IMG/VR virus record: IMGVR_UViG_3300027708_000083
Location: 1 to 57,391 of that record
Origin: a virus
Length of the DNA stretch: 57,391 nt
Reading direction: 5' to 3' (one strand)
In this document: in pieces, positions 1-57,391 of the stretch
Position numbering within the stretch: position 1 is the stretch's first letter
Layout of the letters: the number at the start of each line of letters is the position of its first letter
Program-made: the position numbers and the translations under genes
The notes under the pieces: generated by a model
What the model was told of the DNA's origin: nothing
The model's input: only the letters and a program-made list of their open reading frames with translations
Database searches by the model: none

Positions 1-22
1 TAATAATTGCTTGTGTGTTCAT
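1..22 (-). CDS. Start of an unidentified gene, cut by the window edge
   Basis: Only the first seven codons (MNTQAII) are inside the window. The start is chosen because an AAGGA motif sits five bases upstream, directly after the TAA of the preceding hydrolase gene. Nothing can be said about its function. Confidence 0.45.
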
Positions 23-30
23 GGTAGTCC

Positions 31-561
31 TTAATTATAAAATATGTGACGGCCGATCTTGGCCACTGGTTTCTTGTTCCACCCGGGTTTTACATAGTCC
101 CCATGAAAGTACAGGGCATTCTTTAGGTCTGGAAGTCTAAATCCTTCAAGTAAGACTTTCTTTGCCACTTCCATACTTTCGGTATAGATAGGTCCATTCA
201 TTGGTTTCATGGCATTTGGACTTTGGCAATACCAGCTGAACTGGCACAGCACACGTTCGTAGACTATATTCTTTTGGTAGACTACTTGGCAGATGTCAGA
301 TGGAAATGCGCCACTTTCTGTTCTGTTGATTGTTACTTGAGCCACTGCCACTTTGCCTTCAAAAGGTTCCGAGCCTGCTTCATGGTAGATATTACGAGCT
401 AGACAATCTAATTGTGTTTGTCTCATTTGCGCTGTAATTGGGCTTGCTGTTTCACGAGCTTCTTTAAGTTTGTTGAACTTAAATTGTACTGCTTGTTGAG
501 CGGCCAATGCCACTGCTAGTACTACTGAAATATTTAAAATTGTTTTGATAATGCGTATCAT
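31..561 (-). CDS. SleB-type cell wall hydrolase with N-terminal membrane anchor
   Basis: The 176-residue product matches the Hydrolase_2/SleB family: LARNIYHEAG with a conserved Glu, then VAVAQVTINR, a CQFSWYC segment and a C-terminal GRHIFY. Family members cleave peptidoglycan, so a role in lysis or wall remodelling is likely. Residues 1-22 from this start form a hydrophobic signal or anchor. An open frame continues 56 codons upstream, but the start at 561 is preferred because AAGGAG lies seven bases before it and the upstream part has no signal and crosses a 12-bp inverted repeat. The anchor suggests action in the periplasm. Confidence 0.8.
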   Translation of the reverse strand: MIRIIKTILNISVVLAVALAAQQAVQFKFNKLKEARETASPITAQMRQTQLDCLARNIYHEAGSEPFEGKVAVAQVTINRTESGAFPSDICQVVYQKNIVYERVLCQFSWYCQSPNAMKPMNGPIYTESMEVAKKVLLEGFRLPDLKNALYFHGDYVKPGWNKKPVAKIGRHIFYN

Positions 562-649
562 TTTTTTCTCCTTTACGCTGGATGAGGTATCGCTAGTACC
601 ATCATTGTTAATTGCTTGGCTGTTTCCGTTTCTCCTTAAAAATAGGCCG

Positions 650-675
650 TTGCCCACTAAACCTTTAGTGGGCAA
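650..675. repeat. Perfect 12-bp inverted repeat
   Basis: TTGCCCACTAAA, two bases, then TTTAGTGGGCAA. It lies between the hydrolase gene and the gene upstream of it. In minus-strand RNA it would form a strong hairpin, followed about ten bases later by a short U run, so it may be a terminator or an RNA processing or stability element. Confidence 0.6.
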
Positions 676-732
676 TATATAGTTATCCTTTGTTGACAGC
701 GTTAAAATACTATTATTATGAGTGACCATGCT

Positions 733-1128
733 TTATCGCCTCATACGAGCGATATCAACTGCTTCCTCATCGCTAAAAATTGGCACTGCATTGCTTTTGT
801 GCATGGTTGCGATGCCTTTGACTTTGGTTCCTGTATAAACTTTGGCTGGAGCCAAAGTAGCGTTACCACCAGTATCTATGCTTTTCAAATGTGCGGTTGT
901 GTTGCGACCTTCGGGGATTGTCAAACTATAGTGTCCGCTCAAGCTGGGTGCAGTCATGGCTCGGGCACGTTTCTTAGCCTCTGCTTCAACGCCCCATTTT
1001 TTCTGGAGTTCTTTCCATGACTCGTCTAGATCTCTAGCTTTTCTAGCATGTTCTGCCGAAGCGAATTTTTGTTTGCCTTTCTTTTTGCCGGTGGTACTGA
1101 GCCACGGACCTTCTAAATGCATTGACAT
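733..1128 (-). CDS. Conserved phage protein of unknown function
   Basis: A basic 131-residue protein with a Lys-rich N-terminal third (TTGKKKGKQKF) and a predicted helical segment (DESWKELQKKW). I recognise the N-terminal pattern as recurring in phage genomes but know no function. The start ATG lies one base after the TGA of the upstream gene, with GGAG of that gene's last codons in range, so translation is probably coupled. Confidence 0.6.
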   Translation of the reverse strand: MSMHLEGPWLSTTGKKKGKQKFASAEHARKARDLDESWKELQKKWGVEAEAKKRARAMTAPSLSGHYSLTIPEGRNTTAHLKSIDTGGNATLAPAKVYTGTKVKGIATMHKSNAVPIFSDEEAVDIARMRR

Positions 1129-1129
1129 A

Positions 1130-1468
1130 TCAGTTCCACTCCATTAGTTGCTTGCCTGATTGTGTTTCTGTTAATTTTGAAACAAGTCCACCAATTCGAT
1201 TGTGTAAAGGGTCAGTTGATTTCATCTTGGTTGCATCAAACGGAAGTTGCATTTTAGAAAGCCAATGTTTAGTCATGCGAAGCAAATCAATATCATTCTG
1301 ACATTGTTGCATTGATAAAAATACGCATCGATCAACTGTATCATGAAACTCGTTACTATCATCACCGTATCTTAACTTAGCATCTTGCATTAGATTACCC
1401 AATTCATCTGCCATAGTTTTAGGATCAAATTTAAGTACATTCCAAAAATGTTGCTGTTCTGGTGTCAA
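1130..1468 (-). CDS. Hypothetical protein
   Basis: About 112 residues, mixed charged and helical, no motif recognised. There is no ATG at the N-terminus. I place the start at a TTG six bases after GGAG; the frame itself begins at a TTG four codons earlier (1480). A clear host-type promoter lies immediately upstream, so this is the first gene of an early unit that continues into the next gene. Confidence 0.55.
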   Translation of the reverse strand: MTPEQQHFWNVLKFDPKTMADELGNLMQDAKLRYGDDSNEFHDTVDRCVFLSMQQCQNDIDLLRMTKHWLSKMQLPFDATKMKSTDPLHNRIGGLVSKLTETQSGKQLMEWN

Positions 1469-1498
1469 GTTAAACTCCAAAAGTTATACACTACTAGT

Positions 1499-1527
1499 AT
1501 TATACTAGAATAGTCAAACTATGTCAA
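1499..1527 (-). promoter_or_regulatory. Sigma70-type promoter
   Basis: TTGACA, 17 bp, TATAAT on the minus strand; reads into the gene starting near 1468. Confidence 0.85.
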
Positions 1528-1533
1528 ATGTGT

Positions 1534-1860
1534 TTACACTCGAAAACTTTCACCGCAACCGCATTCGCCTTTGGAATTTGGATTGGAAAATTCAAACCCT
1601 TCATTGAGACCATTGCGGACCCAATCCATTGTCAAGCCATTCAAGTATGCTAGACTTTTGGCATCTACCAACACACAAAAATCTGGTTGGGCAAAATTGG
1701 TAACACCAACTTCAGGTTCGTACTCGTCCACATATTCCAGTGTATAAGCCAATCCACTGCAACCTGTGGTCTTTACACCGATTCGTATGCCAACACCTCG
1801 GCCTCGGCGTTTAAGCTGTTGCTGTATCTTCTTTGATGCTGTTTCGGTTACGATAATCAT
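1534..1860 (-). CDS. iscA: IscA-like iron-sulfur carrier (HesB family)
   Basis: The 108 residues align along their full length with bacterial IscA (107 aa in E. coli). The three metal-binding cysteines are present: Cys34 in TGCSGLAY, and Cys100 and Cys102 in ECGCGESF. A-type carriers receive or donate Fe-S clusters between the scaffold and target enzymes in the cytoplasm. The gene overlaps the end of iscU by 50 bases and has AAGGCGG at SD distance inside iscU, so the pair is made together. ErpA- or SufA-like function is not excluded, but the sequence is closest to IscA. Confidence 0.92.
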   Translation of the reverse strand: MIIVTETASKKIQQQLKRRGRGVGIRIGVKTTGCSGLAYTLEYVDEYEPEVGVTNFAQPDFCVLVDAKSLAYLNGLTMDWVRNGLNEGFEFSNPNSKGECGCGESFRV

Positions 1861-2215
1861 TTACTGCCGCCTTGATAGCATCTTCTGCTAGTATTGAACA
1901 ATGTATCTTGACCGGAGGTAGAGCCAACTCTTCAGCAATGTCGCTGTTCTTGATTGAGCTTGCTTGATCCAAACTCATGCCTTTGACCAATTCAGTGATA
2001 AGAGAACTACTAGCAATGGCCGAACCACAACCGTAAGTCTTGAATTTTGCATCTGTAATGATACCATCTGCGCCTACTTTTATTTGTAGTTTCATCACAT
2101 CGCCACAAGCAGGTGCACCGACCATACCTGTGCCAACTGTGGGATCATCTTTTTCAAACGATCCCACGTTGCGTGGATTTTCGTAATGATCAATTACTTT
2201 ATCCGAGTATGCCAT
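1811..2215 (-). CDS. iscU: IscU-like iron-sulfur cluster scaffold
   Basis: 134 residues, nearly collinear with cellular IscU (128 aa). All cluster ligands are intact (Cys37 in GAPACGD, Asp39, Cys63 in YGCGSA, Cys106 in KIHCSIL), and so is LPPVK (99-103), the motif that cellular IscU uses to bind the HscA chaperone. It assembles [2Fe-2S] clusters from sulfur delivered by a cysteine desulfurase; no IscS is in this window, so the host enzyme would be needed. The last dozen residues are a tail created by the overlap with iscA. The ATG shares one base with the stop of the upstream gene. Confidence 0.93.
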   Translation of the reverse strand: MAYSDKVIDHYENPRNVGSFEKDDPTVGTGMVGAPACGDVMKLQIKVGADGIITDAKFKTYGCGSAIASSSLITELVKGMSLDQASSIKNSDIAEELALPPVKIHCSILAEDAIKAAVNDYRNRNSIKEDTATA

Positions 2216-2538
2216 TATTGTGTACAGGTCCTGGTACGAGTAACGGTACCATCAGAGTGTTGTGTTTCTGTCCATACCGTACAACTTGGTTGCGGTGTAA
2301 CTGTATATACAGGTTGCTGTTGCACAATAATCGGCTGTTGCTGTACAACTACAGGTGGTTCATAATAGCGTGGACGATTAAGTTCATAACCAATTACACC
2401 ACCGATAAGTGCTGGCCCAACCCAGTTGCCTCCAGCATAGAAGCCGCCGCCCCTATAGTAAGGACCATGATGATGCCATTGTGCATTAGCAGTACCTACT
2501 ACTGCTAACATTGAAAGTGCTAATAATAACTGTTTCAT
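2215..2538 (-). CDS. Small secreted protein, Gly/Tyr/Gln-rich
   Basis: 107 residues beginning with a typical signal peptide that ends VGTANA, then a His/Gly/Tyr-rich part, a glycine-zipper-like segment (GPALIGGVIGYEL) and a VVVQQQP repeat region. The composition resembles exported bacterial surface or periplasmic proteins. The start is set by GGAGA five bases upstream; an in-frame ATG seven codons earlier lacks a site. It sits directly before iscU with overlapping stop and start. Confidence 0.65.
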   Translation of the reverse strand: MKQLLLALSMLAVVGTANAQWHHHGPYYRGGGFYAGGNWVGPALIGGVIGYELNRPRYYEPPVVVQQQPIIVQQQPVYTVTPQPSCTVWTETQHSDGTVTRTRTCTQ

Positions 2539-2577
2539 AATAGTCTCCGGGCTATGCATATATAACGCCTTAGGCTA

Positions 2578-2586
2578 GTATTTAGT
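2578..2586 (-). promoter_or_regulatory. Late box
   Basis: ACTAAATAC on the minus strand, about 40 bases before the secreted-protein start; fits the nTAAATA pattern seen before other late genes. Confidence 0.5.
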
Positions 2587-2590
2587 TGAC

Positions 2591-2785
2591 TTATTTTGGT
2601 TCTTTACGTGCGTTTTTAACTGCGGTGACATCGTTGCGAGTTTCTTTGCACAACTTAGCCAAATCCTGACAGTGCTTTCGAACACGGGTACCAGCGGCAC
2701 CTACTTCTTTGTCATAGAACTTTTCGAAGTCTGCTTCCATTGCTTCGACGATCTTTGTGAATTCTGCAAATTTATTTGTAGCCAT
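2591..2785 (-). CDS. Histone H1-like (Hc1-type) small basic protein
   Basis: 64 residues, Lys-rich and helical. The pattern AAGTRVRKHCQDLAKLCKE resembles the Hc1 histone-like family first known from Chlamydia, which binds and compacts DNA. A role in phage DNA packaging or host nucleoid binding is inference. The SD is AAAGGA six bases before ATG. Confidence 0.6.
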   Translation of the reverse strand: MATNKFAEFTKIVEAMEADFEKFYDKEVGAAGTRVRKHCQDLAKLCKETRNDVTAVKNARKEPK

Positions 2786-2809
2786 TTTATTTCCTTTAAT
2801 GTGAGTACA

Positions 2810-2821
2810 GAGTACTTATAC
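2810..2821 (-). promoter_or_regulatory. Variant late box
   Basis: GTATAAGTACTC on the minus strand, one base from TATAAATAC, 25 bases before the Hc1-like start. Confidence 0.45.
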
Positions 2822-2853
2822 CTATTGTACAGGTGTCGAAAATAAAGGTCTAG

Positions 2854-3159
2854 TTAATTGACTATCACATCCGGTGATCCGGCAGTGATTGCGCCACCGT
2901 CTGTTGAATCTCCTACTCGGGCAACACCAACGCCACCAACAAATACATTGCTCGAACCTGCGTTAATAACAGCGCCATGCGGTACACAGTTTCTGCCAGA
3001 TCGTATTGTATGGGCCGCAGTTGGATTGCCGATACACTCTATCGCTATGCCGTTGGCAAACACTTTGGCTCCGGCACCGGTAGGGCCAGTCACAGTGGTT
3101 GTTCCGTCACAACTGTGTCCGGTTGTTGTTGGGTCTCCGTCTCGGGCTATTGCTGGCAT
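2854..3159 (-). CDS. PAAR-type spike tip protein
   Basis: 101 residues with the PAAR layout: MPAIARDGDPTTTGHSCDG, a glycine-rich turn region, HTIRSGRNCVPHG, and a final VGGVGVARVGD with AGSPDVIVN. PAAR proteins (T4 gp5.4 type) cap the tail spike with a metal-pinned cone that pierces the outer membrane. His and Cys in TGHSC and NCVPH are the likely metal ligands. There is no SD; the ATG is inside the right arm of a 9-bp inverted repeat that includes the late box. Confidence 0.85.
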   Translation of the reverse strand: MPAIARDGDPTTTGHSCDGTTTVTGPTGAGAKVFANGIAIECIGNPTAAHTIRSGRNCVPHGAVINAGSSNVFVGGVGVARVGDSTDGGAITAGSPDVIVN

Positions 3160-3175
3160 AAAATTATTTATGCCA
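3154..3175 (-). promoter_or_regulatory. Late box within hairpin covering the PAAR start
   Basis: A perfect 9-bp inverted repeat (TGGCATAAA / TTTATGCCA, 4-base loop). The late box CATAAATA (3165-3172) forms the left arm and the ATG is in the right arm. RNA begun at the late box lacks the left arm; read-through RNA would bury the ATG. Confidence 0.65.
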
Positions 3176-3458
3176 ATTTGATACCAGTAGTCTGCTCAGT
3201 ATATCGATCAGCGGCATCTTTTACCGTAGGGGCCAGCACCATAATTGCACTTCTGTTTATATTAACTTCGCCGTCTGGATCTGTGGTAAACAGAAATGGT
3301 ACTAGGCCAATACCATCTTTGGTTGCTGTCAAGCACAATGGTTTCCTTACAGTAACAGCCATTGGGTTTTCGGATACCAGTTTGGCAACAATCTCTTCAC
3401 CTGCTGTAGTTTTAATTGTGACTACTTCGCCAGCGGCGATACCTTTATTAATTAACAT
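3168..3458 (-). CDS. Small beta-rich conserved phage protein
   Basis: 96 residues starting MLINKGIAAGEVVTIKTTAG, with short beta strands and GEEIVAKLVSE reminiscent of Sm-like or KOW-type barrels. No function known to me. The start is chosen at the TAACATG junction with the glutaredoxin gene, with AAAAGG upstream; the longer frame has no site. Confidence 0.6.
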   Translation of the reverse strand: MLINKGIAAGEVVTIKTTAGEEIVAKLVSENPMAVTVRKPLCLTATKDGIGLVPFLFTTDPDGEVNINRSAIMVLAPTVKDAADRYTEQTTGIKLA

Positions 3459-3459
3459 G

Positions 3460-3780
3460 TTATACCTTTTCGAAATGTTTTTTGAGTTCTGTGAACCCAC
3501 CTATATAATTATCGTCTAAAAATATCTGTGGTAAAGTTCTGGCTGTAGGTACAGCTTCTAATAGTTGTTCTTTAGTCCATGTTGTTTCGACATTTCTTTC
3601 TTCGTATTCAATACCTTTCATTTCAAGTAGGGCTTTGGCCTGTACACAAAATGGGCAAGAATTCTTACTCCATACTACTGCTTTCATATTGTCCTTTTTC
3701 TTAAAAATATTGTCCCAATTACTGTCAAATGTCTTGTGATCAACACTGAAAGGTCTTGGAGTACTTCCTTTTCCTGACAT
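3460..3780 (-). CDS. Glutaredoxin with N-terminal extension
   Basis: The C-terminal 75 residues are a classic glutaredoxin: CPFC active site, TLPQIF with the cis-proline, and GGFTELKKHF. It would reduce the neighbouring ribonucleotide reductase, as T4 NrdC does. The first 31 residues (MSGKGSTPRPFSVDHKTF...) look like a small stand-alone phage protein fused in frame. Both possible starts have ribosome sites: AAGGAG before 3780 and AAAGGA before an internal ATG at 3687, so two products may be made. Confidence 0.88.
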   Translation of the reverse strand: MSGKGSTPRPFSVDHKTFDSNWDNIFKKKDNMKAVVWSKNSCPFCVQAKALLEMKGIEYEERNVETTWTKEQLLEAVPTARTLPQIFLDDNYIGGFTELKKHFEKV

Positions 3781-3781
3781 G

Positions 3782-4444
3782 TTATCTCCTTGGTTTAAAG
3801 TGGAACACGCCCCCATTAGGTGCGTTGTTAGTATTATACATACTTATTAAGTCAAGTCCATACATTCCGGCTAACATGATTAATTTAGGATCCTTGTTAA
3901 CTTCAATAATATAAAGATCTGCATCATCTGTTAAATGAGCGTTTATGTTTTTATAGAATTCTCTATGGATGGCAAAATCTTGATCTACTAGTATGCGTAG
4001 CATATTTGGATCTGGATAATCCTTGCTAGTAGCAGTTTCATCAAATGTCCATGGGGGATTTGCTACAACTAGATCCCAAATTTCTTCTTGGGGAATATAT
4101 TCAATTGCAGGGCTTACATAGCCTGTAATTTTATCGGTTAGGTTATTATTGTGTGCGGTGCTGTAACAGTCTTTTATAGCTACATCATAGTAATCAGAGA
4201 ACACCATATGATCGCATAGACCGGCGCCTAGTACTTCAAAACCAATAACTCCAAAACCAGCACACCATTCAAATCCGCGATTGTACTTTTCTTTGCCGGA
4301 ATTTCTAATTGCTTTTATAATATCATTTTTGTATCTTAGCCCACCGCCGTCTAAATGGACAGGAGACGTAATCTTGATGCCGCTATCTAGAGTAACATCA
4401 AGAGGAGTCCAATCTTTCTCATAGTCTAATGACATTAATTTCAT
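3782..4444 (-). CDS. SAM-dependent methyltransferase
   Basis: 220 residues with a Rossmann methyltransferase core: motif I FEWCAGFGVIGFEVLGAG, an acidic FSDYYD, and motif IV VVANPPW. NPPW is typical of amino- or amide-methylating enzymes (N6-adenine, PrmA/PrmC type). It has no target-recognition domain, so the substrate is unknown: DNA adenine, protein glutamine or a small molecule. The ATG overlaps the nrdB stop (ATGA). Confidence 0.75.
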   Translation of the reverse strand: MKLMSLDYEKDWTPLDVTLDSGIKITSPVHLDGGGLRYKNDIIKAIRNSGKEKYNRGFEWCAGFGVIGFEVLGAGLCDHMVFSDYYDVAIKDCYSTAHNNNLTDKITGYVSPAIEYIPQEEIWDLVVANPPWTFDETATSKDYPDPNMLRILVDQDFAIHREFYKNINAHLTDDADLYIIEVNKDPKLIMLAGMYGLDLISMYNTNNAPNGGVFHFKPRR

Positions 4445-5541
4445 AGTGACGGCAGTGCTTCATAATCTATGCCCTCCCCCATGATGCCAATAACATAATT
4501 TGTCGACTCATTTTCTTGTAGTGCTGTTTGCTTCTTGCTAGTATCTACGTGTTTGTTAAACCAGGGAATTGGTGTTGACTTTGGAGAACTTACTTGATAC
4601 TTGATTCCGATATCTTTGAGTGCGCTTACTGCGGTATAATCAACGAAATCTTTTAGAATGTTTGCGTTGAGACCAATCACAGGACCTTTCTTAAACAGGT
4701 ATACTGCCCAATCTTTTTCTTCCTGTATAACATCCAAGTACATTTGGTATACTTCGGCCTCGCAATCAAGTTTTGCGTTGGCAAATCGAGGATCTTCCTT
4801 GACCACTTGATTGATAATGTAAGCAGTCCAGCCTTTATGTAACAACTCGTCTTGTAGTATCAAACTGATAATATTACCGTTACCAATAAAGATCTTGTTC
4901 TCTACCATGGCCAAACTAGTAGCAAATGATACCATGAATCGAAATGCCTCTAGGGCATAGCTGGCGTTGAGTGCCAACCATATAGCTCGTATATGTTCAA
5001 CTTCGGAAACAAATTCTCCTGTTTCTTTGCGACAGTTAATCAAATGCAAATTGTCATAATACTTGCCTACACTTGCCGCCATGCTAACAATTTCTTCAGT
5101 GTCGTGAATGGTAGCAAATACATCCTTGGGCACATTGTAGATGTTGCGAATAATGTGGCTGTAGCTCTTTGAGTGAATGTTGGTTTCAAAGAATCCCCAG
5201 TTGTACATCAGTGCTTCTAATTCGGGAATACTACATACTGGAGTAAACACTTGTGTAGGGCCACGTCCTTGCAAACTATCTAATGCTGTTTGTCGTAGTA
5301 AGTTACTGGTAAAGATATGCTTAATGGCATCACTGGCATCTTTAAAGTCATTACTGTCTTTGCTTAGGCTAATCTCTTCGGGTTGCCAGAAGAAACCACG
5401 AGCCGTGGCATCGAAGTCTGCAATCTTCTTGTATTTAACTTCTTCGAAGCGTTGGATAGTCACTGGACCTGCTGGATCCAGAAACATCTTACGGCTTAGG
5501 TAGTCAGTTTTAGTGTGTAAGTTGTATTGTGCTTTGCTCAT
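4441..5541 (-). CDS. nrdB: Class I ribonucleotide reductase, small (R2) subunit
   Basis: 366 residues, similar in length and order to E. coli NrdB (376). Likely iron ligands and the radical tyrosine are recognisable: Asp88 in ALDSLQG, Glu119, His123, Tyr127 in HSKSYSH, Glu in YALEAFRF, and Glu/His in DELLH. It generates the tyrosyl radical used by NrdA to make dNTPs. The first Glu-His pair is spaced ETNIH, one residue more than the usual ExxH. SD AGGA precedes the ATG. It lies with nrdA and glutaredoxin in one unit. Confidence 0.95.
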   Translation of the reverse strand: MSKAQYNLHTKTDYLSRKMFLDPAGPVTIQRFEEVKYKKIADFDATARGFFWQPEEISLSKDSNDFKDASDAIKHIFTSNLLRQTALDSLQGRGPTQVFTPVCSIPELEALMYNWGFFETNIHSKSYSHIIRNIYNVPKDVFATIHDTEEIVSMAASVGKYYDNLHLINCRKETGEFVSEVEHIRAIWLALNASYALEAFRFMVSFATSLAMVENKIFIGNGNIISLILQDELLHKGWTAYIINQVVKEDPRFANAKLDCEAEVYQMYLDVIQEEKDWAVYLFKKGPVIGLNANILKDFVDYTAVSALKDIGIKYQVSSPKSTPIPWFNKHVDTSKKQTALQENESTNYVIGIMGEGIDYEALPSL

Positions 5542-5565
5542 TAATATTTTCCTGATGCAAGTTGT

Positions 5566-6273
5566 TCATCCAGGTAGTTCATTGGTTATTAATTTCCCTG
5601 TGCTATAGTTATCTATTGCATCTCGTATCCAATTGAAAACAATTTCATTTCGTCCTTCCCCATCTAGATGATTCCATGCTGGATCACCTATTACTCCGCC
5701 AATAGTATTACCGTTAGATATACTTATTCTATCTAATGCTGGACGAATTTCTAATCCGTTAGTCCATCGATAATGATACTCCCCAGCCCAGCACCACATC
5801 TCATGGTAAGACCATAAATGAATAATTTTTGTCGATGGTGGGAATAAAGGTAAGATTGTATTGTCAAAATAATACATAGCTGATTTCATTTGAAAATCTA
5901 CTAGTTCTGTATCGTACAGATATCTATAATATTGCTCGGCCGCCTTCCATACTGGCCCGGTTTCATTTCCGTGTATAATTTTTGTAAAAACTATGTCTCG
6001 AACATTTTTATGAAACAACCGATCTTTACTAGTCCAAACGAATATACATACATCGGGTATTGTTTGCTCTTGAATAAAAGGAGTAATTTGCATTAATATT
6101 GTATCATAGATAGAACTTCCCGCAAGTCCTATGTTGACGATCTCTGCTTGATAGTGATTTTGTAATTTTTTAATGTAGGTTTCATAGGTAGGCCATACAC
6201 CGTTGGTAGCAAATCCGCCATGGCGCTTGTCTAGCACTGAACAAAAACTATCCCCAAAAAATCCTATTTTCAT
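5566..6273 (-). CDS. SGNH-hydrolase-like protein
   Basis: 235 residues starting MKIGFFGDSFC, a GDS nucleophile block; then NIGLAGSS (glycine block), FVWTSKDR in the block III region, and HLDGEGRNEI near the end in place of the usual DxxH. SGNH enzymes are esterases or acetylhydrolases acting on glycans or lipids. The final block is HLDG, with Asp after His, so activity is uncertain. Position between nrdB and nrdA, with an ATGA overlap to nrdA, suggests shared expression rather than shared function. Confidence 0.65.
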   Translation of the reverse strand: MKIGFFGDSFCSVLDKRHGGFATNGVWPTYETYIKKLQNHYQAEIVNIGLAGSSIYDTILMQITPFIQEQTIPDVCIFVWTSKDRLFHKNVRDIVFTKIIHGNETGPVWKAAEQYYRYLYDTELVDFQMKSAMYYFDNTILPLFPPSTKIIHLWSYHEMWCWAGEYHYRWTNGLEIRPALDRISISNGNTIGGVIGDPAWNHLDGEGRNEIVFNWIRDAIDNYSTGKLITNELPG

Positions 6274-8591
6274 AACTTACAACTCTCACAATCTTCTTCA
6301 TTATCAAAGTCAATTGGTTCTAACATCGCAGGCGCATCTTCTTGTACTGCTTTACTGCCCGCTTTGTTGATCAAACTGTAGTAGAATGTCTTTAGTCCCC
6401 ATGCATGTGCTTGCATTAAGTTCTTAATAATTAAAGTAGTCGGTACTTTACGATCCGCCCAATGCGCAGGATTATAGAATGTGTTAGTGCTGATGCTTTG
6501 ATCAACATAAGCGGCTAACACACTGGCTGTTTTCAAATAGCCGTCGCAGTCTTTTTGTTCCCACATGAGTTGATACTTGTTCTTGAGTTTATGATACTCT
6601 GGAACAACTTGAATAAAACTGCCTGCTTTACTTTCTTTAACACTGATTAAACTCATGGGTAACTCAATTCCATTAGTGCTGTTTATAACAACGCTTGAGC
6701 TTTCGACTGGGGCAATGGCCATCAATGTGGCATTGCGAACACCGTACTGTTTCATGTTGACTCGCAGTGTTTCCCAATCAAGTTCTGGGGCAAAGTTTGC
6801 TAGTTCATTAGCACCCTCTGCTCGTAATTCCCAAGGGAATATGCCTTGACCATATCGTGTCTTATCACTGTGGGTGCATGGCCCACGTTCTTTAGCTAGT
6901 TCTACTGTGGCTTCAGTCAAGTAAAAGGCTTGATGCTCCATCCAGCTCTTGACATCTTGTAGTGCATCCTTTTCACCATAACGTAGTCCACGTTTGGCAT
7001 GCCAATAGGCCAAATTAGTTACGCCAATACCCAAGGGTTGGATTTCATCATTACTGAGTTTGCTTTGAATACTTAAAAAATCTTGGTAGTCAAGTATGTT
7101 GCACAGACTGCGCTGTAAAATGCGGCAAGCACGGCGCATGTCTTCTGGATTGCGGAAGGCTCCCCAGTTGATACTGCCGAGTGTGCAAAGAGCAATGCGG
7201 CCGTCCACATCATCAAGACGTTTAAAAGATTTAGTAGGTAAAAGTATTTCACAGCATAAGTTACTTTGATAAATGGTATGGTACTCAGGATCAAATGGTC
7301 CTTGATTCTGTACATTGTCGATGAACACAAGATAGATCCGACCAGTGTCGGTACGTTCTTTTAGTATGCCACTCTTGAATACTTCTTCAGCACTCATAGT
7401 TTTGGTACGTAGGTCTCGACGCTTTTCGTATTTTACATACAGTTCTTCAAATTCTGCTGTGTTACGATAAAAGGCTTCATATAGGTCTGGTACCTCATTC
7501 GGGTCAAAGAAGGTGATGTTCTCTTTGTTCTTGAACCGGCGCCAAAAGAATTTGCTAAGGACAACTCCGTAGTCCATGTGTCGAACTCTAGTTTCCTCTG
7601 TGCCTTGATTGTTTTTAAGAACAATAAGGTCATCAAACTGATGATGCCAAATGGGATAAAATACAGTAGCACTTGCATTGCGAATACCTCCTTGACTGCA
7701 TGAGCGTAAATCTCCAAACCACTTCTTAAGGAATGGAACCATACCTGTGTGCATAATCTCACCTCCGCGGATGGGACTGCCCAAAGGACGTAGTCGTCCA
7801 ATCTCTAAACCAATGCCAGCACGTTTGCTGGCATACTTGGCCATCATCTCACCAGACGCGAAAATACTGTCCAGATCATCATCTGATCTAATAAGAACGC
7901 AACTGCTAAATTGTTTCGTAGGAGTACCAAGCCCAGCAAGAACAGGAGTAGCAAGAGTAAATAACCCGTCACTAGCCGCTTGGTAGTACTCTTTGATGTA
8001 GCGCATTCTCGCTGAGTTGGGTTCTTCTTTGTGGAAGACAGTGGCAGCGGCAATAATATATCTAATCTGTGGTGTTTCATAAGTTTGTTTTGTTGCGCGA
8101 TTCTTTACTAGATATTTTTCGATTAGCTGTTCAATAGCCGCATAACCATACTGTTCATCTTTTTCATGATCCAGCATGTCATTCATCCGGTTCCAGTCGT
8201 CTTCTGAGTACCATTCTAATAGTTCTGGAGTATACAGGCCTGTGGCCACATTCTTTTGTACAATAGAGAAAAGACTTGGGACTTGGTATTGTCCGTATAC
8301 ATCTTTACGCAAGATGCTGAGACGCTGTTTACCTGCTACATATTGATAATTGGTGTGGCCTACATCTGGATTTGATTCTACATCGATCAAATCTACGATA
8401 GCACGTAGGGTAATGTTGTCAATTTCGCTAGTGGTAATTCCATCATAGAAGTGCGGCTGACTCTTGATTTCAATCATACTTTGACTGACGTCTGCTATGC
8501 CTTGACAGACTTTGGTTATTTGAGCTTGCCATTTCTCAACTGCTAACGGCTCCCGGCTGCCGTTTCTCTTAATTACTGTTATCTTGCTCAT
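6270..8591 (-). CDS. nrdA: Class I ribonucleotide reductase, large (R1) subunit
   Basis: 773 residues, like E. coli NrdA (761). An N-terminal ATP-cone (about residues 4-95, VIKRNGSREPL...) implies allosteric activity control. Catalytic residues are intact: Cys231 in SSCVLI, Asn444-x-Cys446-x-Glu448 in NLCCEI, Cys469 in LCTLGSIN, the Tyr pair in KTFYYS, and the C-terminal CESCKL thiol relay that glutaredoxin or thioredoxin reduces. It supplies dNTPs for phage replication. A host-type promoter lies about 110 bases upstream; SD AGG before ATG is weak. Confidence 0.97.
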   Translation of the reverse strand: MSKITVIKRNGSREPLAVEKWQAQITKVCQGIADVSQSMIEIKSQPHFYDGITTSEIDNITLRAIVDLIDVESNPDVGHTNYQYVAGKQRLSILRKDVYGQYQVPSLFSIVQKNVATGLYTPELLEWYSEDDWNRMNDMLDHEKDEQYGYAAIEQLIEKYLVKNRATKQTYETPQIRYIIAAATVFHKEEPNSARMRYIKEYYQAASDGLFTLATPVLAGLGTPTKQFSSCVLIRSDDDLDSIFASGEMMAKYASKRAGIGLEIGRLRPLGSPIRGGEIMHTGMVPFLKKWFGDLRSCSQGGIRNASATVFYPIWHHQFDDLIVLKNNQGTEETRVRHMDYGVVLSKFFWRRFKNKENITFFDPNEVPDLYEAFYRNTAEFEELYVKYEKRRDLRTKTMSAEEVFKSGILKERTDTGRIYLVFIDNVQNQGPFDPEYHTIYQSNLCCEILLPTKSFKRLDDVDGRIALCTLGSINWGAFRNPEDMRRACRILQRSLCNILDYQDFLSIQSKLSNDEIQPLGIGVTNLAYWHAKRGLRYGEKDALQDVKSWMEHQAFYLTEATVELAKERGPCTHSDKTRYGQGIFPWELRAEGANELANFAPELDWETLRVNMKQYGVRNATLMAIAPVESSSVVINSTNGIELPMSLISVKESKAGSFIQVVPEYHKLKNKYQLMWEQKDCDGYLKTASVLAAYVDQSISTNTFYNPAHWADRKVPTTLIIKNLMQAHAWGLKTFYYSLINKAGSKAVQEDAPAMLEPIDFDNEEDCESCKL

Positions 8592-8644
8592 TATTACCTA
8601 TTCTAAATTGTTTATACTTTACTTAATTTGTTTGTTTAGAAAAG

Positions 8645-8652
8645 TATTTAGT
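8645..8652 (-). promoter_or_regulatory. Possible late box
   Basis: CTAAATAC on the minus strand, 54 bases before nrdA. Confidence 0.3.
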
Positions 8653-8696
8653 GATGAGACATGGCCTTCTACATCTTATTCGTTATATTAACACGA

Positions 8697-8725
8697 ATTA
8701 TATACGCATTTATAGACAATGTCTA
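8697..8725 (-). promoter_or_regulatory. Sigma70-type promoter for the nrd unit
   Basis: TAGACA, 17 bp, TATAAT on the minus strand, reading into nrdA. Confidence 0.75.
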
Positions 8726-8734
8726 CTCAATCGG

Positions 8735-10660
8735 TTACAGCGCAGTGAAGTAGGTATAATTGAAATATCCAGCATCGCCGGTTAATAGATTTTGATACTT
8801 AACTGAAATAGAATAAGGCACTTGGCCGGCCCCGCCTACATAATTACCGCCAGTTTGATCTAAAAAACTAGCTGAGAATGATAATAGAATTGAATTTTGG
8901 TTATTTGGATCTGTGCCGGCAAAATCGTATTCGTCACTCAATTGGATAACTCTGCTGTCAATGTTTGCTGAGATTGTTATTATGCCGCGACGTGTAAAAT
9001 TATTAGAAATACTTTGATAGAAATATTCAATTTCATAATTTATACTGCCAATCGGAGTCCCGTTTTGATCAGTTGAAACAGGTAATCTAAATGCCATAAC
9101 TGGATTAATCACCTGCCCCAACAATATTTGTTGTTGCCCAAATGATTTGTAGTAAGCGTGTCCTGCAACTTCTGGAACATATGGGTGTGATAAATTACTC
9201 GTAGACAGATCACCGGCTCGATCTGATTGATCGTTTAGAGAGGAGTTACCAAATGTGTTGAACCATACCTGCGGATATTGCGAAGCTGATGCATTGCTAC
9301 CACCGTTGTTGCCCACATTGATATATTTGCAATTGGTAGTTGCATTACCAGTGCCCAAGTTTATAAACACAGCTTGGCGCTTGATATTAGAAAATTTACT
9401 GTTTGAAATAGTAGTTTGTCTTGGTCCGTATTGTTGACCAACTGTACTGCCATTAGCACCAATACCTAAACCAAATCCAGTATAACAATCACTAGTGTTT
9501 ATGTTGTCAAATGTGTTGTTTAAAATATCTCCCTTGGCAAATACTCCGTAACTGAATCCGTCAAGTTTGATATTTTTAAATTTATTGCTGTCTGAAGTAA
9601 CAATATTACTAACTGCATTTAATGTGATCCCGCAACTCTGTGCATTGAATGAACTGAAGGCAGTAGCACCTCGGAGATTTATATTTTCAAAAACACATTC
9701 CTTGGCAGCATCGAGTTGGATACAAGTATTAAGACCTGTGGTAACACGAATACTGAGATCACTAATTGTTATGCCTTTTGGCTGAGTAGTTCCTAATGTG
9801 TTACTTATACTACTAGGATTTCCAGCAGTGCTTGCATCGTTGACTAACTGGATAGCAGGCTGTGCTGGAGTCACTGTAAATGTGTTTAGAGTTGCGCCGG
9901 ATGATACTGTTGCAGTCTTATTCAGTGTTATGCTAGCACCAGCAACCACTGACGACACCACTGTGTTGGCTGGGATTCCTGTTCCTACTACTGTTGCGCC
10001 TAACAAGTAGGCAGATGCAGATGTTGTTGACAATACAGCACTGTTGTTAATTGTACTACCTTGGATTGTAATTACTGGGTTATAATATATAAATGTTTTA
10101 TCGGCACCTGCCCCAACAAGGGTAGCATAGCTTGGAATGTATAATGGACTTGTTGTTAAGTAAATTCCTGGAGGGATAGTCAGCGTTACTCTAGTTTTTG
10201 CGGCAGCAATAAGCGGAGTTCCATCAAGATTCGTTGCACTTGATTTCGTTACATTTAAAAATAATTGATTAATTGCACGTTGTAATGCTACTGTATCATT
10301 AGATACACCATTACCAGTAGCTCCAAACTCCGCAGTATTGACCTGATCGTCAAACCTTGCTTGTATAGAGCGAGTTATTTGGGAGTTTACATTAGGACCT
10401 GTGACGATAGTACTGTCTGTGGCCTTGTAGGCATACTGCACTAGCCCTAATAAATTCCCCTGAGCTGTTAGATCGTTTTGTGTAACAATCTTAGTATTAC
10501 CAACAGCAGGAGCACCTTCAGCAACACTTCCGTTACCAATGTATAATTCTTGGGTGTCCACGGCCCATGCCATTTCTCCGCTGGCCAGTTGCGGTAACCC
10601 TGTGCCGGTCTGTGCTTGCCCGCGACGTATTTGTATTCTTGAAATTTGGACAACAGCCAT
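8735..10660 (-). CDS. Tail fibre or tailspike with pectate-lyase-like beta-helix
   Basis: 641 residues. Residues 1-60 (IQIRRGQAQTGTGLPQLASG, AVDTQELYIGNG) are the particle-attachment segment typical of T4-like marine and freshwater fibres. About residues 105-135 carry EFGATGNGVSNDTVALQ, the signature start of the pectate_lyase_3 right-handed beta-helix, followed by parallel-strand repeats rich in Asn, Ser and Thr. The last 150 residues form a separate beta-rich tip. It probably binds or cuts host surface polysaccharide. SD AGGGGAT is partly inside a hairpin. Confidence 0.85.
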   Translation of the reverse strand: MAVVQISRIQIRRGQAQTGTGLPQLASGEMAWAVDTQELYIGNGSVAEGAPAVGNTKIVTQNDLTAQGNLLGLVQYAYKATDSTIVTGPNVNSQITRSIQARFDDQVNTAEFGATGNGVSNDTVALQRAINQLFLNVTKSSATNLDGTPLIAAAKTRVTLTIPPGIYLTTSPLYIPSYATLVGAGADKTFIYYNPVITIQGSTINNSAVLSTTSASAYLLGATVVGTGIPANTVVSSVVAGASITLNKTATVSSGATLNTFTVTPAQPAIQLVNDASTAGNPSSISNTLGTTQPKGITISDLSIRVTTGLNTCIQLDAAKECVFENINLRGATAFSSFNAQSCGITLNAVSNIVTSDSNKFKNIKLDGFSYGVFAKGDILNNTFDNINTSDCYTGFGLGIGANGSTVGQQYGPRQTTISNSKFSNIKRQAVFINLGTGNATTNCKYINVGNNGGSNASASQYPQVWFNTFGNSSLNDQSDRAGDLSTSNLSHPYVPEVAGHAYYKSFGQQQILLGQVINPVMAFRLPVSTDQNGTPIGSINYEIEYFYQSISNNFTRRGIITISANIDSRVIQLSDEYDFAGTDPNNQNSILLSFSASFLDQTGGNYVGGAGQVPYSISVKYQNLLTGDAGYFNYTYFTAL

Positions 10661-10662
10661 GG

Positions 10663-10689
10663 AAATATCCCCTATATAGGATATTTATC
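10663..10689 (-). promoter_or_regulatory. Late box plus hairpin over the tail-fibre ribosome site
   Basis: Late box GATAAATA (10682-10689). AAATATCC (10679-10686) pairs with GGATATTT (10663-10670), 8 bp with an 8-base loop, and the right arm contains part of the SD. RNA started from the late box would begin in the loop and leave the SD free. Confidence 0.65.
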
Positions 10690-11404
10690 ACATCTGTTTG
10701 TAGTATTGTTCCACCTTGTCCCACCACTTAGCTTCCCAATAGCTAAAATCTTCAGGTTTTAATATAAATTCCTGATATACAGGATCTCCCCAAATTAATG
10801 GCTTGATTTCAGGCGGCTTAATACACATTAGCACGACACCTTTGCGTATATTACTTCCGTGTACTTTATTGTGGGCTAGCGCATAGGCAGTTAATTGCAG
10901 ATAATAATCTTCAATCCACTCTTCTTTTTTAGCTTTATTTGTTTGCTTGTAATCTAGGATAGCTTCGTCATTTAGATGAAGCCCGCAGCCGTCAGTAGTT
11001 CCAGCATATATTCCGGGATAGTACAAGGGAACTTCCACACCCCAGACTTCGTTGACATTAGACAACCCTTGTTCAATAACAACCTTGGCCATCTTGTGAC
11101 TTTGTATACTATAAGGATTTGTTCCAGGTTCGTTGATAGAGCCCTGTTTGACATAGTCCTCTAGGAACTTGTGCATACGTGTGCCACGACCGGCCGCTTC
11201 AGTTACGATTTCTTGTGCTTTAACTTCGCCGACACGTTTTTTCCAATTAGCAAGTGCTTGCTTCTTTTCTTCGCTTTTGGTTTTGTCTAGGATTGTAGTT
11301 ACACTAGGAACTTTGCTACCATCTGGTAGTGCATACAGTCTCTTACCTTCTACGCTTTCTCTATTGATAGGTTCGTAGTTATACCGTTCTTTTAATAAAG
11401 TCAT
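10688..11404 (-). CDS. RecB/Cas4-like PD-(D/E)XK nuclease
   Basis: 238 residues. Core motif: GVEVPLYYPGIYAGTTDG (Glu and Asp), AILDYKQT (the D-x-K part), then WIEDYYLQLTAYALA, matching RecB-family exonucleases common in T4-like phages. An N-terminal SVTTILDKT and a GRGTRMHKFLE His motif precede it. Likely role is DNA degradation or recombination. The -10 box of its promoter ends only five bases before the ATG, so the mRNA is probably leaderless. Confidence 0.8.
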   Translation of the reverse strand: MTLLKERYNYEPINRESVEGKRLYALPDGSKVPSVTTILDKTKSEEKKQALANWKKRVGEVKAQEIVTEAAGRGTRMHKFLEDYVKQGSINEPGTNPYSIQSHKMAKVVIEQGLSNVNEVWGVEVPLYYPGIYAGTTDGCGLHLNDEAILDYKQTNKAKKEEWIEDYYLQLTAYALAHNKVHGSNIRKGVVLMCIKPPEIKPLIWGDPVYQEFILKPEDFSYWEAKWWDKVEQYYKQM

Positions 11405-11409
11405 CAATA

Positions 11410-11438
11410 ATTATACAACAATTTATAGTGTAAGTCAA
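11410..11438 (-). promoter_or_regulatory. Sigma70-type promoter giving a leaderless mRNA
   Basis: TTGACT, 17 bp, TATAAT on the minus strand; the -10 ends five bases before the nuclease ATG. Confidence 0.85.
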
Positions 11439-11459
11439 TCTTTATTGGCGATGCTAGTA

Positions 11460-12134
11460 CTATCTTTGATACCAAGCAATGTCCCAACCTTTATTTTTTT
11501 TCCAAACTATAGTTCGTATATAATTTTCAAATTCATCAAAATACTCTGTTGGGATTAAATCGATTACAACATGCGTTCTAGAACTAGAACCATTATTAGC
11601 ACCAAAATGTGTGACCATATTGTTAAACTCATATACTGATCCAATTTCCATACACATAGACATATTGCCACAAGTCATTATAGTGTCAGCATTAGTGGTA
11701 ATAGGTACATGTACCCTCTTAGTCATAGTAAACCACCATACAGATCCGTCTTCATTATCTATATGAGGCTTAATTGCTGTTCCCGGAGCCATATAGTTTA
11801 TGTCTGCGATATAGATGGAAAATCCTGGATTTAATTCTTCAACTCTAGTAAATATACCCTCGCATACATCGTATATTTCTGAAATTTCCTCAAAATACTT
11901 TGTTGTTAAAGCAGGGTGAAGTTTTTTAAATTTATGCGAGTATGTGCGAAAGAAGAATGGAAACTGATGCCAGTGTATACCTTTAAACTTTTCTGGAAAA
12001 TGCTGTGTGCGTTCTTCTCTTAGGTTGCCTGCCACACAGGCGGCAAGAGGCTCTAGCATAGATTTATCAATATCGCCTAGTAATATTATAGGAGTATCTG
12101 GTTTAGTGTACCAATGTGTTGAAGGTGTGAGCAT
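11460..12134 (-). CDS. Asp/Asn beta-hydroxylase-like Fe(II)/2OG oxygenase, copy 1
   Basis: 224 residues. The double-stranded beta-helix shows KPHIDN (first His and an acidic residue), KRVHVPITTN, GSVYEFNNMVTHFGANN (distal His) and SRTHVVIDL (Arg for 2-oxoglutarate). This matches the aspartyl/asparaginyl beta-hydroxylase fold. The substrate is unknown. It is a tandem paralogue of the next gene, sharing the N-terminal STHWYTKPDTPIILLG almost exactly. No good SD is visible before ATG. Confidence 0.75.
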   Translation of the reverse strand: MLTPSTHWYTKPDTPIILLGDIDKSMLEPLAACVAGNLREERTQHFPEKFKGIHWHQFPFFFRTYSHKFKKLHPALTTKYFEEISEIYDVCEGIFTRVEELNPGFSIYIADINYMAPGTAIKPHIDNEDGSVWWFTMTKRVHVPITTNADTIMTCGNMSMCMEIGSVYEFNNMVTHFGANNGSSSRTHVVIDLIPTEYFDEFENYIRTIVWKKNKGWDIAWYQR

Positions 12135-12155
12135 AGTTTTTTAAGGATAACGGCT

Positions 12156-12827
12156 TTATTTTGTCCACCATGATTTTCCTTGACTATTTCCTTTCCAAAA
12201 TATGTTTACTATATAATTTTCAAATTCATCAAAATATTCAGTTGGAACAAGATCTAATACTATGTGGGTTCTCGGACTGGTGCCATTGTTGGCGCCAGAA
12301 TGCATTACTATATTATTAAACTCATATACTGACCCAATTTCCATACACATAGACATATTGCCACAAGTCATCATAGTTTCAGCATTGGTAGTGATTGGCA
12401 CATGCACTCTGCGAGTCATGTTTATCCACCAAAATTCTCCAGTGGAATTATCTACGTGAGCTTTAATGCAAGCCGCGGGCGACATGTAATTAACTTCGGC
12501 TAGATAGATACTGAATCCAGGATTTAGCTCTTCAACTCTAGCAAATATATCTTGAGATAACTCGTTTATTTTTACTATTTGATCGTACTTATTTTCGTTC
12601 GCAGGATTATCTAATAAGTGCATGTGATCTTGATATTTTCGAAAGAAAAAAGGAAACTGCATCCAATGTATTCCATCCCACCATTCTGGATATCTTCTTA
12701 CTCGTTCTGCTTTTATGTTACCTAATATATAGGTTGCAAGTGGTTCAAGTATTGACCTTTCAATACTTCCTAGTAATATTATAGGAGTGTCAGGTTTTGT
12801 ATACCAATGTGTTGAAGGTATGGGCAT
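12156..12827 (-). CDS. Asp/Asn beta-hydroxylase-like Fe(II)/2OG oxygenase, copy 2
   Basis: 223 residues, a tandem paralogue of the gene downstream. Motifs are conserved: KAHVDNS, RRVHVPITTN, GSVYEFNNIVMHSGANN and PRTHIVLDL. The middle thirds of the two copies differ most, so substrate choice may differ. Weak SD (AAAGAAAT). Confidence 0.75.
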   Translation of the reverse strand: MPIPSTHWYTKPDTPIILLGSIERSILEPLATYILGNIKAERVRRYPEWWDGIHWMQFPFFFRKYQDHMHLLDNPANENKYDQIVKINELSQDIFARVEELNPGFSIYLAEVNYMSPAACIKAHVDNSTGEFWWINMTRRVHVPITTNAETMMTCGNMSMCMEIGSVYEFNNIVMHSGANNGTSPRTHIVLDLVPTEYFDEFENYIVNIFWKGNSQGKSWWTK

Positions 12828-12830
12828 ACG

Positions 12831-13142
12831 TTATTTCTTTAATGCTTTGCCTGTAGCTCTTTTAGCCATTTGGCTTATTTTGCTTTTCTTGTTGCCGCCA
12901 TGCTTTTCAGGTTCGGCGGCATTGGTTTTGATTACTAAACCGTGCCCGTCAAAGCGATCAACGATCTGTTTAAGCATAGGATCATTTTCCCAACGTGCGG
13001 CAAACTGATCGTAACGGATCATCGGAGCACCTTGATTTTTACTAATGGAGTTTATTGCATCCCAGGTGTAAGAACCTTGGGCATTTTTGTTATTGGCATT
13101 AGCTTGGAGACTCATTAGTGTTGCCACTAATGGGTCGCCCAT
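12831..13142 (-). CDS. Hypothetical protein, basic C-terminus
   Basis: 103 residues. The middle (IRYDQFAARWENDPMLKQIV) looks folded; the last 25 residues are Lys-rich (GGNKKSKISQ...KALKK). No family recognised. It lies seven bases after the scaffold-like gene and four before the oxygenase copy 2. Confidence 0.6.
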   Translation of the reverse strand: MGDPLVATLMSLQANANNKNAQGSYTWDAINSISKNQGAPMIRYDQFAARWENDPMLKQIVDRFDGHGLVIKTNAAEPEKHGGNKKSKISQMAKRATGKALKK

Positions 13143-13150
13143 ACTTTCAA

Positions 13151-14125
13151 TTACTTTTTTTTTGAGTTCAGTAACATGCCTAGTCGACGACTGTAGTCGA
13201 CACTTTCACGCTTTTCACGGCCAGCGTCTGGAGCTGGCATTGCGCCTGCTTCTTCTGGAGTGCCGCCCATTTCGCCGCCTGCTTCTGGAGCACCAACTGG
13301 AGGCATACCGCCGCCTGCTGGAGCACCGCCCATTGTTGGAGCCTCACCGCCTGATACTAGTGCCAATGCGCCTGACAAGCCTTGACGGCTTGTTTCTAAT
13401 GCTGTATAAATTGCTTCAAGGGCTGGTTTTACTTGTTCTGTATATTGTTGCGCAACATCGCTGCCTAGGGTTTCTCTTATAGAGTCTGTTAATTCTAGTA
13501 GTTGTTCTGCTTTCATTGCAGCCACATCTTCTAGCCAGCCTGTGATACGGTCAACCATATCTTTTGTTGCCATGATAACTTCAGCTTTGTCTTCTTCGCC
13601 TTCTGCTAGGTATACAATATGATTAGCCACTGCTTCACTTAGATCATATCGTGTTGTTAATTCTGCTGTGAGTTCTTCTTCATCTGATTCGCCTAATTCA
13701 ATGCGCTCAATAGCTGAATCAATCCATGACTCAGGAACTGAATGCTCCATAGCTTTTTCTTTTAATTTATCTGCGTGTACTTTTTTACGTAGTTCTGCTT
13801 TCTTCTCAGCCTTGTGTTCATGTTCTTCTTCATCGCACTCACATGGATTCTTGTTGCATGCATCACAACAATCTTCTCTTTCTAAAATTGCCTGGTTAAC
13901 ACAGTCTAACATTAGTCGTGTTTTTTGATATTCAGTGCTTTCTAGCATTCCGTCATAGCTTTCATTAACTTCAAGCTGACTAATTTTAGTACGTAGCTTA
14001 TTGCGAGCGTCCTCTAGTTGGACATCGCTGAATTGTTCGAAATTAATAGTATAGCCAAATTTCTTTGCCATACTTTCATTTAAACGCTTGCTAGTAACAG
14101 GTTTTGATAAGTCTCTAATTTGCAT
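13151..14125 (-). CDS. Putative prohead scaffold or virion assembly protein
   Basis: 324 residues, acidic and helical. The N-terminal part (KKFGYTINFEQFSDVQL, then a helical LRTKISQLEV) and the segment ATKDMVDRITGWLEDVAAM resemble conserved proteins of T4-like marine phages near head genes. A CCDACNKNPCEC cluster (about residues 86-97) may bind zinc. The C-terminus is a Gly/Pro/Ala-rich linker and a basic tail. The head-assembly role is inferred from resemblance and composition, not from a catalytic motif. A strong late box lies 28 bases upstream. Confidence 0.5.
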   Translation of the reverse strand: MQIRDLSKPVTSKRLNESMAKKFGYTINFEQFSDVQLEDARNKLRTKISQLEVNESYDGMLESTEYQKTRLMLDCVNQAILEREDCCDACNKNPCECDEEEHEHKAEKKAELRKKVHADKLKEKAMEHSVPESWIDSAIERIELGESDEEELTAELTTRYDLSEAVANHIVYLAEGEEDKAEVIMATKDMVDRITGWLEDVAAMKAEQLLELTDSIRETLGSDVAQQYTEQVKPALEAIYTALETSRQGLSGALALVSGGEAPTMGGAPAGGGMPPVGAPEAGGEMGGTPEEAGAMPAPDAGREKRESVDYSRRLGMLLNSKKK

Positions 14126-14152
14126 GGTGGTATCCTAAGCTTCTATTGTATG

Positions 14153-14160
14153 TATTTATA
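14153..14160 (-). promoter_or_regulatory. Late promoter, T4 consensus
   Basis: TATAAATA followed by CATAC on the minus strand, 28 bases before the scaffold-like gene; matches the T4 late -10 exactly. Confidence 0.75.
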
Positions 14161-14638
14161 CGAACGACCACTTAAACATCTTGGAAATCCTGTCCTTGAA
14201 TTGTTCAGTTAGTAATCTGCTGTGTTCTAATCTAGTTAATAATATTTGAAATCTTTCAAAATCTTTAGCTTTTTGTATATTATGTGCGTAAATTAAGGTG
14301 TCTGAGTAGTTTGCCCAGTATTGATTGTCGAGTTCTTTAATTTCAAAGAACTTTTCTAAAAATGTCTTGCTGTATGCTCTGGCCGCTAACAGGGCACTGG
14401 TTTTTAAGAAAAACTGTTCTATCAAATCTCGAGAGTTTATATTGTATAATCCCCAGTTGCCAGTGGCTTGTTGTCTGATCACAAATGTTTTATAAACAAT
14501 ACTGCCGTCGGGCTGTATTGCAATAGGCAGTTTAGCATTTAAGGTTTCCTCAAAATGCTGAGCCAGCTCTTTAATCATTTTAGATTTATTTTTAAGAGCA
14601 GGAGTTTTAGGTTTTGTATTTTTAGATTGTTTTTTCAT
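14156..14638 (-). CDS. Conserved T4-like phage protein of unknown function
   Basis: 160 residues from the ATG at 14638 (the frame also allows an upstream TTG). A basic N-terminus is followed by DGSIVYKTFVIR, SRDLIEQFFLKTSALLAARAY and EIKELDNQYWANY, a pattern I recognise from T4-like cyanophage genomes without known function. It overlaps the upstream small gene. Confidence 0.65.
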   Translation of the reverse strand: MKKQSKNTKPKTPALKNKSKMIKELAQHFEETLNAKLPIAIQPDGSIVYKTFVIRQQATGNWGLYNINSRDLIEQFFLKTSALLAARAYSKTFLEKFFEIKELDNQYWANYSDTLIYAHNIQKAKDFERFQILLTRLEHSRLLTEQFKDRISKMFKWSFV

Positions 14639-14828
14639 TTGCAACTACAGTAGGATCTTTCATTCCACTCTTAGTTACCAAACTCTTACGTATGAGTGTC
14701 TGAATCCTGAATTGATCATGCTCACTCAGGTTGCTTAATTTAACAGGGGTCTTTAATCTGGACAGCAACTCTGCTTCTTCATTAGTTGTCCAGATTCCAA
14801 ACTCACCTACTAATTCGTTTATTTTCAT
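14622..14828 (-). CDS. Small conserved phage protein
   Basis: 68 residues, possibly a winged-helix-like fold: ELVGEFGIWTTNEEAELL, then LSEHDQFRIQTLIRKSLVTK. Similar short proteins sit beside the preceding gene type in T4-like phages. The ATG overlaps the stop of the gene upstream (four bases). Confidence 0.65.
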   Translation of the reverse strand: MKINELVGEFGIWTTNEEAELLSRLKTPVKLSNLSEHDQFRIQTLIRKSLVTKSGMKDPTVVANEKTI

Positions 14829-15541
14829 CGTAGACCTGCAATTCGCAACATGTGTTCTAATTCAGATTTAGCACCGAATGTATTGGCTCTTTCATTTACA
14901 TGAGCATGACCTAACTCATCTTCAGGTTGTGCTAGGATATCAGCGATGTATGCATCTCCAGCATCTCGGCCTATTTCGCCATGATTTTCTTTTGTGGGCT
15001 CATTGCGGCTTGGAAACGGACTTTGTGCTTCGTCAACTCCCCCACCGTGGAATTTGTGTGTCAAATGGTGTGCATAATTTTCGATATCGCCTGGGTGGAC
15101 TTTATCCGACAAGAAGTGTAGTGCCTTATTGAATACCATGTCATGGTCCCCACTATCATCGTCGTGCGGAGCATGCTCACTATTCATCCAATCGTGAAAA
15201 TGTGCATGACTTGGATGCTCATGTTCATCTTCTTCGTAGTCTTCCGATGTCTGTACTACCTTGTCGCCTACTAGGTCGGATCCCGGTGTAGCCGGTACTT
15301 GTTGAGTAGTATCATCTTTGGCAACCATGTCTTTTGCCGGCATTGTTGTTGTTTTGCCATCGGGTGTTTTCATTTGAACATTACCGTCTGGTCCTGGAGG
15401 AGCTGTGATAGTACCTAGTTCCTTATCTTCCTCGTTCATGGGAGCTTCGGGTTTCTTGGGCTCAATTGTATTGATAGGTTTTTTAGTGTAGATTTTGGCT
15501 CTACGACCTTTAGCATGTTCTACGATATCACTGATCTTCAT
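14825..15541 (-). CDS. His/Asp/Glu-rich hypothetical protein
   Basis: 238 residues, low complexity. The centre is rich in acidic residues and histidine (DEHEHPSHAHFHDW), which could bind metals. A PDGKTTTMP segment and a short C-terminal helix (SELEHMLRIAGL) are the only ordered-looking parts. It overlaps the nucleotidyltransferase gene by 14 bases. Confidence 0.6.
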   Translation of the reverse strand: MKISDIVEHAKGRRAKIYTKKPINTIEPKKPEAPMNEEDKELGTITAPPGPDGNVQMKTPDGKTTTMPAKDMVAKDDTTQQVPATPGSDLVGDKVVQTSEDYEEDEHEHPSHAHFHDWMNSEHAPHDDDSGDHDMVFNKALHFLSDKVHPGDIENYAHHLTHKFHGGGVDEAQSPFPSRNEPTKENHGEIGRDAGDAYIADILAQPEDELGHAHVNERANTFGAKSELEHMLRIAGLR

Positions 15542-16238
15542 GGTGTTCTCCCAGGCTTAATTTAGCACTTGTTAATTTGTCAATGTGTTTACGAAACTTG
15601 TCAATTTTTCCACGAGCACGTAGTAGTTTAAAAGCTAGGTTTTCTACTGAATACTCGCCACCAGCTTGAAGTCCAGTTTGGCGCAGTCTACGAATATCCG
15701 ACATTGTTTCTTCAGCTGTATTTAAGTCATTTGAGCGCATTGCTTGATTGATCTTACTGGCATAATTTCGAGCTTTGCTTTTAACTTCGGCATCTCGAAT
15801 GTGTGGAATTTTGTGAGTAGGTTTAACTAACCAGTGATCGTTTAGTACAGAGTATATGCCTGCTGAATGATGCGGCTGTTGCACATCTTGCACATACAAT
15901 TCTACATCAATACCTTTGATGTTGATGTCATATGTAAAGTTATACTGATTCTTTTTGGCAGTGTATAGTTCAGCTAGTTCTGGTTGATCTTTGGGCATGT
16001 CAACTACTAGATGCAGATCTAGGTCACTATGCGGGCCATACCCATACGCGGCATTTGATCCACTGATCGTGATATCTCTTAAGTTTAACTTTGTAACATT
16101 TAGAAACTTGGCAAAATGCAAAGCTATTGACATCAACTTGTATCGAACTGTGGTTTCTAAATGATTATTCTCCCACAGTAGGGGATTAAGTTCGCTGTTA
16201 TAGGTAACAGGGGATATTGAGATCTCTTGAAAGTTCAT
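15528..16238 (-). CDS. Nucleotidyltransferase-fold protein
   Basis: 236 residues. ISGSNAAYGYGPHSDLDL fits the Pol-beta superfamily G-S-x(n)-D-x-D metal site (GS, then SDLDL) and VELYVQD may supply the third acidic residue. Such proteins add nucleotides to RNA, protein or small molecules; in T4-like phages they are common and uncharacterised. No SD is visible: the late box ends four bases before ATG, inside a 7-bp inverted repeat. Confidence 0.7.
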   Translation of the reverse strand: MNFQEISISPVTYNSELNPLLWENNHLETTVRYKLMSIALHFAKFLNVTKLNLRDITISGSNAAYGYGPHSDLDLHLVVDMPKDQPELAELYTAKKNQYNFTYDINIKGIDVELYVQDVQQPHHSAGIYSVLNDHWLVKPTHKIPHIRDAEVKSKARNYASKINQAMRSNDLNTAEETMSDIRRLRQTGLQAGGEYSVENLAFKLLRARGKIDKFRKHIDKLTSAKLSLGEHHEDQ

Positions 16239-16255
16239 ACTGTATTTAACAGTAT
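16237..16255 (-). promoter_or_regulatory. Late box in hairpin at a leaderless start
   Basis: GTTAAATA (16243-16250) ends four bases before ATG. ATACTGT and ACAGTAT form a perfect 7-bp inverted repeat with TAAAT as loop; the right arm overlaps the ATG. Confidence 0.65.
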
Positions 16256-16656
16256 TATAAGCCTAAGAACTTTAATATGTGTGGAAAGTTAACAGCATTG
16301 ATCCAACCTGTGCCTGCGGCAAATGCCAGACCAACCATGGCATACGTGGTGTACTTGTTTTTGACTTTTTCTAAGTCGCCAATTTTGCCAGCTAATTCAT
16401 TGTGTTGTGCAGACTGTTGTTCATTTAAATGATTGGCATGCTCATAGTACTTTTCAGCATTACTACGATATTCATTGGTCATCTTGTCCAACTGTGCCAA
16501 GACTACATCACGAGTATTGTCAAGACATTCGTGCATGTCTTTAACATCGGCCTTGAGGTCGACGATCTGTTCTTTGAGTGATTCTACTTTGGTTTCAACT
16601 ATGCCTACACGCTCTGGTAACATAGCTATTTGTGCTACAGCTTCTTTCGTGGCCAT
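16255..16656 (-). CDS. Coiled-coil protein with C-terminal membrane anchor
   Basis: 133 residues. Residues 10-100 are heptad-like (VGIVETKVESLKEQIVDLK...), followed by a hydrophobic span YAMVGLAFAAGTGWI. The layout recalls XhlA-type holin accessory proteins, but that is only a shape match. The start at 16656 is preferred over 16701 because GGAG lies ten bases upstream. Confidence 0.65.
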   Translation of the reverse strand: MATKEAVAQIAMLPERVGIVETKVESLKEQIVDLKADVKDMHECLDNTRDVVLAQLDKMTNEYRSNAEKYYEHANHLNEQQSAQHNELAGKIGDLEKVKNKYTTYAMVGLAFAAGTGWINAVNFPHILKFLGL

Positions 16657-16760
16657 TCTGGGCTCTCCAATGTTATAAGTCAAGTGCTCGCTCCGAGCCA
16701 TGTGCCTAATTTATGATTGAATGCCTATGTGCCTTTGTAGTATAGTAATTACACTGATAG

Positions 16761-16768
16761 TATTTATT
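16761..16768 (-). promoter_or_regulatory. Late promoter
   Basis: AATAAATA followed by CTATC on the minus strand, close to the T4 form TATAAATACTATT; about 105 bases before the coiled-coil gene. Confidence 0.65.
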
Positions 16769-16796
16769 AATATATGCGAGATATTATAGCACTAGT

Positions 16797-17198
16797 TTAT
16801 TTTTTAAAGAAACTAATATTCTTACCAGGATCGTATGTGTTGAATACTGCGTACTCCTGTTCCATATCTTCGTCTAAGTTATTTATGTAGGGAACTAAAT
16901 GAAAGTCCTGTAGCAACATACCAACTGGATCACCGTCGACCTCATAGTTAAAGTCAAGATCTGTGGACCAATCAAATCTCCAAACTCGTATAATCTTATC
17001 AGTATCAAACCCAACAAGTCTTCCGCATACTTCTGTTACGTCGGGCTTGTATGTCCACACAATATTAGATCGTATACCCAGTGTTTGTATAATTGTGTTA
17101 AAGTTTTGTTCTTTTTTGTGTGCAATTTCAGATCCCGGAACAGACCTATGCTGTCCAGTATGTGTAATATCAACAAGTGTGTAGAGTTTGTATTCCAT
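16797..17198 (-). CDS. Conserved T4-like phage protein, possible virion component
   Basis: 133 residues. LYTLVDITHTGQHRS, TLGIRSNIVW, VWRFDWSTD and AVFNTYDPGKNISFF form a pattern familiar from T4-like cyanophages, where no function is assigned. ATG at 17198 is preceded by a late box four bases away and no SD; a GTG just before it is an alternative start. Confidence 0.65.
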   Translation of the reverse strand: MEYKLYTLVDITHTGQHRSVPGSEIAHKKEQNFNTIIQTLGIRSNIVWTYKPDVTEVCGRLVGFDTDKIIRVWRFDWSTDLDFNYEVDGDPVGMLLQDFHLVPYINNLDEDMEQEYAVFNTYDPGKNISFFKK

Positions 17199-17202
17199 CA
17201 CA

Positions 17203-17210
17203 TATTTAAC
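17203..17210 (-). promoter_or_regulatory. Late box at a leaderless start
   Basis: GTTAAATA, then TGTG, then ATG on the minus strand. Confidence 0.6.
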
Positions 17211-17216
17211 AGTCGT

Positions 17217-17246
17217 AAAAAAGCCCCACTATAAAAGTGAGGCTTA
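17217..17246 (-). terminator. Rho-independent terminator
   Basis: On the minus strand AGCCTCAC pairs with GTGGGGCT (one G-U) and is followed by seven T. It ends the structural gene starting at 17760 and separates it from the next unit. Confidence 0.8.
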
Positions 17247-17274
17247 GTCTTCCCATCCCTGAGAAATAAAGCTA

Positions 17275-17760
17275 TTAAGCGAAAGCAACGCCTGTGGCAT
17301 CAGTAGTCACGGTTGCGATAGTGCATGTAGATGAACCACCAAATCCTAGACTAGCTACAACGGCTGCTTCTAGATCACCGTATGATCCGTCTGCTGTGTT
17401 ACCAGTTGTGTCGCTGTCATTAACTGTGTCTTCTGTAACAAGAACCAAGAAACCAGTTGTACCAGGTGTGAATACTTGGTAAATTTCAGCGCCAACTTGT
17501 AGTGCGCGAACTGCTTTAGAGAATGCGCTGTTTGAAGCTTGGTAACCTGTACCAACTACTGAGTAAGCGGCGCCGCCGGATAGACCTGTATCTTTTTGGA
17601 ACGCTACTGCTGTTGAACCGTCGTTTCCTGTTGCTGTTACTTTCAATACACGTAATTGACGTGTTCCAAAGTTACTGAATAGTGAACCTACACCGTAACC
17701 TTGTTGTGGGACCATACGTCCGTAATTTGTTGCTACTGTTGTACCTAATAGTGATGGCAT
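17275..17760 (-). CDS. Putative major or decoration virion protein
   Basis: 161 residues, Gly/Ala/Thr/Val-rich, no cysteine-rich or catalytic motif; MVPQQGYGVGSLFSNFGTRQ then alternating beta strands. It is an isolated unit with a late box, a leader with two small hairpins, a strong AGGAG site and its own terminator, the layout of a highly expressed structural gene. Which particle part it forms is unknown. Confidence 0.6.
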   Translation of the reverse strand: MPSLLGTTVATNYGRMVPQQGYGVGSLFSNFGTRQLRVLKVTATGNDGSTAVAFQKDTGLSGGAAYSVVGTGYQASNSAFSKAVRALQVGAEIYQVFTPGTTGFLVLVTEDTVNDSDTTGNTADGSYGDLEAAVVASLGFGGSSTCTIATVTTDATGVAFA

Positions 17761-17829
17761 AATTTTTCTCCTAAATGTCCATAACTGCTCGAACTCTTCG
17801 AGCGGCTTATTAAAAAGCCTTTGTAATAT

Positions 17830-17837
17830 TATTTACC
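17830..17837 (-). promoter_or_regulatory. Late promoter
   Basis: GGTAAATA on the minus strand, about 70 bases before the structural gene. The leader holds two short perfect hairpins (GGCTT/AAGCC and GCTCGAA/TTCGAGC) before AGGAG. Confidence 0.65.
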
Positions 17838-17857
17838 ACTTTGGGCAAAAACCGGGC

Positions 17858-18700
17858 TCAAAGAGACATTTTTTGGCGTATAGCTTTGAACCAATCTACG
17901 GTACCTTCTTGCAGATGCGGGTACTTTTTAGCCATATCTGCACGGAATTGTTCTAAGCGTGGGCTATTGATGCCGCCCACTCGAGCAATAATACTTTCTA
18001 CATTGCCTAGATCTTCAGCAGTTGCTCCAGCACCTAGCGCAATTTCAGCTACTTTGTCTATGTCACGTGTGACTACTTCGCCAGTAGCACGATCTTGTAG
18101 TGCTCCACCAAAGCCGTTGTATTGGAATGTTTTAGGAGGATGTCCTGGGATAGTATTAATCACACTGGCCATGGCAAACTGTTGATCTTGTCCACCGTAG
18201 GGACTATCTTTAACAGAATAGTCGTGCTCATGATGTTTACCTATTTCATGTGCATGTTCCATGATCATTAGATCTATCTGAAAGTATGTGGGCAATCCTT
18301 CTATTTCGTGCCCGGTAGGATAGCCTATGTGTACATTCTTACCTATTTGCAGTGTGGGATAGTGCTGAGTCATGTGCTGTGCTACTGCTTTGCGTACACC
18401 AGCATCATCTGTACCAGGGTCTAGCTGTAATTTTTGTTTAATACTGACTGCGTCCATGAACACATCTACATCGCCGCTGTCAATTTTACTAGTACCTTTG
18501 TGTGCATACCTGTGTTCCGGATCAAACGAACCAGCACCGCCACTGCGCCAGAATCCAGAGTCGCCTATACTTTCTAACACAGGCTGTAGTCCGTTCTTTA
18601 TTTCCATATACTGAGTTGGTGTTAGGCGAACCAGCACACCCTTAGTTGGACCGTTGGCTAGTATATCTATGCCTAGCTTTTTAAGTGCATTACCGCTCAT
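17858..18700 (-). CDS. Nucleotidyltransferase-like phage protein
   Basis: 280 residues. DSGDVDVFMDA supplies a D-x-D pair and TYFQIDLMIM a third acidic residue, the Pol-beta-type arrangement also seen in a T4-like family with SGDLD..QTD motifs. C-terminal part (TVDWFKAIRQKM) is helical. The role is unknown; RNA or protein nucleotidylation is possible. It overlaps the upstream gene by ATGA. Confidence 0.6.
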   Translation of the reverse strand: MSGNALKKLGIDILANGPTKGVLVRLTPTQYMEIKNGLQPVLESIGDSGFWRSGGAGSFDPEHRYAHKGTSKIDSGDVDVFMDAVSIKQKLQLDPGTDDAGVRKAVAQHMTQHYPTLQIGKNVHIGYPTGHEIEGLPTYFQIDLMIMEHAHEIGKHHEHDYSVKDSPYGGQDQQFAMASVINTIPGHPPKTFQYNGFGGALQDRATGEVVTRDIDKVAEIALGAGATAEDLGNVESIIARVGGINSPRLEQFRADMAKKYPHLQEGTVDWFKAIRQKMSL

Positions 18701-18948
18701 TCTTTTGATTCCTGGATACGTTTGATACCACGTTTGAACTTGGTAGCATCACTAGTTCTAATGCTATTGATAAATCTACGCTCTAACTCAGCGGCAGTTT
18801 CTATGTCATAGTTTTCTCGAATCATAGTCAGTAGATTGATAGCACTTTGGATAATGTTTGAGCCGCGGCTCTCTATGACTAGATCCGAATTTCGGCTTAG
18901 ACCAATGTCGTTTAACTCTTGTAAAATACTTCTAGTGCTTTTTCGCAT
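18697..18948 (-). CDS. Small conserved T4-like phage protein
   Basis: 83 residues, helical: MRKSTRSILQELNDIGL, ESRGSNIIQSAINLLTMI, ELERRFINSIRT. The pattern recurs beside the nucleotidyltransferase-like gene in T4-like phages. The ATG at 18948 is preferred to an upstream TTG. Both an early promoter and a late box lie upstream. Confidence 0.65.
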   Translation of the reverse strand: MRKSTRSILQELNDIGLSRNSDLVIESRGSNIIQSAINLLTMIRENYDIETAAELERRFINSIRTSDATKFKRGIKRIQESKE

Positions 18949-18966
18949 GAATTTAGTTTCCAACTG

Positions 18967-18974
18967 TATTTATG
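18967..18974 (-). promoter_or_regulatory. Late box
   Basis: CATAAATA, then CAG, on the minus strand, 19 bases before the ATG at 18948. Confidence 0.6.
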
Positions 18975-18976
18975 GT

Positions 18977-19005
18977 ATTATACACAACAATGATAAGAAC
19001 ATCAA
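18977..19005 (-). promoter_or_regulatory. Sigma70-type promoter
   Basis: TTGATG, 17 bp, TATAAT on the minus strand; the late box follows directly, so this gene can be read both early and late. Confidence 0.75.
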
Positions 19006-19010
19006 TCAAG

Positions 19011-19039
19011 TTGATTATTTGTGCAATGCCACGTATACT
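19011..19039 (+). promoter_or_regulatory. Sigma70-type promoter
   Basis: TTGATT, 17 bp, TATACT, back to back with the minus-strand promoter; reads into the small-gene cluster at 19096. Confidence 0.75.
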
Positions 19040-19040
19040 T

Positions 19041-19048
19041 GATAAATA
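19041..19048 (+). promoter_or_regulatory. Late box
   Basis: GATAAATA followed by CTCAG, one base after the early -10 box. Confidence 0.6.
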
Positions 19049-19095
19049 CTCAGTAGAAACCATGAGTATCTACTAACACCCACAGGAGTCACAAA

Positions 19096-19281
19096 ATGAC
19101 AACAATATCAAATAAAATGCTTTCTATATTAGAAAGACTGGCAGAAATGTTTCCTAAAGCAGGTTATCAAACGCACTTAGAGCAGTATATTAACAGCAAA
19201 AACCCAACTAATGCGGCAGAAGTAGACTACTGGCAACGCCAATACGATTCAGAAGCCAAATACTGGAGCCGTGGACTATGA
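19096..19281 (+). CDS. Small hypothetical protein
   Basis: 61 residues: an amphipathic N-terminal helix (MLSILERLAEMF) and a polar end containing DYWQRQYDSEAKYW. It faintly recalls DUF3563-type small proteobacterial proteins, not enough for a call. SD GGAG eight bases upstream; stop overlaps the next start. Confidence 0.6.
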   Translation: MTTISNKMLSILERLAEMFPKAGYQTHLEQYINSKNPTNAAEVDYWQRQYDSEAKYWSRGL

Positions 19282-19397
19282 AAACCATTCTTAACTCAAT
19301 TTGGACAATCTTAGTCTCAGTAGGCGAAGCTCGTCATGCGGCGTGGCTCGCACGTCAAGGCCGAGTAGAAGAAGCCAAGGCAGTATATGGCAACTAA
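19278..19397 (+). CDS. Small hypothetical protein (39 aa)
   Basis: MKTILNSIWTILVSVGEARH followed by AAWLARQGRVEEAK. An N-terminal amphipathic helix and a basic, alanine-rich end. ATGA overlap with the gene before and an 11-base overlap with the next argue that it is translated. Confidence 0.5.
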   Translation: MKTILNSIWTILVSVGEARHAAWLARQGRVEEAKAVYGN

Positions 19398-19497
19398 AGT
19401 ATTTGAAGCTGTTCAACACTTTGAACACAAGTACGGTGAACGAGCCGCGACATGGGCCATTGCGGCCATTGTTGTGTACTTGGTAATAGCACAGTAA
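19387..19497 (+). CDS. Small single-span membrane peptide (36 aa)
   Basis: A charged N-terminus (VFEAVQHFEHKYGER) and a C-terminal hydrophobic span (TWAIAAIVVYLVIA). Overlaps the end of the preceding small gene. Confidence 0.45.
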   Translation: MATKVFEAVQHFEHKYGERAATWAIAAIVVYLVIAQ

Positions 19498-19503
19498 ACT
19501 ACC

Positions 19504-19511
19504 GATAAATA
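19504..19511 (+). promoter_or_regulatory. Late box at a leaderless start
   Basis: GATAAATA, then TTGGC, then ATG of the esterase gene. CCGAT/ATTGG could form a weak 5-bp hairpin around the box. Confidence 0.65.
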
Positions 19512-19516
19512 TTGGC

Positions 19517-20092
19517 ATGAACTTAGTGTATATTCACGGGGCAAATGCCACCAGCGAGAGCTTCAACTATATTAAAAGTAAACTGGGCACAGGACTAGAC
19601 ATTAACTACGATAGTCGCAACGGGTTTGAAAACAACTTCAAAGATATGCAGACTGCGTTGCAGGATCATAAGGACATAGTGTTTGTTGCGCATAGTCTTG
19701 GTGGTATATACGCATTGCACTTGGCCAACAGCATGCCTAATATAGTTAAGGGTGCTGTGACACTAAGCACTCCATATGGTGGTGCTGAAGTAGCGGACTA
19801 TGCTCAATACTTCTTGCCATTCAGCAGACTGATGCGTGATATTGGACCCAGTTCGTGGGTAATGAAGCAGGCTAAACGTATCAAGATACAGCATCCGTGG
19901 ACCAACATTGTTACGGTGAAAGGGCAAAGCCCATTTATGCATGAGCCTAACGATGGCGTTGTAACTATTGCCAGTCAACGGCATCATGCGGATATGGAAC
20001 TAGTAGAAGTGGACTGCAACCACTATGAAGTTGTGCTGAGTGATGCTGTTGTTAGACTTGTTAAAGAAAGAGTAAACAAGTTTAAAAAATAA
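19517..20092 (+). CDS. Alpha/beta-hydrolase (lipase/esterase-like)
   Basis: 191 residues. YIHGANAT forms the oxyanion region; AHSLGG carries the nucleophile Ser60; NDGVV supplies Asp146; CNHYEV supplies His169, a full triad. The lid-like region resembles PGAP1/EstA-type lipases. It could hydrolyse membrane or LPS esters, for lysis or envelope modification; no signal peptide is present, so it acts in the cytoplasm unless released at lysis. No SD. Confidence 0.8.
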   Translation: MNLVYIHGANATSESFNYIKSKLGTGLDINYDSRNGFENNFKDMQTALQDHKDIVFVAHSLGGIYALHLANSMPNIVKGAVTLSTPYGGAEVADYAQYFLPFSRLMRDIGPSSWVMKQAKRIKIQHPWTNIVTVKGQSPFMHEPNDGVVTIASQRHHADMELVEVDCNHYEVVLSDAVVRLVKERVNKFKK

Positions 20093-20102
20093 GTCATTCA
20101 GC

Positions 20103-20131
20103 TTTACACACAGTCTTGTACACTGTATAAT
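20103..20131 (+). promoter_or_regulatory. Sigma70-type promoter
   Basis: TTTACA, 17 bp, TATAAT upstream of the gene at 20190. Confidence 0.8.
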
Positions 20132-20136
20132 AAATA
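20129..20136 (+). promoter_or_regulatory. Late box fused to the early -10
   Basis: AATAAATA shares its first three bases with TATAAT; composite early/late element. Confidence 0.6.
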
Positions 20137-20189
20137 CATGGACAGCAAAGTTGCTGTCAATACAGACATTAAACACACAGGAGATTATT

Positions 20190-20462
20190 ATGTCACAATT
20201 TGAAACACCAAAACTACCAGAAGTTAAATTCAGCAAGAACGGCTACGAAATCCGTACTGACATCTTGGGCATGGCCAAAAGCCTAGTACAAGACGACTTC
20301 CACGCCAAATTCCAAGGCTGGGAAATGACCACTGCCAAAGATCCAGCTACAGGCAAGTTGGTTACCACAGTGGGTATGCCTGAGTTTCCAGGACTTGACA
20401 AAGTGTTGGAAACAGCTGAAAAGATGTATAGCTTTGTGAACCAAGGCGTTGCAAAGAAGTAA
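20190..20462 (+). CDS. Conserved T4-like phage protein
   Basis: 90 residues: FETPKLPEVKFSKNGYEIRT, DFHAKFQGWEM, MPEFPGLDKVLETAEKMY. I recognise this pattern as conserved in T4-like phages, function unknown. The start is fixed by AGGAG before ATG; the frame extends 13 codons further without a site. It has its own promoter and terminator, so it is probably abundant. Confidence 0.75.
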   Translation: MSQFETPKLPEVKFSKNGYEIRTDILGMAKSLVQDDFHAKFQGWEMTTAKDPATGKLVTTVGMPEFPGLDKVLETAEKMYSFVNQGVAKK

Positions 20463-20505
20463 TACATTAGCATAGCTAGTTCGCCAGAATAGCGTAACAT
20501 TCACT

Positions 20506-20528
20506 AGCACCTTCGGGTGCTTTTCTTT
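20506..20528 (+). terminator. Rho-independent terminator
   Basis: AGCACC, UUCG tetraloop, GGTGCT, then TTTCTTTT. Confidence 0.9.
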
Positions 20529-20619
20529 TGGCTAAAATACTTGTCAACGGATGTGCAGGCTATGGCGTTATATATATGTAGGGGTAGAAATTCCTACTTA
20601 ACCAAAAGGAAACTTCAAA

Positions 20620-20871
20620 ATGAAAACTATCGCAACCGTAATCGCAACCTTGTTTGCCGCAACTGCTTTCGCCGCTGAGCCAGCTAAGGCTCCTGCAACA
20701 CCAGCAAGTGCAACTCCTGCCGCTACAGCAAGTGCTCCAGCACCAACTGCTTCTAAGCCTGCCAAGACTGAAAAGAAAGCAAAGCCAGAGGTAGCCAAAG
20801 CTGATGCCACTAAAAGTGCAACACCAGCACCTGCCGCTAAGGATACCAAAACAGAAGCTGTTAAGAAGTAA
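20620..20871 (+). CDS. Secreted Ala/Lys/Pro-rich protein
   Basis: 83 residues. A signal peptide (MKTIATVIATLFAATAFA) is followed by a low-complexity Ala/Lys/Pro/Thr chain. Similar proteins occur in proteobacterial genomes; the role is unknown, perhaps periplasmic charge or wall interaction. SD AAAGGAA upstream of ATG. The regular A-rich repeats could come from recombination. Confidence 0.65.
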   Translation: MKTIATVIATLFAATAFAAEPAKAPATPASATPAATASAPAPTASKPAKTEKKAKPEVAKADATKSATPAPAAKDTKTEAVKK

Positions 20872-20887
20872 TCCACTTAGAAAAAGT

Positions 20888-21076
20888 TTGATACTTGGAG
20901 GGAGCGATCCTTCCAATACTATCGACGATGAAGATCTAATAACAACGTATCGTCGCAGAGATTTAGACAAGTCGGACAAACTCCAACCAGATGCTGATCT
21001 CAGTGATTATGTTTTAGTTAGATTGGCTGTGGCCAGAGCCAAAGCAATGGCTGCATATAGAGAAGCTCAAGCGTGA
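20888..21076 (+). CDS. Small conserved phage protein, start uncertain
   Basis: The conserved part is LSDYVLVRLAVARAKAMAAYREAQA, preceded by an acidic and Arg-rich region. No in-frame ATG lies between 20804 (inside the preceding gene) and the C-terminus, so I place the start at TTG 20888; the ATG at 20804 with a 68-base overlap is the alternative. Followed by a terminator. Confidence 0.5.
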   Translation: MILGGSDPSNTIDDEDLITTYRRRDLDKSDKLQPDADLSDYVLVRLAVARAKAMAAYREAQA

Positions 21077-21094
21077 AAACGGTTGGGCTTTTTT
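21064..21094 (+). terminator. Rho-independent terminator
   Basis: AGCTCAA pairs with TTGGGCT (one G-U), followed by TTTTT; it overlaps the last codons of the plus-strand gene and separates it from the convergent minus gene. Confidence 0.75.
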
Positions 21095-21503
21095 ATTCTA
21101 CTGATTCTTTGTCAAAGTAGTTGGGATGCTGTTTACCCCAGTTACGCATGATAACTGCGGCCTGTGCATTAGCTTCATTCTCTTGTGGTGATCCAGTTGA
21201 ACCAGCGGCATCGTCAGCCAGCTCGCCATTCAAGTCTTGTTTGAAGTGTACCATTTCGTGTGCTAATGTCCTGCACACATCGTTGATGTGGCGATTTTTC
21301 ACAGTGATGGTGATGTGCTCAGCACCTGGCTGATATCCACCAAAGCTCTTGTTGTTTACACTTTGCTTTGAGTCAAACACAAAGTCAAACTTTGGCAATG
21401 TTTCAAGTTCCAAATGCTTGGCGGCAAAACGCACAAAGTCGTGTAGGATACCAAATGTATCCCGTTTGCTCATGCCCTCTACAAGTATTTCTTTAACTTT
21501 CAT
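21093..21503 (-). CDS. HExxH zinc-peptidase-like protein
   Basis: 136 residues. TLAHEMVHFKQD contains HEMVH, and SPQENEANAQA offers a downstream Glu as third zinc ligand, the gluzincin pattern. Short proteins of this kind occur in T4-like phages; the target is unknown. There is no SD; a late box ends four bases before ATG. Confidence 0.7.
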   Translation of the reverse strand: MKVKEILVEGMSKRDTFGILHDFVRFAAKHLELETLPKFDFVFDSKQSVNNKSFGGYQPGAEHITITVKNRHINDVCRTLAHEMVHFKQDLNGELADDAAGSTGSPQENEANAQAAVIMRNWGKQHPNYFDKESVE

Positions 21504-21507
21504 TGAG

Positions 21508-21515
21508 TATTTATT
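21508..21515 (-). promoter_or_regulatory. Late box at a leaderless start
   Basis: AATAAATA, then CTCA, then ATG on the minus strand. Confidence 0.65.
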
Positions 21516-22302
21516 ACCAATTAATGGTAAACTGTGTACCTTGTGGGATTACTGAAGCACCAAACCATCCGGCAAAATTATAAAAGGTAGCATCTTCTGA
21601 AGCAACTGATGTAAATCCGCTGCCGGTCTGTGTTCTCACGTTGATTTGATTAGCAGTAAATCCGCCATTGTCGAATCTTGGATCAGTCCAAGTCAGTATC
21701 CAACCAGTGTTAGTGATGGCCGAAGCCATTCCTGAATTATCTGATTTTCTAACTTTAAACGTAAATGGATTGCCTACACTACTGTCTATGGTTCCTACAT
21801 AACTGGTAACAGGAGCATTAGTCCAAGGACGACCAGCTACTAAAGTTTGAGAACCCAAATATTGCCAAACAACAAAAGAATGGCCGACTATGCTGTTGCT
21901 GGTTAAAGTTAATTGCGTATCCGATTGTATTGATGCGATAGTACCAATTCCAAAGTTTCCATACGTTGATGTCATAACTGTGCCAACAGTCAACGTTGTA
22001 AAACTGGTTCCGGAACCAGTAACAATATTACTAGATGTACTGGCACTGATCAGTCCTGAGCCGGCAACTTGTACAGCACCATTGGCATTATTAGTTATAG
22101 CATTGCCTGTGTATTTTGTTGGTAATAAATTAATATCTAAAGTATTAGCGGCTCTATAATAATTCTTAGTAGAATCTATGCTTCCAGTAATCGTGCCATC
22201 ACGGGCCACAACTTTGCCCTGTCGTTTGGCAGTGGCTTTGTCCAGTTTGGCTTCTTGCTTTAACTGTTTAGTTGATAGTGTTGATATTCCGTTGGCGGCC
22301 AT
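21514..22302 (-). CDS. Putative virion protein with beta-rich tail
   Basis: 262 residues. A helical, basic N-terminus (STLSTKQLKQEAKLDKATAK) is followed by RDGTITGSIDSTKNYYR and a long Thr/Ser/Gly-rich beta region. I recognise this N-terminus from phage structural proteins near tail genes. Its late box and AGAGGA site point to late expression. Tail accessory or fibre protein are the likely roles. Confidence 0.6.
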   Translation of the reverse strand: MAANGISTLSTKQLKQEAKLDKATAKRQGKVVARDGTITGSIDSTKNYYRAANTLDINLLPTKYTGNAITNNANGAVQVAGSGLISASTSSNIVTGSGTSFTTLTVGTVMTSTYGNFGIGTIASIQSDTQLTLTSNSIVGHSFVVWQYLGSQTLVAGRPWTNAPVTSYVGTIDSSVGNPFTFKVRKSDNSGMASAITNTGWILTWTDPRFDNGGFTANQINVRTQTGSGFTSVASEDATFYNFAGWFGASVIPQGTQFTINW

Positions 22303-22321
22303 TATATGAATCCTCTACGTG

Positions 22322-22337
22322 TATTTATCGATAAGTA
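22322..22337. promoter_or_regulatory. Divergent palindromic pair of late boxes
   Basis: Minus box GATAAATA (22322-22329) and plus box GATAAGTA (22330-22337) form one near-palindrome. The minus one serves the virion gene at 22302; the plus one ends four bases before the ATG at 22342. Confidence 0.6.
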
Positions 22338-22341
22338 CTCC

Positions 22342-22938
22342 ATGCTTACACATGTTCCTATAATACCTAATCTAGTGTATAAAACGCACGTTCCGCTAGA
22401 TTGGGCGGCAATCAACAACAAGTGCTTTGATTTAATCGGTACTTCTTTAAAAACAGAGTATGCTAAATCTCCTACAAACGGTGGTACTTCATTCACTCAA
22501 CGAGAACAACCTCACGAGTGGGACGAATTTAGTCTGTTACGATCAACAATACAAGCTAGCATTGAACAGATACGCAAAGAGTGGAAGTTAGTTCCCATTA
22601 AGTTTTGGTTAGAAAAAAGCTGGATAAGTTGGCATGATAATGGTGCCAAACTAGAAGAACACGATCACGGGCATACTATGTTTATAGCAACATACTATTT
22701 GAAAAAGCCCCCAAACAGCGGCAACATTGAATATAGAAATCCGTTAGAATATCACTGGGCTGGATACCCCATCTTACCCCCAGAACAAACACTCTGGACT
22801 GAAGTTCCTGCAGAAGCAGGAGATCTACTGTTGTTTCCCGGATGGCTCAAACATCGGGTACAACCTAACAACACCAATCAGAGGCGCATTGCCCTTACTA
22901 TAAATATTAACTCACATAGGTATCAATTTAATGATTAA
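22342..22938 (+). CDS. Fe(II)/2-oxoglutarate oxygenase
   Basis: 198 residues. [45 protein letters not shown] and RRIALTIN match the 2OG-FeII_Oxy_5 (prolyl-hydroxylase-like) layout, with the distal His in LKHRV and the 2OG Arg in RRIAL. The substrate is unknown. I place the start at 22342, directly after a late box, not at the upstream in-frame ATG (22306) that lies three bases from the divergent gene. It overlaps the ALAS gene by eight bases. Confidence 0.75.
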
Positions 22939-24130
22939 CAAGCAACCGTTCGAGAAACTGATCGCAGAACTAAAAGACAATGGCAAGTATCGTGTGTTTA
23001 ATGATATCGTACGTGAAACAGGTAAGTTTCCCAGTGCTATATGGTATGGGCCTTACAACATCAAAAACATTGTTAACTGGTGTTCGAACGACTATTTAGG
23101 CATGGGGCAGAACAAAGTAGTACTGGATGCTATGCATACAGCATTAGATATGACTGGCGCAGGATCTGGCGGCACACGTAACATTGGTGGTACTAGTCAC
23201 TATCACGTGGCCTTAGAGCATGAGATAGCCACTCTACACAAGAAGGAAAAGGCAGTATTGTTTAGTTCAGCCTATGTGGCTAACGAATGGACCTTGATTG
23301 CTCTGGCCAAGATTATTCCTAATATTGAATATATCAGCGACAGCAATAATCATAACAGTATCATAGTGGGCATACAGCATAGCCGTGCTAAGAAAGTTAT
23401 CTTTAATCACAACGACTTAGAAGATCTAGAACAAAAACTTAAGATTAGTTTTGCACAAGGTAATACTCCTTGTGTAGTATTTGAAAGCGTGTACTCAATG
23501 GACGGAGATGTTGGACATATTAAAGAAATATGTAAACTGGCTGAAAAATATAAAGCTATAACTTACATAGACGAAGTTCATGCAGTGGGATTATATGGTA
23601 AAACTGGCGGCGGCAAAGTTGAAGAACTTGGGCTTGAAGACAAGATTGATATAATCAACGGAACCTTGGGAAAGGCCTTTGGTGTTCAAGGCGGCTACAT
23701 TGCTTGCGATAAGATTGTAGCTGATGCCATTCGAAGTGTTGCCGCTGGTTTTATCTTTACCACGTCAATGAGCCCTGTAACTTGTAGCGGAGCATTGGCT
23801 GCTATCAAATGGCTCAAGGATCATAATGAAGTACGTGAAAAGCATCAAGAACGGGCTCGTAAACTAAAACATAGATTGACTGTGGCTGGCATACCTGTAA
23901 TGGAATGTTCAACTAGTCACATTGTTCCTGTGCTGGTCGGTGATGCTAAACGTGCTAAGGCTATGAGTGATGCATTGTTAGCTGACTATAGTATCTATGT
24001 ACAGGCTATTAACTATCCTACAGTTGATGTGGGCACGGAGCGATTGCGATTTGCTCCCACTCCGTTTCATGATGATGGTATGATTGAAGACCTTGTTGAG
24101 GCCCTGGTCCATGTGTTTAATACAAACTGA
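22931..24130 (+). CDS. hemA: 5-aminolevulinate synthase
   Basis: 399 residues, matching alphaproteobacterial ALAS (about 400). PLP-enzyme motifs are intact: [30 protein letters not shown] with Asp214 and His217, and [14 protein letters not shown] with Lys248, the Schiff-base lysine position of Rhodobacter ALAS. NYPTV and GTERLRF near the end are ALAS-type. It condenses glycine and succinyl-CoA to 5-aminolevulinate, first step of haem and corrinoid synthesis by the C4 route. The relative Kbl (2-amino-3-ketobutyrate ligase) is less likely given the GTRN motif. Preceded by an Fe/2OG oxygenase gene. Confidence 0.9.
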
Positions 24131-24347
24131 TCAACTGCGTGACGCCAAATACTAAGGCAGCACGAGCCTGTTGATCAGCGGCCGCTTCTTCCAACTTGTC
24201 TGTACTGATTAAATCTTGTAGGATCTCTTTGGCTTCACTACCACTTAGTAAGCCTGCTCCAACAGATTCGTGTACTTGTAACGCATACTGAGCACGTTCT
24301 GCGGCCCATGGATGGCCGCTGTTCATTAGTTCTGTTAATACGCTCAT
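24117..24347 (-). CDS. Small hypothetical protein
   Basis: 76 residues, Ala/Leu-rich and helical ([33 protein letters not shown]). Probably an accessory of the large adhesin upstream, since its ATG overlaps the adhesin stop and the SD AGGAG lies inside the adhesin end. Its 3' end overlaps the ALAS gene end on the other strand. Confidence 0.6.
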
Positions 24348-27298
24348 TTAGAATCTCCTAGTTTTCCTACTACATAGCACAATGGCTCTAACACAGCACG
24401 ATATACTCGTCCTAATGTGTCTCTACGACGACCTTTTATTTCTAAATAGATGTCGCTGGTTCTATGACGGGCAATGTGTTCTAATGCTTTCTTAACCCAA
24501 TGATTAGTTTGGCCTGTACCTTGAGCATAAGCAACCAATGGCAAGAACAAAGCATGATAGCCACGTTGATATACATCAGCTTCGGGCATGTTGGCACTAT
24601 GACGCAACCATATGGCATTGCGATAACTTCCAAATCCATATTCATCGTTCATCATAGTACACACAATTTTCTTTCCGCCGCCACTTAATACGCTTACTAC
24701 TTTACCAGCCGCATCTGTACAAGCATTGGCAATTTGTCCGCCTGTTTTGACAATACCGTTTTCAATTTGATAACCAGCATCGACAAATGTTTTTACAGCT
24801 TCTGCGGCTTTGATGCCTGTGAGATTCTCCAAGTCAGCCTGTCTCAAGTTAGATAAGGATACTGCGGCATTGTAAATATTTTTGCGATTATCATAGATAT
24901 ATTTGCTTGTTCGGTAAGCCTGCATGCCTTCGTTTATCAGTTGATTAAAATCAAAGGTGCCGCTAACATTGACATCTTCAAGTCCTATATACGCCGCAAC
25001 ACTTCCTGATACTCCCATAGTGAGTTTGCCATCTTTGTAAGTGGTCTGCTCTCCGAGATCAGCTTCAAAGTGATCGCGCCCAACTGACACACCGGCTGAT
25101 GCAGTTCCACCAACTGGACCTTCTGTCACAGTAACACTGCCTTCTACACCCACGCAACTGCCAATTTCCACGCCACCTTGCATTTGTTGGCCGTTTTGGC
25201 CAACTTCAATGACCATCTCAGCTCTGGCACCTGACTGTGCAAACACACAACCTTCTGCATTGACTGTGGTGTCTGGACCGTATGGATTCACAACATGTCC
25301 TTCTACTGCGGCACCTGATTCGGCTCGTACTATACAACAGGCTCCGGCTGTGACATAAGCATTGTTGCCTGTAGTACCAACACCAGCATAGGCTTCTTCT
25401 CTCACTGTCAAATCTACCCAGGCACGCATTTGGCAACCAACATACTCGTTGCCTACTTCTGCTGTGGCTTCGGCACCCACGCTGTATGATTGTCCAACAT
25501 AGACTGAAGCACCGGTCCTGCTGACTTCAGCACTGGCTGATTGATTGTATGTGGCATAGGCAGATACTTGGTAGCTGGCACTAAATCCGCCACCGGACAC
25601 TGAATCAGATTTTGACACAGTTATCTCACCGCCACTATTATATGCCACTACCTGTTTATTGTCAGTGGGATCTTTGGCTCTTTCTGTAGCAGGCAAGAAT
25701 CGAGTACCATGCACTGAGTATAATGCTCGTATCTGCGATGCTGTCAGTACTGAGCTGTATGCTCTAATCTGTGCCAAGTTGCCTTGGAAGTTTTCACTGG
25801 CTCCGGCGTTGTAAGCAATGCCCAATGCTGTATTGATTCTGGCACCTTTTGGAAAGTTGTTATGTGTGTTGTCTAACGCACCGTCTACAAAAATCTGTGC
25901 TTGTCCTGTGGCAATGTTACGAGTAACTGCCAATTGATGCCATCGACCGTCATTGTAAGATTTAGTAGATACAAATGTAGTATCAGGCTGACCCATGCCA
26001 AACACAATGCGTCCTTGTGCCATACCAATGCCCATGTCAGCAACATCGCCTCCCAGTTCACCGCCCACCATCATAGTAGACATATACCATGGGGCATTTG
26101 GATTACCACGAGTAGAAGTTGTGTTGAACCATATGATCCATGTCATATTGTTGACCACTGGCATGCCTATATTGGCACGACGGACATCGCCATTAAAAGA
26201 GAAATAGCCACCAGCATCAGTGCTATACCCTTGAGACCCATGTGTCAAGGTAGCATTGAATCTATTGTTACTGTCAGTCCATGTGTTGCCTGAAGTATAG
26301 TTAGCGGCATCCAGATTCATTACAAGGCTGTTGGCTGAAGCAGATTTATAGCCACCTGCGTTTGAAGTTCTAACTGAAATACTACGCACTGGCACTTGTT
26401 TCCATCTTAGCTTATCCATGTCAGCTTTGGCAGCAAGCATGTCTTTCTGCGCAGAATCGGCACTGGCCTTGGCTGAATCAGCAGGACCCTTGGCAACAAG
26501 TAAGTCTTTGATATTGCCTTCAATAATGAAAGCAGCCGCTTTGGCAAGTTTGTTATTTTTACCTTGTAAACGAACAGGTCTTCGGCCAGCACGGATAAAC
26601 ACGGTGCTGTTGTATTCTTTTCGCTGTCCACCAATGTCAGCTATCGGTTGATTATCTACCCAGGCTTTTCCTGAATCATCAACTGCACCTCTAAAGTTAT
26701 AGTAAGCATCAACCGGGAAGTCAACCATCCAAGTATAATCAAAAAGATCTGTATTGCCAATCCAATTACAGTTGTCATTTAACAGTTGACAATAGTTGTC
26801 TTGTTTTGGTTGATTGTTTAAGGGAACTTGCTGGCCTTGCCAATCAACTGTGGCAGTTCTCATGTTCCATATACGCATTAACTGTGTGTCATCATCAATA
26901 ATCATGGCACAGGACTTATCACCACCAGTGTCATTGCCCTGGCAACGGATAACATGATCGCCACCGCCAATCCACATTACTTGACTGGTCATTTGATTGT
27001 AAGGGCCGCTCTTGGGCAGGTCAACTCCGTCAATACTGAACATGGCCCAGTTGTCGGCGGCATACTTAAAATTGTAATAACCATCACCTGGAAAGTTCAC
27101 AGTAGTGGTCACATCAATCTGTTGTTTTTCTGTTTTGGTTGAAGTCTTGTTGGTAAACGGTTGCTTGAATGTGGTTACTTTGTCTTGCGGCCATACGCCA
27201 TTGTCACGCAACCACTGACTGTAGTCGCCGTTTTGATCGCCTTGACGCCACGACATCAAGTTGGTGTTCTTTAAGTTAAAGAGTTGATTGACTGCCAT
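24344..27298 (-). CDS. Large multidomain adhesin or tail-associated protein with LamG domain
   Basis: 984 residues. Two PA14/GLEYA-like beta modules (about 60-150 and 185-265: PGDGYYNFKYAADNWAMF; PVDAYYNFRGAVDD), a short Ala-rich helix, a LamG/concanavalin-like lectin domain (about 315-530: GRWHQLAVTRN, QIFVDGALD, GNLAQIRAYSSVL), a long Val/Gly/Ala beta region and a C-terminal helical domain (NDEYGFGSYRNAIWLRHS) that I have seen in other phage and bacterial surface proteins. It likely binds glycans on the host. SD GGGAG. Confidence 0.75.
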   Translation of the reverse strand: MAVNQLFNLKNTNLMSWRQGDQNGDYSQWLRDNGVWPQDKVTTFKQPFTNKTSTKTEKQQIDVTTTVNFPGDGYYNFKYAADNWAMFSIDGVDLPKSGPYNQMTSQVMWIGGGDHVIRCQGNDTGGDKSCAMIIDDDTQLMRIWNMRTATVDWQGQQVPLNNQPKQDNYCQLLNDNCNWIGNTDLFDYTWMVDFPVDAYYNFRGAVDDSGKAWVDNQPIADIGGQRKEYNSTVFIRAGRRPVRLQGKNNKLAKAAAFIIEGNIKDLLVAKGPADSAKASADSAQKDMLAAKADMDKLRWKQVPVRSISVRTSNAGGYKSASANSLVMNLDAANYTSGNTWTDSNNRFNATLTHGSQGYSTDAGGYFSFNGDVRRANIGMPVVNNMTWIIWFNTTSTRGNPNAPWYMSTMMVGGELGGDVADMGIGMAQGRIVFGMGQPDTTFVSTKSYNDGRWHQLAVTRNIATGQAQIFVDGALDNTHNNFPKGARINTALGIAYNAGASENFQGNLAQIRAYSSVLTASQIRALYSVHGTRFLPATERAKDPTDNKQVVAYNSGGEITVSKSDSVSGGGFSASYQVSAYATYNQSASAEVSRTGASVYVGQSYSVGAEATAEVGNEYVGCQMRAWVDLTVREEAYAGVGTTGNNAYVTAGACCIVRAESGAAVEGHVVNPYGPDTTVNAEGCVFAQSGARAEMVIEVGQNGQQMQGGVEIGSCVGVEGSVTVTEGPVGGTASAGVSVGRDHFEADLGEQTTYKDGKLTMGVSGSVAAYIGLEDVNVSGTFDFNQLINEGMQAYRTSKYIYDNRKNIYNAAVSLSNLRQADLENLTGIKAAEAVKTFVDAGYQIENGIVKTGGQIANACTDAAGKVVSVLSGGGKKIVCTMMNDEYGFGSYRNAIWLRHSANMPEADVYQRGYHALFLPLVAYAQGTGQTNHWVKKALEHIARHRTSDIYLEIKGRRRDTLGRVYRAVLEPLCYVVGKLGDSK

Positions 27299-27682
27299 TT
27301 AGAATCTCCCTTGTACTGATCCTGTTAGGATCTCAGTTTGTTGTTTAATAATTTTTAATTTCAAATCGCAATACAAAGGACTTACGGGTCCAGTCTTCAA
27401 ACGATCTTGATACTCTTTAACTGTTGTTGTTATTGTATCCGTTAGTTTAGCAATATCACGTGTTGGTTTAGTACGAGCATAGGTGTCAAACCACTCTACA
27501 TTAATTGCCAATGCACTTAACTGACTGGCTTGATCAGCCTTGCAATCAAAGTGATTGGCTTGTACTTGTATGTCTGTAATAACCTTAGCTTGGTTAACAT
27601 CCCAACGGCTTGGAATCATTTCCATTATGCTGGCGCAACCTGTTAAACTTAAAAATGCTAATACGACTAATAATTGTTTCAT
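27299..27682 (-). CDS. Lipoprotein
   Basis: 127 residues with a type II signal peptide and lipobox LTGC. The mature part has no recognised fold. Lipoproteins next to small membrane proteins in phages can be outer spanins, but no inner partner is evident: the neighbour at 27679 has only one weak hydrophobic stretch. ATGA overlap with the upstream gene. Confidence 0.65.
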   Translation of the reverse strand: MKQLLVVLAFLSLTGCASIMEMIPSRWDVNQAKVITDIQVQANHFDCKADQASQLSALAINVEWFDTYARTKPTRDIAKLTDTITTTVKEYQDRLKTGPVSPLYCDLKLKIIKQQTEILTGSVQGRF

Positions 27683-27951
27683 ATTGGCTCCAATGCTGTG
27701 TCGTCGCCGACTTTTTGTTGTACTGCTTGAATTGTCTGTGTAGGATATTGTTGTTCAATCTTGGCAATTGCTTGATTGTACATTTGTACTTGACTTGCCA
27801 TGTCTGCTATCATTAATGCTTGACCAAGGCCGGGAATAAAATATAACAAAGTGGACAAGTTAGGGAATTTTTCTTTAAGTTGGCTGAGTAGGTTACCTTC
27901 AACATCTTGGCCACCGAACTTAACTTCACTTATAAATTCCGTTGCTCTCAT
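27679..27951 (-). CDS. Small protein with a hydrophobic segment
   Basis: 90 residues: MRATEFISEV, then LLYFIPGLGQALMIADMAS as a possible membrane stretch, then a Gln-rich helix. Overlaps genes on both sides by four bases. Confidence 0.6.
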   Translation of the reverse strand: MRATEFISEVKFGGQDVEGNLLSQLKEKFPNLSTLLYFIPGLGQALMIADMASQVQMYNQAIAKIEQQYPTQTIQAVQQKVGDDTALEPI

Positions 27952-29207
27952 TTTTTCTTTCCCGATTTCATGTTAGCCATCCAATGTGCTAACTGTGCCG
28001 CACGTCCATGGTGTCCTTTGGCAAACTTACGTAAACTACTAACACTACCCTTAGTTGGTACGTGATAGCGTTTACTGTCACCTTTGTCTTCTGGATTGCG
28101 CCCATCTGCAAAGTTCTCATGCACTTTGTCTAAAAACGTATCAGCAAACGCTTCACAACGTGTGCGTAGTTCTTTGTTCTGTGTTTCAACTAGATTGTAT
28201 TCACGATCATCTTCTGCACCATCGTGCTGTGTTGGATCAATGTAACCGCAATAAACTTTTTGTATGCCGTGATCATTTAATAAGTCAGCACAGCTAGGTC
28301 CATCACGTTCATCCATTGGAGTGTTACATGGACTTAGTGTTGTAATAATTACACTACCTTGTGGGATACTTCCATACTTCTTAATAAAGTCTTCAATCAC
28401 AGCATGTTCTGCATGTATACGTCCATCCTTGCCTGGACGATTTAGGCGAGCCATGTACTCACCTCTGAGTGGAAGTATGCCAGCGCCAACCATACCAAAG
28501 TCTTTGCCACTAGCTTGCCCTTTTTCTACAAGATCACAAAGCTCTGACAAGTACTTGTCCAGTTTGTGATAGTTGCGTACTTCGTAATCAGTACGATCAT
28601 GATCTAATGAAACGCTTTCGTTAGTTCTCTGATACTCAGTTGCTTCACCTTTCAAACTCACATGCCAAGCATAGAATTTTGTATCTGGGTATTCTTCTTT
28701 AAGGCTAACAAATGCTTCCAAATTAGGAATAGCATCATCGTACATTATGGCTTTGGAGTAAGAATCCTTGTTCAGCAAATTTCGTATAATGATCTTTTTC
28801 TTTTCTTCAGTACTAGCTTTGCCCACAAAGTTACCTGCACGATACACATGTACTTTGCTCATGTCAACACCGTACTTACGAAACGTGTCCAAGAACAGTT
28901 CTCTATCATTGAAGTCTGCACGGGCAGTGACCATAACAACTTTGTTGCCTGTGGCTATGTCATGTTTGAGTTGATCAATCATTGGAATGATTGGTTTAGC
29001 ATTAGTAAAGAATTCTTTGGCGTCTCGGAACGCACCAAAGTCAAACTCTTCACCCGGTTGTAGTTTATAGTGTGTGAAGTCGTGACTGTTGAGACTTTTA
29101 ATTAGTTGTCCATCACGAATGACATGAACTTTAGTTTGAGTGTGGACCAGTGTGTCATCTATATCAAAGATGACCAGCTTGCTTGGATGTATTTCATGTG
29201 CTCTCAT
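27948..29207 (-). CDS. HAD phosphatase fused to a CDA-fold deaminase
   Basis: 419 residues in two parts. Residues 1-185 are a HAD phosphatase: FDIDDTLVHT (Asp15, Asp17), VTARADF and MYDDAIPN. Residues 205-370 carry a zinc deaminase site: HAE (His265, Glu267) and SPCNTPMDERDGPSC (Cys294, Cys306), with more residues between the cysteines than the usual PCxxC. Deaminases of this class act on cytidine, dCMP or nucleic acid. The C-terminal 50 residues are basic. A joint role in nucleotide salvage, or nucleic-acid editing, is inference. Confidence 0.8.
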   Translation of the reverse strand: MRAHEIHPSKLVIFDIDDTLVHTQTKVHVIRDGQLIKSLNSHDFTHYKLQPGEEFDFGAFRDAKEFFTNAKPIIPMIDQLKHDIATGNKVVMVTARADFNDRELFLDTFRKYGVDMSKVHVYRAGNFVGKASTEEKKKIIIRNLLNKDSYSKAIMYDDAIPNLEAFVSLKEEYPDTKFYAWHVSLKGEATEYQRTNESVSLDHDRTDYEVRNYHKLDKYLSELCDLVEKGQASGKDFGMVGAGILPLRGEYMARLNRPGKDGRIHAEHAVIEDFIKKYGSIPQGSVIITTLSPCNTPMDERDGPSCADLLNDHGIQKVYCGYIDPTQHDGAEDDREYNLVETQNKELRTRCEAFADTFLDKVHENFADGRNPEDKGDSKRYHVPTKGSVSSLRKFAKGHHGRAAQLAHWMANMKSGKKK

Positions 29208-29320
29208 AGCTCGTTAATTTCATCAAAGGTTAGCGGTATTCCAGCCATGCCGCAACCAAATACGGCTAATCCAATGTAAATCTGTTTAAACAGGGCTGTA
29301 AGGGTTTCTTGGTCTATCAT
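29204..29320 (-). CDS. Small membrane peptide (38 aa)
   Basis: MIDQETLTALFKQ, a hydrophobic span IYIGLAVFGCGMAGIPL and an acidic end. ATG 29320 is chosen because AGAGG sits eight bases upstream and the ATG falls in the right arm of a hairpin tied to a late box. Longer in-frame starts have no site. Confidence 0.5.
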   Translation of the reverse strand: MIDQETLTALFKQIYIGLAVFGCGMAGIPLTFDEINEL

Positions 29321-29354
29321 ATCCATCATCCTCTGGGTATACAGGATATTTATC
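29319..29354 (-). promoter_or_regulatory. Late box plus hairpin over start codon
   Basis: Late box GATAAATA (29347-29354); ATATCC (29344-29349) pairs with GGATAT (29319-29324), which overlaps the ATG at 29320. Confidence 0.5.
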
Positions 29355-29358
29355 TGGT

Positions 29359-30180
29359 TCAGTCGGCGGAAGCGTTGGCTCCGCATTTAGCACGTTTAGC
29401 ATTAGTTAAAGCTCCAAAGTCTACTGGCCATTCTTGTCCAGGATTTAATTCTCTAGCATTTTTAGGAAACTTGAAATCAATACCAGATGTTTTTTCAATT
29501 TGTGCAATCGGCAATCGGAAGCGAGTTAAATCGTTACCCAAGTTAGGATATGGTGCAACGTGCGGAAAAGCCCAACCTGCGATTTCTCCTGTAGCTTGAT
29601 TGGTAACAATCTTGTAAAAACCGTGTGGAACAACTACACCGGTACCGATCTTCTTGTCGGTAGCATCATAGATACCACCTGCGACGATTGTGTAAGTTTG
29701 ATTACGCTGTACTGCCCACCCACGCACTGATGTTTCTAACAGTTTCCAAATACCGCGATTTAAACTACCGGCCTGTGGGCTCATGTTGGTCATAAGGAAT
29801 GATTCAAACTCTACTTGTACATCCCATGATAGGTCACCATCTGGTGCCATATGTCCTTTGTCGTAGCCTGTGCCAGCATAGTCATCCGGACGAGCTCCGC
29901 CCTGGACGCTTTGATCTGCGGCAAACGCATTGGTACGAGCAACACAGCCTATGGCATTAGGGGGTGTCAAGGTGTAGGCTACGTAGTTTGGTAGTTTGGC
30001 CTGTGCATCATATGCCACTAGGTAAGCCTGACGGCAAATAGGTTGTAGTTGACGTGCTGTCTGTGCAAAGCCGTATGGTTGATGAACAGCACAGGCCTGT
30101 ACTGGATTTGGAGCACGTTGATCCCATGCACTTGCTAGACTGCTAACAGCAAGTAGTAGGACAAATAGTAATTGTTTCAT
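29359..30180 (-). CDS. Secreted DNA/RNA non-specific endonuclease
   Basis: 273 residues. A signal peptide (MKQLLFVLLLAVSSLASA) leads a NucA/Serratia-type nuclease: YDKGHMAPDGD holds the catalytic His of the DRGH motif, and TNMSPQAGSLNRGIW the metal-binding Asn. It would degrade nucleic acid in the periplasm or medium, for instance extracellular DNA or DNA from a rival phage. ATG 30180 follows AAGGTG, which is in a 9-bp hairpin. Confidence 0.88.
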   Translation of the reverse strand: MKQLLFVLLLAVSSLASAWDQRAPNPVQACAVHQPYGFAQTARQLQPICRQAYLVAYDAQAKLPNYVAYTLTPPNAIGCVARTNAFAADQSVQGGARPDDYAGTGYDKGHMAPDGDLSWDVQVEFESFLMTNMSPQAGSLNRGIWKLLETSVRGWAVQRNQTYTIVAGGIYDATDKKIGTGVVVPHGFYKIVTNQATGEIAGWAFPHVAPYPNLGNDLTRFRLPIAQIEKTSGIDFKFPKNARELNPGQEWPVDFGALTNAKRAKCGANASAD

Positions 30181-30216
30181 TAATAGCACCTTTTTAATTA
30201 AGTGCTATTATTTAGT
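30181..30216 (-). promoter_or_regulatory. Late box plus hairpin over the nuclease ribosome site
   Basis: Late box CTAAATAA region (30209-30216). TAATAGCAC and GTGCTATTA (30202-30210 and 30181-30189) form a 9-bp hairpin whose right arm holds the GGTG of the SD. RNA begun at the late box loses most of the left arm. Confidence 0.65.
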
Positions 30217-30635
30217 TAGAAACTATTGTTGATCCAGCCGATCTTCTTTCCAGCGGCAATGCGTCTATCGTGCTCTTCTACACTGCCTGGCCAGCGCCAT
30301 GCCCATACAGCAACACACAGCATAAAGATGCCTGTATAAACAATGCCACGAGCGGGTACGTTGGTAAAGTACATGATAGCCAAACTGGAACTCATCATGG
30401 CCAGCATAAAGAACTTCATCTTAGTGGGAAATACACGTTTCTCACACCAGTTAGTAAGGAACGGGCCAAAGATCTTATGATTATATAGCCAGCGATGCAT
30501 ACGTTCGTTGCCTTTGCTAAAGCAATAGGCCGCAAATACTACGAAGCAACTATAAGGAATGCCCGGGGTAATTAATCCCACATAGGCCATGCCTAAACTT
30601 AAAAATCCTAATATATTCCATAAAAACTTTTTCAT
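30216..30635 (-). CDS. DUF454 (YbaN-like) inner-membrane protein
   Basis: 139 residues, four hydrophobic spans. GMAYVGLITPGIP, VVFAAYCFSKGNERMHRWL and NHKIFGPFLTNW match the DUF454/YbaN family of small inner-membrane proteins of unknown role. ATG 30635 overlaps the radical SAM stop (ATGA) and follows GGGGG. Confidence 0.8.
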   Translation of the reverse strand: MKKFLWNILGFLSLGMAYVGLITPGIPYSCFVVFAAYCFSKGNERMHRWLYNHKIFGPFLTNWCEKRVFPTKMKFFMLAMMSSSLAIMYFTNVPARGIVYTGIFMLCVAVWAWRWPGSVEEHDRRIAAGKKIGWINNSF

Positions 30636-31510
30636 GCGATCCCCCAACTGTTATTACTTTTTCTTGCTTGTTTATCAAATCCATTTTTACAAATAGATTT
30701 AGGACACACCGTGGCATCTTGATGCAATAATATAGGATTATTGTATATATTGCCAAATCCTGACCCGCTGGCATGGCACCATCCTCGGTATACATTTCCA
30801 GCATAGTCGACTACGATTTGATCGACTCCGGCCCAACATAAATGCCCTAAGTAATTATCATACAGAGTTTGCTCAGTCCACTGAATTTGGACTTCAACTG
30901 GTTGGTCTTGCGGAACTACAATCTTGGAGGATTCTACGTAATAAGTCCATTGCTCATAATTATAGTCTAGGTACTTGTTGTTACCTCGTTGATAGTTAGA
31001 AAAAAGTGTTTTGAAACTTACTGAATATGCATGCTCTTTAAACATTTCAAAAGCATCAACCGCCTGTTGCCACCGATCAACTTCAGCATCTGCGTTAACT
31101 ACTATGTGGCACGGAACATTGCTGTTGTAGGCCAAATCAACAACAGATTTGAAATGGTCAGTATCTACTTTGTAATGCCATGCTAAAATTAGTTTGCTAC
31201 AGTTGGCTATTGCCTGCGACCACCAGGATAGATCTGCACTAGCATTAGTGTGCAGTTGGAATTTAAGTCGAGGATCTAGAGATTCAGTTAGCAGACGTCG
31301 AATACTATCAGATACTGTAGGTTCGCCGCCCTGTAGTTCAATATGAATACAATCGTAATTTTTAGTGCTTCTAAGTAAATTATGTAGGCCGGCACTTAGT
31401 CTTTCATAAGTTGCAAACGGCCTACTTCCACTGTTAAGACTATGATGGCAATATTCGCATTTGAAATTGCAATCATTACCAGCTTGCCATTGAACTACTA
31501 ATTCTTTCAC
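30632..31510 (-). CDS. Radical SAM protein with C-terminal Cys cluster
   Basis: 292 residues. Cys14-x3-Cys18-x2-Cys21 in DCNFKCEYCHH binds the [4Fe-4S] cluster; ELQGGEPT and LHTNAS are typical core segments. A C-terminal set of cysteines (HLCWAGVDQ, YRGWCHA, CPKSICKNG) resembles a SPASM-type auxiliary cluster. Such enzymes modify peptides or nucleic acids. No substrate peptide gene is evident next door. Overlaps the HNH gene (ATGA). Confidence 0.8.
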   Translation of the reverse strand: MKELVVQWQAGNDCNFKCEYCHHSLNSGSRPFATYERLSAGLHNLLRSTKNYDCIHIELQGGEPTVSDSIRRLLTESLDPRLKFQLHTNASADLSWWSQAIANCSKLILAWHYKVDTDHFKSVVDLAYNSNVPCHIVVNADAEVDRWQQAVDAFEMFKEHAYSVSFKTLFSNYQRGNNKYLDYNYEQWTYYVESSKIVVPQDQPVEVQIQWTEQTLYDNYLGHLCWAGVDQIVVDYAGNVYRGWCHASGSGFGNIYNNPILLHQDATVCPKSICKNGFDKQARKSNNSWGIA

Positions 31511-32022
31511 TCTAAGAATTTAAGCCATTCTTTGTGTGGTACATTGAAAGAATGCTTTTTTCTTTTGTTTACCAATTCGTAGTAATCAGGCTTATAAGGT
31601 TTACGTATTGGTTTCCACCCTTTGGTCTTATCACTTTTATTAGAGTTGCAGGTTTGGCAGGCAGTAGTACAATTATCCCATGTACTCTTGCCGCCTTTGC
31701 TCACAGGCATAACGTGATCAAGAGTGGCAACCTTGCGTTCAATAGATTTGGCACAATACTGGCAAACACCTTCATCTCGTAGATATACATTGCCTCTACT
31801 GAATCGTACAGTCATTTTTGGTTTCATGTATGTACGTAGGATCATAACACTAGGTACTTGTGTTTCCCAGCTGGCACTATGCACAATCCAATTATCGTGC
31901 CACATCAATACATCGGCTTTTTCTAAAACCAAATATCTAATTGAATCTTGCCATGTGAGAGTGCTTAACGGCATATAAGCCACTGGATTACCGTCAGCGT
32001 TCAGCAGTAAAGTATCTGCCAT
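31507..32022 (-). CDS. HNH endonuclease
   Basis: 171 residues. CQYCAKS...LDHVMPVSKGG...DNCTTACQTCNSNK is a full HNH/zinc finger with the catalytic His (LDHV) and Asn (WDN). The N-terminal 85 residues have no match I know. It may be a homing endonuclease or part of defence or packaging. SD GAGG before ATG. Confidence 0.85.
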   Translation of the reverse strand: MADTLLLNADGNPVAYMPLSTLTWQDSIRYLVLEKADVLMWHDNWIVHSASWETQVPSVMILRTYMKPKMTVRFSRGNVYLRDEGVCQYCAKSIERKVATLDHVMPVSKGGKSTWDNCTTACQTCNSNKSDKTKGWKPIRKPYKPDYYELVNKRKKHSFNVPHKEWLKFLE

Positions 32023-32062
32023 TTTGATTACCTCTATAGTTGTGTTACAGACCCAACCGAAG

Positions 32063-32070
32063 TATTTATT
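32063..32070 (-). promoter_or_regulatory. Late box fused to early -10
   Basis: AATAAATA on the minus strand, overlapping the early -10 TATAAT. Confidence 0.6.
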
Positions 32071-32096
32071 ATATACGAGATTACAAGTTATGTCAA
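32068..32096 (-). promoter_or_regulatory. Sigma70-type promoter
   Basis: TTGACA, 17 bp, TATAAT on the minus strand; the -35 lies in the end of the upstream YqgE-like gene. Reads HNH, radical SAM and DUF454 genes. Confidence 0.85.
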
Positions 32097-32636
32097 CAAG
32101 TTTTCAGCAAACTGTTGAGCACTTTGATCAATAGCGTTGCACCACTGATCTTTATTATCTGAGTCAAATACCAAATTGACAGAACTATTTGCCCAACACC
32201 AACTTGTAGTAATATTCCAAGGTGATTTACCTTGTATTTCGCCTATTAGTTGTCCCTGTGTCCACCCACACATACCAACGAATAATCTCCAACGCTCTGG
32301 AGTATCACCGGCAGCAAGTCTTGGCAATATATCGTCAGCACTACTGAGACTAAATTCGTTGTTAATCCTCATAGTATTTTTACTTTGCCAATCATTAGTG
32401 TGCAGGAAGCTGAGGCTTTTGGTATTAATAGGGCCGCCCATATAAACAAATCCCGGAACATCTACATGCATTCCTAACGATTGGGCAAACTCTACTATTG
32501 ATGTTTGACTACTTCTGTTTAGTACAAGACCAACACTGCCATTTTGGTCGTGTTCGGTGACCATTATCACAGTTTTGTACCAGAAGTTTCCTTTGACAGC
32601 CGGAGGGGCGATTAATAAATTTCCTACAATATTCAT
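32088..32636 (-). CDS. YqgE/AlgH-like (UPF0301) protein
   Basis: 182 residues. LLIAPPAVKGNFWYKTVIMV, GSVGLVLNRS, VYMGGPI and RLFVGMCGWTQGQL match the YqgE/AlgH family, whose function is unclear in bacteria despite an old link to alginate regulation. No SD; late box five bases from ATG, and the start falls in the loop of a 5-bp hairpin. Confidence 0.85.
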   Translation of the reverse strand: MNIVGNLLIAPPAVKGNFWYKTVIMVTEHDQNGSVGLVLNRSSQTSIVEFAQSLGMHVDVPGFVYMGGPINTKSLSFLHTNDWQSKNTMRINNEFSLSSADDILPRLAAGDTPERWRLFVGMCGWTQGQLIGEIQGKSPWNITTSWCWANSSVNLVFDSDNKDQWCNAIDQSAQQFAENLLT

Positions 32637-32641
32637 GTAGG

Positions 32642-32649
32642 TATTTATA
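32642..32649 (-). promoter_or_regulatory. Late promoter at a leaderless start
   Basis: TATAAATA, CCTAC, ATG on the minus strand; exact T4 box. CCTAC and GTAGG (32637-32641, 32623-32627) enclose the ATG in a hairpin loop. Confidence 0.7.
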
Positions 32650-32654
32650 GCTAG

Positions 32655-34097
32655 TTAAGCAGTCCTGATATCTTTCAAGGTGGTCAATGCAAGATCGGCT
32701 TTGACACCTGCCCTGTTGGAACCTACTCCTTGATATGTGCTCAATCCTGTGGTGTTGGGTAGTCCAGCCCATACGTTAGAAAGTTTATTCAAGAATTCGC
32801 CGTCGGATACTTTGCCATCCAACCATCCATCCAATTTGCACTGAAAACGCATGGTATATATAGCCAGTTGATCTTGAAATTTAGGATCAAACTTCTGCTG
32901 ATTCATGTCTACACCCATGCGCTTGGCATAATCTAGCAGAGTACCAGGCATGTATTGATAACGTCCAGCAGCCGCAGTCTCCCCGCCGGCGCCGCCCCTC
33001 TTTTGATATTTGTACAACTCAGCTAATGTCATATCTAGTATCTGAGGAACACGCTTCCCGCCTTGCATGACATCGTAGGCGCCACCACTTTCTGGTTTGG
33101 CTATGAGATCCAACACTTTGCCAACTTTACCTGTGGTTACCGCATCTTGCGACAGAGCCGCCATTGGTGTGTTGGTTACAGCTCTTGCTTTTACGTCTGA
33201 TTTTTCAGCATGCGTCAGTCCGCTTGCAATATCAGGCTTAGAAGCCAGTAATTTATTTAAAGCTCCTACAGTTTCAGGTCCTGGATCACCATCAACGTCT
33301 ACCCCCAGGCGGGCCTGCAATTTTTTCACTGCCGCACTGGTATAAGGACCACGAACACCATCTACGCCATTAGGTCCAATATCATATCCTAGTGCCACTA
33401 AGGTCTTTTGTATATCAGCTACCTCAGTGCCTACCCTACCACTAGGTACAGCAATTTCAAAACTGCTAGAAGACTTGCTAGGTGAAGCTCCTTGTTTTTT
33501 ATCATCTTTAGATGATTTGCTATCTACTGAAGAAGCGGCTCCTGATGCTCCTGCTTGGAACAATTTAGAATACCCATTGAAAGGATGTATACCGTCATGC
33601 TGACTAATTGAATTATCAAAATCTTCAAGTGGTCCTAAGAATTTAGCTCCGTTGGCTGATGCAATTGAATCCAGTTGTTGATTTACGCCTGTGTAATTCA
33701 CTACCCAGGACTTGCCTTTGGTAAACTGTGTAGGTTTTTGTGGTGGAGTTTGCTTACTTGCTACGCCGACAAGCACTACCTTGGCACCTGCATCTTTAAG
33801 TAATCTAATCTGGCTTGATATTGGTCCAAAGTTTTCTTGCTGTATTACGGTACCATCGTCAGTTTGTACTTTAGAACTGTTGGCAGCGCCACTGCTTAAA
33901 ATTACAGTTGCGCCGTTAGCTTTTCCACTTTTAATAAAAGGTTTAACTAAATTTTGCAAAACAAAAGAAGTATTCTTTCCTGGATCAGTATATTGAGTAG
34001 TAACATGGCCCGCACCTGCAATTCCATTAGCAATACTATCTCCGATTACGTAGACATTCTTGTTGTCACTTTCTAGTATTATTTCTAAAATCTTCAT
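32655..34097 (-). CDS. Three-domain endolysin (SGNH, PG-binding, muramidase-like)
   Basis: 480 residues. About 10-180: SGNH esterase (YVIGDSIANG and HDGIHPF). About 225-290: peptidoglycan-binding domain (EVADIQKTLVALGYD, GPYTSAAVKKLQARLG). About 325-470: glycosidase-like lytic domain (IAKPESGGAYDVM with a likely catalytic Glu, AAAGRYQYMPGTL). It likely removes acetyl groups and cuts glycan chains at lysis. Start 34097 is set by the TAACATG junction; the frame extends 22 codons further. No signal peptide, so a holin is needed. Confidence 0.85.
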   Translation of the reverse strand: MKILEIILESDNKNVYVIGDSIANGIAGAGHVTTQYTDPGKNTSFVLQNLVKPFIKSGKANGATVILSSGAANSSKVQTDDGTVIQQENFGPISSQIRLLKDAGAKVVLVGVASKQTPPQKPTQFTKGKSWVVNYTGVNQQLDSIASANGAKFLGPLEDFDNSISQHDGIHPFNGYSKLFQAGASGAASSVDSKSSKDDKKQGASPSKSSSSFEIAVPSGRVGTEVADIQKTLVALGYDIGPNGVDGVRGPYTSAAVKKLQARLGVDVDGDPGPETVGALNKLLASKPDIASGLTHAEKSDVKARAVTNTPMAALSQDAVTTGKVGKVLDLIAKPESGGAYDVMQGGKRVPQILDMTLAELYKYQKRGGAGGETAAAGRYQYMPGTLLDYAKRMGVDMNQQKFDPKFQDQLAIYTMRFQCKLDGWLDGKVSDGEFLNKLSNVWAGLPNTTGLSTYQGVGSNRAGVKADLALTTLKDIRTA

Positions 34098-34098
34098 G

Positions 34099-34371
34099 TT
34101 ATGACCAATCGGGTAGTGGGCCGCCATACTTCTGGCCTTTGATACGATGTCCGCCAACCACAACTCTACTTTTAGGACTTTTTCCTAGCTTATGGCTCTT
34201 CTTACCATCTCGAGCACGTAGACCTTGGCTTTTACAGCTAGCAAGATTGCTAGCACCTAGTTGGCTATCTGGCTTTGAACTAGTACACAGCTGACGTGAA
34301 GCTTTGCCGTGCTCGTTTAAGCTGCCGCCACAATCTGGACAAAATTGTTCTGTTACTTCGTATAATCTCAT
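34099..34371 (-). CDS. Small basic zinc-ribbon-like protein
   Basis: 90 residues, basic. FCPDCGG is a zinc knuckle half; later cysteines (QLC, ASCK) could complete it. The Lys/Arg-rich C-terminus suggests nucleic-acid binding. No SD; late box five bases before ATG. Confidence 0.55.
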   Translation of the reverse strand: MRLYEVTEQFCPDCGGSLNEHGKASRQLCTSSKPDSQLGASNLASCKSQGLRARDGKKSHKLGKSPKSRVVVGGHRIKGQKYGGPLPDWS

Positions 34372-34376
34372 ACAGA

Positions 34377-34384
34377 TATTTATG
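34377..34384 (-). promoter_or_regulatory. Late box at a leaderless start
   Basis: CATAAATA, TCTGT, ATG on the minus strand. Confidence 0.65.
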
Positions 34385-34978
34385 CTAATTTAACGATTCA
34401 ACAAATGCGGCTAAGTTATCAAATATTATGACCTTTGGTTTAATGTCTCTATAAGCATATCTGCTGAGATCCTGCTCAGTCTTAGCACCTTGTCCAGTGC
34501 GTACTAATACAGGTCTTGCACCAATAGCAACCGCGGCTTTAAGGTCACGTATAGTGTGCCCAACGTAATACCCACCCTTAAACTGCACATCGCCACGTTC
34601 TTTTTCACAGCGTTTGAACATTTCTATATTGGGTTTTACATACGGATCTTGTTTCTGTGCGCCTGCACTGTAATATAGCCCGTCTATCTCTGCAACACCG
34701 ACACCACCGAGATGTTTAAACATTTCATCATTAACTAGCTCAACATCTGCTTCTTTGTATCGACCTTGTTCAATTCCTCGTTGATCAGTGATGATACTAA
34801 TTTTATAACCCTTGCGTCGCATTTCTGCGATAGCATCGATACTACCTGCGATAGGTTTAAAATCTTCGGCTCGAGCAACATAGTCGACTATTTCATTAAT
34901 TACACCGTCACGCTCTAGCCCAACTACACATTTAGTCCTGTATTCGCCGCCACTCCAAATGACACTGGGTTTATTCAT
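34385..34978 (-). CDS. GmhB-like HAD protein with altered active site
   Basis: 197 residues, collinear with D,D-heptose-1,7-bisphosphate phosphatase (GmhB). The usual nucleophile motif DxDGT reads GLERDGV, so the nucleophile Asp is Glu22 (Asp24 is kept), and the GDxxxD metal motif reads GHTIRD with His141. Thr64 and Lys115 are kept. The zinc loop cysteines are missing. It may be inactive, altered or regulatory. It lies in the heptose cluster, directly after the epimerase gene. Confidence 0.7.
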   Translation of the reverse strand: MNKPSVIWSGGEYRTKCVVGLERDGVINEIVDYVARAEDFKPIAGSIDAIAEMRRKGYKISIITDQRGIEQGRYKEADVELVNDEMFKHLGGVGVAEIDGLYYSAGAQKQDPYVKPNIEMFKRCEKERGDVQFKGGYYVGHTIRDLKAAVAIGARPVLVRTGQGAKTEQDLSRYAYRDIKPKVIIFDNLAAFVESLN

Positions 34979-35758
34979 TTAACATTCTCTCAAAGTACTG
35001 TTTAATTTAGTTAAATCTGCACAGGTGTACTTTTGATATGACTGCTCTAATTCTTTAGGCATAGCTATTTGTTCTACGACTGAAGGATACTGTATACCAA
35101 TCTCAGTAGCAACATCTAAAAAGCTCTTGGTCTTGCCGGTACCGAGATTCCACAGTCCAGAACTCTTAACGTACAGAAATTTGATGTGCGTTTTAACTAC
35201 TTCGCTTACATGGATAAAATCTCTATGATAGTTTCTGCTGTTGTCGAATAGTTTTATTGTTCCTGTTGTTTTAGCCTGTTGTGTGAATTTATAGTAAGGA
35301 CTAGCTTGATCGCCTTTGTGTTCCTCACCCTCGGGACCATACACATTAAAGTATCTGAATATCTGTGTAGTTGCACCCATTGGATGCTCTCTGATATATC
35401 GCTCGGCTAGATATTTAGAGAACGCATAAGGAGTACGAGGATCCACAGTTGCATCTTCTTTGAAGTCAGTGCCTAATCCATACACACTTGCACTGCTAGA
35501 AAACTGAAAGTTGACACCATATGTTTTACAAGCATTATAAAGTTGTCGAGTAAAATCATAGTTCTGTTTAAGAACTTTATCTACATCTCGTTCTGTTGTG
35601 CTACTGATAGCACCCATATGTATGACCCAGTCTTGTTCCATTACACTAGGTAGCAATTCTCCCCACTCATAGGTGCTTACACAATGTCCGTCAGCTTCTA
35701 GAGCTGTTAGCATGTGGCTACCAATAAAGCCCTTATGTCCGGTTAATAATACTCTCAT
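34979..35758 (-). CDS. hldD: HldD-like NAD(P)-dependent sugar epimerase, copy 1
   Basis: 259 residues, short-chain dehydrogenase fold: TGHKGFIGS nucleotide-binding loop, SSASVYG, and YAFSKY (Tyr and Lys catalytic pair). RYFNVYGPEGEEHKGDQAS is the ADP-heptose-6-epimerase signature region. It converts D-glycero to L-glycero ADP-heptose for LPS. It is about 50 residues shorter than E. coli HldD at the C-terminus. ATGA overlap with the kinase gene. Confidence 0.8.
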   Translation of the reverse strand: MRVLLTGHKGFIGSHMLTALEADGHCVSTYEWGELLPSVMEQDWVIHMGAISSTTERDVDKVLKQNYDFTRQLYNACKTYGVNFQFSSSASVYGLGTDFKEDATVDPRTPYAFSKYLAERYIREHPMGATTQIFRYFNVYGPEGEEHKGDQASPYYKFTQQAKTTGTIKLFDNSRNYHRDFIHVSEVVKTHIKFLYVKSSGLWNLGTGKTKSFLDVATEIGIQYPSVVEQIAMPKELEQSYQKYTCADLTKLNSTLREC

Positions 35759-36522
35759 TTGATTTGCTCCAGTCTAGGTGCATATACTCCCACGTGCTGT
35801 ACTGTTATGCCAGCGGCTTTGTTGGCAAATACTATTGCTTTGGGCATATGGTTAGTTTCTAAAAACTTATATACCAGTGCAGATAAAAACGTGTCTCCTG
35901 CTCCACACACATCGGTTACGTCTCCAACAATTTCTGCAGAATATATCCAGTCGTTCCAATAGGCGCCATCACCGCCGTGTGTGACAATCAAATGCTCAGA
36001 GTCAGGTAAACTTGTTGCCAGACTTTTTTCTAATTTATTAATTTTTATATAACAACCTTTCAGTCTTGCCAAGTCTCGCTTCTTTGTATCAATAAAGATT
36101 GGCACAGTTACTTCTTTGATCAGCTGTTCGACAAGTTCGTAGCTCACTGAGCCTTTGTTATAATCGCTAATCACAACAGCATCGTACATATCGGGTATGG
36201 CTGTTTCAAACGTGATAGGATCGCTAATCTCATCGTGATCAATGCGTAGTAAATGTTGCTTGCTACGTTGATCAATTATGCGTTTTTTCCTGTTGGTCTT
36301 GCCGTGTAAAAATGTTACATCACATCCCAATGCTTCTAAATTCTTACGTACATTGCCGGCCATGCCGTCTAAGATTATTTCATACTTTGGTTCAAACACA
36401 GGTACTGGTGCTTCGGGACTAATGCGATCAACAGTTCCGTACACATAAGTGTCTACGCAGTCATCGCCTATCAGCAATATGTTGAATGATTTTTGTACTT
36501 GAGTATGGTTCAATTCTGTCAT
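35755..36522 (-). CDS. hldA: Heptose-7-phosphate kinase (HldE N-terminal half)
   Basis: 255 residues, PfkB-type ribokinase fold. ILLIGDDCVDTYVYGTVDRI, RISPEAPVPVFEP, GMAGNVRKNLEALG and CGAGDTFLSALV (catalytic Asp in GAGD) match the kinase half of HldE, about 60 residues shorter. It phosphorylates D-glycero-D-manno-heptose 7-phosphate. Its start overlaps the nucleotidyltransferase gene by 62 bases. Confidence 0.82.
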   Translation of the reverse strand: MTELNHTQVQKSFNILLIGDDCVDTYVYGTVDRISPEAPVPVFEPKYEIILDGMAGNVRKNLEALGCDVTFLHGKTNRKKRIIDQRSKQHLLRIDHDEISDPITFETAIPDMYDAVVISDYNKGSVSYELVEQLIKEVTVPIFIDTKKRDLARLKGCYIKINKLEKSLATSLPDSEHLIVTHGGDGAYWNDWIYSAEIVGDVTDVCGAGDTFLSALVYKFLETNHMPKAIVFANKAAGITVQHVGVYAPRLEQIK

Positions 36523-36862
36523 AATAAATTACTTCTTTACAATATTGATGTGCGGTAGATTGTGTGTCGTGTTTCCAGTCACTGCCTTTGACATACACAT
36601 CAGGCCTGTACGTTTTCATTAGTTCTACTAATTCTTCTGTGCTACCAAATGTTTTAACATAGTCAACACATTTTAAACTATGTAGCATAAACATTCTATC
36701 ACTTTGGTTGTTTATAGGCCGAGCAGGGCCTTTGAGTTCTGCTACTCGACTGTCGGTGTCTATGGCGACTAACAAATAATCACCCTGACTCTTTGCATAA
36801 TGCAACAGTTCTAAATGCCCGCGATGCAGGATATCAAATGTGCCATTAACCATTACTCGCAT
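36461..36862 (-). CDS. hldC: ADP-heptose synthase nucleotidyltransferase (HldE C-terminal half)
   Basis: 133 residues. NGTFDILHRGHLELL contains the HxGH ATP site; STKIIQHI is the second conserved motif. It matches the HldE C-terminal domain that joins AMP to heptose-1-phosphate. In the enterobacterial fused enzyme the kinase comes first; here the two are separate and in reverse order. Start 36862 is set by AAAGGTG; a longer start exists at 36874. Confidence 0.82.
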   Translation of the reverse strand: MRVMVNGTFDILHRGHLELLHYAKSQGDYLLVAIDTDSRVAELKGPARPINNQSDRMFMLHSLKCVDYVKTFGSTEELVELMKTYRPDVYVKGSDWKHDTQSTAHQYCKEVIYYDRIEPYSSTKIIQHIADRR

Positions 36863-37214
36863 TTTGACTGTCACCTTTGCCTACTCTGTAATTGTCTTCT
36901 ACGCTGTCCGGAGTGCTGACTTCCACAATGATGCCTTCTTTGAGACAAATTAGCTGATGTGGCTCTAGCGGGTAGTTACGCCATGTATCACCTTCTTCCA
37001 ATATCTCAGAGTGTACACTGGCATCTTTGGTGTCGATGTACTTGACTTCAAACCGTCCCTGTAGCACTAACCATGTTTCGTCCTTCTCGCTGTGGAAATG
37101 CATACTAAACTTAGCCGCATCTTTAAAGTACATGATCTTTCCACAGTACTTGTCATTGGTGGCAAAGATATATTCTCCACCCCAGCCTTTTTCTACGATG
37201 CCTTCAAGCCTCAT
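36846..37214 (-). CDS. Cupin protein (sugar-isomerase type)
   Basis: 122 residues. MHFHSEKDETWLVLQGRFEV and VEVSTPDSVEDNYR match the cupin of type-II phosphomannose isomerase and related sugar epimerases. Metal ligands are HFH and Glu in the first motif. It could act on a heptose intermediate given its neighbours, or just bind one. Confidence 0.7.
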   Translation of the reverse strand: MRLEGIVEKGWGGEYIFATNDKYCGKIMYFKDAAKFSMHFHSEKDETWLVLQGRFEVKYIDTKDASVHSEILEEGDTWRNYPLEPHQLICLKEGIIVEVSTPDSVEDNYRVGKGDSQNASNG

Positions 37215-38028
37215 AATCTAACCATTCATATATGTTTAACCACTGTCGTTTACCAACAGTTTCTTTTAGGTGTTTGAGATCAGCGCAGGTTTTCATTCTC
37301 ATGCGCATTTGATCCTCCAATGGGATTGGAACAGTTCTAATCTCAACACCTTCTTGTTCTGCTATGTGTTCTGCGATGGCCAGGAAACTGTGTGACAGTC
37401 CAGACCCAACATTCCAAATTCCACTTCCCTTGACCGTGGTAATAAAATCTGTGTGTAACTTACAGATATCTCCGGCCCAGGTAAAGTCTCGTTTGATGTT
37501 ATCAGCACCTTCCCAAACTTCTATATAGCCGTCCTTTTGTGCTTGCTTGCGCCATTTGTATATGATGTTGGCACGGCGACCACGTAGGTGCATCCATTTG
37601 CCAAACACATTGTGATAGCGGAATCCCTGTACAAATATGTTTTGCTCTTGTTGAAATACCCATCGGTCAAACAAATACTTTGAATACGCATAAGCAGTCT
37701 GCGGATAGCAAGGTGCAGTTTCGCTGGTGTCTTTGGTATTACCATATACCGAACTGGAACTTGCATACTGCAAATGAGTACCATGCTTGTTGCACTCATT
37801 GAATAGCCATTGTGAAAACTCGTAGTTTTGCTTAAAAACTTTATCTACATCTTTTTCGGTCATGTCGGCAATGGCTCCTAAATGCACTACCCAATCGTAT
37901 TCAACAACGGATGGACGTTCTTTTGGATCCCATTCGTACCCATCGATCGTCCATCCGTCCTGTTGATGCAACCAAGCAGACATGTTCCTGCCAATAAATC
38001 CCTCATGTCCGGTTAGTAGTATCTTCAT
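37204..38028 (-). CDS. HldD-like NAD(P)-dependent sugar epimerase, copy 2
   Basis: 274 residues. TGHEGFIGRNM, ASSSSVYGN, YAYSKY (catalytic Tyr/Lys) and GFRYHNVFGKW. It is a paralogue of the epimerase at 34979, but has HNVFGKWMHLRGR where that has the HldD-type NVYGPEGEEHKG, so its substrate may differ. No SD; late box five bases before ATG within a 7-bp hairpin. Confidence 0.75.
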   Translation of the reverse strand: MKILLTGHEGFIGRNMSAWLHQQDGWTIDGYEWDPKERPSVVEYDWVVHLGAIADMTEKDVDKVFKQNYEFSQWLFNECNKHGTHLQYASSSSVYGNTKDTSETAPCYPQTAYAYSKYLFDRWVFQQEQNIFVQGFRYHNVFGKWMHLRGRRANIIYKWRKQAQKDGYIEVWEGADNIKRDFTWAGDICKLHTDFITTVKGSGIWNVGSGLSHSFLAIAEHIAEQEGVEIRTVPIPLEDQMRMRMKTCADLKHLKETVGKRQWLNIYEWLDYEA

Positions 38029-38041
38029 GATACTATTTACT
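38017..38041 (-). promoter_or_regulatory. Late box in hairpin at a leaderless start
   Basis: Late box AGTAAATA (38034-38041), GTATC, ATG. TAGTATC and GATACTA (38029-38035, 38017-38023) form a 7-bp stem with the ATG in the 5-base loop. Confidence 0.65.
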
Positions 38042-38431
38042 TACAGTATAGTGCTCTACTAGGTCTTTTAGATTGTCTGTAGTTAATGGTAAAAACCGTT
38101 TTGGAACTTTGGTCACTTTAAACTTCCATTCTTCGATAATACTGTCAATTGCAGTTTCTAAAGCGGTGTGGGTTTGGCTGATCCATTCTGAGTGTCCGGC
38201 TCCGCTTAGATCAATATCCCAATTAAACTGTTGTTTAACAGCTTGTTCTAATCTGCTAATGACACGAGCCGGGCCGATATAGACAACATCAAAACAGGCC
38301 ACATGACTTTTACGACTGTAGCTGTTTTGATATACACCAAATCGGACAGCAGGATTACCCGTGATACCTACCTTGCTATCTATAGAACCCATGGGGTCCT
38401 TAAAGATATACAGTAGTTTCTGTCCTTTCAT
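38033..38431 (-). CDS. GIY-YIG-like nuclease (T5orf172 type)
   Basis: 132 residues. LLYIFKDPMG, VGITGNPAVRFGVYQ and ARVISRLEQAVKQQFNW follow the Y-x-F, VGIT-x-NP-x-R, acidic-helix order of T5orf172/GIY-YIG proteins. Start 38431 follows GAAGG and the TAA of the upstream gene; the frame extends further without a site. Confidence 0.7.
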   Translation of the reverse strand: MKGQKLLYIFKDPMGSIDSKVGITGNPAVRFGVYQNSYSRKSHVACFDVVYIGPARVISRLEQAVKQQFNWDIDLSGAGHSEWISQTHTALETAIDSIIEEWKFKVTKVPKRFLPLTTDNLKDLVEHYTVSK

Positions 38432-38432
38432 A

Positions 38433-39641
38433 TTAGACCTTCCATTGACAAGTAGGCGCCGGCAACATGACCTTGCCGCCTGATTGCTTGTAGAAGTTGA
38501 TAATAGCATTGAGCACACGGAACTTATCGTGCTGTGGTTGCTCGCCGGCTATGGTAAGACTGTTAACAGCTGACCAATAACTTTCCTTGAGCAGTTCTTG
38601 CACTTCTTCAGCATCACCATAGGCTTTACTCAACATTTTGGCAAGTTCTGTATCAAAGCTGGCTGGGATATTGAATCCCTGTACACTTGCCCAAGCATAC
38701 AAATATGCCATCGGACGATACAGTTCCAAGACTAAATGTCCCTTCTTCCAATGATTGCGTTGGAACGCAACAGCACGGCTCCAGAACGCACCGTTACTTG
38801 GCCCGGCTCCACCTTCTAGGTCATAACATTCGATGCCACTCTTAATCTGTGTCCAGGCACCGTCACAACTGGCGTGGCGCTTGGGCATACAGCCATTTGA
38901 AGCTAGTATATTGTTCATTGCAACAAACTTAGGGTCAAGTGTTTCTAGACCAATCATAAAGTCGTCATACGGTGCCAGCGGGCGTTTGTTCAACCCATTG
39001 ATGCGGCGCATGTTCTTGCCAGCGATGTAACAGCCGAAACGGATACGTTCTTCGTCAGTGTCGCCAAAACCTGCGTTCTCGATTTCAGCAGTGGTAAATT
39101 GATCCAAGTCAATGATCCATGCTGGAAACTTGGTGTAGCCTTTAAGGCGGCATACTTGCACAGTATGATGACCATCCCAAACACAATAGATAGTAGCGCC
39201 TGTTATCAGGGTGATCTTGATGATACAGGGCACGATCACTGAGCTTTCATCAAAGTCGAAATAAATCTTCTTTACGTGGTTAGGTGCTACATCTCGTTGG
39301 AAGATCGTCCACAACCAAAGGTCATGCCAACTAATATAGTCGAAGTATTCTTTGGGACGCTGTCCAGAAGCATATCCCAAGAAGCCGCCGCTTGGATCGT
39401 GTCCAAATGTAATGTTGTGGAATGTTGGACCTAGTACGGTTACAATTGCCTTGTGTATTTCTTCACAAGGAATAGGACCGTCATTGAAGTTTTTAGACAT
39501 CTCTCTAAGATCGATGCTGTCATCTTCCATATCAAATTCATGTTTGAAAGATTTAACAAACTGTATAATAGCTTGTTTTTTATTGTAAGGTTGCGACTTA
39601 CGATTGCGGGCCTGCTTGGCCACGAGAGACATTGTTGCCAT
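38433..39641 (-). CDS. ParB-like domain protein
   Basis: 402 residues. ITLITGATIYCVWDGHHTVQ then VCRLKGYTKFPAWIID resembles the ParB/sulfiredoxin-like core (D-G-x-H). The rest is unique. ParB-like proteins in phages are proposed nucleases or DNA-binding factors. It has both an early promoter and a late box; SD AAAGGA. Confidence 0.65.
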   Translation of the reverse strand: MATMSLVAKQARNRKSQPYNKKQAIIQFVKSFKHEFDMEDDSIDLREMSKNFNDGPIPCEEIHKAIVTVLGPTFHNITFGHDPSGGFLGYASGQRPKEYFDYISWHDLWLWTIFQRDVAPNHVKKIYFDFDESSVIVPCIIKITLITGATIYCVWDGHHTVQVCRLKGYTKFPAWIIDLDQFTTAEIENAGFGDTDEERIRFGCYIAGKNMRRINGLNKRPLAPYDDFMIGLETLDPKFVAMNNILASNGCMPKRHASCDGAWTQIKSGIECYDLEGGAGPSNGAFWSRAVAFQRNHWKKGHLVLELYRPMAYLYAWASVQGFNIPASFDTELAKMLSKAYGDAEEVQELLKESYWSAVNSLTIAGEQPQHDKFRVLNAIINFYKQSGGKVMLPAPTCQWKV

Positions 39642-39693
39642 TTTGTTTCCTTTGCGCCTACTTTTATTTCGGCTGGGTTAGATCGTTTTCACC

Positions 39694-39701
39694 TATTTAC
39701 T
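39694..39701 (-). promoter_or_regulatory. Late box
   Basis: AGTAAATA on the minus strand, about 52 bases before the ParB-like gene. Confidence 0.5.
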
Positions 39702-39716
39702 TCCGATCATGCAGTT

Positions 39717-39745
39717 ATTATATATAGAATCATTTTAGTGGTCAA
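39717..39745 (-). promoter_or_regulatory. Sigma70-type promoter
   Basis: TTGACC, 17 bp, TATAAT on the minus strand; reads the ParB-like and GIY-YIG genes. Confidence 0.8.
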
Positions 39746-39783
39746 CTAGTTTTGGCTAGATTGAAGTTGAATACCAAACTGTG

Positions 39784-39812
39784 TTGACTTTGTTTGCCAA
39801 TGGCTGTACAAT
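39784..39812 (+). promoter_or_regulatory. Sigma70-type promoter of the 40-46 kb operon
   Basis: TTGACT, 17 bp, TACAAT. The only promoter seen before about 20 overlapping small genes. Confidence 0.8.
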
Positions 39813-39841
39813 TAGGACATGCAACGATCTAAGGAAGTAAT

Positions 39842-40045
39842 ATGGATGTGACGAATGCGGCTGGTGTTCTGGCTGGAAGTATATTAACAGGGTTGGCCCT
39901 TGTAGTAATAGTAGCTACGATTGTAGCCATTAACAATATCTTTCACAGATATTGGAAACCCGTAACCTTGTGGCGATACGACTCGCTACCTGCAAGATTT
40001 GCAGATCCGACAGAATTGAAAGAGACTAATGCTAAACAAATTTAA
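39842..40045 (+). CDS. Small membrane protein
   Basis: 67 residues: one transmembrane span (ILTGLALVVIVATIVAI) near the N-terminus and a basic/polar tail. SD AAGGAAG. First gene of the operon; its end overlaps the next. Confidence 0.6.
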   Translation: MDVTNAAGVLAGSILTGLALVVIVATIVAINNIFHRYWKPVTLWRYDSLPARFADPTELKETNAKQI

Positions 40046-40160
40046 ACAGTACAGGCAATTCTTTATTGGATTCTTAATGGCCACAGCATTTTGGATGTGG
40101 GTGGCTAATGAGATTGAAATTCCCGAATACACTATAACTCGAACCACGCTCTGCACATGA
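40029..40160 (+). CDS. Small membrane peptide (43 aa)
   Basis: A basic N-terminus (MLNKFKQYRQ) and a hydrophobic span (FFIGFLMATAFWMWVA). ATG inside the previous gene and ATGA at its own end link it to both neighbours. Confidence 0.5.
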   Translation: MLNKFKQYRQFFIGFLMATAFWMWVANEIEIPEYTITRTTLCT

Positions 40161-40453
40161 AAAAGTTTACTGTGGTTCGACTAGATCGGCGACACAAAGC
40201 CCACAATCTATTCAGTCATTATATTATGCCTGTTTGGTCCAGTCAGCTTGCAGATAAGTTACAGTATTTCGAATGGCGCAATTGGTGTTGGGCTACTTGG
40301 GGACCTGGCATGGAACGTGAAGAAGCTATCGAGTGGAGTGGTCACTACTACCCTGTAGGTCGCTGGGCTTGGCATACAGGGAATGGTGCTAAACGGTTGT
40401 ACTTTCAAACTGAAAAAGAATTGAATTGGTTTGTTTTAACTTGGAGTGAATAA
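40157..40453 (+). CDS. Conserved small phage protein, WF-LxW family
   Basis: 98 residues ending LYFQTEKELNWFVLTWSE. This C-terminal pattern (F-x-[ST]-E-K/R-[DE]...WF-x-L-x-W) recurs in at least five other proteins of this operon. Tryptophan-rich (WRNWCWATWGPG). Function unknown. Confidence 0.65.
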   Translation: MKKFTVVRLDRRHKAHNLFSHYIMPVWSSQLADKLQYFEWRNWCWATWGPGMEREEAIEWSGHYYPVGRWAWHTGNGAKRLYFQTEKELNWFVLTWSE

Positions 40454-40542
40454 TGCATTGGTTAGTTCCTGTAGTTTTGGTGTTAACTGGTAACATCTTT
40501 TGGGCATTGTTGGTAACATTTATTTTTATATTGATGGAGTAG
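40453..40542 (+). CDS. Single-span membrane peptide (29 aa)
   Basis: MHWLVPVVLVLTGNIFWALL followed by more hydrophobic residues and a final Glu. Start shares one base with the previous stop. Likely real from the overlap pattern. Confidence 0.4.
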   Translation: MHWLVPVVLVLTGNIFWALLVTFIFILME

Positions 40543-40545
40543 ATC

Positions 40546-40743
40546 ATGACAGAATGGCGATTTAGAGGTTTGATGGCTATCATGGCTGTATGGTTGACAA
40601 TTTGTGTGTACAGCATTATAATATACAAGCCCCCACAGGCTATGTGCCTTAATGGTATTGTTATGGTGCCAGACAAAGGCGGAGACATGTGGGTTCAAAA
40701 GGGCCTGTGGGCCACGTACTGTATACCTGTAGATAAGGATTGA
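40546..40743 (+). CDS. Small membrane-anchored protein
   Basis: 65 residues: an N-terminal span (LMAIMAVWLTICVYSIIIY) and a 35-residue polar part with two cysteines. SD GGAG overlaps the end of the previous gene. Confidence 0.55.
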   Translation: MTEWRFRGLMAIMAVWLTICVYSIIIYKPPQAMCLNGIVMVPDKGGDMWVQKGLWATYCIPVDKD

Positions 40744-40744
40744 T

Positions 40745-41101
40745 ATGGCTGGTTGGAATACAATTCAAAGAATTCGCAATATCGAAGAAAAAATTGATCA
40801 ACTGGGCTTTAAGTTCAGCAAGAGCAAGCACAGTGATTGGTCGGAAGATCACGGTGCTCTAAGCCTTGTGCCAAAAGATCACGAATCTCTGCCAATTTAT
40901 TCACGCGATGCTGAACTGTTTGTTGGTAGTTTAGAACGACTTGAAGATTGGCTAGCCGGTGTGCGCTGGGCCCGTGAATACGACATGATGTTAAAGTTAA
41001 GCGATGAAAAGAAACGTGAAGCCGCTGAACAAAAGGAACGCAATCGCCAATTGATGCGTACACTCAAAGAAGGCAAGCGTGTGGAAGGAAGTGTAGGATG
41101 A
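40745..41101 (+). CDS. Conserved phage protein with C-terminal helix
   Basis: 118 residues. LERLEDWLAGVRWAREYDMM is a phage pattern I have seen; the C-terminus is a charged coiled helix. SD AAGG. No function known. Confidence 0.6.
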   Translation: MAGWNTIQRIRNIEEKIDQLGFKFSKSKHSDWSEDHGALSLVPKDHESLPIYSRDAELFVGSLERLEDWLAGVRWAREYDMMLKLSDEKKREAAEQKERNRQLMRTLKEGKRVEGSVG

Positions 41102-41568
41102 AAAAGATCTATTACGAAAAGATTGGATGCAAATATGTGCCTGTTGCTGAGTATGACAACGACTTCATGGACGGCTTTACCAAAGGTACTCATTTGGTTA
41201 TGAGCTACCCTGGTGGTACTAGTCGCAGGTATAACATCGACCCCAACTATGCCGCAATGATTGCCGCTGGGCGTGTAGCAGAAGATGCTATCTGCCGGGC
41301 TATCAGCAAGGCTAGTGAACTGCGCCCTAAGCAAACTCCTATCACCGTAGGGCAGAAGAAGGCCTGGGAAAAGTTGGCAAAAGAGTTTGGTGATGAGCTT
41401 TGTACACTGCATGGGCTCAGTGTACACGACTGTGCTGAAGCTGGAGTTAAAGCCATGATGTTGGAAGCCGACAAGCTGTTGTCTAACCCAACTGTACGTA
41501 AGGCATACGAAAAGTTTTTATTTGTAGCAGAATTAACGAGAGATCATAATGAGCAAAGCAAAACATAA
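41098..41568 (+). CDS. Conserved phage protein, NPxVxKAY family
   Basis: 156 residues. The C-terminal LSNPTVRKAYEKFLFVAELT is shared in outline with the proteins at 42490 and 44376. ATGA overlap with the gene before. Confidence 0.6.
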   Translation: MKKIYYEKIGCKYVPVAEYDNDFMDGFTKGTHLVMSYPGGTSRRYNIDPNYAAMIAAGRVAEDAICRAISKASELRPKQTPITVGQKKAWEKLAKEFGDELCTLHGLSVHDCAEAGVKAMMLEADKLLSNPTVRKAYEKFLFVAELTRDHNEQSKT

Positions 41569-41803
41569 GCCTTACCAATGGATTGACGGGGAGACTGCTG
41601 ATCGTATCACCAGTCTTAACCTAAAAGATTATCGTGCGTATCTTAAGAAAGAACTTAAACAGTGGAAGAAGAATCCAAAAAGTGAAGGCAATCCAGATGG
41701 TGTTTGGATGCATCCAGGAGATGTAGGTCTCAACATTCAAACTATTGCGGCACTGGATTTGATTATCAGTCACTTTGTAACTACAGAGGATGAGATAAAA
41801 TGA
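41549..41803 (+). CDS. Small conserved phage protein
   Basis: 84 residues, basic in the middle (LKKELKQWKKNPK) with a His-containing end (ALDLIISHFVTT). Overlaps genes on both sides. No function recognised. Confidence 0.6.
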   Translation: MSKAKHKPYQWIDGETADRITSLNLKDYRAYLKKELKQWKKNPKSEGNPDGVWMHPGDVGLNIQTIAALDLIISHFVTTEDEIK

Positions 41804-42006
41804 ACGAACGAATTTATGAACTTGCCGAGCAAGCTGGAGCCTATTGCGAATCACTCAGAGGTGGCGATTACAAACCGCCGGTGCTGGATCTCATGAACTT
41901 GGAAAAGTTCGCTGAGTTGATTGTGAGAGAATGTGCTGAATTGGTTGAATACAATTCAAAATGGGCAGGACGAGATATTAGAGAACATTTCGGAGTTGAA
42001 GAATGA
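41800..42006 (+). CDS. MNERI/FGV family protein, copy 1
   Basis: 68 residues: MNERIYELAEQAG, EKFAELIVRECAELV, IREHFGVEE. This conserved phage family occurs three times in this operon (also 42239 and 43618). Function unknown. Confidence 0.65.
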   Translation: MNERIYELAEQAGAYCESLRGGDYKPPVLDLMNLEKFAELIVRECAELVEYNSKWAGRDIREHFGVEE

Positions 42007-42242
42007 ACTTAGATGAATACTTTACAGCCAACAGACCCAAACCCCAATACAAGTTTGGTGATAGAGTCGAAGGCACATACAAAGGCATCCCTTATGTAGG
42101 TACAGCCTACACTGACAACATGCGTAATGAAACAGAAGGACCTATGGTGAGCATACATTTAGACTTACCTATGAAGGTTGGGTCTGAATGGCTATATTAC
42201 ATTAGGGTAGGATATCACGAGATCAAAGGATTACGAACATGA
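42003..42242 (+). CDS. Conserved small phage protein
   Basis: 79 residues: MNLDEYFTANRPKPQYKFGD, then GTYKGIPYVGTAYTDN and beta strands ending HLDLPMKVG. A small beta-barrel is likely. I recognise the pattern from other T4-like phages without a function. Confidence 0.65.
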   Translation: MNLDEYFTANRPKPQYKFGDRVEGTYKGIPYVGTAYTDNMRNETEGPMVSIHLDLPMKVGSEWLYYIRVGYHEIKGLRT

Positions 42243-42493
42243 ACGAAAGAATTAAAGAATTGATGGACCAGGCCGACTACCCTGCTCCTGAAATGGCTGG
42301 TCGTGCTCAACGGCTGGTTGAACTACTAGTCAAAGACTTTTACGACCTGTGTAACCAGGCATGGTCGTTCAACGAACGAGAAAAGAACAAAGAAGGGCTA
42401 ACTCCAGCAGAACAACTAGTATTTGCCGGTGCTATGGCACAATGTCAGAAGATGAAAGAGAACATCGAGGAACAGTTCGGAGTCAAAGAATGA
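42239..42493 (+). CDS. MNERI/FGV family protein, copy 2
   Basis: 84 residues: MNERIKELMDQA at the start and MKENIEEQFGVKE at the end, as in the paralogues at 41800 and 43618; the centre is diverged. Confidence 0.65.
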   Translation: MNERIKELMDQADYPAPEMAGRAQRLVELLVKDFYDLCNQAWSFNEREKNKEGLTPAEQLVFAGAMAQCQKMKENIEEQFGVKE

Positions 42494-42873
42494 TTAAAGG
42501 TATTATGGGTAATAAAGGTGTTACAGTCTCCGGCGGAGATGTTAGTACACCCTATATTAACAACAACAGTAGCAACCCCATACAGGGTATGATTAGACTT
42601 TGGGGCAATGACTTTCAAGTGTTTGATGGAAGCATGTGGGTACAATTGGCCAGTAGCTATGCTACTGTAAGTTTAGATCAAGACACACAGGATTTGTTAA
42701 CATGGGCACGTACACAACGCACCCTGGAACGAAATCGTGCTGTCTTAATTGAACTCAATCCTGCCCTTGAAAAAGCATACAAGGCTGTGCTACGTGCAGA
42801 AGCTAACTTTGAAATACTCAGTAAGTTTGTTGAAAATGATTTAGATGCTGAACTCAGAGAATTGGCGCCATGA
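42490..42873 (+). CDS. Conserved phage protein, NPAxxKAY family
   Basis: 127 residues. An N-terminal beta part (GSMWVQLASSYATVSL) is followed by helices with ELNPALEKAYKAVLRAEANF. Start set by ATGA overlap; a longer frame exists upstream. Confidence 0.6.
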   Translation: MIKGIMGNKGVTVSGGDVSTPYINNNSSNPIQGMIRLWGNDFQVFDGSMWVQLASSYATVSLDQDTQDLLTWARTQRTLERNRAVLIELNPALEKAYKAVLRAEANFEILSKFVENDLDAELRELAP

Positions 42874-43184
42874 ACATACTAAATCTACGGTTTGAATTAA
42901 CTAATCCATTTGATCGTTGGGATCACTTTCGTAATCTTGGATCCCTATTTGGCCGGATCAGTGAACACAAGGCTTGGGAACTGGAACACAGTTATTACAG
43001 TCCGTTATTGATAGATATTGACGCCAAATGGACACATAGAACAGATCATGCAGGCATAGAGATTGGCATTGGCTTGTTAGGCTACGGTGTTAGTTTTCGA
43101 ATTTACGATAACCGTCATTGGAATCACACTACTAACAGTTGGGAAGAGCACGACTTCGATGAGTACTTTAAAACTAACAGTTAG
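42870..43184 (+). CDS. Conserved phage protein
   Basis: 104 residues: GSLFGRISEHKAWELEHSYY, LIDIDAKWTHRTDHAGIEI, GYGVSFRIYDNRHWN. A pattern widespread in phages and plasmids, function unknown to me. Confidence 0.65.
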   Translation: MNILNLRFELTNPFDRWDHFRNLGSLFGRISEHKAWELEHSYYSPLLIDIDAKWTHRTDHAGIEIGIGLLGYGVSFRIYDNRHWNHTTNSWEEHDFDEYFKTNS

Positions 43185-43407
43185 CCAATGGCAACGGATC
43201 CGTGTTGACTTACACTCCCATCATTCAAAGTCAGTGTTTATGCTCAAACATAAAATGAAACAAGAGTTAGGGTTTACCGTGCGTGAACATAATGAATGGG
43301 TTATCAAACCAGACGGCGGATATGGCGATCATTCAATCCGTCTTGATTTCTACAACGAAAGAAAGTATACTATGTTTCTACTCAAATATTCGGAGTATTT
43401 AAAATGA
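43159..43407 (+). CDS. Small phage protein, related to the WF-LxW family
   Basis: 82 residues, basic in the middle, ending LDFYNERKYTMFLLKYSEY, a degenerate form of the recurring C-terminal motif. Start overlaps the preceding gene by 26 bases. Confidence 0.55.
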   Translation: MSTLKLTVSQWQRIRVDLHSHHSKSVFMLKHKMKQELGFTVREHNEWVIKPDGGYGDHSIRLDFYNERKYTMFLLKYSEYLK

Positions 43408-43616
43408 ACGATATACAACGTATTATAGACGAGAATAATAGTCTCAAAGAAGAACTCAAACGATTGTACGGGGTTGAGCGACCATTCATCTGCGGTGTTG
43501 CAGGAGATAAGGGAGCAGATGATCTGAATGAATACATTCTAGTTTGCCCAATGTACGGAGCAGATGGATTTGCTATGTATAAAAAGCACAAAGATTACTC
43601 AGCACCGGAATATTGA
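43404..43616 (+). CDS. Conserved small phage protein
   Basis: 70 residues: a helix (IIDENNSLKEELKRLYG) then RPFICGVAGDKGADDLNEYI, a pattern recurring in phages. ATGA overlap with the gene before. Confidence 0.6.
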   Translation: MNDIQRIIDENNSLKEELKRLYGVERPFICGVAGDKGADDLNEYILVCPMYGADGFAMYKKHKDYSAPEY

Positions 43617-43617
43617 T

Positions 43618-43860
43618 ATGAACGAACAAATTAAAAAACTTTCTGTAGAAGCTGGATTAGATATTGCTACTAACAGCGTTGGTATGCCTATCATTGTTAC
43701 CACTAAAGATGGAAAACTAACAGATCCGAATGAAGCAATACAACGATTCGCTGAGTTATTGATTAATGATTGTACCGGAGCAATAGAGCAGTTTGCAATG
43801 ATGCAGGTTCCACCTGCAATGATTACAGGGTTAGTTAAAAAGAAGTATGGAGTAGTATAA
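43618..43860 (+). CDS. MNERI/FGV family protein, copy 3
   Basis: 80 residues: MNEQIKKLSVEAG at the start and VKKKYGVV at the end, with FAELLINDCTGAI in the middle. Diverged paralogue of the proteins at 41800 and 42239. Confidence 0.6.
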   Translation: MNEQIKKLSVEAGLDIATNSVGMPIIVTTKDGKLTDPNEAIQRFAELLINDCTGAIEQFAMMQVPPAMITGLVKKKYGVV

Positions 43861-44078
43861 TGGAACAGGTACGAGTTGGCATGTGGAAGTTACCTGGAAT
43901 TAAATTCCAGCCTAGTATATCAGATGAGGTAGTTGCTGAGATGGATAACTGGGCCAAAGAAAATCATTGTGGCATGTGCATGGGCCCTGGCTTCTGGTCA
44001 TTTAAAAATGAAGCCCAGCGTGATTGGTTTATCTTACGATGGAGTGATGAGTTTCCAAAAGAGAAACAAGATGACTAG
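43860..44078 (+). CDS. WF-LxW family small protein
   Basis: 72 residues with CGMCMGPGFWSFKNEAQRDW then FILRWSDE. Starts on the last base of the previous stop. Function unknown. Confidence 0.6.
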   Translation: MEQVRVGMWKLPGIKFQPSISDEVVAEMDNWAKENHCGMCMGPGFWSFKNEAQRDWFILRWSDEFPKEKQDD

Positions 44079-44379
44079 TCTAGTAGGAAGACAAATGGGC
44101 AAGAGTTATGTTAATAGCATAATGCAAGGATGGTATGCAAGTATGCGAGAAAAATACACACCTACAATTAAATGGCAACGTTTGCCCGGACTTAAACTGC
44201 AAGCCTATACAGATCAAGTAGGTCCACGTGGATTTGAACGTGGGCTTAATGAAACAGATATGGATCCTGTACAAGCATGGACTGATGAATGTCGTTGTGG
44301 TACACGTATGAGCTTTAATGTTTGGAAGTTTAAAAGTGAAAAGCAAATCACCATGTTCTTAATTAGGTGGGCATCATGA
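44071..44379 (+). CDS. WF-LxW family protein
   Basis: 102 residues: GTRMSFNVWKFKSEKQITMF then LIRWAS at the end. Start chosen at the overlap with the gene before (8 bases). Confidence 0.55.
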   Translation: MTSLVGRQMGKSYVNSIMQGWYASMREKYTPTIKWQRLPGLKLQAYTDQVGPRGFERGLNETDMDPVQAWTDECRCGTRMSFNVWKFKSEKQITMFLIRWAS

Positions 44380-44756
44380 GACACCCTAACCTCAAACATA
44401 GAGACAACGCTGGAGACTTGGAGTATTTTATTTCCAAGTTCGAATGCCGTGTGGAAGACAGTCGCGAGTACAATCAATATGTGAGACCAGCACCTTACTA
44501 TCGTGATGTTTGCTCCAGTGACGATTGGCGAATGGAAACCAAGATTACTCCCATGAAAGCCATACATTTGACTTCGGACAACTTGGCAAGGCTTGTGGCA
44601 GAACAGGAACACATACAACATCTCAGTGCCGATGCTGAGTATGGCAAGAAGTGCTGGGATCACGAACGCAGAGACCGCATAGTACGTGAATCAAATCCCG
44701 CAGTAGACAAAGCCTATCAAAAGTACGTGATGCTTTTGGAGTTGGCACGTAAATGA
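44376..44756 (+). CDS. Conserved phage protein, NPAVxKAY family
   Basis: 126 residues ending VRESNPAVDKAYQKYVMLLE. Start from the ATGA overlap with the previous gene. Function unknown. Confidence 0.6.
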   Translation: MRHPNLKHRDNAGDLEYFISKFECRVEDSREYNQYVRPAPYYRDVCSSDDWRMETKITPMKAIHLTSDNLARLVAEQEHIQHLSADAEYGKKCWDHERRDRIVRESNPAVDKAYQKYVMLLELARK

Positions 44757-45073
44757 ATTACAGTCCGGAGGTAATGGCCAATATGGGTAAATGGGTAGAA
44801 AGTCAAACTTATATATTAGAAAAAGAAATGATAGAAGCCAAGGCTAAAGAAATGTCAGATGAGATTGACAGAGAAGTGCTTTGGGGAATGTTACAAGGCA
44901 TAGGATGGACCCGTGTTATGTTGCCTCGATTGATAGATAATCATCATGCTATCGATATCTCCTATTGGCTAGAGGAGAACTGTAAAAAAACCTACGAACG
45001 CAATGGCCGTGACTTTTTATTTGAGTGCGCCAAAGATTCCAATTGGTTTCGACTACGCTGGGGAACTGTATGA
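44753..45073 (+). CDS. WF-LxW family protein
   Basis: 106 residues: a charged N-terminal helix and FECAKDSNWFRLRWGTV at the C-terminus. ATGA overlaps at both ends. Confidence 0.6.
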   Translation: MNYSPEVMANMGKWVESQTYILEKEMIEAKAKEMSDEIDREVLWGMLQGIGWTRVMLPRLIDNHHAIDISYWLEENCKKTYERNGRDFLFECAKDSNWFRLRWGTV

Positions 45074-45234
45074 CACATGAATACCATTGTGTGCATGTGG
45101 ACAAGGTTCCTACATACATACTAGCATGGATGGTAGAAACATTTGGGCCAGCAGGCACCCGCTGGTGGCATAACAATAACAAAATCTATTTCAGAGATGA
45201 ACGAGATTGGATTTGGTTTGAATTAAGGACATAA
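45070..45234 (+). CDS. WF-LxW family short protein
   Basis: 54 residues; GPAGTRWWHNNNKIYFRDER then DWIWFELRT. The shortest family member in this operon. Confidence 0.55.
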   Translation: MTHEYHCVHVDKVPTYILAWMVETFGPAGTRWWHNNNKIYFRDERDWIWFELRT

Positions 45235-46040
45235 TGAAAAAAATACTATTACTATTATTATTTTGTACGTCAGCACACGCTCAGCAAGGTAGTTATGCGC
45301 TATACGATTATGATAATCTTGAGTATCAAGTATCGTATAATGCAACCGAAGTAAGACCTATTGCCAGTATTACCAAACTGTTTACAGCTATTACTGTATT
45401 GAGAAGTGGTGCTGATCTCACTGAAAAGGTACGAGTTAAAGGCAAGAGCAATGGTCGCTTCCCTAATGGCATGCTGGTTCCTAGGAACGATCTAATGAAG
45501 GCCATGCTGATATCTAGTGATAATCGTGCGGCTGAAACACTGGCCAACACATATCCCGGAGGGTTTGATGTGTTCATCCGAGATGCTAATGCTTATATAC
45601 GGGGGCGTGGTCTCATACAAACTTCAATAGAAGAACCTACAGGACTATCTCAAAACAATGTCAGCACAGCCGCAGAGCTGGTCAGTTTTCTTGGTTCTAT
45701 AAGAAATAATGAAGCTATTCGAAATTACGCAGATGATAAAACGGCAGAGATCCTAATACCAAAAGGTAAGAAGTTTATACACATTCGATTGCATAATACT
45801 AATCCCAGTATCTTTAAATTTGATAACATCCTGATCAGCAAGACCGGATTTACCAATCCAGCAGGTCGTTGTGTAATAATGCTAGTAGAGAAGGAGCATA
45901 GATACTATGCCATAGTTGTACTGGGACAACAGACTATTAAAACTCGAAGTGAGATTGCCAATGAGTTGATCACTGCTAGTCCATTGCCACCAAAGGCAAC
46001 AACCGTAGCCGATCCTATTGTATTCGAAAGTGCCATGTGA
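45234..46040 (+). CDS. D-alanyl-D-alanine carboxypeptidase/endopeptidase (S11)
   Basis: 268 residues with a signal peptide (LLLLLFCTSAHA). All three penicillin-binding motifs are intact: Ser45-x-x-Lys48 (SITK), Ser95-Asp-Asn97 (SDN), and Lys203-Thr-Gly (KTG). Length and layout fit PBP7/DacA-type low-mass enzymes without a C-terminal anchor domain. It would trim or cut peptidoglycan peptides in the periplasm. Starts on the last base of the previous stop. Confidence 0.88.
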   Translation: MKKILLLLLFCTSAHAQQGSYALYDYDNLEYQVSYNATEVRPIASITKLFTAITVLRSGADLTEKVRVKGKSNGRFPNGMLVPRNDLMKAMLISSDNRAAETLANTYPGGFDVFIRDANAYIRGRGLIQTSIEEPTGLSQNNVSTAAELVSFLGSIRNNEAIRNYADDKTAEILIPKGKKFIHIRLHNTNPSIFKFDNILISKTGFTNPAGRCVIMLVEKEHRYYAIVVLGQQTIKTRSEIANELITASPLPPKATTVADPIVFESAM

Positions 46041-46456
46041 AAGATACTGTAGTACCACTACCTAACGGAGACTTTACCTCTACCCGTTGGCTCAAAGACC
46101 ATTATTATAATAAAGGATATATGGGTCAAACAAAAAGAGTTAAGCTAAACAAATTTATGTTGATAGAAGATCGAGTACACGAAGTGCATAGTGTTATAGT
46201 ATATAGATTCAAAATGGGTGATGTTGAAGATCCGGACCTTTATGCCGCGCAGCCACTTTGGGAATGGCAATCTAGTGAAATGGGCAAATGGGTGATGGAA
46301 CGTAGTGTAGAAACACCCGTGTGGCATAGACAAACTAGTCCACATCAATATCATACCGAATATGCTGTACAAGCCTGGCTCAAGGGAGTAGATTATTCAT
46401 TTTGGGTGCTAAAATGGGGTAATCAAGTTGACAAGGATACTGTTATTAGTGTATAA
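46037..46456 (+). CDS. Conserved phage protein
   Basis: 139 residues from a GTG start that overlaps the DD-peptidase stop. FMLIEDRVHEVHSVIVYRFK, DVEDPDLYAAQPLWEWQSSE and WVMERSVETPVWHRQ are a pattern recurring in phages; ends VDYSFWVLKWGN, like the WF-LxW motif. Function unknown. Confidence 0.65.
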   Translation: MKDTVVPLPNGDFTSTRWLKDHYYNKGYMGQTKRVKLNKFMLIEDRVHEVHSVIVYRFKMGDVEDPDLYAAQPLWEWQSSEMGKWVMERSVETPVWHRQTSPHQYHTEYAVQAWLKGVDYSFWVLKWGNQVDKDTVISV

Positions 46457-46457
46457 T
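46428..46457 (+). promoter_or_regulatory. Sigma70-type promoter (18-bp spacer)
   Basis: TTGACA, 18 bp, TATAAT, the one exception to the 17-bp rule; reads into the SWIM gene. Confidence 0.75.
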
Positions 46458-46489
46458 ATGTTATGTTCAACTAGTTTGGAAAGCGTATT

Positions 46490-46819
46490 ATGCAGGCAGT
46501 CATTGAAACCACAGGTGGATTATTTCCCGCCCACACATATCTTTTGGACAGCAACAATCTAGTTGCCTATATCAAACGAGGCGAAACTGTTCCTTTTTAC
46601 TTTAAACAGCCAATCAAAGGTTTTGACCGGCGCGGTAGAACTTTTGAAAAGACAGATGACAGTTTGTTTACACAGACTCAACAACCCGCAGGTACTATCG
46701 AAGTCAAGGGTAGTAAAGGTGAAACATATACAGTTGACACAGAATCTCAAACTTGTACCTGCCCTGGATACACATTCCGTGGTGCTTGCAAACATGTAAA
46801 AGAATTGGTCTCTGCATAG
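46490..46819 (+). CDS. SWIM zinc-finger protein
   Basis: 109 residues. CTCPGYTFRGACKHVKEL is a SWIM motif (C-x-C-x(n)-C-x-H), a nucleic-acid- or protein-binding zinc finger. The N-terminal 75 residues are beta-rich with no match. Confidence 0.75.
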   Translation: MQAVIETTGGLFPAHTYLLDSNNLVAYIKRGETVPFYFKQPIKGFDRRGRTFEKTDDSLFTQTQQPAGTIEVKGSKGETYTVDTESQTCTCPGYTFRGACKHVKELVSA

Positions 46820-46822
46820 AGC

Positions 46823-46830
46823 GTTAAATA
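46823..46830 (+). promoter_or_regulatory. Late box at a leaderless start, with hairpin
   Basis: GTTAAATA, CTGTT, ATG. TGCATA (46813-46818) pairs with TATGCA (46835-46840), burying the ATG in read-through RNA. Confidence 0.55.
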
Positions 46831-46835
46831 CTGTT

Positions 46836-47750
46836 ATGCATACAGACTCATTAGAAACGTTAATAACTAACGAAAAATATCAACAAAAGTTTGGGGCACA
46901 TAGCCAAGTGCCTCCTATTGACGAAAGAATGACCTACAATGGATTGATCTCTCGTCAGCTGACTAGAAAAACTTGTAGACATTTCAAACCTGATCCGATT
47001 GATAATGCAACCATAGAACTAATGGTAGCTGGATCTCAGTGTAGCCCAACCAGTGGTATGCTACAGACCTATAGTGTATTGGCATTGACGACCAAGGAAG
47101 AAAAAGACAAGCTGTTTGCACACGATTGGAATAGAGGTATTATAGGCGGTGTTGATAGCCACAATCTACGAGTTTACTATGAATGTCCAGTATTTTTAAT
47201 TTGGATAGCTGATTTGCACAGAACTGAAGTGTTGCTGACAGAAGCTCTAGACAACGAACTGCATGATACCAATTGCATTGATTTTTTGTCCTCTGCTGAA
47301 ATTAATCTTAAATCAGTTATTGATACGGCTATTGTGGCACAGAGTTTCTGTATGATTGCTGAAAGCTACGGATATGGTACTATGTATTGTGGGGCTATTA
47401 GACAAATTAATCCTAGACATTTTCAAGAGCAGTATGGTATGCCGCACTATTGCGTGCCTTTGTTTGGTATGGCTTTGGGAATACCGGATACGATAAATGG
47501 TGCCGGGGCGATCACTAAACCTAGAATGCCTACTGCAAACATTCTCCATTTTGGAAGTTACAATCCTATTACTGGCAAGGCCGATTTAGGTGGATATAAT
47601 GAATGGCATTCCGATGGCATTAAACAAGGTGCTTATAAGAGTGGCGATCATCTTACATTTGTTCAAAGGTTAGTTGAACGATTTCATATCAGTCCCGCAA
47701 AGACTTTGATAGGTGATTTTTTTAAGAAAATGGGTTTTGAATTCAAATAA
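46836..47750 (+). CDS. Nitroreductase-family flavoprotein
   Basis: 304 residues. RKTCRHFKPDPIDNATIELM, GSQCSPTSGMLQTY and ESYGYGTMYCGAIRQ fit the FMN-dependent nitroreductase fold (NfsA-like). Substrate unknown; could reduce quinones or flavins, or detoxify. No SD. Confidence 0.75.
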   Translation: MHTDSLETLITNEKYQQKFGAHSQVPPIDERMTYNGLISRQLTRKTCRHFKPDPIDNATIELMVAGSQCSPTSGMLQTYSVLALTTKEEKDKLFAHDWNRGIIGGVDSHNLRVYYECPVFLIWIADLHRTEVLLTEALDNELHDTNCIDFLSSAEINLKSVIDTAIVAQSFCMIAESYGYGTMYCGAIRQINPRHFQEQYGMPHYCVPLFGMALGIPDTINGAGAITKPRMPTANILHFGSYNPITGKADLGGYNEWHSDGIKQGAYKSGDHLTFVQRLVERFHISPAKTLIGDFFKKMGFEFK

Positions 47751-47761
47751 AGGAAAGAAAA

Positions 47762-47995
47762 ATGCAAGTTAGAGTAAAAGAAAACGCAGAAGAATTTGGT
47801 AAATGTGGTTGTGGCCGCAGTCCAACAGGCAAATGTATTGGCTGGCACGGACTCACAGAAGAAATGTATCAGCATCAAAAAATGCTGTGGTTGGAAGAAG
47901 AAATGAAAAAAGATCACGAGCTTGAAGAATACAAACGTCAAGCACAAGAAACTTGGAGTGACAGTTGTACCACACCCCGAAAGGAACAAGAATGA
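47762..47995 (+). CDS. CDGSH-like iron-sulfur protein
   Basis: 77 residues. [15 protein letters not shown] gives C-x-C-x7-C-x3-H, one residue shorter than mitoNEET-type CDGSH and with Ile in place of Asp. It probably binds a [2Fe-2S] cluster. The rest is a charged helix. SD AAAGGAAAG. Confidence 0.6.
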
Positions 47996-48291
47996 ATTGG
48001 TTAAAATTAAAATTACGTAACTGGGTAATGAGTGCCCAAGACGAACCCGAACAGATCTATTCAAATTCTAAAGTGAGCCACGGCATGAATACGGTTAGTA
48101 CACGTGATGTTGGTAGTGATCCTACGCTACAGTTCAAAGTGTACAATGCCATTGGTGGCAAGGTAGTAGAGTTTAGCCGATACGACCGCATGAAAGATCG
48201 ACACTTCCACGATATCTACATTATTGGCAAAAATGAAGACTTTGGTCAGAAGATTGCCAAAATTGCCATGCTTGAAGTGTTGAAAGATTGA
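47992..48291 (+). CDS. Conserved phage protein
   Basis: 99 residues: [52 protein letters not shown] pattern recurring in T4-like phages, function unknown. Start set by ATGA overlap. Confidence 0.65.
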   Translation: MNWLKLKLRNWVMSAQDEPEQIYSNSKVSHGMNTVSTRDVGSDPTLQFKVYNAIGGKVVEFSRYDRMKDRHFHDIYIIGKNEDFGQKIAKIAMLEVLKD

Positions 48292-48298
48292 TTAAATA
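48291..48298 (+). promoter_or_regulatory. Late box
   Basis: ATTAAATA, 22 bases before the gene at 48320. Confidence 0.5.
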
Positions 48299-48319
48299 AC
48301 TTACCTAGAGAGAACTCAA

Positions 48320-48670
48320 ATGGAATATATTTCTTACCTTGCAGTTGCCGTTGTGGCTTTTTGGATTGGCGGGCACTGGAAGGCCTACCAGATCATGCAA
48401 AACTTGATCAGTCGCCCAGACGACATGATTAAACTGATTACCAAACTAAAAGAGCTGAATGATGAAGTCGAAGCTGACAATACCCTGCCCGATGATGCTG
48501 TAGAATTGACTTTGGAAAACGTAGGCGATCAAGTCTATGCCTACAACAAGTCCACAGGGCAGTTTTTGGCTCAAGCTGGCAGTGTTTATCAAGTGGCTAT
48601 CCTAGCGGCTAAACAATGCGGCAAGACCGTTTGGCATCCTGATCTCAAGCAAGACAGCCAAACAGCTTGA
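48320..48670 (+). CDS. Membrane-anchored conserved phage protein
   Basis: 116 residues: an N-terminal span (YLAVAVVAFWIGGHW) then a soluble part (VGDQVYAYNKSTGQFLAQAG). SD AGAGAGAAC is weak. Function unknown. Confidence 0.6.
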   Translation: MEYISYLAVAVVAFWIGGHWKAYQIMQNLISRPDDMIKLITKLKELNDEVEADNTLPDDAVELTLENVGDQVYAYNKSTGQFLAQAGSVYQVAILAAKQCGKTVWHPDLKQDSQTA

Positions 48671-48695
48671 GTTTGTCAGGGCATTTTGCTATACT
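48667..48695 (+). promoter_or_regulatory. Sigma70-type promoter
   Basis: TTGAGT, 17 bp, TATACT upstream of the gene at 48740; the -35 overlaps the end of the previous gene. Confidence 0.7.
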
Positions 48696-48739
48696 AGATA
48701 TAGCTGTTTAATTACAGCATAATCTAAAGGAAACACAAA

Positions 48740-49012
48740 ATGAAATTCATTTCAAAAGAAACTAAGACCTACAAGTTGTTCAATGCCCTGTACAATGGCG
48801 AAAAGGTAACTGGTGCCCAAGCTGAAAAGCGTTTTGGTATCAAGAACATTGCTGCCGAAGCTTCACGTATTCGTCAATCAGGCTATGCTGTCTACAGCAA
48901 GAGCCGTGTTGCTGGTAACGGTGTTACAGTCACTGAATACGAAATGGGCAATGCCAGCCGCGAAATCATCGCACTGGGCTACAAGGCCAAAGCAATGGGT
49001 ATCACTCTTTAA
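48740..49012 (+). CDS. Winged-helix-like small protein
   Basis: 90 residues: KLFNALYNGEKVTGAQAEKR, FGIKNIAAEASRIRQSGYAV, then a beta hairpin. This helix-turn-helix plus wing layout suggests DNA binding; own promoter and terminator fit a phage regulator. Similar proteins occur in T4-like phages. Confidence 0.65.
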   Translation: MKFISKETKTYKLFNALYNGEKVTGAQAEKRFGIKNIAAEASRIRQSGYAVYSKSRVAGNGVTVTEYEMGNASREIIALGYKAKAMGITL

Positions 49013-49033
49013 TTAGAGCTTGCCCAAACAATC

Positions 49034-49055
49034 AAGGCTGGTAACAGCCTTTTTT
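49034..49055 (+). terminator. Rho-independent terminator
   Basis: AAGGCTG, GTAA, CAGCCTT then a T run. Confidence 0.85.
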
Positions 49056-49087
49056 GTTGACTTGATGTTAGCAGGACTAATTATAGT

Positions 49088-49384
49088 ATGAATATTAAAC
49101 AACTAGCACAGCCCACTATAGATTGGATACACGATGATTACAAGAGTGATAGAATACGTTTTTGTCTTGAGGTCCTTGCTTGGGCTATATCTATTGGTTG
49201 TGCTATCACTATGGCAACCACCGTACCAAACCCCCCATTACTTGTTCTCTATCCCATATGGATTTGTGGATGTGCTATATATGCTTGGTGTTCTTTTAGT
49301 CGGCGTTCCTTTGGCATGTTGGCTAATTACATACTTTTGGTCAGCATCGACTCAGTCGGCCTGATTAGAATGTTACTGAACTAA
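49088..49384 (+). CDS. Membrane protein, three or four spans
   Basis: 98 residues: VLAWAISIGCAITMATTV, LLVLYPIWICGCAIYAW, ANYILLVSIDSVGLIRML. Similar in layout to the protein at 57031. No SD; TTGACT and TATAGT lie 19 bp apart just before the ATG, a poor promoter. Its end overlaps the convergent gene. Confidence 0.6.
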   Translation: MNIKQLAQPTIDWIHDDYKSDRIRFCLEVLAWAISIGCAITMATTVPNPPLLVLYPIWICGCAIYAWCSFSRRSFGMLANYILLVSIDSVGLIRMLLN

Positions 49385-49937
49385 CAGGCGGTAGGCTAGG
49401 GGCCTGATCCCAGGGTACACAGGCCCAGGGCAGTATGCGTATGCTGATCAATTGTGCTGGCTCAGAGCTGGCATTACATAGGCTATGCCATGTATTGATA
49501 TCAGCTACAAAGGGCTGATCACACAGTCTACTTTCTACAACTTCAGCGGCATCAACGGGTAGCATGGGCACAGTATTGTACTGGCCTTGAGCATCCTGTT
49601 GGAACGTCTTAGATTCATCAGTACACCTATACCACGACCACGTTAGATGCTCACAGTTCTTAATGGGTATGATCAAGCTACGATGTACATCACCACTAAA
49701 CGGACTACGATCTGAATGTATCTCTATGGGGTCCTTGCTAGGGAACCAGGCTTGAAGTACATTATAGTTACGGGTCACTGCCCAATCTGTGCCTAGACGT
49801 TCCAATATAGCTCGTTGGCTGTGAGGAGGTATACGTCCCACATACCCTCTACGTGCTTGTGGGGGTTCTACTTGATCGGCCAACCACAGGCTCAGCTGGC
49901 TAATGTTGGCTAGAGTTACAGGGTATGAGTGCTTCAT
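49365..49937 (-). CDS. Uncharacterised protein, possible cupin or 2OG-oxygenase fold
   Basis: 190 residues. EIHSDRSPFSGDVHRSLIIP (His-x-Asp), then NTWHSLCNASSEPAQLISI (His) has the order of Fe(II)/2OG or cupin metal sites. TAACATG junction with the upstream gene. No confident family. Confidence 0.55.
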   Translation of the reverse strand: MKHSYPVTLANISQLSLWLADQVEPPQARRGYVGRIPPHSQRAILERLGTDWAVTRNYNVLQAWFPSKDPIEIHSDRSPFSGDVHRSLIIPIKNCEHLTWSWYRCTDESKTFQQDAQGQYNTVPMLPVDAAEVVESRLCDQPFVADINTWHSLCNASSEPAQLISIRILPWACVPWDQAPSLPPVSSVTF

Positions 49938-49938
49938 G

Positions 49939-50529
49939 TTAATCCGCTAGGTATGCTATTAGGTGTAGTTGTGGCTCTGTGTCGTCATTGACCATCTTGT
50001 GATCTACCCTAGTGCTGAATTGGTACACACTGCCGTCGGCTGGCCAATAAGCCAAGGATCGATCAGGCCCAAACATACGACTCCGTGGTGGGGCATATAT
50101 GGGTATGTGGACTCGCACACGTCCCGTGACGTCCGAACGACCCCAAAAGGTTTCTACCCCCGCGGGTAGCCAGCTTAACTGTACCCGACCCAGGCCCCGG
50201 GGGCTTTGTGCCACGAGATCCTGTGCCACACTCTTGAGATAAGTACCCTCGGCTTCTTCTAGAAACTCAGTATAATGATGCTCGGCATAGCCCCTGTGCA
50301 GGTATATCCAATCCATACTGGCATTGAGTCCCCATACTCGTTTTTCGGGATCAACTGCCCGAGGGTGAGTTAAATTGATTCCCGATAAATTATAAGAGTC
50401 TCTGTAGACCCGGGGCACACGTTCTGTTTGCACATCTATCCATCGGGTGCCCAAGCGTTCTAACAGTAGTTCAACAGAAGCTTGAAGCTGGGCAGGGTCA
50501 TAAGTTTTAGATTGAATAGTGTACCACAT
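49939..50529 (-). CDS. Uncharacterised protein, possible oxygenase-like
   Basis: 196 residues. RVRVHIPIYAPPRSRMFGPD and STRVDHKMVNDDTEPQLHLI resemble the C-terminal strands of Asp/Asn hydroxylases (distal His and a pocket), but the first His-x-Asp is missing (WGRSD). May be a degenerate or binding-only relative of the gene downstream. A late box nine bases before ATG; no SD. Confidence 0.5.
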   Translation of the reverse strand: MWYTIQSKTYDPAQLQASVELLLERLGTRWIDVQTERVPRVYRDSYNLSGINLTHPRAVDPEKRVWGLNASMDWIYLHRGYAEHHYTEFLEEAEGTYLKSVAQDLVAQSPRGLGRVQLSWLPAGVETFWGRSDVTGRVRVHIPIYAPPRSRMFGPDRSLAYWPADGSVYQFSTRVDHKMVNDDTEPQLHLIAYLAD

Positions 50530-50538
50530 AAGTAGAAA

Positions 50539-50546
50539 TATTTATT
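50539..50546 (-). promoter_or_regulatory. Late box
   Basis: AATAAATA, nine bases, ATG on the minus strand. Confidence 0.55.
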
Positions 50547-50553
50547 CACATTC

Positions 50554-50582
50554 TTGACCCCAGGTGATATTTCGTGTATAAT
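50554..50582 (+). promoter_or_regulatory. Sigma70-type promoter giving a leaderless mRNA
   Basis: TTGACC, 17 bp, TATAAT; seven bases then ATG. Confidence 0.85.
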
Positions 50583-50589
50583 TATATGC

Positions 50590-50814
50590 ATGACAGAAGA
50601 AGAAAAAGACGCTCGTTTAGAGCAATTAGTTGAAGCTATAGATCAAGTGATCAGCCAATACCCGGACTTTGAACCCCACAATATCGCAGGTGTACTCTTG
50701 AGCCGTATTACCTTGCTAATGAGCTCGGATACTGAAACGGGCAAGGCCTTGCTAAAGTTCGTTTGGGAAAAGCTGGACGAACTAGAACAATCAAACCCAA
50801 ATCAATACCTATGA
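50590..50814 (+). CDS. Small acidic helical phage protein
   Basis: 74 residues: EEEKDARLEQLVEAIDQVIS and helices. No SD; ATG lies seven bases after the -10 box, so translation is probably leaderless. A 12-codon longer frame would start inside the promoter and is rejected. Confidence 0.65.
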   Translation: MTEEEKDARLEQLVEAIDQVISQYPDFEPHNIAGVLLSRITLLMSSDTETGKALLKFVWEKLDELEQSNPNQYL

Positions 50815-51014
50815 CAGAAGAACAACAACTGATTGACACCTTGGCCCGAGAATATCGTGGCGGCAACGGTGATGTATACACCAATCTAAAGACCTGGTTT
50901 CCCGACAGTGAAAACGACCCTTGGATTGAATATCAACACAAGGCTACAGGACAGAAGTATTCTTGTAGATTGGCGGCATTTCTAACCCGTTTCACGCCCC
51001 ACGTTAATTCTTAA
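50811..51014 (+). CDS. Small hypothetical protein
   Basis: 67 residues: MTEEQQLIDTLAREYRGGNG then NDPWIEYQHKATGQKYSCRL. ATGA overlap with the previous gene; a GC-rich hairpin and A/T stretch follow (51013-51040), a possible terminator. Confidence 0.6.
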   Translation: MTEEQQLIDTLAREYRGGNGDVYTNLKTWFPDSENDPWIEYQHKATGQKYSCRLAAFLTRFTPHVNS

Positions 51015-51102
51015 TCCGCGAAGCGGTAGCGGCAAAAATTTTTAGCTAGAGTGTAGACCCGACTCAAATCACGCCATTCGCAAGCCCGAACCCAGTTCAG
51101 AC

Positions 51103-51131
51103 TTGACTCTGGGGGTCTAATCGTGTATAAT
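51103..51131 (+). promoter_or_regulatory. Sigma70-type promoter giving a leaderless mRNA
   Basis: TTGACT, 17 bp, TATAAT; six bases then ATG. Confidence 0.85.
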
Positions 51132-51137
51132 ACCTGT

Positions 51138-51371
51138 ATGTACATGAAACTCGTCGTCGCCATAATACTGGCCAATTTATCGGGCTGTGCTATAGTATAT
51201 ACGGGCGCATCAACAGCCACCCTTGTGACCACAGGTAAGAGCATACCCGAACACGCTGCCAGCGGTGTCACAGGCAGTGACTGCAACGTGGTCAACTATG
51301 TGTTCAGGGATCGGGACTATCTGTGCGAACAACGCGACATAGCTAAAACCTACAATCGCAACCCGTTTTAG
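51138..51371 (+). CDS. Small lipoprotein
   Basis: 77 residues. MKLVVAIILANLSGCAIV has a lipobox LSGC; mature part has two cysteines. The start is the ATG six bases after the -10; ATGs two codons later and five codons earlier are alternatives. Function unknown. Confidence 0.65.
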   Translation: MYMKLVVAIILANLSGCAIVYTGASTATLVTTGKSIPEHAASGVTGSDCNVVNYVFRDRDYLCEQRDIAKTYNRNPF

Positions 51372-51379
51372 TGTAAATA
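51372..51379 (+). promoter_or_regulatory. Late box
   Basis: TGTAAATA then CTCAC, before the gene at 51402, which has its own AAGGAA site. Confidence 0.55.
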
Positions 51380-51401
51380 CTCACACAACAAAGGAATAGA
51401 T

Positions 51402-51659
51402 ATGCCACAAGGTTACGCAATCATAGCAACATCAGAAACAAATCTACGTCAAAAGAAGGTTGATTTGAACGACTCAACTCCCATTACAGACAGCCAATAT
51501 GCACAACAGCTAGCTGAATCATATGCCGCAGAGCTTAATCGTCTGGGCATGGCCAACTGCACTAACTGGGTAGGTTCAATCGAATGGACAGAAACCGGTA
51601 TTGCGACACTGGGTGGATTCCAAGGTTTTGCTGATCCGGGTTCAGGAAGCCAACACTAG
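51402..51659 (+). CDS. Small hypothetical protein
   Basis: 85 residues: MPQGYAIIATSETNLRQ, then an Ala-rich helix (YAQQLAESYAAELNRLGM) and TNWVGSIEWTETGIATLGG. No match known. SD AAAGGAA. Confidence 0.6.
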   Translation: MPQGYAIIATSETNLRQKKVDLNDSTPITDSQYAQQLAESYAAELNRLGMANCTNWVGSIEWTETGIATLGGFQGFADPGSGSQH

Positions 51660-51660
51660 T

Positions 51661-51996
51661 ATGTATCAGAGCAACCCAATGGATCCTTTAAACTCCGTAA
51701 AGTACTGGTGGTATTGGGAAGCCAGCAGAGCTCAAAAACTCATGCTGACGGGGTTGGCTATATTAACTTTGGTGTTGTGTGCTCGCATGGTAACATATAT
51801 GCCCGCTCTACCTGAAAGCCGTAAACCCAGATTGGATATGAACTTGTACGAACCAATCACTCATGAAGTAGACACAACTCCGCTACCCGTTGTTGAAACT
51901 CCACCTAAGTACTATAGATACGTAGAACATCAACAACCCGTGCGTCGCCTACAGCTTAAACAGATCAAGCATAAAAAGCCCAAGGATACTAAGTGA
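51661..51996 (+). CDS. Membrane-anchored Pro-rich protein
   Basis: 111 residues. A span (KLMLTGLAILTLVLCARMV) near the N-terminus and a Pro/Arg/Lys-rich tail (TPLPVVETPPKYYR, VRRLQLKQIKHKKP). TonB-like layout. Start at ATG one base after the previous TAG. Confidence 0.55.
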   Translation: MYQSNPMDPLNSVKYWWYWEASRAQKLMLTGLAILTLVLCARMVTYMPALPESRKPRLDMNLYEPITHEVDTTPLPVVETPPKYYRYVEHQQPVRRLQLKQIKHKKPKDTK

Positions 51997-52148
51997 TGAC
52001 TATACTAGCAGTGTTAGAATGCATGGGTGTGATGACTATAACCGTACTGGCAGTTATAGCTGTTCAGTTGACCTTTAGATCAATGACCTTGGATAGATGG
52101 ATGCTGGCTTCAGCTATCGTACTGGCTGTGGGTTTTCTACTGTTATAA
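51996..52148 (+). CDS. Two-span membrane peptide (50 aa)
   Basis: MTILAVLECMGVMTITVLAV...LASAIVLAVGFLLL. Start overlaps the previous stop by one base. Its end overlaps the convergent minus gene. Confidence 0.5.
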   Translation: MTILAVLECMGVMTITVLAVIAVQLTFRSMTLDRWMLASAIVLAVGFLLL

Positions 52149-52352
52149 CACTAAGACCTGTAGTGAGTCCGAGTACTCTAGTAAGATAAAGTCTATGCGA
52201 CTGTTAGCATCACACTCTATACTCCATGGACACGAACTAACTGAAGAGTCAAATTGCCCTATTCGATAGGTGCAGATATCAAACTGACGACAACGACTTA
52301 TGATCTCGTCTACTAGACTGCTGTCACCTTGGACTATGAGTTGTACTCGCAT
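52143..52352 (-). CDS. Small hypothetical protein
   Basis: 69 residues: MRVQLIVQGDSSLVDEIISR, then CTYRIGQFDSSVSSCPWSIE. No match known. Support comes from the late box five bases before ATG within a 7-bp inverted repeat. Confidence 0.5.
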   Translation of the reverse strand: MRVQLIVQGDSSLVDEIISRCRQFDICTYRIGQFDSSVSSCPWSIECDANSRIDFILLEYSDSLQVLVL

Positions 52353-52375
52353 GCTAGTATTTACTCGCTACTAGC
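52353..52375 (-). promoter_or_regulatory. Late box in hairpin at a leaderless start
   Basis: Late box AGTAAATA (52358-52365), CTAGC, ATG. GCTAGTA and TACTAGC (52369-52375, 52353-52359) form a perfect 7-bp stem. Confidence 0.6.
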
Positions 52376-52765
52376 TGTTACATAGGCCCCGCTGTACATA
52401 TAAGTGCATGTGTATAGACTGCATTGGTTTGTCCTGTATAGGAACCTTACTAGCTATGAACGCACTTCGTGCTATGCCGGAACTACTGTATAACACATAG
52501 TATAGAGTCTATCGGACTACAGTGCAACAAGAATGGTTACACGCACTGACACGCTCAAACTACGCTAGGCCCCGCTGTGGGGTCACGTATACACACTATG
52601 CATATAGGATAGGCCCCGCTGTAGAGAGTGGGCATTGTGGGAGATTTGGCAGAGTTTGAGTAACCATTTAAACTATGCCTGTCTAGACCTCGAGCCTCTC
52701 AAATGGTTACTACCGTAGAGCCAGAGTGTCAACCAAGATAGTGGCTCTTTATCACATTTCTGCCA

Positions 52766-52805
52766 CACTTTATTGCACTTTTTCACACTTTTCTTCACTT
52801 TTTTA
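52766..52805 (+). repeat. Four phased CACTTT units, 10-bp period
   Basis: CACTTTATTG, CACTTTTTCA, CACTTTTCTT, CACTTTTTTA in exact 10-bp steps, ending two bases before TTGACA (52808). Such phased T tracts bend DNA. Confidence 0.7.
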
Positions 52806-52974
52806 GGTTGACACCTTGCTTAGATTGGTCTGTACGCTAGGGGCCATGATCTAGATCACACTTAGTCACACCTAATCCTATTCTAGATCACAATGTATCA
52901 TATACTATACACTCTAGCTCTACTCAACTGTACGGTCCTTAACTAGTCTAACCACTAGTATATAGGATCGAACC

Positions 52975-52982
52975 GATAAGTA
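52975..52982 (+). promoter_or_regulatory. Variant late box
   Basis: GATAAGTA, 24 bases before the gene at 53007. Confidence 0.4.
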
Positions 52983-53006
52983 TTATATAGGTGATGGGAG
53001 ACCACT

Positions 53007-53213
53007 ATGCAAGCTAGTAAGAGTTTTATACAGTTCGCTACACATGCTGTACACATAACAGTAACTGAAGATAGTCATATACGTGTATTCAAGCACTCAG
53101 ATCGTTGTTGTGACTTTGGTGTGTTTACTGATCAGGATGAAGCCTGTGACTATATATTAGAACTCATGCCCACTACACACTTTCGAGTAACGTTTCCCGA
53201 GGATGATGAGTAA
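53007..53213 (+). CDS. Small acidic phage protein
   Basis: 68 residues: HAVHITVTEDSHIRVFKHSD, RCCDFGVFTDQDEACDYI, a beta-rich start and a short acidic tail. SD GGGAG. Function unknown. Confidence 0.6.
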   Translation: MQASKSFIQFATHAVHITVTEDSHIRVFKHSDRCCDFGVFTDQDEACDYILELMPTTHFRVTFPEDDE

Positions 53214-53528
53214 TTAATAGAAGTTTAAGGGCCGGAAGAGTCCTGCCAAAACCTGCTTTAATCAGCAGGTTTTATTTTGGCTTTTATACTAGCGATCCAA
53301 AAGTCAAATCAAAACCTATTAACCCTAGTGTCAACCAGGTTGTTGCGTTTATGCCACAGTTGGTTGGCGCTAACTAACTTAAGAAATGCCGCCCACCCTC
53401 CACGTCCACCCCCAGTATAGCTGTTCGAACCTATTCGGTCTACCCGTTTTCTTATTATGTTATAATTATAGCTGATTTTGGGCGGGGCGTCAACTCCTTT
53501 CTTTTTGTGTGTGTTCTTCTAGCCACAG
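53214..53528. other. Non-coding gap with a terminator
   Basis: Holds the terminator at 53245-53285; the rest is GC-rich, then T-rich, with no gene seen. Confidence 0.6.
53245..53285 (+). terminator. Long hairpin terminator
   Basis: AAACCTGC/GCAGGTTT core with an outer GCC/GGC extension, then a T-rich tail. Confidence 0.65.
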
Positions 53529-53557
53529 TTGACACGCTGGGCGGGGTCTGCTATAAT
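53529..53557 (+). promoter_or_regulatory. Sigma70-type promoter giving a leaderless mRNA
   Basis: TTGACA, 17 bp, TATAAT; six bases then ATG. Confidence 0.9.
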
Positions 53558-53563
53558 ACTCAT

Positions 53564-53884
53564 ATGAAGACAAAAAGAACTGCTCGCAAAGACTCTAATT
53601 TCGTTATCTATTGTGCATTCCACAATGGGCTAGCCTATATTGGACTCACCCGCAAGGGGTCTACTACAGTCTCTAAGGCTGTAAAAGAACGCTGGCGTAA
53701 GCATATCAGTCGCGCCCGACACGAAGACAGGGACTGGGAGCTGTATCGCTATATTAAGAAGGGCCATTGGGACGGATGGACCCACACTGTCTTAGATGTC
53801 ATACGCGGGCGGGCTGAAGCTTATGCATACGAGCGTGAGCTGGTCAAGCAGATCCAACCCGAACTGAATGATCAGTACAGATAA
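53564..53884 (+). CDS. GIY-YIG endonuclease
   Basis: 106 residues. VIYCAFHNGLAYIGLT (the GIY and YIG blocks), KERWRKHISRA (catalytic Arg) and YERELVKQIQPELND (Glu) give a complete nuclease domain of the short stand-alone type. It lacks a DNA-binding extension. Start at 53564 is six bases after the -10, so it is probably leaderless; a longer frame starts inside the promoter. Confidence 0.82.
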   Translation: MKTKRTARKDSNFVIYCAFHNGLAYIGLTRKGSTTVSKAVKERWRKHISRARHEDRDWELYRYIKKGHWDGWTHTVLDVIRGRAEAYAYERELVKQIQPELNDQYR

Positions 53885-53892
53885 CCCTGGGG

Positions 53893-53921
53893 TTGACTGG
53901 TGTATTGAATCCTGCTATAAT
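53893..53921 (+). promoter_or_regulatory. Sigma70-type promoter
   Basis: TTGACT, 17 bp, TATAAT. Confidence 0.85.
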
Positions 53922-53951
53922 TAAGGCTAAGTTAAACAAAGGAGCGAAACT

Positions 53952-54653
53952 ATGTTCAAGCTATTAAGTACTGCAAACCCTAAGATCCAAAAGGGCACCA
54001 AGATGGGCTATTTGAGCTTCATCCTGCACCTTGCACCTGCTGACTTGTCAGGCAAAGAAACATGCCCCAAGCGCACCGCAGGCTGTACTAGTGCATGCCT
54101 TAACACCGCAGGACGTGGTGGCATGTTCAAGCGCGGTGAAAACACTAACATGATCCAAAAGGCACGTATCCGCAAGACCCAGTACTTCTTCAACAATCGT
54201 GCAGAGTTTATGGTAGATCTAGCCAACGACATCAAGAAGGCTATACGTTTCGCAGAGCGCAAGGGCTTGACTCCTGTGTTCCGCTTAAACGGTACGAGCG
54301 ATTTGAGCTGGGAGAAGTACGATGTCATCGAAGGGTTCAACATCTTTGAAATGTTCCCTACTGTACAGTTCTATGACTACACTAAGGTCTTGGGACGTAA
54401 GGTTGCGCACCTGCAGAACTATCACCTTACATTCTCTAAGGCAGACGGCAATGACGCTGATGTCGCAGAAGCATTAATGCAGGGCATGAGTGTAGTGGCT
54501 GTCTACGACAAGATCCCAGAGGGTGTTCCGAGTGCAGACGAAACTGATCTGCGCTTCCTAGACCCAAAAGGCACTATGCTAGGGCTCAAGGCCAAGGGTC
54601 GTGCTAAGAAGGACTATTCAGGCTTCGTAATCCGCTTGACAGAACAGGCTTAA
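53952..54653 (+). CDS. Gp88-like phage protein
   Basis: 233 residues. YLSFILHLAPADLSGKETCP, TAGCTSACLNTAGRGG, QKARIRKTQYFF and VFRLNGTSDLSWEKY match the phage 'gene product 88' family, function unknown. Four cysteines in CPKRTAGCTSAC may bind metal. SD AAAGGAGCGAAACT, the repeated leader of this region. Confidence 0.8.
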   Translation: MFKLLSTANPKIQKGTKMGYLSFILHLAPADLSGKETCPKRTAGCTSACLNTAGRGGMFKRGENTNMIQKARIRKTQYFFNNRAEFMVDLANDIKKAIRFAERKGLTPVFRLNGTSDLSWEKYDVIEGFNIFEMFPTVQFYDYTKVLGRKVAHLQNYHLTFSKADGNDADVAEALMQGMSVVAVYDKIPEGVPSADETDLRFLDPKGTMLGLKAKGRAKKDYSGFVIRLTEQA

Positions 54654-54664
54654 GGCCTTATAAT
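54636..54664 (+). promoter_or_regulatory. Sigma70-type promoter
   Basis: TTGACA, 17 bp, TATAAT; the -35 is inside the last codons of the Gp88-like gene. Confidence 0.85.
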
Positions 54665-54696
54665 ACTAACATACAGACACAAAAGGAGCGAAACTT

Positions 54697-54972
54697 ATGA
54701 TGTTTACACTAGAGATATACAAGAAGGATCGCCGCAAGAAAGAGGGCGAACGACTGATTGGCAAGTACGACTATGATCGCCCAGATCGTGAGGCCATGTT
54801 GCGTGAGAGCAATGAGCTCTATGATGCTTACCCACCACGCCTAGGCTATAGGTTTGCTATACATGAAACCTATGTAAAGAAGACCAACTTGATGGGTGGT
54901 GCAGAGTTCCTGGAGCGGTACGATACGCCCTACTTCTGCTCACCAGCATCCGAATCCTACTGGAGCATGTAG
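54697..54972 (+). CDS. Conserved phage protein
   Basis: 91 residues: FTLEIYKKDRRKKEGERLIG, KKTNLMGGAEFLERYDTPYF, CSPASESYWSM. A pattern recurring in phages; function unknown. SD AAAGGAGCG. Confidence 0.7.
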   Translation: MMFTLEIYKKDRRKKEGERLIGKYDYDRPDREAMLRESNELYDAYPPRLGYRFAIHETYVKKTNLMGGAEFLERYDTPYFCSPASESYWSM

Positions 54973-54973
54973 G

Positions 54974-55002
54974 TTGACTGGGTGCCCAAAAGGCAGTATA
55001 AT
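54974..55002 (+). promoter_or_regulatory. Sigma70-type promoter
   Basis: TTGACT, 17 bp, TATAAT. Confidence 0.85.
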
Positions 55003-55032
55003 AAACACTTAAACACACACAGGAGCGAAACT

Positions 55033-55272
55033 ATGCGTACAATTACCACCCTGCGTAACGGCAACATCTATCAGATGGACATACAAGAAGCCATTGACAT
55101 TGTGCAGGCCTATGCTCGTCAGAACACGGGCGGGGATCTGTTGCAAGCGGCCACTGAGATGACGGACTTGGCCACACTGGACGAGTTGCCGACTATACAA
55201 AAGATTGCCATCCGACGCTTCATGCGAGACATGGGTCGTTTGCTTGCACCGGTTGACGTTGAAACAGTTTGA
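55033..55272 (+). CDS. Small conserved phage protein
   Basis: 79 residues, helical: IYQMDIQEAIDIVQAYARQN, LDELPTIQKIAIRRFMRDMG. Start from AGGAGCGAAACT; longer frame rejected. Function unknown. Confidence 0.65.
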   Translation: MRTITTLRNGNIYQMDIQEAIDIVQAYARQNTGGDLLQAATEMTDLATLDELPTIQKIAIRRFMRDMGRLLAPVDVETV

Positions 55273-55281
55273 GCATATAAT
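55253..55281 (+). promoter_or_regulatory. Sigma70-type promoter
   Basis: TTGACG, 17 bp, TATAAT; overlaps the end of the preceding gene. Confidence 0.85.
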
Positions 55282-55309
55282 AAACACTTAAACACACACA
55301 GGAGCGAAC

Positions 55310-55600
55310 ATGCTAACGATTCAAGAAGTTAACCGGGCTATCATGCTACAAGAGTGGACCAACACTGAGTTGAGTTCTATGATTGATGCAGTCAAGTGGA
55401 ACAAAGAGCAATTGGCCAAGCGCATCAAGTACTCAATCCGCACAGGCGACAATGTTGAGTTCACTAGTTCGAAGACAGGGCGAGTGACCAGAGGCTTTGT
55501 AACCAAAGTGGCTATCAAGTATGTCACAGTGAATACAGGCATGGGCCTGTGGAGAGTTCCGGCTAATATGCTTACAGTGGTTGACAAAGAGTTGGCCTGA
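55310..55600 (+). CDS. Conserved phage protein
   Basis: 96 residues. Helical start (IQEVNRAIMLQEWTNTELS) and a beta-barrel-like end (DNVEFTSSKTGRVTRGFVTK, MGLWRVPANML), recalling KOW-type RNA-binding folds. SD AGGAGCG. Confidence 0.65.
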   Translation: MLTIQEVNRAIMLQEWTNTELSSMIDAVKWNKEQLAKRIKYSIRTGDNVEFTSSKTGRVTRGFVTKVAIKYVTVNTGMGLWRVPANMLTVVDKELA

Positions 55601-55609
55601 GAGTATAAT
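55581..55609 (+). promoter_or_regulatory. Sigma70-type promoter
   Basis: TTGACA, 17 bp, TATAAT; the -35 is in the last codons of the preceding gene. Confidence 0.85.
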
Positions 55610-55636
55610 TAACACTTAGCAACAAAGGAAGCAAAG

Positions 55637-55723
55637 ATGGAATGTACTATATGTAGGAAGTGGCACTGGAAGGGTTTCGAGGTTTGCTTGCAGAACAAGG
55701 GACCAATTCCACACAAAGGATAG
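55637..55723 (+). CDS. 28-residue Cys/His mini-protein
   Basis: MECTICRKWHWKGFEVCLQN and a short tail. CxxC plus later Cys and His suggest a mini zinc knuckle. It has its own promoter and AAAGGAAGC site, which makes a real tiny gene likely. Confidence 0.5.
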   Translation: MECTICRKWHWKGFEVCLQNKGPIPHKG

Positions 55724-55728
55724 GGTTG

Positions 55729-55757
55729 TTGACAAGGACTAGTTCATGTGCTATAAT
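55729..55757 (+). promoter_or_regulatory. Sigma70-type promoter of the structured RNA
   Basis: TTGACA, 17 bp, TATAAT. The -10 lies at the centre of an 11-bp perfect inverted repeat (55742-55769). Confidence 0.9.
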
Positions 55758-55769
55758 AAGCACATGAAC
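55742..55769 (+). promoter_or_regulatory. Operator-like 11-bp inverted repeat
   Basis: GTTCATGTGCT and AGCACATGAAC flank ATAATA, covering the -10 and start site; a good candidate for repressor binding. Confidence 0.55.
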
Positions 55770-56243
55770 AGTTAGAAAAGAGTTAAAGGTTACCTACACC
55801 GTTAGGCGCCCAGGTAGAGGACAGTATCGACGGATACGCTTGAGACTGGGGCATGAAACAAGCACCTAAGACGTGTTGGAGATGCGGCGGATCATGTAGG
55901 CAGTAATGATGAAGGCAGACGATCTAGCAGACGGTGCTAGCGGCTAGTCCGGACTTCCTTTAGTCTTTTTCTAACTGACGTTTATGTCCCGGGAATCCAC
56001 GCTGAGTTCGCAACTCAGGGCAGTGAGTAGGTGAAACTCCTATAGGGACGCCATTTAAGGCATTCATGCGAAAGCTGATGTAAGGCCAATCTAACATCGC
56101 TGAGGGACAAGTGCGTTCCTGTAGGGCTAGCCATAGGTTAGCGATTAACAAGAGTCCCTACGAAACCTGCTAGTCGACCCGGGTGAGACTTCCCAAAACC
56201 CTCCCGGAACTTCTTGATAAAGACCCTACTGCTTGTAGGGACT
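55764..56243 (+). ncRNA. Long structured non-coding RNA of unknown class
   Basis: About 480 bases behind a consensus promoter, with no plausible ORF on the transcribed strand. It contains many compact perfect stems: GTATC/GATAC, CTAGCA/TGCTAG, CTGAGTT/AACTCAG (3-base loop), GATGT/ACATC, GCTAGCC/GGTTAGC (one G-U) and a closing AGTCCCTAC/GTAGGGACT (56153-56161, 56235-56243) just before the next promoter. TATCGACGG then GGGGCATG faintly recalls tmRNA, but no acceptor stem or ALAA tag is seen; RNase P motifs are absent. A large ornate phage RNA (GOLLD or ROOL kind) is possible. Confidence 0.6.
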
Positions 56244-56271
56244 TGACAGTTTGCCCAAAATACGCTATAAT
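56243..56271 (+). promoter_or_regulatory. Sigma70-type promoter
   Basis: TTGACA, 17 bp, TATAAT; begins on the last base of the RNA's closing stem. Confidence 0.88.
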
Positions 56272-56301
56272 TAACACATACACAAACACACAGGAGCGTA
56301 T

Positions 56302-56565
56302 ATGTTAACACAATGCATAGCAAAAGCAAAATTAGTTTATAACAAAAAATTGCAATCTTATAAACTAGTTGTCGCATTTAACACACACAAAACAATTAAA
56401 AAAATAGGTAATACAGAAGTTGTAAAATACAACTTCCCTACACAAGCAAAATGCGCTTATGTTAGCGGGGACTTACTTGCAAATAATTTGCAAAACGAGC
56501 TTGCAAATGTAATGCCAAATGTTTACAAAGCAATACGCACAAACACAGTAGAGTTTGTGGACTAA
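56302..56565 (+). CDS. Small hypothetical protein
   Basis: 87 residues: AKAKLVYNKKLQSYKLVVAF, then a Lys-rich patch and NLQNELANVMPNVYKAI. No match known. SD CAGGAGCG. AT-rich, A-rich codons unlike the genes before 55.7 kb. Confidence 0.65.
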   Translation: MLTQCIAKAKLVYNKKLQSYKLVVAFNTHKTIKKIGNTEVVKYNFPTQAKCAYVSGDLLANNLQNELANVMPNVYKAIRTNTVEFVD

Positions 56566-56591
56566 AAACAACACTACTGCGCACAGGGTTA

Positions 56592-56620
56592 TTGACAGTG
56601 TGCGCAGTATATGCTATAAT
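56592..56620 (+). promoter_or_regulatory. Sigma70-type promoter
   Basis: TTGACA, 17 bp, TATAAT. Confidence 0.88.
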
Positions 56621-56651
56621 TAATTTTTAACAAGCACTAGGAGCGAAAACT

Positions 56652-57038
56652 ATGCAAACATTTACTACACTACACACAAACGGATGCGGCTATTGGAGTA
56701 ACACTGCTACAGCAGTAGCAATTACAAAATTGGACTTGCAGTACTGTACAGCAGAGAGAGATTTTGGAGAGCTGTGTGTGTACTTTAACACAAACGATTG
56801 GGACGTTAATACTAACGGACTTATATACACAGACAAATTGTTTATGCAGGAGTTGCGTACATACTTGCAAACTATTGGCTTTACGGAAGCGGAAGCTAAC
56901 GACGTAAGCTACAGCGAACAGGGTATGCAAAGCAATGTATATGTTAGCTGTGACGTGGGAGCTGTGTTTATTGCAGGACTTATGCGCTTAGACAGTGCGC
57001 ATGTTAACGCTGTAGTAGCAGAGTGCGCAGATGTTTAA
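56652..57038 (+). CDS. Conserved phage protein
   Basis: 128 residues: CGYWSNTATAVAITKLDLQY, YTDKLFMQELRTYLQTIGFT, MQSNVYVSCDVGAVFIAGL. No function known. SD AGGAGCGAAAACT. Confidence 0.65.
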   Translation: MQTFTTLHTNGCGYWSNTATAVAITKLDLQYCTAERDFGELCVYFNTNDWDVNTNGLIYTDKLFMQELRTYLQTIGFTEAEANDVSYSEQGMQSNVYVSCDVGAVFIAGLMRLDSAHVNAVVAECADV

Positions 57039-57255
57039 CAACATAGTGCAGTGGGCCGGAACGGCCTGCTTTCTCTGCATGTACACTATAATGTCGTTCT
57101 TCCCACAGCACAACAGCTACAGCATATTGGCTGGGTTTTGTGGGGGAACGCTGTACATGATATGGAGTTTACGTGTACGCAACTGGCCGCAGACACTAAC
57201 TAACGTTGTGTCAATATCCATATGCGCTATAGGGTTATACAAAGCGTTTAGTTGA
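57031..57255 (+). CDS. Three-span small membrane protein
   Basis: 74 residues: FNNIVQWAGTACFLCMYTIM, YSILAGFCGGTLYMIWSLRV, NVVSISICAIGLYKAF. A phage family I have seen elsewhere, resembling small PnuC-like or SWEET-like bundles in size only. Overlaps the previous gene by eight bases. Confidence 0.65.
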   Translation: MFNNIVQWAGTACFLCMYTIMSFFPQHNSYSILAGFCGGTLYMIWSLRVRNWPQTLTNVVSISICAIGLYKAFS

Positions 57256-57280
57256 CGTTTTGGCTAAAATGTGCTATAAT
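57252..57280 (+). promoter_or_regulatory. Sigma70-type promoter
   Basis: TTGACG, 17 bp, TATAAT; overlaps the end of the preceding gene. Confidence 0.88.
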
Positions 57281-57300
57281 TAGTTTTTAAGGAGCACACA

Positions 57301-57391
57301 ATGCGTAAAGTTAAAGTTGTAAGCGTAGAGGACGGCGGCTACTATAGTAGCGCATATGCTAGCGGTAATACTGTAAACGTTACACTACAGC
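57301..57391 (+). CDS. Partial gene cut by the window end
   Basis: MRKVKVVSVEDGGYYSSAYA... continues past the edge. SD AAGGAG. Function cannot be judged. Confidence 0.6.
   Translation, partial: MRKVKVVSVEDGGYYSSAYASGNTVNVTLQ

What the first reader, a model, noticed from the sequence alone, without database searches (positions are those of the whole stretch)
55764..56243. Unclassified ~480-nt structured RNA under a strong promoter
No gene fits, yet a perfect promoter precedes many compact hairpins and a final 9-bp closing stem that ends where the next promoter begins. It may be a large phage RNA like GOLLD/ROOL, a degenerate tmRNA, or a new class.
Basis: partly seen in the sequence, partly recalled or inferred. 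Interest (0 to 1): 0.75.

Follow-up and report, generated by a model that had tools for sequence, protein, structure and literature searches.

The report
New phage RNA gene cluster
This stretch of a lake-virus genome does not code for protein but for a string of intricately folded RNAs, at least two of them belonging to RNA families absent from the public RNA library, and one of these recurs once per genome in many giant freshwater viruses, often at the head of their tRNA gene arrays.

Summary
The non-coding interval is real, but it is a string of modules and not one 480-nt RNA. After a 12/12 sigma-70 promoter lie module A (55768-55977), tRNA-like T (55986-56053), small hairpin B (56057-56094) and pseudoknotted C (56096-56207). 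Each also occurs in other phage loci in other combinations or alone, so they evolve separately.
A and C are supported by covariation. A: 58 sequences, covariation 0.351 versus 0.142 shuffled. C: 18 sequences, 0.375 versus 0.146, including two pseudoknots. Neither matches Rfam 15, and no match turned up in named phages. The exact A pattern occurs in at least 119 IMG/VR stretches (scan row-capped), many 100-360 kb, one copy per genome.
In 20 of 79 A loci, A follows an rrn boxA-like sequence; in the arrays inspected, tRNAs follow. GOLLD and permuted tmRNA occur there as separate genes, so A is neither.
Most likely A is a stable, trans-acting RNA made with the phage's translation RNAs; its activity is inferred, not shown. 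Single-sequence folding is not exceptional (z -1.46).

The parts
55729..55757 (+). Promoter TTGACA-17-TATAAT (extended, TG before -10)
   Evidence: 12/12 match; predicted start of transcription near 55764
55742..55769 (+). Perfect 10-bp dyad GTTCATGTGC-TATAATAA-GCACATGAAC centred on the -10 element; candidate operator
   Evidence: 25 perfect dyads around TATAAT among held loci, 24 of them in two forms (17 like this one, 7 with the compensated GTCTATGTGC/GCACATAGAC); the examples listed stand before module A or Z RNAs, except one protein gene in L033
55768..55977 (+). Module A, new structured RNA family. Outer stem 55771-55780 with 55965-55975; P1 55783-55789/55957-55963; P2 55793-55798/55895-55900; P2b from 55799/up to 55890; arms P3, P4, P5
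   Evidence: 58-sequence alignment A1; covariation; covariance model R1 finds it at 55783-55963, 151 bits; helix coordinates
55986..56053 (+). Module T, tRNA-like: stem GTCCC/GGGAC ending G-CCA, hairpin with loop TTCGCAA, hairpin TAGG-TGAAACT-CCTA, no D arm
   Evidence: Also in L004, L030 and, inside a huge-phage tRNA array, L178, with compensatory changes in all three stems; not called by ARAGORN or Rfam
56057..56094 (+). Module B, small hairpin AAGGC-hairpin-GTAAGGCC-AATCTAA
   Evidence: 11 distinct sequences in held loci; weakest of the four modules
56096..56207 (+). Module C, double-pseudoknot RNA: P1 56096-56101 with AGCGAT, interleaved with P3 56121-56126/56156-56161; H-type pseudoknot 56171-56175/56187-56191; P5 56179-56183/56203-56207
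   Evidence: 18-sequence alignment A2; covariation; model R2
56224..56240 (+). Hairpin CCCTAC-TGCTT-GTAGGG before the next promoter, without a T run on this strand; possible weak end of transcription
   Evidence: listed on the minus strand; absent from L002, so not part of module C

Best explanation
The interval is a non-coding RNA transcription unit of a freshwater tailed phage. It is read from its own strong, probably regulated early promoter and yields several separately folding stable RNAs (A, T, B, C). Shown: the modules, their conserved secondary structures (A and C by covariation), their independent occurrence, one copy of A per genome, the promoter, and the boxA-A-tRNA order in huge phages. 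Inferred: the transcript is handled like rRNA and tRNA precursors (long leader-trailer-like outer stem around A, CCA-ending tRNA-like T as a processing point, boxA against premature termination where present), and the mature RNAs, A above all, act in trans as stable RNAs on the translation or RNA-processing machinery of the infected cell. The molecular activity of A and C (ribosome or RNP binding, scaffold, or catalysis) is not known.
For: Covariation in A: 96.6% of cells paired, score 0.351 against 0.142 +/- 0.010 shuffled (0/500) and at most 0.101 for slid partners. In C: 92.9% paired, 15 of 26 pairs changed on both sides, 0.375 against 0.146 (0/500), slid at most 0.141. G-U pairs at fixed positions in both point to the + strand as the folded one. 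Covariance model R1: 51 hits in 82 sources (loci fetched through two neighbouring proteins, not through the RNA, plus the window), hits in 77 of 78 loci fetched by pattern, and among 55 further loci only in five that carry A for other reasons. One copy in each of 15 records of 107-364 kb that matched, and one R1 hit each in two whole records. Modules recombine: A-T-B-C in the window, A-D-C in L002, Z-A-C in L070, A-C-G in L102, A followed by tRNA-Asp and B in L062, C alone after tRNA-Met in L071. What follows A differs (new promoters, unrelated ORFs, tRNAs), which argues against a leader for one gene. rrn boxA-like CTTTAAA(A/C)A 53-62 nt upstream of A in 20 of 79 loci; arrays of 10-27 tRNAs in most such loci scanned, with GOLLD and permuted tmRNA in some A-bearing arrays.
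Against: No transcript or mutant data. Folding energy of the window sequence is not exceptional. In several loci A lies directly before an RBS and ORF (L075, L182, L195) or before a promoter without an obvious terminator, so a cis role is not excluded. The window phage shows no tRNA in its 57 kb and has no boxA before A, so the tRNA-array link holds only for relatives. A homologues were partly collected by a pattern, and their 3' ends were chosen by P1 complementarity, which inflates conservation of the 5' motif and pairing of P1; P2 is less affected.
Confidence: 0.6

Rival explanations
1. Module A is a cis-acting leader: a structured antitermination element (working like HK022 put RNA or the EAR element) or a regulatory 5' UTR that lets polymerase read through the following array or early genes.
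For: A lies at the start of the transcript in the window and most relatives, no strong terminator follows it, boxA precedes it in 20 loci, and in L075, L182 and L195 an RBS and ORF follow directly.
Against: In about a dozen loci a new promoter starts within some 30 nt after A (L018, L076, L080, L082, L084, L109, L112, L162, L175, L192), the downstream genes are unrelated, A is larger than known put or EAR elements, and module Z precedes A in some loci so that A is not always first.
Confidence: 0.15
2. A and its partners are scaffold RNAs that assemble into RNA-only or RNA-protein particles, as shown for GOLLD and ROOL.
For: Same kind of place (phage tRNA islands), similar rarity of function clues, large structured RNA; GOLLD sits in the same arrays; GOLLD and ROOL form nanocages (PMC12286853).
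Against: A is about 200 nt and C about 115 nt, much smaller than GOLLD or ROOL; no sequence or model similarity; no assembly data.
Confidence: 0.12
3. Regulatory small RNAs or sponges that base-pair with host or phage mRNA or titrate a host RNA-binding protein.
For: Strong early promoters and short non-coding transcripts.
Against: Conservation is of long-range helices and internal-loop residues rather than of one exposed seed, and A is one copy per genome across very different phages.
Confidence: 0.1
4. Not a functional RNA: chance structure in a spacer between early genes.
For: Folding energy alone is unremarkable.
Against: Covariation far beyond shuffles and slides, conservation across more than a hundred contigs.
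Confidence: 0.02

Closest known systems
GOLLD RNA (RF02032)
   Same: Structured non-coding RNA of phages, often in or near tRNA arrays, sometimes with a tRNA inside (PMC12286853); found in some of the same arrays as module A.
   Different: Unrelated in sequence and model; GOLLD is a separate gene in L141 and L198 beside A; GOLLD is over 800 nt in many members, A is about 200.
ROOL RNA
   Same: Phage-encoded, near tRNA islands, function unknown (PMC12286853).
   Different: No Rfam match in the window or in A-bearing loci; ROOL is about 600 nt.
tmRNA, one-piece or permuted (RF04321)
   Same: Present in some of the same phage arrays; the window has a superficially similar TCGACGG...GCATG stretch.
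   Different: In module A that stretch is a stem-loop (GTAT-CGACGG-ATAC); no ARAGORN or Rfam tmRNA call in the window.
Bacterial rRNA operon leader (boxA, leader-trailer helix)
   Same: In 20 of 79 loci a boxA-like sequence and a hairpin precede A, and a long stem encloses A; tRNAs follow in the arrays inspected. Antitermination for untranslated RNA is the known role of boxA (PMC4807359, PMC10250234).
   Different: The RNA enclosed is not rRNA (no Rfam match); the window copy itself lacks boxA.
Stable RNAs of unknown function in the T4 tRNA cluster (from general knowledge, not searched)
   Same: Non-tRNA stable RNAs encoded within a phage tRNA gene cluster.
   Different: No homology tested.

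Membership tests
GOLLD | Matches the RF02032 covariance model | tested here: not met
   No hit in the window or in 12 related records; the same model hits L141 and L198 at other places than A
ROOL | Matches the Rfam ROOL model | tested here: not met
   No hit in the window or in A-bearing loci in full Rfam scans
GOLLD/ROOL | Homo-oligomeric RNA nanocage | not testable with these tools
   Needs cryo-EM or native gels
tmRNA | tRNA-like domain plus tag reading frame, recognised by ARAGORN or Rfam | tested here: not met
   separate permuted tmRNA genes in L094, L133, L160
tRNA (module T) | Cloverleaf recognised by ARAGORN or RF00005 | tested here: not met
   D arm absent, T-loop sequence not canonical
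tRNA (module T) | CCA end, 7-nt anticodon-type loop with U33 | tested here: met
   GGGAC-G-CCA and loop TTCGCAA, kept in L004, L030, L178
RNase P RNA, group I or II intron and other Rfam families | Matches the Rfam model | tested here: not met
cis-regulatory leader (riboswitch type) | Same gene family downstream in relatives | tested here: not met
   Downstream features differ among 79 loci
processive antitermination RNA (put/EAR type) | Suppresses termination in cis | not testable with these tools
   Needs a terminator-readthrough reporter

The most novel reading that the evidence does not exclude
Freshwater huge phages carry a recombining toolkit of several unknown structured RNA families (A, C, T, and others seen in passing: Z, D, E, F, G) expressed like a miniature rRNA operon (boxA, leader-trailer-like stem, tRNAs, tmRNA, GOLLD). 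Module A is a core, single-copy RNA of this kit that acts on or within the ribosome or as a ribozyme during takeover of translation.
Probability: 0.25. Interest if true: 0.92.

Novelty: categorically new. Interest (0 to 1): 0.78.

Why it matters
Modules A and C are covariation-supported RNA families absent from Rfam 15, and no match to them was found in the named-phage collection. A occurs in at least 119 viral stretches by exact pattern alone, once per genome, including phages of more than 300 kb. Such conservation in otherwise divergent phages implies a function. Its place with tRNAs, permuted tmRNA, GOLLD and boxA suggests that phage takeover of translation uses RNAs that have not been catalogued, and offers concrete, testable molecules for the long-open question what the orphan RNAs of phage tRNA islands do.

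Tried and rejected
tmRNA resemblance (TCGACGG...GCATG...CATGTAG): rejected, these bases lie in a local stem-loop and in P2 of A, and no tmRNA call was made. Complementarity of GGTTACC to the 16S 3' region: noticed, set aside because GG and CC of that motif are in P1 and P2. Family RF02032 on 12 records found nothing, but its control genomes did not ring; replaced by full Rfam scans in which GOLLD rings elsewhere. blastn of the window RNA, of two other A versions and of module C against named phages: no match. Exact A pattern in 84,980 bacterial and archaeal genomes: five hits, all without the rest of A and judged chance (none found by R1). R1 in the nearest named huge phages XacN1, RAS14, Tunturi_5 and X1: nothing credible (best E 0.46). 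The seeming HDV-like topology of C was considered and rejected because of the extra hairpin between the 5' strands of P1 and P3. The inner P3b stem of A is only moderately supported (31 to 52 of 58 paired per position) and is not relied on. Paper searches found no description of these RNAs; subscription journals are not held.

Full report
1. What was claimed and what is there. The interval 55764-56243 begins at the predicted start of a perfect sigma-70 promoter (55729-55757) and ends at the next perfect promoter (56243-56271). No + strand ORF above 41 aa overlaps it, ARAGORN and Rfam call nothing, and permissive Rfam matches are at chance level. The fold of the single sequence is not exceptional (z -1.46, 6 of 100 shuffles as good), so compact hairpins alone prove nothing. 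The claimed 9-bp closing stem exists as complementary letters, but its 3' half is missing in L002, whose module C is otherwise nearly identical, and its 5' half belongs to helix P3 of module C, which covaries with another partner.

2. Homologues show a string of modules. The window is a whole 57-kb IMG/VR record. Loci fetched through two neighbouring proteins contain partial homologues of the interval in different combinations. The 5' part (A) and the 3' part (C) lie 1.2 kb apart in L006 and more than 3 kb apart in L032 and L071. Other loci insert a tRNA-Asp (L062, L004), or carry further modules before (Z) or after (B, D, G) module A. In the window the order is A, T, B, C.

An alignment of 58 cores (A1) supports P1, P2 and P2b: 96.6% of cells paired, covariation 0.351 against 0.142 for shuffles (0/500), and at most 0.101 when partners are slid. 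Examples are CCTACA/TGTAGG, CCTAGA/TCTAGG, CCTAGT/ACTAGG and CCCACA/TGTGGG in P2. Inside P2 lie two arms (P3, and P4 often with a GNRA loop), and outside it a peripheral arm P5 of at least three exchangeable types. Caveat: the 5' motif was used to collect many members, and 3' ends were chosen by P1 pairing. A covariance model (R1) nevertheless finds A in loci collected through proteins: 51 hits in 82 sources, including members that do not match the pattern (L010, L013, L042, L059, L074). It hits 77 of 78 pattern loci and, among 55 further loci, only five that carry A for other reasons. A is single copy: one match in each of 15 of 18 large records, and one R1 hit each in whole records of 346,856 and 356,312 bases. 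It is not found in the nearest named huge phages, by blastn in named phages, or in bacterial genomes.

4. Module C. Eighteen members (A2; found through) support five helices: 92.9% paired, 15 of 26 pairs changed on both sides, 0.375 against 0.146 shuffled (0/500), slid at most 0.141. P1 and P3 are interleaved (a pseudoknot), and a second, H-type pseudoknot covaries (AGTC/GACT, AAGTG/CACTT, GGTG/CACC, GGGTC/GACCC). In the five window-type rows P1 is shifted by one column in the alignment and pairs as ATCGCT/AGCGAT, so P1 is under-counted. Model R2 finds 26 places in the loci searched, several without A in the held stretch; in L071 C follows tRNA-Met and ends at a normal terminator. C is thus a gene of its own.

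5. Modules T and B. T is a tRNA-like three-stem element ending in GCCA, without a D arm. L004, L030 and L178 (the last inside a huge-phage tRNA array) keep it with compensatory changes in all three stems (GTCCC/GGGAC to GTCCT/AGGAC, CTGAG/CTCAG to CAAAG/CTTTG, TAGG/CCTA to CAGG/CCTG). It is not a canonical tRNA by ARAGORN or Rfam. B is a short hairpin with a conserved tail (11 sequences) and is the least certain.

6. Context. In 20 of 79 A loci a sequence like the rrn boxA lies 53-62 nt upstream of A. Of the boxA loci scanned for tRNAs, most continue into arrays of many tRNAs. Arrays that carry A also contain, as separate genes, GOLLD (L141, L198) and permuted tmRNA (L094, L133, L160). This excludes that A is either of them and places it among translation-related RNAs. 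In phages like the window's, A instead has its own promoter, whose -10 element sits in the middle of a perfect 10-bp dyad. Of 25 perfect dyads around TATAAT in the held loci, 24 are of two forms related by symmetric changes, nearly all before A or Z RNAs. This points to a dimeric regulator of these RNA promoters (inference).

7. Mechanism. Shown: several independent, conserved RNA structures in one non-coding unit. Inferred: one precursor is transcribed and processed, by its outer stems and tRNA-like element, into stable RNAs that act in trans. The varied downstream sequence (new promoters, unrelated genes, tRNAs) and the single copy per genome argue against a leader for one gene. A processive antitermination element remains the main rival, because A is usually near the transcript start and boxA may accompany it. 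The company of tRNAs, tmRNA and GOLLD favours a role in the infected cell's translation; the activity itself is unknown.

8. Novelty. A and C are not in Rfam 15 at any meaningful score, and no match was found in the named-phage collection. The literature at hand describes GOLLD, ROOL and OLE (PMC12286853) and earlier collections of structured RNAs (PMC2864571); paper searches returned nothing that describes these elements, but only open-licence papers could be searched. What is new is the RNA families and their modular arrays; the general habit of phages to keep orphan structured RNAs near tRNAs is known.

Noticed in passing
L127 8100-9350, L181 1590-1800, L160 11200-12312 (reverse), L102 3270-3470: Further unknown RNA-like segments between phage tRNAs (called E, F, G, H here). 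G recurs in 31 places, 18 distinct sequences, e.g. L127, L133, L155, L102; E in 3, F in 5 places.
   Followed up: partly
L005, L009, L010, L022, L027, L032, L055, L059, L068, L070 and others: Module Z, a roughly 100-nt conserved segment (GGCGATCCTC...GGGTYGTARCCAAGGGAYACG...GGAGACTCNGCC) directly before or near module A, 15 distinct sequences, under the same type of promoter.
   Followed up: partly
L141:7981-8445, L198:10468-10931; L094:6264-6540, L133:8312-8586, L160:4125-4687: GOLLD RNAs and permuted tmRNAs inside tRNA arrays of uncultured large phages.
   Followed up: partly
window 55742-55769; L002, L004, L006, L027, L030, L033, L060: Perfect 10-bp dyad centred on the -10 box, in two symmetric-variant forms, almost only at promoters of these RNAs: candidate operator of an unknown regulator.
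   Followed up: partly
L062:9761-9835, L004:5402-5476: tRNA-Asp (GTC) called by ARAGORN but, in L062, not by the Rfam tRNA model, with a stem of 5-6 pairs and a 3-nt loop in place of a normal D arm, lying between module A and module B.
   Followed up: partly
window 54636-57280: Nearly every small gene in this early region has its own near-perfect sigma-70 promoter: eight with 11 or 12 of 12 matches in about 3 kb.
   Followed up: no
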